Below, one piece after another: positions 1-14,287 of a stretch of DNA of 14,287 bases. Origin of the DNA: an uncultured Gammaproteobacteria bacterium. GTDB taxonomy: Bacteria > Pseudomonadota > Gammaproteobacteria > Rariloculales > Rariloculaceae. The stretch is from the NCBI GenBank assembly GCA_946887385.1, contig CAMPKU010000106.1, positions 1 to 14,287 of the forward strand, read 5' to 3'. Each line of letters begins with the position of its first letter. Positions within the stretch are counted from its first letter, which is position 1. The translations under genes were made by a program, and so were the position numbers. The notes beneath the pieces were generated by a model, which searched no databases, was not told where the DNA came from, and saw nothing but the letters and a program-made list of their open reading frames with translations.

Positions 1-1430
1 ATGACGTCGATGCGGCGGTTGCGGGCACGGCCCTGCTCGGTGTCGTTGTTGGCGATGGGCTGCGTTTCGCCGTAGCCGACTGAGCTCATCCGGTACGCCG
101 GCACGCTGAGCTCGCTCGCCATGAACGCGGTGACGGCCTCGGCCCGCCGCCGCGATAACGCCAGATTGCTCTCGTCACCGCCGTAAGAATCCGTGTGCCC
201 TTCGATGGTGAGCTGCGAGCGCGGGAACACGTCGGCGGCCTGCCGCAGCTTCTCGAGCAACGGCCGATACGTTGGCCGCACGACGTCCTGACCGCTCTGG
301 AACGTGAGCCCCACGAGCCGAATGACCATGCGATTGCCCTCGCGCGAAACGCGCGCCTCATCGCGCCCGAACATGTTCTCGATCGCGGCGAACTGCTCGC
401 GGATGCGCTCCTCGGCCTCGAGCCGCTGCACGAGCGCCACGCGCTCCTGCGACACGCCGCCCAGCCGTTCGTCGAGATCGCGAATCTCTTCCTCGAGGTC
501 GGCCACGCGCGCGCGTGTGTCGGCAAGGTCGCGCACGCTTTGCGCCGACTGCTCGCGCAGCCCTTCGATGTACGCCACGAGCTCCGTGACGACCGGCTCG
601 ATGCCGTTGTCGAGCTGAGCCGCCTTGTCGGCGGCGGCGCTGATGTCGAGGAGCGGCTGCTCATAGCTCAGGATCAGGTCCTCGAGCGATTGATCCTCGG
701 CGCGCAGCCGGTCGATCAATCCTGCGAGATAAATCGCGTGGCGCGCTTCGTAGTTCGCTTGCTGCGCGAGGCTTCGAGGCAGGTCCGTGTCGTAGCGGTT
801 CTCGTTGAGCTCGCGCTCGGCCTCCGCCAGCAAGGAGCGCGCCTTTTCGTAGGTGCGAGGCGCAACCCGCGGCACTCGCGCTTGCTCGGCCTCGGCAAGC
901 AGCGCGCGCGTTTGACTCAGGTATTGCGCCTTGATGGCCGTGAGCTCCGCGTCGCGGAACAGGGTCTCGGCCTCGTCGGCGCGGCTGCGCGCACCGCGGA
1001 TGTCGCCGTTCTCGAGGCGCCGCGCAGCGGAATCGAAACTGCTGCCCGCTTCGGCCCACAGCTCGGCGGCGAAGGTAGCCGCATTCGCATTGGCGGCGTC
1101 GGCGCGCGTCTTGATGACGGCGGCGAGCGTGACATTAGCGATCTCGGCGGCTTCGCCGGCTTCCGTGAACGCGCGTGTGGCCGTGGCGAGGCCGCTGCGA
1201 ATGCGCTCGATGTTGCGGCCGCGCGCAAAATCGCTCTCTGCGCTTGCATACGCTTCGCGGCCGCGCGCGAATGTGGCCGGCGCGAGCAGCTCGGCATCGG
1301 CCGCGCGCGCTTGCTCGAGAGCGCGGTTCGACTCCGCGAACAAAGTGGCCCGCAAGTCTTCTTGGGCGGGCGCCCGCAGCGCAACCATCGTGAGCAGACA
1401 AGCGAGTACGGCGAACCGAGTCAAAGTCAT
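1..1430 (-). CDS. OmpA-family outer-membrane/peptidoglycan-binding protein with DUF4398-like N-terminus (C-terminus cut by window edge)
   Basis: The frame is open from the ATG at 1430 to base 1, giving 476 complete codons with no stop in the window. Residues 1-22 look like a signal peptide (hydrophobic core, then APA before QED). Residues about 24-130 form an Ala/Arg/Glu-rich helical stretch like DUF4398. About 255-330 is a heptad-type coiled coil (ADLEEEIRDLDERLGGVSQE). About 366-476 is an OmpA C-terminal domain with TIEGHTDSYGG, NLALSRRRAEAV and GRARNRRIDV. In this family the Asp of HTD and the Arg of the LSxRRA helix bind diaminopimelate of peptidoglycan. The start is supported by GGAG 6 bases upstream and a strong promoter. 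Likely role: periplasmic or outer-membrane anchoring to the cell wall. An early V-L-A-C could mimic a lipobox, but the hydrophobic core continues past it. The family call is firm; the specific function is unknown. Confidence 0.9.
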   Translation of the reverse strand, partial: MTLTRFAVLACLLTMVALRAPAQEDLRATLFAESNRALEQARAADAELLAPATFARGREAYASAESDFARGRNIERIRSGLATATRAFTEAGEAAEIANVTLAAVIKTRADAANANAATFAAELWAEAGSSFDSAARRLENGDIRGARSRADEAETLFRDAELTAIKAQYLSQTRALLAEAEQARVPRVAPRTYEKARSLLAEAERELNENRYDTDLPRSLAQQANYEARHAIYLAGLIDRLRAEDQSLEDLILSYEQPLLDISAAADKAAQLDNGIEPVVTELVAYIEGLREQSAQSVRDLADTRARVADLEEEIRDLDERLGGVSQERVALVQRLEAEERIREQFAAIENMFGRDEARVSREGNRMVIRLVGLTFQSGQDVVRPTYRPLLEKLRQAADVFPRSQLTIEGHTDSYGGDESNLALSRRRAEAVTAFMASELSVPAYRMSSVGYGETQPIANNDTEQGRARNRRIDV

Positions 1431-1457
1431 CGCGTGCTCCGGCACAACCAAGCCTTC

Positions 1458-1485
1458 TCTATAAGCCGCCGGCGAAATATGTCAA
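1458..1485 (-). promoter_or_regulatory. Sigma-70 promoter of the OmpA-family gene
   Basis: On the minus strand a perfect -35 TTGACA (1485-1480) is followed after 16 bp by TATAGA (1463-1458). The predicted transcription start is near 1451, about 20 bases ahead of the ATG at 1430, leaving room for the GGAG ribosome site. It is the best promoter match seen in the window. Confidence 0.7.
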
Positions 1486-1611
1486 GAGCAACGTGCCCGC
1501 GGCATTTCCGTACATTCTGCCGTGATTCGCTGCGTGTGTGCGCGCCGCGCGCCGGCAAACTGTGCAACTAATCACAGACGTTTTGGCGGCTGCTGCCTAC
1601 ACTCCCTGCAC

Positions 1612-1812
1612 ATGGGTGTTAAGTACTACACACACTTCGTGCTGACGGGCGAGGCGGCTGCCGGCTCGGATCAGGAGTTCAGCGGTGTGGTGGAAGTCAA
1701 CCAAGCGACCGATCAGCGCTACGAGACGAAAGAAATCGAGGCGCTGCTCGCCAGAAATTTCGATTTGCGCTCGAGCGACGTGCGCTTGATCAACTGGGCT
1801 CGACTCCAGTAG
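1612..1812 (+). CDS. Small hypothetical protein, 66 aa
   Basis: I do not recognise the family. The ATG at 1612 gives MGVKYYTHFVLTG..., 66 residues with no signal peptide and no membrane segment. The pattern suggests a small beta-beta-alpha-beta fold: strands near residues 4-12 and 23-30, a charged helix at about 38-48, and a last strand at 56-65. No cysteines or recognisable catalytic motif are present. Reality is supported by a good rho-independent terminator 27 bp after the stop and by composition unlike a random high-GC frame. The frame is open back to 1522, but that part is Arg/Cys-rich and looks non-coding. There is no Shine-Dalgarno sequence before 1612. A TACACT at 1598-1603 could be a -10 element placing transcription start almost at the ATG (leaderless message), though I find no -35. 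The gene diverges from the OmpA gene and converges on greB. Confidence 0.6.
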   Translation: MGVKYYTHFVLTGEAAAGSDQEFSGVVEVNQATDQRYETKEIEALLARNFDLRSSDVRLINWARLQ

Positions 1813-1839
1813 CTCCCAACGGTTTCCCCCTGTGATTTT

Positions 1840-1865
1840 GCCCGGCCCCGTGCCGGGCTCTTTTT
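1840..1865 (+). terminator. Rho-independent terminator after the 66-aa gene
   Basis: Perfect 7-bp stem GCCCGGC (1840-1846) / GCCGGGC (1852-1858) with loop CCCGT, followed by TCTTTTT (1859-1865). The T-run is on the plus-strand side only, so it stops the small plus-strand gene. It gives greB, converging from the right, no U-tract. Confidence 0.85.
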
Positions 1866-1873
1866 GCGGCCGC

Positions 1874-2371
1874 TCAACGATAGCGAACACCCGTGACCTC
1901 GTAGCGCCGTTCGCCCTCGGGCGTGCTTACCGCGATCTCCACGCCCGGCGCCTTGCCGAGCACCGCGCGGCCGAGCGGCGAATCGACACTGATGTAGTCC
2001 GGTGCGGCGTCGAGCTCGTCGGGGCCCACGAGCCGATACTCGCGGCAACGGCCATCGTCGTCTGCGAGCTCGAACCATGCACCGAAAAACACTTTGCTGG
2101 TATCGGCGGGCGGCTGATCGACCACGCGAATGCCGGTGAGCCGCTTGCGTAGAAAGCGCACGCGCCGGTCGATCTCGGCGAGCTGCCTCTTGCCGTAGAT
2201 GTATTCGGCGTTCTCGGAGCGGTCGCCTTGTGCTGCCGCCTCGGCCACGGAGCGCGTGACCGCGGGGCGCTTGACTCGCCAGAGCTCGTCGAGCTCCATG
2301 CGCAGCCGCTTCGCGCCCTCGGGCGTGATGTACTTCGCGCCCGGCGGCCGTGGCGCACGATACCGGCCCAT
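1874..2371 (-). CDS. greB: Transcription elongation factor GreB
   Basis: 165 aa, close to the usual GreB length of about 160. GreB enters the secondary channel of backtracked RNA polymerase and stimulates cleavage of the displaced RNA 3' end. The N-terminal antiparallel coiled coil (about 14-80) carries the tip motif GDRSENAEY with the catalytic acidic pair D50 and E53. The GreB-type signature [15 protein letters not shown] begins the C-terminal FKBP-like domain (about 93-165), which continues with RLVGPDE and [18 protein letters not shown] text. These segments follow E. coli GreB rather than GreA. The start at 2371 is preceded by AGGGG at normal spacing. It diverges from lipA across a gap of about 60 bp, so the two promoters probably interleave. 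The N-terminal extension ([13 protein letters not shown]) is slightly longer than in E. coli. Confidence 0.96.
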
Positions 2372-2391
2372 AACACCCCTTTTGCTTGGCG

Positions 2392-2400
2392 TGCGATACT
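2392..2400 (+). promoter_or_regulatory. Candidate extended -10 promoter for lipA-sohB
   Basis: TGCGATACT fits an extended -10 (TGn followed by a 4-of-6 match to TATAAT). No -35 is evident. Predicted start is near 2407, giving a leader of about 28 bases if lipA starts at 2435. It lies inside the greB-lipA divergent gap. Confidence 0.35.
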
Positions 2401-2434
2401 CGATCGCGTCGATTGGGCGATGTTAGCAAGCAAG

Positions 2435-3421
2435 ATGACCGAGTTCCGCGGCATTCCCGTCGTTACGACGGGCGCCAAATACCAAACCGAGCACGGATTC
2501 GCCGCGATCAAGAACGGCGTCAAGGCGCGAGCCGATCGGCAACACACGCGGCGCGAGCCGAAACCGCCGTGGCTCAAGGCGCGCGTGCCGGCGGGCGAGC
2601 GTTTCGAGCAGCTGCGCAGCACCGTGCGCGAGCATCGGCTTGCAACCGTGTGCGAAGAATCGATCTGCCCGAACATCGGCGAATGCTGGAACCACGGCAA
2701 CGCCACGATCATGCTGATGGGCAAGGTCTGCACACGCGCCTGCCAGTTCTGCGCCGTCGATACGGGTAATCCGCGCGGCTGGCTCGATCCCGAGGAAATC
2801 GCGAACTCCGCGCGCACGGTGGAGCTGATGGGGCTGCGCTACGTGGTGCTCACGTCGGTCGATCGCGACGATTTGCCTGACGGCGGCGCCAAGCATTACG
2901 CCGACTGCATTCGCGCCATCAAGTCGCGATGCCCGCAGACGGCGGTGGAGGCGCTCACACCGGACTTCGCGGGCAGACTTGCCGATGTCGCGACGGTGGT
3001 GGACTCCGGTGTCGACGTGTTCGCGCAGAATCTCGAGACCGTGGAGCGGCTCACGGGCAGAGTGCGCGACGCGCGCGCCGGTTACCGCCAAACGCTTTCG
3101 GTGCTCGCATTTGCGAAGCAGCACCGCGCGCAGGTGCTGACCAAATCGAGCCTGATGCTCGGTCTTGGCGAAACCGAAAACGAGGTGCTCGCGGCGCTCG
3201 ACGACCTCAAAGCGGCCGCCGTCGACATCGTGACGTTCGGCCAATACTTGCGTCCCACGCCGAACCATCTGCCCGTCGAGCGCTATGTGACGCCGCAGGA
3301 ATTCGACGCCTACCGCCGCTTTGGCCTCGAGCGCGGCTTTCTCGAGGTGGTGGCCGGTCCGCTCGTGCGCTCGAGCTATCGCGCCGACCGCGTGTTCGAG
3401 AAGAACAACGTGGGACTGTAG
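2435..3421 (+). CDS. lipA: Lipoyl synthase LipA (radical SAM)
   Basis: Inserts two sulfurs into the octanoyl chain on carrier proteins to make the lipoyl cofactor of pyruvate and 2-oxoglutarate dehydrogenases and the glycine cleavage system. All hallmarks are present: auxiliary cluster CX4CX5C (C73, C78, C84), radical-SAM CX3CX2C (C99, C103, C106), and the C-terminal RSSY (312-315) whose Ser ligates the auxiliary cluster. 328 aa from the ATG at 2435; an in-frame ATG at 2420 would add five residues. Neither start has a good ribosome site. I prefer 2435 because the candidate promoter leaves a more normal leader. The text resembles mitochondrial/plastid-type LipA ([26 protein letters not shown]) more than the E. 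coli type (CTRRCPFCDVAHG). The usual HN before ETV is QN here. lipB is not adjacent. sohB follows after 5 bp. Confidence 0.96.
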
Positions 3422-3426
3422 ACGCG

Positions 3427-4410
3427 GTGCGCGAGTTCTTCGCCGCATATGGCCTGTTCCTCGCGCAGCTCGGGACTTTCATCCTGGTGCTCGTCGTTGC
3501 CGCGGTGTTCATCATTGCGTCGCGCCGCCGCGGGCAGGCCGAAGGCCTCGTGGTCGAGCACCTGAATCGCCAGTTCGAGGACGCGGCCGACGAGCTCAAG
3601 CTGGCCATCGAGGGCAAGGGGCGGTTCAAGAAAGCCATGAAGCTGCGGCACAAGGAGCGCAAGCGCGAGGATAAGGCGCGCGCGTCCGACGGCAGCGGTA
3701 AACCGAGACTGTTCGTGCTCGATTTCAAGGGCGATTTACGGGCGAGCGCAGCGGCGTCTCTGCGCGAGGAAGTGTCGGTCATCTTGCGCGTGGCCCGAGC
3801 CGGGGAGCAGGTGCTCGTGCGGCTCGAGAACTCCGGCGGCACCGTTCATGAGCACGGCTTCGCGGCCTCGCAGCTGGTGCGCTTGAAGCAGCATGGCCTG
3901 AAGGTGCTCGTGGCCGTGGACAAGGTGGCCGCGAGCGGCGGGTACTTGATGGCATGCGTCGCCGATCGGCTCATCGCCGCGCCATTCGCCATCGTGGGCT
4001 CGATCGGCGTGCTGACGCAGCTGCCGAATTTCCATCGGCTGCTCGAAGAGAAGGGCGTGGACTACGAGCAGATCATGGCGGGGCGCTACAAGCGCACGCT
4101 CACCGTGTTCGGCAAGAACACGGACGAAGGCCGGGCCAAAGTTCAGCAAGAGGTCGAAGACATCCACGAGCTGTTCAAGAATCAAATTCGCGAGCACCGG
4201 CCGCAGGTGGACCTCGAGCGCGTAGCGACGGGCGAGCACTGGTACGGCACACGCGCCCTCGAGCTCAAGCTCGTCGATGAGCTGAAAACCAGCGACGACT
4301 TGCTGCTCGAGTCGGCGAAGGACCACGACCTCTACCGCTTGAGCTTCAAGCGCCGCCGGAGCTGGCAGGAGCGTATGCTCGGCGGCGCAGAGAGCTTGCT
4401 CACGCGCTAA
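3427..4410 (+). CDS. sohB: SohB-type inner-membrane S49 serine protease
   Basis: 327 aa from a GTG at 3427, five bases after the lipA stop; E. coli SohB is about 350 aa. Residues 10-32 are one hydrophobic membrane helix (LFLAQLGTFILVLVVAAVF), followed by a basic, charged linker (about 33-92). The S49 (SppA/SohB) protease domain spans about 94-300. The Ser/Lys dyad is visible: S170 in KVAASGGYLMACVAD and K222 in AGRYKRTLTVFG. GSIGVLTQLPNF and ATGEHWYG are close to E. coli SohB. Family role: a membrane-tethered peptidase facing the periplasm, thought to degrade signal peptides or damaged membrane proteins. GTG is the only plausible start that gives a proper membrane anchor; the frame is open upstream only as a shadow inside lipA. 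Very likely co-transcribed with lipA. Confidence 0.93.
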   Translation: MREFFAAYGLFLAQLGTFILVLVVAAVFIIASRRRGQAEGLVVEHLNRQFEDAADELKLAIEGKGRFKKAMKLRHKERKREDKARASDGSGKPRLFVLDFKGDLRASAAASLREEVSVILRVARAGEQVLVRLENSGGTVHEHGFAASQLVRLKQHGLKVLVAVDKVAASGGYLMACVADRLIAAPFAIVGSIGVLTQLPNFHRLLEEKGVDYEQIMAGRYKRTLTVFGKNTDEGRAKVQQEVEDIHELFKNQIREHRPQVDLERVATGEHWYGTRALELKLVDELKTSDDLLLESAKDHDLYRLSFKRRRSWQERMLGGAESLLTR

Positions 4411-4496
4411 CGCCTTATGTAGAAGCGCGTGCCGCGGCTCGCCGGGTCTCGGGCATACTGCTCGGCGACATCCGCTAACAACAACAACGAACGAGG

Positions 4497-5168
4497 ATGA
4501 CGGACTCCATCGCGCCGCGGCTTGCCGCCGCGCTGCTCTATTCATTCGCGACGCTCGGCGTTGCCGCCGACGAACCGGACGGCGGTGCCCGCATGCCCGG
4601 CCCGAGCGAGTGGTCGGCGACGATGACCCGTGCCGACGTGGTGCTCGGGCGCATCGATGCCGATCACGACGACGCCTATTTGTACCGCCTGCCGTACGCC
4701 GGCGACGTAAGCTTCCCGATTATCCAAGGTTACGACGCGAAGCTCAGCCATCACGGCGCGGAACGCTTCACCCTCGACTTCGGGATGCCCGTGGGCACGC
4801 CGGTTCACGCGGCGCGCGACGGCGTGGTCGTGCTCGTCGAGGACTCGCACGCCGTGGGGTGCGCGCGCGAGGAGTGCGGCCGGCTCGCGAATTTCGTGGT
4901 GGTGCTGCACTCCGACGGCACCACCGGCGAGTACTTCCACCTCGAGCGGGGCAGCGTGGCGCTGCGCGTGGGCGACCGCGTCGCGCGAGGTCAGCCGCTC
5001 GCGCGCTCCGGCAACACGGGGTACAGCACGGCCCCACATCTGCACTTCGGCGTCTATCGCACGGGCCGCGACGGCAGCACCCAGGCCCTGGCCGTGCGGT
5101 TCCAGACGCGAAGCGGCCCCATCGGCACGCCCCGCAGCGGGGCGCACTACTTGCACCCGCATCAATAG
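4497..5168 (+). CDS. Exported M23-family (LytM-like) peptidoglycan endopeptidase
   Basis: 223 aa. Residues 1-24 form a signal peptide (core AAALLYSFATLGV, cleavage near AA before DEP). The M23 domain covers about 75-190: SHHGAERFTLDFGMPVGTPV with zinc ligands H86 and D94, GEYFHL with H148, and HLHFGV with H181/H183. H148 and H181 are the expected catalytic histidines. The H-to-D spacing (8) is longer than in LytM (HxxxD), as in M23 subfamilies with an 'H...LDF' form. C122 and C127 flank a small loop and could form a disulfide. The full zinc set predicts an active enzyme cutting cross-links in peptidoglycan, with no LysM or SPOR targeting domain. GAGG lies immediately against the ATG, too close for a normal ribosome site, and an AAC-repeat leader precedes it. 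A CATACT at 4454-4459 is a weak -10 candidate. Next gene: the L,D-transpeptidase. Confidence 0.88.
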   Translation: MTDSIAPRLAAALLYSFATLGVAADEPDGGARMPGPSEWSATMTRADVVLGRIDADHDDAYLYRLPYAGDVSFPIIQGYDAKLSHHGAERFTLDFGMPVGTPVHAARDGVVVLVEDSHAVGCAREECGRLANFVVVLHSDGTTGEYFHLERGSVALRVGDRVARGQPLARSGNTGYSTAPHLHFGVYRTGRDGSTQALAVRFQTRSGPIGTPRSGAHYLHPHQ

Positions 5169-5199
5169 GCTGCCACGCGGATCGGCGGCGCGACTTAGG

Positions 5200-5227
5200 T
5201 ATACTCCCGGGACGTCTCTGGGGAGGG
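5200..5227 (+). promoter_or_regulatory. -10 element and strong ribosome site ahead of the L,D-transpeptidase
   Basis: TATACT at 5200-5205 is a 5-of-6 match to the -10 consensus, though no -35 is recognisable at 16-18 bp. GGGGAGGG at 5220-5227 is a very strong Shine-Dalgarno sequence ending 10 bases before the ATG at 5238, which fixes that start. Start of transcription would be near 5212, giving a short leader and implying that the gene need not depend on read-through from the M23 gene. Confidence 0.45.
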
Positions 5228-5237
5228 TACGCGCGTC

Positions 5238-6398
5238 ATGCATCGACCGAGCCGCGCCGTTTTGCTCACGTCCATTCAGGTTAGCGCGGCAGCTACGCTG
5301 CTCTGCGGCTGCTCGCTGCTGACGGCGCCGCGCCAGGCGCCCGTTCCGGTAGTAGCGGCCGCCCCGGCAGCCCCGGATCCCGCGGCCCCGCGGCTCGCCG
5401 CACTCGACACGCGGCACTTCACGCTGGCGCCGCGCGACGAGCTCGTCGGCGAAACGCAGGTGATCTTCGCCCGTTACGAGAACACCTTCTCCGCGATCGG
5501 CCGGCAGTACAACTTGGGCTACGAGGAGATGCGGCGCGCGAATCCCGGCGTGGATCAATGGTTGCCCGGCGAGGGCACGCCGATCTATCTGCCCACGCAA
5601 GCCATTCTTCCGGACGCGCCGCGCGACGGTATCGTCATCAACGTGCCGGCGATGCGGCTCTTTTATTACACCGTCGAAAAAGGCGGCGATGCCGCAACGC
5701 CCGACGTCGTCAAGGTTTCGAGCCATCCCGTCGGCATTGGCACGCAGGGTTGGGCCACGCCGTTCGGCGAGGCGAAGGTGACGCAGAAGGCGCGCGATCC
5801 CGTCTGGTACGTACCCGCGTCGGTGCGCAAGGAGCACGCCGAGCGCGGCGATCCGCTGCCGAGCGTGGTGCCGCCGGGGCCCGACAATCCGCTCGGCAAA
5901 TTCGCCATGGCACTTTCGCTGCCGGGCTATCTGATTCACGGCACGAACAAGCCGGCCGGCGTGGGCATGCGCTCGAGCCACGGCTGCATTCGCCTCTATC
6001 CCGAGGACATCGAGGCGCTGTTTCCGCGCGTCGGGCGCGGCACGAACGTGCGGCTCGTGAACCAGCCCGTGCTCGCGGGATGGCGGGACGGCCAGCTCTA
6101 TCTCGAGGTGCATCCCCCGCTCGCCGAGGAGCAGCACGATCTCGTGGCGGAAGCCGACGCCGCGCTCGCCCGCGCGCTTGAACGAGCCGGCGCAGCCGCG
6201 GCTGCGATCGAGATCGATCGAGCCGCCATCGAAACGATCGTGGCCGAGCAGCGCGGGATCCCGCTTCCCGTTCTGCGTACGGGGCGCTCGCTGGGACAGT
6301 ATCTAGCGGCCGCGCGGATCGTCGAGAACACGGTTCCGCTCTCGCTTGCGGAGGAGACGGCACAGCTCGCGGAGCCGCCCTCTGGCGTAGGCCGTTAA
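5238..6398 (+). CDS. LysM/YkuD L,D-transpeptidase lipoprotein (ErfK/YbiS-like)
   Basis: 386 aa. Family enzymes form 3-3 cross-links in peptidoglycan or attach Braun-type lipoprotein to it. The N-terminus has a hydrophobic core and a lipobox L-C-G-C (C25 lipidated, Ser at +2, so outer-membrane directed), then a Pro/Ala linker (30-55). A LysM-like module covers about 74-120 (FSAIGRQYNLGYEEMRRANPG). The YkuD domain covers about 130-285, with HGTNKP at 234-239 and SSHGCIR containing H248 and the nucleophile C250. Its layout matches E. coli YbiS/ErfK, whose usual length is just over 300 aa. Here an extra Ala/Glu-rich tail of about 80 residues follows (helical, ALARALERAGAAAAAIEI). The active site is intact. 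It pairs with the M23 endopeptidase upstream: one enzyme opens cross-links, the other remakes them. The rhomboid gene starts 39 bp downstream. Confidence 0.93.
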   Translation: MHRPSRAVLLTSIQVSAAATLLCGCSLLTAPRQAPVPVVAAAPAAPDPAAPRLAALDTRHFTLAPRDELVGETQVIFARYENTFSAIGRQYNLGYEEMRRANPGVDQWLPGEGTPIYLPTQAILPDAPRDGIVINVPAMRLFYYTVEKGGDAATPDVVKVSSHPVGIGTQGWATPFGEAKVTQKARDPVWYVPASVRKEHAERGDPLPSVVPPGPDNPLGKFAMALSLPGYLIHGTNKPAGVGMRSSHGCIRLYPEDIEALFPRVGRGTNVRLVNQPVLAGWRDGQLYLEVHPPLAEEQHDLVAEADAALARALERAGAAAAAIEIDRAAIETIVAEQRGIPLPVLRTGRSLGQYLAAARIVENTVPLSLAEETAQLAEPPSGVGR

Positions 6399-6437
6399 AC
6401 GCCCGCTCGCCGCCGGCCCGCGGCGACTCGCCGTAAC

Positions 6438-7106
6438 GTGATTCCGATTCGCGACGACAATCCCGTGCGCGGCGTTCCCGTCGTCACGGTCCTCACGATT
6501 GTCGCGTGCATGGCGGTGTACGTCTGGCAGCTGTCGCTGCCGCCGGAAACGTCGCAAGCGGCCGTCACGCTGCTCGGCTTCATGCCGGGCGTCCTGTTCG
6601 GTTATGCGCGCATCGAGGGCAACCCGTGGGTATCGCCGGCGGGCTCCATCTTCACGGCCATGTTCTTGCACGGCGGGTTCTTCCACCTGGCCGGCAACAT
6701 GCTCTATTTGTGGATTTTCGGTGACAACGTCGAGGACCGCGTGGGGCGCGGCCGCTTCATCGCCTTCTACCTGATTTGCGGCGCTATCGCAGCGCTCGCC
6801 CAAGCGTTGCCCGACACGCGGTCGACGGTGCCGATGATCGGTGCGAGCGGCGCCGTCTCCGGTGTGCTCGGCGCCTACGTCGTGCTGTACCCGCGCGCGA
6901 ACGTGCTGGTTGCGATGCCATTTTGGGTCGCGCGCGTGCCGGCGCTCTTCGTGCTCGGAGTGTGGTTCGTGGCGCAGCTCGCGCAGTCGCTGCTCCTCGA
7001 GCCGGGCGCCCCCGGAGTCGCTTTTACGGCCCATATCGGCGGCTTCATCGGCGGTGCGGTGCTGATCCGCTGGTTTTTGCGCGAGCGGCGAAAGCGCGAG
7101 GACTGA
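6438..7106 (+). CDS. Rhomboid-family intramembrane serine protease
   Basis: 222 aa from GTG at 6438 (text MIPIRDDNPVRGVPVVT, the typical bacterial rhomboid opening, decides the start despite no visible Shine-Dalgarno sequence). Several membrane segments: about 12-32, 45-58, 70-95, 105-124, 133-151, 165-187, 194-214. The catalytic dyad is S137 in IGASGAVSGV and H199 in TAHIGGFIGG. HGGFFHLAGNMLYLW supplies H83 and N87, the oxyanion-hole residues. The family cleaves transmembrane helices in the inner membrane. No extra soluble domain is present, so the natural substrate cannot be read from the sequence. A C-terminal basic tail (RERRKRED) should face the cytoplasm. A GC hairpin (6408-6413 / 6420-6425) lies 12 bp before the GTG and might affect initiation. 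It follows the L,D-transpeptidase and precedes the sheath-like gene on the same strand. Confidence 0.93.
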   Translation: MIPIRDDNPVRGVPVVTVLTIVACMAVYVWQLSLPPETSQAAVTLLGFMPGVLFGYARIEGNPWVSPAGSIFTAMFLHGGFFHLAGNMLYLWIFGDNVEDRVGRGRFIAFYLICGAIAALAQALPDTRSTVPMIGASGAVSGVLGAYVVLYPRANVLVAMPFWVARVPALFVLGVWFVAQLAQSLLLEPGAPGVAFTAHIGGFIGGAVLIRWFLRERRKRED

Positions 7107-7123
7107 CAACTCCCCGACACATG

Positions 7124-7140
7124 CGATGCTGCAAGCATCG
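7124..7140. repeat. Perfect 7-bp inverted repeat between rhomboid and sheath-like genes
   Basis: CGATGCT (7124-7130), spacer GCA, AGCATCG (7134-7140). No T-run follows, so it is not a standard terminator. It sits about 12 bp upstream of a TATCAT (7152-7157) that could be a -10 box for the sheath-like gene, so an operator is possible. The arms are short enough that chance cannot be excluded. Confidence 0.35.
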
Positions 7141-7185
7141 GCGGCGCCGGCTATCATGCCTGCGTCTTTTCCAACCGCGGCCAGA

Positions 7186-8751
7186 ATGGCGTCCGAACCT
7201 GTCGACTTCAGCTCCGGCCCGGGCGAGCCCCACGACGGCGCTGAAGTCATCCCGATCGTCGTTCAGACTGTCGTGGCGTTCATCGGTCGTACGGAGCGCG
7301 GTCCGTTGAACGAGGCCGTCGTCGTCAAGAGCTACGACGACTTCACTCGTGTGTTCGGCGGCCACACCACCTTCAGCTTCGTGTCGTGGGCCGTGCAGCA
7401 CTTCTTCTGGCACGGCGGCGAAGTGGCTTTGATCGTGCGCGTGGCCAATCGTGCCACGCGGGCCGCGCTCGAAATTCCTGCTGGCCGCGAAATCCTGCGG
7501 CTGCAAGCGCGACAGCCGGGCAGCCGCGAGCACCTGCGTGCCTCCATCGACTACGACCGCGTCGAGCGCACACCCGACAAGTTCAATCTGGTGGTTCAGC
7601 GCGTCTCTCGGCCCGGCTCGCAGCTCGTCGACGACCAGGAAGTGTTCGAGGGCTTGTCGATGGATCCGACCGACGAGCGGTTCGTGGTCGACGCGCTCCA
7701 GGAGTCCGACCTCGTCCGGCTCGTGGGGCCGCTGCCGAGCTACCGGCCCGGTGCGACGCGAGCGGCGCACCCCGGTCAGCCGATACCTTATATAACGATC
7801 AAGCAGGCGGGCACCGACGGCGAAGAGCTCACGGACTACGACATCATCGGGTCGAACGCCGAAGGCACGGGATTGTTCGCGCTCGATCGCTGCGAACGCG
7901 TCGACCTCGTTTGCGTGCCGTCGCCGCCGGGGCACGATTTGGGGAGCACGAGCTTCGTGGCGGCTACGCGGTACTGCGAAAAGCGCCGCGCCGTGCTCGT
8001 CTGGGATCCGCCGTGGGCGTGGACGAGCGCCGACTCGGCCGTGCTCGCGCTGCGCACGTCGGGGCAAGCGAGCCGCCACGCGCTGACGTATTTCCCGCGC
8101 GTGCGGCCCCGCGGCGACCTTGGCCGCTATGGTGCCGGGATGCCGGCTTGCGGCGTCGTGGCGGGCATGCTCGCGCGCTGCGATCAAGCCGGCGTTTGGC
8201 ATCGAATGCCGGCCGTCGATGCCACGCTCAAAGGCGGGCTTGCACCGCTCGTCGAGATCGGCCAGAAACCGGCCGCGACGCTGCAGCGCCTCGGCGTCAA
8301 CACGTTCATGCGTCTGCAGCCGGGCGTCGCGGCGCTCCAGGGTAACGTGAGCTTCGCGGGCTCCGCGGCGCTCGATTCGCTCTGGCAAAGCTTGTCCGTT
8401 AGCCGCCTCACGTCGTTCGTGCTGCGCTCGATCGAGGCGGAAACCCGCTGGGTATTCACCGCCGAGCGCCTCGACCAGCTTGCGGCCGACCTCGAGCGGC
8501 AAGTGTGGATCTTCTTGTCCCGCTTGAAGCAGCGCGGTGCTCTTGCGGGCGCCACCGCCGACCAGGCGTTCTTCGTGCGGACGAGCGCTGCGCACGAGCC
8601 CGAGGAAGGGCGCGACGTCTCCATCGCGCTGCGCATCGGGTTCGCACCGCGCGAGCCGAACGAGTTCCTCACCTTCGACTTCCGCTATCACTCCGCAACG
8701 CTCATGACCGAAGTGCGGCCCGTGCGCGATGCGGAGCGGCATCTCGGCTGA
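7186..8751 (+). CDS. Contractile tail-sheath-like protein (orphan)
   Basis: 521 aa from the ATG at 7186; in-frame ATGs at 7126 and 7156 would give 541 and 531 aa, and none has a ribosome site. The N-terminal part reads VVAFIGRTERGPLNEAVVV...F...FGG and SFVSWAVQHFFWHGG, the usual opening domain of tail sheaths. About 265-310 is the subtilisin-like-fold region (VLVWDPPWAW ... ALTYFPRVRP). About 335-505 is the sheath C-terminal domain: GVWHRMPAV, LRSIEAETRWVFTAERLDQL, FLSRLKQRGALAGATADQAFFVRTS and IGFAPREPNEFLTFDF. Family role: six-fold stacked subunits that contract around a tube in myophages, tailocins and other contractile injection systems. Missing here: the N-terminal PGVYVEE arm, and any tube, baseplate, AAA ATPase or lysis gene nearby. 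Base composition matches its neighbours. The family assignment is strong; function without partners is unknown. Confidence 0.85.
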   Translation: MASEPVDFSSGPGEPHDGAEVIPIVVQTVVAFIGRTERGPLNEAVVVKSYDDFTRVFGGHTTFSFVSWAVQHFFWHGGEVALIVRVANRATRAALEIPAGREILRLQARQPGSREHLRASIDYDRVERTPDKFNLVVQRVSRPGSQLVDDQEVFEGLSMDPTDERFVVDALQESDLVRLVGPLPSYRPGATRAAHPGQPIPYITIKQAGTDGEELTDYDIIGSNAEGTGLFALDRCERVDLVCVPSPPGHDLGSTSFVAATRYCEKRRAVLVWDPPWAWTSADSAVLALRTSGQASRHALTYFPRVRPRGDLGRYGAGMPACGVVAGMLARCDQAGVWHRMPAVDATLKGGLAPLVEIGQKPAATLQRLGVNTFMRLQPGVAALQGNVSFAGSAALDSLWQSLSVSRLTSFVLRSIEAETRWVFTAERLDQLAADLERQVWIFLSRLKQRGALAGATADQAFFVRTSAAHEPEEGRDVSIALRIGFAPREPNEFLTFDFRYHSATLMTEVRPVRDAERHLG

Positions 8752-8761
8752 GCGTAGCGCG

Positions 8762-8801
8762 GCCGCCGCGGGCGGCGTGCCGGTGACGGCGCTCGCGCCG
8801 T
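8762..8801 (+). repeat. Two adjacent GC-rich hairpins after the sheath-like gene
   Basis: Hairpin 1: GCCGCC (8762-8767) / GGCGGC (8771-8776). Hairpin 2: ACGGCGC (8786-8792) / GCGCCGT (8795-8801), where the closing pair probably opens. They lie 10-50 bp past the stop at 8751. No T-run follows, so they may stabilise the mRNA end or slow polymerase rather than act as standard terminators. Confidence 0.4.
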
Positions 8802-8816
8802 GCTAGCAGCAGCGCC

Positions 8817-8839
8817 GAATCTCAAGATGCTAGAGATTC
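8817..8839. repeat. 7-bp inverted repeat upstream of the 88-aa exported protein
   Basis: GAATCTC (8817-8823), 9-base spacer, GAGATTC (8833-8839), perfect arms. It lies about 110 bp before the next ATG in an unusually AT/pyrimidine-rich stretch (8835-8900), so it could be an operator. A weak downstream pyrimidine run makes a poor terminator also possible. Confidence 0.3.
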
Positions 8840-8947
8840 CTCGGTCTATCTTTGGCTGCGCTTCGTCTTTCTTCGGCACTTCCGCATGTTTCTACAGATG
8901 GAAAGGGACTAACTTGTCGTCCATCGGAGATTCAACAGGGGTTTGCC

Positions 8948-9214
8948 ATGAACACGTTGCGAATGTTGACTGTAGGGATGGTGTTCGCTGCTGCCGCAAC
9001 CGCGGGCATGGCGGCCACCGATTTGAATATTCACGAGGTCACGGTCACGGCGGAACGCCCGCACGCGGCCGCGCTCACCGTCGAACGGGTAGCGCCCCGA
9101 ACGCCGGTCGAGAACACGTTCGTCATGCCCACGGACATGCCCGAAGCCGAGATCGATTATCACTTGTCGCCGATCGCCGCTCCCCCCGCGGCCGACGAGC
9201 CAGTGACGTCGTAG
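8948..9214 (+). CDS. Small exported protein of unknown function, 88 aa
   Basis: ATG at 8948 has AGGGG seven bases upstream, a clear ribosome site. Residues 1-23 are a textbook signal peptide (MNTLRMLTVGMVFAAAATAGMAA, cleaved before TDLN). The mature part is about 65 residues with no cysteines and no second membrane segment. Just after the cleavage site it reads IHEVTVTAERPH, very like the first residues of mature TonB-dependent receptors (EVxVTAxR), but no plug or barrel follows. The rest is acidic and Pro-rich (MPTDMPEAEIDYHLSPIAAPPAADEP), probably disordered. The message ends in a branched RNA structure at 9226-9295, suggesting its own transcription unit. It could be a tiny periplasmic protein or the decayed head of a receptor gene. 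I do not recognise a named family. Confidence 0.7.
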   Translation: MNTLRMLTVGMVFAAAATAGMAATDLNIHEVTVTAERPHAAALTVERVAPRTPVENTFVMPTDMPEAEIDYHLSPIAAPPAADEPVTS

Positions 9215-9225
9215 CTGAAGGCACA

Positions 9226-9295
9226 GGCGGTCGCAATATCGGACGCGGGCAGCGTCTGCGAGGGACAAGCCCTCGATTGCGACCGCCCTTTCTTT
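9226..9295 (+). terminator. Three-way-junction RNA structure ending in a T-rich tract (terminator or structured 3' UTR)
   Basis: Outer stem of 12 perfect pairs: GGCGGTCGCAAT (9226-9237) with ATTGCGACCGCC (9276-9287). Inside it are two hairpins. One is GACGC (9242-9246) / GCGTC (9252-9256) with a possible G-U extension. The other is CGAGGG (9259-9264) / CCCTCG (9270-9275), which abuts the outer stem and could stack on it. Then TTTCTTT at 9289-9295. It begins 12 bases after the stop of the 88-aa gene. Almost every base is paired, which is unlikely by chance. At minimum this is a terminator; it might also be a processed 3' small RNA. Confidence 0.7.
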
Positions 9296-9305
9296 GGATG
9301 CGAGG

Positions 9306-9342
9306 CCTAGCGGCCGGCCCTTCAGCCGGCCGCAGGCGTTTT
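9306..9342 (+). terminator. Second rho-independent-type terminator
   Basis: Nine perfect pairs GCGGCCGGC (9310-9318) / GCCGGCCGC (9325-9333) with loop CCTTCA. They are extended by CCT (9306-9308) pairing with AGG (9334-9336) around one bulged A. TTTT lies at 9339-9342. It comes directly after the branched structure, so transcription from the left is doubly stopped before the next promoter. Confidence 0.65.
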
Positions 9343-9387
9343 CTAGGCGCCGTTTTCCTTACACCCTAGCGCCGCAATGCCGCACTC

Positions 9388-9416
9388 CTGACAGCGACGT
9401 GGAAAAAATCTATCCT
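9388..9416 (+). promoter_or_regulatory. Sigma-70 promoter of the SnoaL-like gene
   Basis: CTGACA (9388-9393, 5 of 6 to the -35 consensus), exactly 17 bp, then TATCCT (9411-9416, 4 of 6 to the -10). The region just upstream of the -10 is A-rich. The predicted start near 9423 gives a leader of about 21 bases carrying AGGAGAGG seven bases before the ATG at 9444. Confidence 0.65.
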
Positions 9417-9443
9417 CGACTCAACACGAGGAGAGGATTCGTC

Positions 9444-10007
9444 ATGCCACGCCAGTTGCCCACGCATCGCTTCCCACACGCCCTGGCCGCCGCCGCGGCA
9501 TTGCTGCTGTCGCTCGCCACGCCGGCGCCGGCGCAGCAGGTGACGATGGAAACTTTGCTCGACCGCATCCAGATCGAAGACTTGCTAGTGCGCTATTACT
9601 ACGATCTTTCGATGGGCAGAGCCCATGAGATGTCCGAGTACTTCACGGCAGATGCCATGCTCGACGTCGACGGCACGATCGCCAACGGCCGGGCGGAAAT
9701 CGAAAAACTGTATGGCGGCGGCTCCACGCGCGACGCATCTCGGCCGCGCAATCACATGCTGCTGACCAACCCCGTGATCGAGATCAAAGGCAATCGGGCG
9801 CAAGCCCATGTGCTCTGGACCGGCGTCACGAACAAAGGCGTCGGCGAAACGCCCAGTCTCTACGAGCAGGGGCGCGAGGATACGGAGCTCGTCAAGGTCG
9901 ACGGCAAGTGGCTCATCAGCAAGCGCTACATCAGCTCCGACAGCGGGTTGCCGGATCGCTTCGACCAGACTTTCGAGCAGCGCGACAACCCGCTCGACCC
10001 GCTCTAG
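9444..10007 (+). CDS. Exported SnoaL-like / NTF2-fold protein
   Basis: 187 aa from the ATG at 9444, chosen for its strong ribosome site AGGAGAGG and a signal peptide at 1-30 (core ALAAAAALLLSLA, cleavage APA before QQV). Residues about 36-165 match the SnoaL-like (NTF2 superfamily) cone fold: helix IEDLLVRYYYDLSMG, FTADAMLDVDG, then an RNHMLLTNPVIEIKG strand and a final strand GKWLISKRYIS. In characterised relatives, pocket Tyr, Asp and His residues serve dehydratase or isomerase chemistry. Candidates here are Y51/Y52, D73/D75 and H104, but no reaction can be assigned. The signal peptide places it in the periplasm, unlike most catalytic SnoaL enzymes. It has its own promoter behind two terminators, and converges on the membrane-protein gene with a 9-bp gap and no terminator between. 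Confidence 0.85.
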   Translation: MPRQLPTHRFPHALAAAAALLLSLATPAPAQQVTMETLLDRIQIEDLLVRYYYDLSMGRAHEMSEYFTADAMLDVDGTIANGRAEIEKLYGGGSTRDASRPRNHMLLTNPVIEIKGNRAQAHVLWTGVTNKGVGETPSLYEQGREDTELVKVDGKWLISKRYISSDSGLPDRFDQTFEQRDNPLDPL

Positions 10008-10016
10008 CGCAGTGCC

Positions 10017-10787
10017 CTACGCGAGAACCGCGCGTCGCTTCAACCGAAGCATGTACGCCAGCACAGCGATGGCCAATGGCATGCCGGCAAGCATCGTGAC
10101 CCGAACGTCGAAGTACGGTTTTGGCTCCGCGGCCACCGTCAATAGGATCGTGTAAAGCACTCCACCCGCTAGATAGGCGCCGAACAGGCCGACGGACCTC
10201 TTGCGGAGCCGCAAGAACATGACCATCGACGCCAGCAGCGTCGCGGACATCAGGTACAACGGCGCCCACTCGAGCACGGACAGCGACTCGCGCACGGAGC
10301 GCGCTTCGATCGACAGGGCCGGCGGAGCGGAGAACAGGAGCCAGGACAGCGCCAGCGACGCGAGTAGCGCGCCAAGCCCAAGCGTGATTGCAATTACCCA
10401 CACGAGCGCGGGCCGCGTGCGTCCTGCCGCGCTCTTCGCCGTGATCACCTCGCGGTTACGCACGACGCGCGTCTGCCGCTTCCTCGCCCCGGCGGCCGTC
10501 GCGGCGGCCAACGCGGGCCCCTCGTCGTCGGGGTTCGGCGGATCGCCGGCATCGTCGTCCTCGCGGTTCTTGAGGCGCTTCGCTTCTTGGACGATTCGAA
10601 AATCCGGATCGGCGACGTTGCCGAGCCCCATGAAAGGCGCCAGCGCGGCGGCAATGACGTATGCGCGCTTCGCGCGCCGGCGTGCCCACACGATGGCCCG
10701 ATAGAGGACGAAAGCCAGGCCGCAAATGAAGATCGCCAGCGTCGCTACGGTGAGCAACGCATCGGTCAATGGGGAGCTTCCATCCAT
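10017..10787 (-). CDS. Multi-pass inner-membrane protein of unknown function
   Basis: 256 aa from the ATG at 10787, chosen because AGGAG lies eight bases upstream; an in-frame start at 10817 would add ten residues without a good ribosome site. Hydrophobic segments lie at about 8-33, 127-153, 172-193, 199-220 and 229-248. Between the first and second is a long hydrophilic loop (about 34-126) with an acidic Pro-rich patch (REDDDAGDPPNPDDEG) followed by a basic one (RKRQTRVVRNR), probably cytoplasmic. No catalytic or transporter motif is recognised. The amphipathic MGLGNVADPDF after the first helix might be a re-entrant or membrane-surface element. It lies downstream of the antitoxin-like gene on the same strand and could be co-transcribed with it. 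Confidence 0.75.
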   Translation of the reverse strand: MDGSSPLTDALLTVATLAIFICGLAFVLYRAIVWARRRAKRAYVIAAALAPFMGLGNVADPDFRIVQEAKRLKNREDDDAGDPPNPDDEGPALAAATAAGARKRQTRVVRNREVITAKSAAGRTRPALVWVIAITLGLGALLASLALSWLLFSAPPALSIEARSVRESLSVLEWAPLYLMSATLLASMVMFLRLRKRSVGLFGAYLAGGVLYTILLTVAAEPKPYFDVRVTMLAGMPLAIAVLAYMLRLKRRAVLA

Positions 10788-10852
10788 CGCAGCGCTCCTG
10801 TCGGGCCGCACGAGCACGGGTCGTCCAGGTCACCATTCGCGGGGTTACTGCT

Positions 10853-11038
10853 TCACCACTGCTCGATCTCGGCGGCGAGCGCTTCACTCGAGACGACGCG
10901 GCCGGCGCTGACGTCATCCAGACCCTGGCGAGCTTTATTGAGCACGTAGAGCCGGTAGACGATCTCGTCGAGCGCGACGTCGTCGGGAAGCTGCTCGATC
11001 GCCTCGATGGCTTGCTGCTTCGCGGTGTGAACCTGCAT
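10853..11038 (-). CDS. Small antitoxin-like protein (addiction-module type), 61 aa
   Basis: Text AKQQAIEAIEQLPDDVALDE..YRLYVLNKARQGLDDVSAGRVVS matches the common short helical proteins that precede RelE/ParE toxins. They are annotated as putative addiction-module components. The start at 11038 has AGGGAG about eight bases upstream. Length is normal for the family (about 60-80 aa). In a working module the helical N-terminal part binds operator DNA or dimerises, and the C-terminal tail wraps the toxin. No intact toxin follows: the next reading frames are short and then the membrane-protein gene begins. A 13+13 bp palindrome lies 34-60 bp upstream of the start. It may be a solitary antitoxin, or the survivor of a decayed module. 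Confidence 0.7.
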   Translation of the reverse strand: MQVHTAKQQAIEAIEQLPDDVALDEIVYRLYVLNKARQGLDDVSAGRVVSSEALAAEIEQW

Positions 11039-11070
11039 GAACGATCTCCCTGTTCTCGCCGCCTTGGTAG

Positions 11071-11098
11071 TGGGGACGAATTTCCAAATCCGTCCCCA
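11071..11098. repeat. REP-like palindrome (13-bp arms, one mismatch)
   Basis: TGGGGACGAATTT (11071-11083), spacer CC, AAATCCGTCCCCA (11086-11098); the arms differ from perfect complementarity at one position, which can still pair as G-U in RNA. The GGGGAC...GTCCCC form with an AAAT core resembles palindromes often dispersed in gammaproteobacterial genomes and linked to REP-associated tyrosine (Y1) transposases; that link is from memory. Only one copy is visible here and no transposase is near. Its place just upstream of the antitoxin-like gene also permits an operator role. Confidence 0.55.
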
Positions 11099-11141
11099 TC
11101 CCTCGCCATTTCTCTATCGGCAAACGCTCATCTTCTGTTCG

Positions 11142-11172
11142 AGCCTAGCACGGCTGCACAACACGCTGACAA
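11142..11172 (-). promoter_or_regulatory. Weak candidate promoter for the antitoxin-like gene
   Basis: On the minus strand TTGTCA (11172-11167, 5 of 6 to the -35) and TGCTAGGCT, an extended -10 with TAGGCT at 11147-11142. The spacer is 19 bp, longer than ideal. Transcripts would start near 11135 and carry the palindrome at 11071-11098 in their leader. Confidence 0.3.
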
Positions 11173-11239
11173 GCGCAAATCCGTGCGTTTCGCCGCGATT
11201 GTGTCGTGGCGATCCATGGCGGTTATCGGAGCCCGATCG

Positions 11240-14200
11240 TCAAGGCGAGCCGTAGCCGCCGCCGCCCGGCGTCTCGATCACGAACCGGTCGCCCGCCGCG
11301 AGCTGCGCCGCGGCCGTCGCGCCAAGCTCTTCCCGGCGCCCATCCGCGCGCAGCACGTAGTTGCGCCCGCACGAGCCCGGCGAGCCGCCCGCCAAGCCGG
11401 AAGGCGGTATGCGCCGCCGGTTGGAGAGAATCGCCGCCTGCACGGGCTCGAGAAATTGCAGCTCGCGCACCACGCCGTCGCCGCCACGCCAACGGCCGGC
11501 GCCGCCGGAGCCGCGGCGAATTGCAAACCGTGTCACTCGCACCGGGAAGCGCTGCTCGAGCACCTCGGGATCGGTGAGGCGGGAGTTCGTCATGTGGGTG
11601 TGGACGGCGCTGGCGCCGTCGAAGCTCGGCCCGGCGCCGGCGCCGCCGCACAGCGTTTCGTAGTACTGAAAGCGTTCGTTGCCGAACGTGAAGTTGTTCA
11701 TCGTGCCTTGGCTTCCCGCGCACGCGCCGAGCGCGGCGAGCAGCGCATCGGCGATGCATTGCGACGTCTCGACGTTGCCCGCCACGACGGCCGCTGGAGG
11801 GCGCGGATCGAGCAGGCATGCCTCGGGCAGCACGATCGCAAGCGGCTCGAGGCAGCCGGCGTTCAAAGGAATGCTCTCGCGCACCAGCGTGCGAAATACG
11901 TACAGCACCGCTGCGCGGACAATCGACGTGGGAGCGTTGAAGTTGCCCGGGCTCGCCGGCGAGGTGCCCGTGAAATCGACGGTCGCCCGCCGCCGCGCGG
12001 CGTCGACGCGCACGGCCACACAGATGCGCTCGCCGCCGTCGAGCTCCACCGTGGCCTGGCCGTCGCGCAATGCAGCGATGGCAGCCCGCACGCAGGCTGC
12101 CGCGTTGTGCTGTACGTAGCGCATGTAGCGCTGCACGGTGCGGATGCCAAATCGCCCGATGACACGCTCGAGCTCTACAACACCGCGCGCGTTGGCGGCC
12201 AGCTGCGCCTTCAAGTCGGCCACGTTCTGATCGGGATTGCGTGCCGGAAATCGCCCGCGCGCGAGCAGGGCGCGCAGCTCGGTCTCGAGCAACGTGCCTG
12301 CTTTGACGATTTGCACACCGTCGAAGAGCACGCCTTCCTCGTCGATGGTGCGGCTCGAGGGCGGCATCGACCCCGGCGTGGTACCGCCCACGTCGGCGTG
12401 ATGCGCGCGGCTTGCAACGAAGTAACGCAATCGCCGGCCGCGCGCGTCGAAGACGGGCGTCACCACGGTGAGGTCCGGCAAGTGCGTGCCGCCGTTGTAC
12501 GGCGTGTTCAATAAATACGCGTCGCCGCGCGCCAGGTGCTTCGAGCGCAGGATGCTTTGCACGCTGTCGCCCATCGAGCCCAAGTGCACGGGGATGTGCG
12601 GCGCGTTGGCGATCAGCGAGCCGTCGGCGTCGAACACCGCACAGGAAAAATCGAGCCGCTCCTTGATGTTCACCGAATGAGCCGTGTGCTCGAGCACAAT
12701 GCCCATCTCTTCGGCCACGTGCATGAACAGGTTGTTGAACACCTCGAGCATGATCGGGTCGGCTTCGCGGCGCAGCGACTCGCGGCGCGTGCGCCGGCCG
12801 AGCCGTGTGAGCAGCAAGGTGCCGCTTGCGTGCACCTGCACGCGCCAGCGTGGCTCCACGATGGTGGTGGCGTGCGCCTCCACGATCAACGCCGGACCCG
12901 TGAAGCGCGCGCCCGCTGCCAGGGTGGCGCGATCGTACACGGGCACGTTGCGCCACCCGTCGCACCACACGTCGCGCCGCGCGATCGGCTTCGCCGCTTT
13001 GCCCTCAGTGCGCAGCGCCGGCGCGGCCGGCGACACGGCCACTCCGGGCACTACGGCCTCGAGCTCGAGCGATTCGACGACGAGCGTGACGTCGGGGTCG
13101 ATGCGGAAGCCGAAATGCCGCGCGTGCAGGTCGGCAAACGCGGCGTGAAGCTCGCCGACCGCGGCCGCCGCGTGCCACGCCACGGCTAGCGAGGTGTCGG
13201 CGCCCGCTGCCTTCAAGAGCAGCCGCCGCTCGAGCCGCACGCGCCTTGGGTCGGCGCCTTGCTCGCGAAATGCGTCGAGCGCGTGCGACGCGAGAGCATC
13301 GAAGCGGCCAGCGAGCGTGCTCGCAACGGCGTCGTCGAGCGGCGCTTCGACGCTCGCCTGGCGCAGCATTCGGGCGTCGGCCACGCCGATCCCGTAAGCG
13401 GACAGCACGCCGGCCAAGGGATGAATGATGACGGTATCGATGCCCAGCGCTTCGGCCACTTGTGCCGCGTGCTGCCCGCCGGCCCCGCCGAAAGAGCAGA
13501 GCGCGAAGCGCGTGACGTCGTGGCCGCGCTGCACGGAGATTTGCTTGATGGCGTTCGCCATGCGCTCGACGGCGATCCGCACATATCCCGCGGCGAGCCG
13601 CTCGGGGCTCGGCTCCTCACCCGTCGCCGCGCCCACGTCGCGGGCCAATGCTGCGAAGGCCGCTCGCGTGGCGCTCGCGTCGAGCGGCTCGTCGGCGCGC
13701 GGCCCGAATACACGCGGAAAGAAATCCGGGGCGATTCTGCCGAGCAGTAGATTCGCGTCCGTCACCGTGAGCGGCCCGCCGCGGCGGTAGCACTTGGGGC
13801 CGGGGTCGGCGCCTGCCGAGTCGGGGCCCACCGTGAGCCTCCCCAGGCGGAACGCCAGGATCGAGCCGCCGCCCGCGGCCACCGTTTGAATCTTCAGCAT
13901 CGGCGCGCTCACATGAACGGCCGCGATCACGGCGTCATGGGTTCGCTCGAGCTCGCCGGCGTACAGCGCCACGTCGGTGGACGTGCCGCCCATGTCGAAG
14001 CCGATGACTTCCGAGCAGCCCACCGCCTCTGCGGCACGCACCATGCCGATCACGCCGCCTGCGGGCCCCGACAGCAGGCTGTCTTTGCCGCGAAACCGAT
14101 CCGCTGCCGCGAGGCCGCCGTGACTTTGCATGAAGTACAGCGGCGCGTTCGCGCGCGACGCCTCGAGCCCGGTGCGCACGCTCGCAACGTAGCGATCGAG

Positions 14201-14287
14201 CACCGGCGAGAGGTAGGCGTCGGCCAGTGTCGTGCCGCCGCGCGCACCGAGCTTCGGCAGCGGCAGCACGCGATGCGAGATCGACAC
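11240..14287 (-). CDS. Fused HyuA-HyuB hydantoinase / 5-oxoprolinase (N-terminus cut by window edge)
   Basis: 1015 residues remain; eukaryotic-type 5-oxoprolinases are about 1250-1290 aa, so roughly 200 or more N-terminal residues lie beyond the edge. The family hydrolyses 5-oxoproline or hydantoin-type rings using ATP, in the cytosol. HyuA half (to about 500): SHRVLPLPKLGARGGTTLADAYL, SHGGLA, LSGPAGGVIG and the ATPase-fold motif GFDMGGTSTDVAL at about 96-108. HyuB half (about 508-1015): MLEVFNNLFMHVAEEMG, NAPHIPVHLGSMGDS, NTPYNGGTHLPDL, SRAHHADVGG followed by TPGSMPP, and the C-terminal PGGGGYG. The junction is a short Arg-rich linker (TRLGRRTRRESLRREAD). The frame is unbroken and both halves look intact. 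The exact substrate cannot be told: 5-oxoproline, hydantoins and N-methylhydantoin enzymes share these motifs. The promoter is outside the window. Confidence 0.93.
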   Translation of the reverse strand: MSISHRVLPLPKLGARGGTTLADAYLSPVLDRYVASVRTGLEASRANAPLYFMQSHGGLAAADRFRGKDSLLSGPAGGVIGMVRAAEAVGCSEVIGFDMGGTSTDVALYAGELERTHDAVIAAVHVSAPMLKIQTVAAGGGSILAFRLGRLTVGPDSAGADPGPKCYRRGGPLTVTDANLLLGRIAPDFFPRVFGPRADEPLDASATRAAFAALARDVGAATGEEPSPERLAAGYVRIAVERMANAIKQISVQRGHDVTRFALCSFGGAGGQHAAQVAEALGIDTVIIHPLAGVLSAYGIGVADARMLRQASVEAPLDDAVASTLAGRFDALASHALDAFREQGADPRRVRLERRLLLKAAGADTSLAVAWHAAAAVGELHAAFADLHARHFGFRIDPDVTLVVESLELEAVVPGVAVSPAAPALRTEGKAAKPIARRDVWCDGWRNVPVYDRATLAAGARFTGPALIVEAHATTIVEPRWRVQVHASGTLLLTRLGRRTRRESLRREADPIMLEVFNNLFMHVAEEMGIVLEHTAHSVNIKERLDFSCAVFDADGSLIANAPHIPVHLGSMGDSVQSILRSKHLARGDAYLLNTPYNGGTHLPDLTVVTPVFDARGRRLRYFVASRAHHADVGGTTPGSMPPSSRTIDEEGVLFDGVQIVKAGTLLETELRALLARGRFPARNPDQNVADLKAQLAANARGVVELERVIGRFGIRTVQRYMRYVQHNAAACVRAAIAALRDGQATVELDGGERICVAVRVDAARRRATVDFTGTSPASPGNFNAPTSIVRAAVLYVFRTLVRESIPLNAGCLEPLAIVLPEACLLDPRPPAAVVAGNVETSQCIADALLAALGACAGSQGTMNNFTFGNERFQYYETLCGGAGAGPSFDGASAVHTHMTNSRLTDPEVLEQRFPVRVTRFAIRRGSGGAGRWRGGDGVVRELQFLEPVQAAILSNRRRIPPSGLAGGSPGSCGRNYVLRADGRREELGATAAAQLAAGDRFVIETPGGGGYGSP

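Follow-up and report, generated by a model that had tools for sequence, protein, structure and literature searches.

A lone sheath-fold protein without a recognisable contractile machine in the order Steroidobacterales

Gene content of the locus

The window, by which we mean the whole stretch of 14,287 bp analysed, carries a gene for a tail-sheath-like protein among genes for cellular enzymes (Table 1). The M23 peptidase, L,D-transpeptidase and rhomboid protease that an earlier note, made from the letters alone, had placed upstream of this gene were all recovered with Pfam. Its statement that tail genes are missing nearby agrees with our PHROG, NCBIfam and Pfam scans of window proteins, which yielded no tail family. 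The lipoyl synthase-like gene adjoins the S49 peptidase gene. Between the sheath and hydantoinase genes lie a small ORF without a family (8852–9214) and a gene for a SnoaL-like protein (9294–10007). A lone PHROG collar match of the small ORF (E 0.05) was taken for chance, and the SnoaL-like gene, found by tblastn in 0 of 41 relatives' loci, therefore looks like a recent insertion.

Table 1. Features of the window and of the sheath gene
Feature	Position	Strand	Basis and remarks
OmpA-family protein	3..1451	-	PF00691; reaches the window edge
GreA/GreB-type transcription factor	1874..2371	-	Pfam
Lipoyl synthase-like radical SAM protein	2228..3421	+	PF04055, LIAS_N; longest ORF; probably starts further inside
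SohB-like S49 peptidase	3424..4410	+	PF08496, PF01343; start approximate
M23 peptidase	4497..5168	+	PF01551, 1e-21
L,D-transpeptidase (YkuD + Ldt_C)	5238..6398	+	Pfam; most widely linked neighbour
Rhomboid protease	6438..7106	+	PF01694, 1.6e-36; directly upstream of the sheath gene
Candidate -35 element, CTGCAA	7129..7134	+	Common to close relatives; post hoc pattern
Candidate -10 element, TATCAT	7152..7157	+	Spacer 17; 28 nt before ATG
Lone sheath-fold protein	7186..8751	+	521 aa; sequence homology, predicted fold
N-terminal arm, residues 1–19	7186..7242	+	Predicted disordered, pLDDT <50; PGVY(V/I)EE absent
Domain 3 equivalent, residues 89–236	7450..7893	+	Alignments; also folded alone
C-terminal sheath domain, residues 341–500	8206..8685	+	Fold kept in predicted structure
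Fused hydantoinase A/B-like gene	11240..14287	-	Convergent, downstream of the sheath gene; cut by the window end

The GC content over the sheath gene (0.65–0.71) lies within the window range (0.61–0.74), matching an earlier impression that its composition resembles that of its neighbours. None of the marks of a prophage remnant (phage neighbours, aberrant composition, decay) was found for the window sheath. Only 4 weak partial matches to it were obtained among 50,697 phage records, and a scan of IMG/VR contigs, reaching close relatives only, confirmed no relative. Matches occur in 72 of 72,556 plasmid records, all below 60% identity (best 33%), with a coverage of at least 80% in 41 of them. 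PADLOC, applied to 7 window proteins, matched no defence model.

Family and predicted fold

The sheath ORF contains all four motifs that had been quoted as its family signature. An alternative in-frame ATG upstream, at 7126, would give a protein of 541 aa; the start at 7186 is likelier because most close homologues shown begin with MASE. The assignment to the sheath family was confirmed by PHROG 23 (tail sheath, E 3.3e-23) and by the PDB sheaths 9ezm (E 7.7e-31) and 8bky (4.1e-29). Residues 17–500 align to PDB sheaths with phmmer, indicating homology over most of the protein length. Foldseek on the predicted structure, a check proposed earlier, likewise found the sheath fold, with 9ezm as best match. 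No signal peptide is apparent by eye. Some close homologues have precomputed assignments to the phage sheath families PF04984 or PF17482. The window protein itself has no match in Pfam-A (E ≤ 0.001) or NCBIfam (E ≤ 0.1) and can thus escape routine annotation.

Distribution in the order and beyond

Genome-wide searches were made in the genomes of relatives with a profile (A2) of 17 lone sheaths, to which loci L080–L099 do not belong. The earlier note had named absence from all close relatives together with decay as evidence against its reading; instead, 232 of 296 genomes of the order match, 214 of them with a single match by hand count. Carriers were called strong when they scored better than the best contractile injection system (CIS) sheath of the class sample (2.7e-123), which holds for 224 of the 232 by hand count, although the score gap between lone and CIS sheaths is partly circular, since the profile comes from lone sheaths. 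The eight weaker matches (G029, G037, G112, G211, G217, G246, G268, G287) may be CIS sheaths or fragments. Among 20 listed genomes of the 64 without a match, some measure 1.3–1.6 Mb and some 3.0–6.7 Mb; since the larger ones lack it too, the gene is either dispensable in some lineages or was missed.

The nearest kin within the order sample (G004) has a syntenic copy with 72% identity. A GTDB contig found by pattern scan (L001) encodes a sheath 48% identical to that of the window, in the same order GreB-LipA-SohB-rhomboid-sheath-HydB. Of 39 relatives reached through the genome of this contig, 23 have a match; the scores of G029 and G037 are solely CIS-like. Over 95% of the query, the G066 sheath shows 100% identity with "hypothetical protein ACG33_01610 [Steroidobacter denitrificans]". 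NCBI assigns this species to Steroidobacterales, Gammaproteobacteria, the order in which G004 as nearest kin also places the window. A protein search found the lone sheath in named Steroidobacter and Peristeroidobacter species. These are environmental bacteria that are available in culture and are not known to be pathogens, and the lone sheath is therefore open to experimental test.

At E ≤ 1e-10, matches were obtained in 34 of the 398 genomes of a phylum sample, but only the centre genome G001 reached a lone-type score; the runner-up, G434, has 1.9e-96. In the class sample 15 of 369 match at E ≤ 1e-50, five of these being order members with lone-type scores. Three protein searches each scored about 8000 candidates, of which 751, 4427 and 3817, respectively, were relatives by the cut-off of E ≤ 1e-3; part of them may be ordinary sheaths.

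Chromosomal neighbourhood and selection

Neighbours were counted in 41 relatives' loci (L001, L022–L041, L080–L099), with sheath identities of 31–72%, by tblastn with the window genes; a crude ORF heuristic based on GC position had missed some true genes, the window L,D-transpeptidase for example. The L,D-transpeptidase gene lies upstream on the same strand in 28 of the 41 loci; the rhomboid gene, whose pairing with the sheath gene the earlier note had proposed to check, is present in 8. LipA and SohB are encoded upstream in 17 loci each, and the hydantoinase gene is convergent downstream in 16 and upstream in one. GreB was found in 16 loci, OmpA in 14 and the M23 peptidase in 2. Genes of LemA, TPM, M13, M48 or zinc peptidases, a glycosyltransferase and GPAT occur nearby in other lineages.

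A candidate promoter-like element precedes the gene. The arrangement CTGCA(A/T)-17-TANNAT stands 23–28 nt before the start codon in 7 of 21 loci, the window included; L031 and L032 have it with a spacer of 16, 61 nt before the start. It is missing in 12 of 21, of which L001, L029 and L030 retain a -10-like half; L027, whose start is uncertain, was left out of the count. The search pattern, CTGCAA/T-N16-18-TANNNT, was composed post hoc after viewing the upstream regions, and its background is 11 matches in 611,156 nt on both strands, nine upstream matches included. A scan for consensus sigma-70 promoters found none, the candidate -10 element included. Most of the window's nearest relatives share a conserved promoter-like element of the gene's own.

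The proposed dN/dS check points to purifying selection, with omega values of 0.098 (L031/L032), 0.127 (L001/L025) and 0.215 (window/L022) obtained with our own counting script from three pairs and without a control gene. As judged from sequence, the gene has been inherited through Steroidobacterales, mostly in single copy, within a recurring neighbourhood and under purifying selection.

Descent from contractile injection system sheaths

In a tree of 58 sequences, 42 lone sheaths stand apart from 15 CIS sheaths and that of G434 (branch support 100/100), and the lone-sheath branch is present in 100% of 200 bootstrap trees. Of the ten class-sample matches from outside the order, G975 sits at a contig end and was left out of the tree; adding eight class-sample sheaths left the split unchanged, at 27 lone versus 23 CIS sheaths. 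A tube gene next door was confirmed by Pfam in five of the eight added loci (L132, L136–L139), and the L132 cluster also encodes a baseplate protein, Pvc16 and an AAA protein. By BLAST, L133, L134 and L140 have cluster genes in common with these five loci, the tube gene of L134 having been left uncalled by the ORF finder. The trees indicate a single origin of the sampled lone sheaths from CIS sheaths.

The sheath of G434 (L114, contig C22) is a case apart. Its ORF (8233–9861, minus strand) overlaps an AAA-domain ORF (9858–10463, minus strand) amid otherwise metabolic genes, and its genome has no tube match. It is thus lone like the window sheath, but it branches with CIS sheaths in both trees, and we therefore regard it as a second lone sheath that arose in a separate event.

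Search for the rest of a contractile machine

The earlier note had suggested searching for tube and baseplate genes. In the genomes of relatives, the tube family PF06841 was found in 11 of 296 order genomes and the terminator family PF14065 in 6, against 232 with a sheath. By hand count, 8 of the 224 strong carriers have a tube match (G027, G043, G115, G136, G202, G215, G232, G271), and one more, G210, a terminator match only; the remaining tube-bearing genomes are G029, G085 and G140. In all seven tube-bearing carriers for which the place of the sheath is listed, sheath and tube lie on separate contigs, and the tube of G027 is adjoined by a sheath of its own. No tube gene was recognised in the 41 relatives' loci, where some of the ORFs were scanned with Pfam. 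Diverged tubes or partners would be invisible to such searches, which are limited to families recognised by Pfam; the tube model nevertheless readily found the tubes beside CIS sheaths of the same class. G066, G095 and G221 carry the sheath on one genome-sized contig and are neither tube- nor terminator-positive, and assembly gaps therefore do not explain the missing machine there.

Baseplate families were searched for as well. GPW_gp25 exceeded the cut-off in 2 of 23 relatives (G027, G029) and was sub-threshold in G030. None of 12 chosen carriers, among them G215 with its tube match, had a Baseplate_J match, against three of four CIS-bearing controls (G029, G398 and, barely above the cut-off, G027); this model is a weak test because the tube-bearing G115 and G215 were missed.

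The arrangement in G434 prompted us to consider a lone CIS-type AAA protein as a candidate partner. Some AAA match (E ≤ 0.001) exists in 113 of 117 order genomes, 5 below 1e-28 and the rest at 1e-13 or weaker; most of the weaker ones are ORFs of 600–700 aa, putatively FtsH-like proteins. Strong CIS-type matches are confined to G025, G027, G029, G043 and G115, all but G025 with a tube match. G025 is a loose end: its AAA fragment (L144, contig C90, ORF 5121–5813, minus strand) is 47% identical to the AAA protein of G434 and lies on a different contig from the lone sheath, and no tube match was found in this genome.

Constraint in lone and CIS sheaths

Constraint was compared in pairs of equal overall divergence (20–40% identity; 606 lone and 165 CIS pairs). 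Mean identity is lower in lone than in CIS sheaths at the N-terminus (0.17 versus 0.48) and in residues 341–500 (0.26 versus 0.45), and higher in residues 21–88 (0.46 versus 0.36), 89–236 (0.42 versus 0.21) and 237–340 (0.35 versus 0.28); because the alignment columns are those of the window sequence, the comparison leans towards the lone set, a bias that the identity-matched pairs reduce.

Lone sheaths show erosion of the linker PGVY(V/I)EE of CIS sheaths, and the window protein and its nearest kin lack it. A loose form of the motif persists in 13 of 42 lone sheaths versus 21 of 23 CIS sheaths, from which gradual erosion follows. Residues near-invariant in CIS sheaths, G381 (22/23), E413 (22/23) and N428 (23/23), are replaced in the window protein by V, L and R, and these positions vary among lone sheaths. 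R407 (41/42), W422 (38/42) and G386 (23/42) remain frequent among lone sheaths, so that contacts within the lattice may have survived in part.

Residues 89–236 were assigned to the surface domain 3 of CIS sheaths on the basis of alignments and published descriptions. This domain measures 148–153 aa in all 42 lone sheaths and 16–449 aa in the 23 CIS sheaths. Eight residues are invariant across the 42 lone sheaths. Among the 23 CIS sheaths, 5 to 8 of which have gaps there, the same residues occur in 7 (D122), 11 (F133), 10 (N134), 2 (Q151), 13 (E152), 15 (S174), 8 (R187) and 18 (P188) cases. Where 18 CIS sheaths have an aligned position, P188 is found in 18, S174 in 15 and E152 in 13. Some of the fixed residues thus appear to be inherited from CIS sheaths, and others, Q151 above all, to be peculiar to the lone family. 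Folded alone, the domain (pLDDT 75.4) has a single matching chain at E ≤ 0.001, that of the sheath 9ezm (8.6e-4), followed by the P1 sheath at E 0.14; fibronectin-type matches, with E over 1, were not accepted as kin.

For the Streptomyces CIS, excerpts of the published report describe a longer N-terminal linker as blocking contraction and domain 3 as too flexible to resolve (PMC10066040). Together with the shift in constraint, this suggests that contraction is no longer selected in lone sheaths and that domain 3 carries the function.

Proposed role and alternative explanations

Two readings had been offered by the earlier note. A domesticated sheath with a cellular role is supported by its order-wide, mostly single-copy and syntenic occurrence, purifying selection and monophyly without recognisable tail genes, and domestication is very likely; what the comparisons establish at the sequence level is a solo, ancient and constrained sheath-fold protein without a recognisable machine. 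A sheath supplied in trans is contradicted for nearly all carriers. The best overall explanation, which we think probable, is an inherited sheath of single origin that now serves as a non-contractile scaffold or adaptor. With similar assurance, we hypothesize that it was exapted once, at the base of the order, into a non-contractile cytoplasmic housekeeping scaffold, the formerly variable surface domain becoming its functional site. The sheath fold has been kept, but the N-terminal linker and the conserved residues of the C-terminal domain have lost constraint, and domain 3 is now well conserved and of fixed length. Subunits may still associate through the remaining core contacts, and the conserved face of domain 3 would bind a fixed partner; the lone sheath would act in the cytoplasm without contracting. 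The likeliest context would be envelope maintenance or stress, because the linkage to the L,D-transpeptidase, among other envelope enzymes, is old; gene order, the one tie to the envelope, is weak evidence.

The adaptor model is the best of several that we considered. Its main rival is a polysheath, in which the lone sheath would polymerise by itself into tubes that contract or stiffen. Such tubes would serve as a filament within the cell or as a device for cell death, like a reduced relative of the cytoplasmic Streptomyces CIS. The polysheath owes this rank to gp053 of phage FV3, a sheath which, in excerpts of its description, self-assembles without other viral proteins, undisturbed by removal of up to 25 N-terminal and 100 C-terminal residues (PMC6357053). 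The complete sheath fold predicted here agrees with it, as do contracted Halogeometricum sheath preparations, for which the available text reports Cis2 and no other CIS cluster component by mass spectrometry (PMC11566945). However, the linker and C-terminal residues near-invariant in CIS sheaths are not conserved in lone ones, and a sheath without a tube would have neither a support for its extended state nor anything to drive; we consider a polysheath unlikely, if the least unlikely of the rivals. Another rival is a minimal contractile machine with a tube and a baseplate that are encoded elsewhere in the genome and have diverged past recognition. It would suit partner tests confined to Pfam-recognised families in relatives' genomes, one baseplate model of which missed tube-bearing genomes. 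It is improbable, given the ordinary enzymes that recur as neighbours in the 41 loci, the relaxed constraint on lattice parts and the ease with which the tube model detects tubes of same-class CIS.

An anti-phage decoy subunit, poisoning the sheath assembly of infecting phages or rival CIS, is a shade less probable again. Homology to sheaths and a lone gene with its own promoter-like element would suit it, but most defence genes are not order-wide, syntenic and under purifying selection as this one is, and neither PADLOC nor the phage and IMG/VR searches described above lend it support. In-trans supply of the sheath to a CIS or phage tail cluster that is recognisable but lies far away might fit the eight strong carriers with a tube match and G210 with its terminator match; the rarity of tubes and terminators beside 232 sheath-bearing genomes, the separate contigs in seven carriers and the G027 tube with its own sheath make it very improbable. 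Hardly credible at all is a recent prophage scrap or decaying pseudogene. Although a sheath is a phage-type protein, omega is 0.10–0.22 in three pairs, the composition is in range, the G004 copy is syntenic, and copies of 31–50% identity keep the same gene order; the earlier judgement that this is no fresh prophage scrap therefore holds.

Comparison with known systems

Among the closest known systems is the cytoplasmic CIS of Streptomyces coelicolor, whose sheath Cis2 (PDB 9gts, 9gtp, 8bky, 8bl4) contracts within a particle with tube, baseplate and cap. No gene for these was recognised in the window, whose sheath differs from Cis2 in lacking the N-terminal linker motif and in having a conserved domain 3 where that of Cis2 is flexible. 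The haloarchaeal T6SS-like CIS sheath of Halogeometricum borinquense (9ezm), the best match by both sequence and Foldseek, has a comparable domain at the position of domain 3 but, unlike the window sheath, comes from a cluster of fourteen structural genes according to parts of its description (PMC11566945). The closest sheaths found outside the order, those of gammaproteobacterial CIS (L132–L134, L136–L139; 355–411 bits to the lone-sheath profile), differ from the window sheath in being encoded in clusters and in having an intact PGVY(V/I)EE linker.

No report of the lone sheath family was found among the best-ranked matches in the open-licence PMC literature. Within the literature so searched, this is probably the first described case in which an order retains a sheath but no further component of an injection machine. 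To our knowledge, the known domestications of contractile tails keep the whole injection machine. If our reading is true, individual components of a tail can turn into core proteins of the cell. A lone sheath across an order, with a constraint map inverted relative to CIS sheaths, also offers a natural variant for telling residues that serve contraction from others. For metagenome surveys, a sheath match alone does not mean an injection system. Family members carry public names such as phage tail sheath protein FI, tail protein, Bacteriophage tail sheath protein and hypothetical protein, and such names could inflate counts of CIS or prophages.
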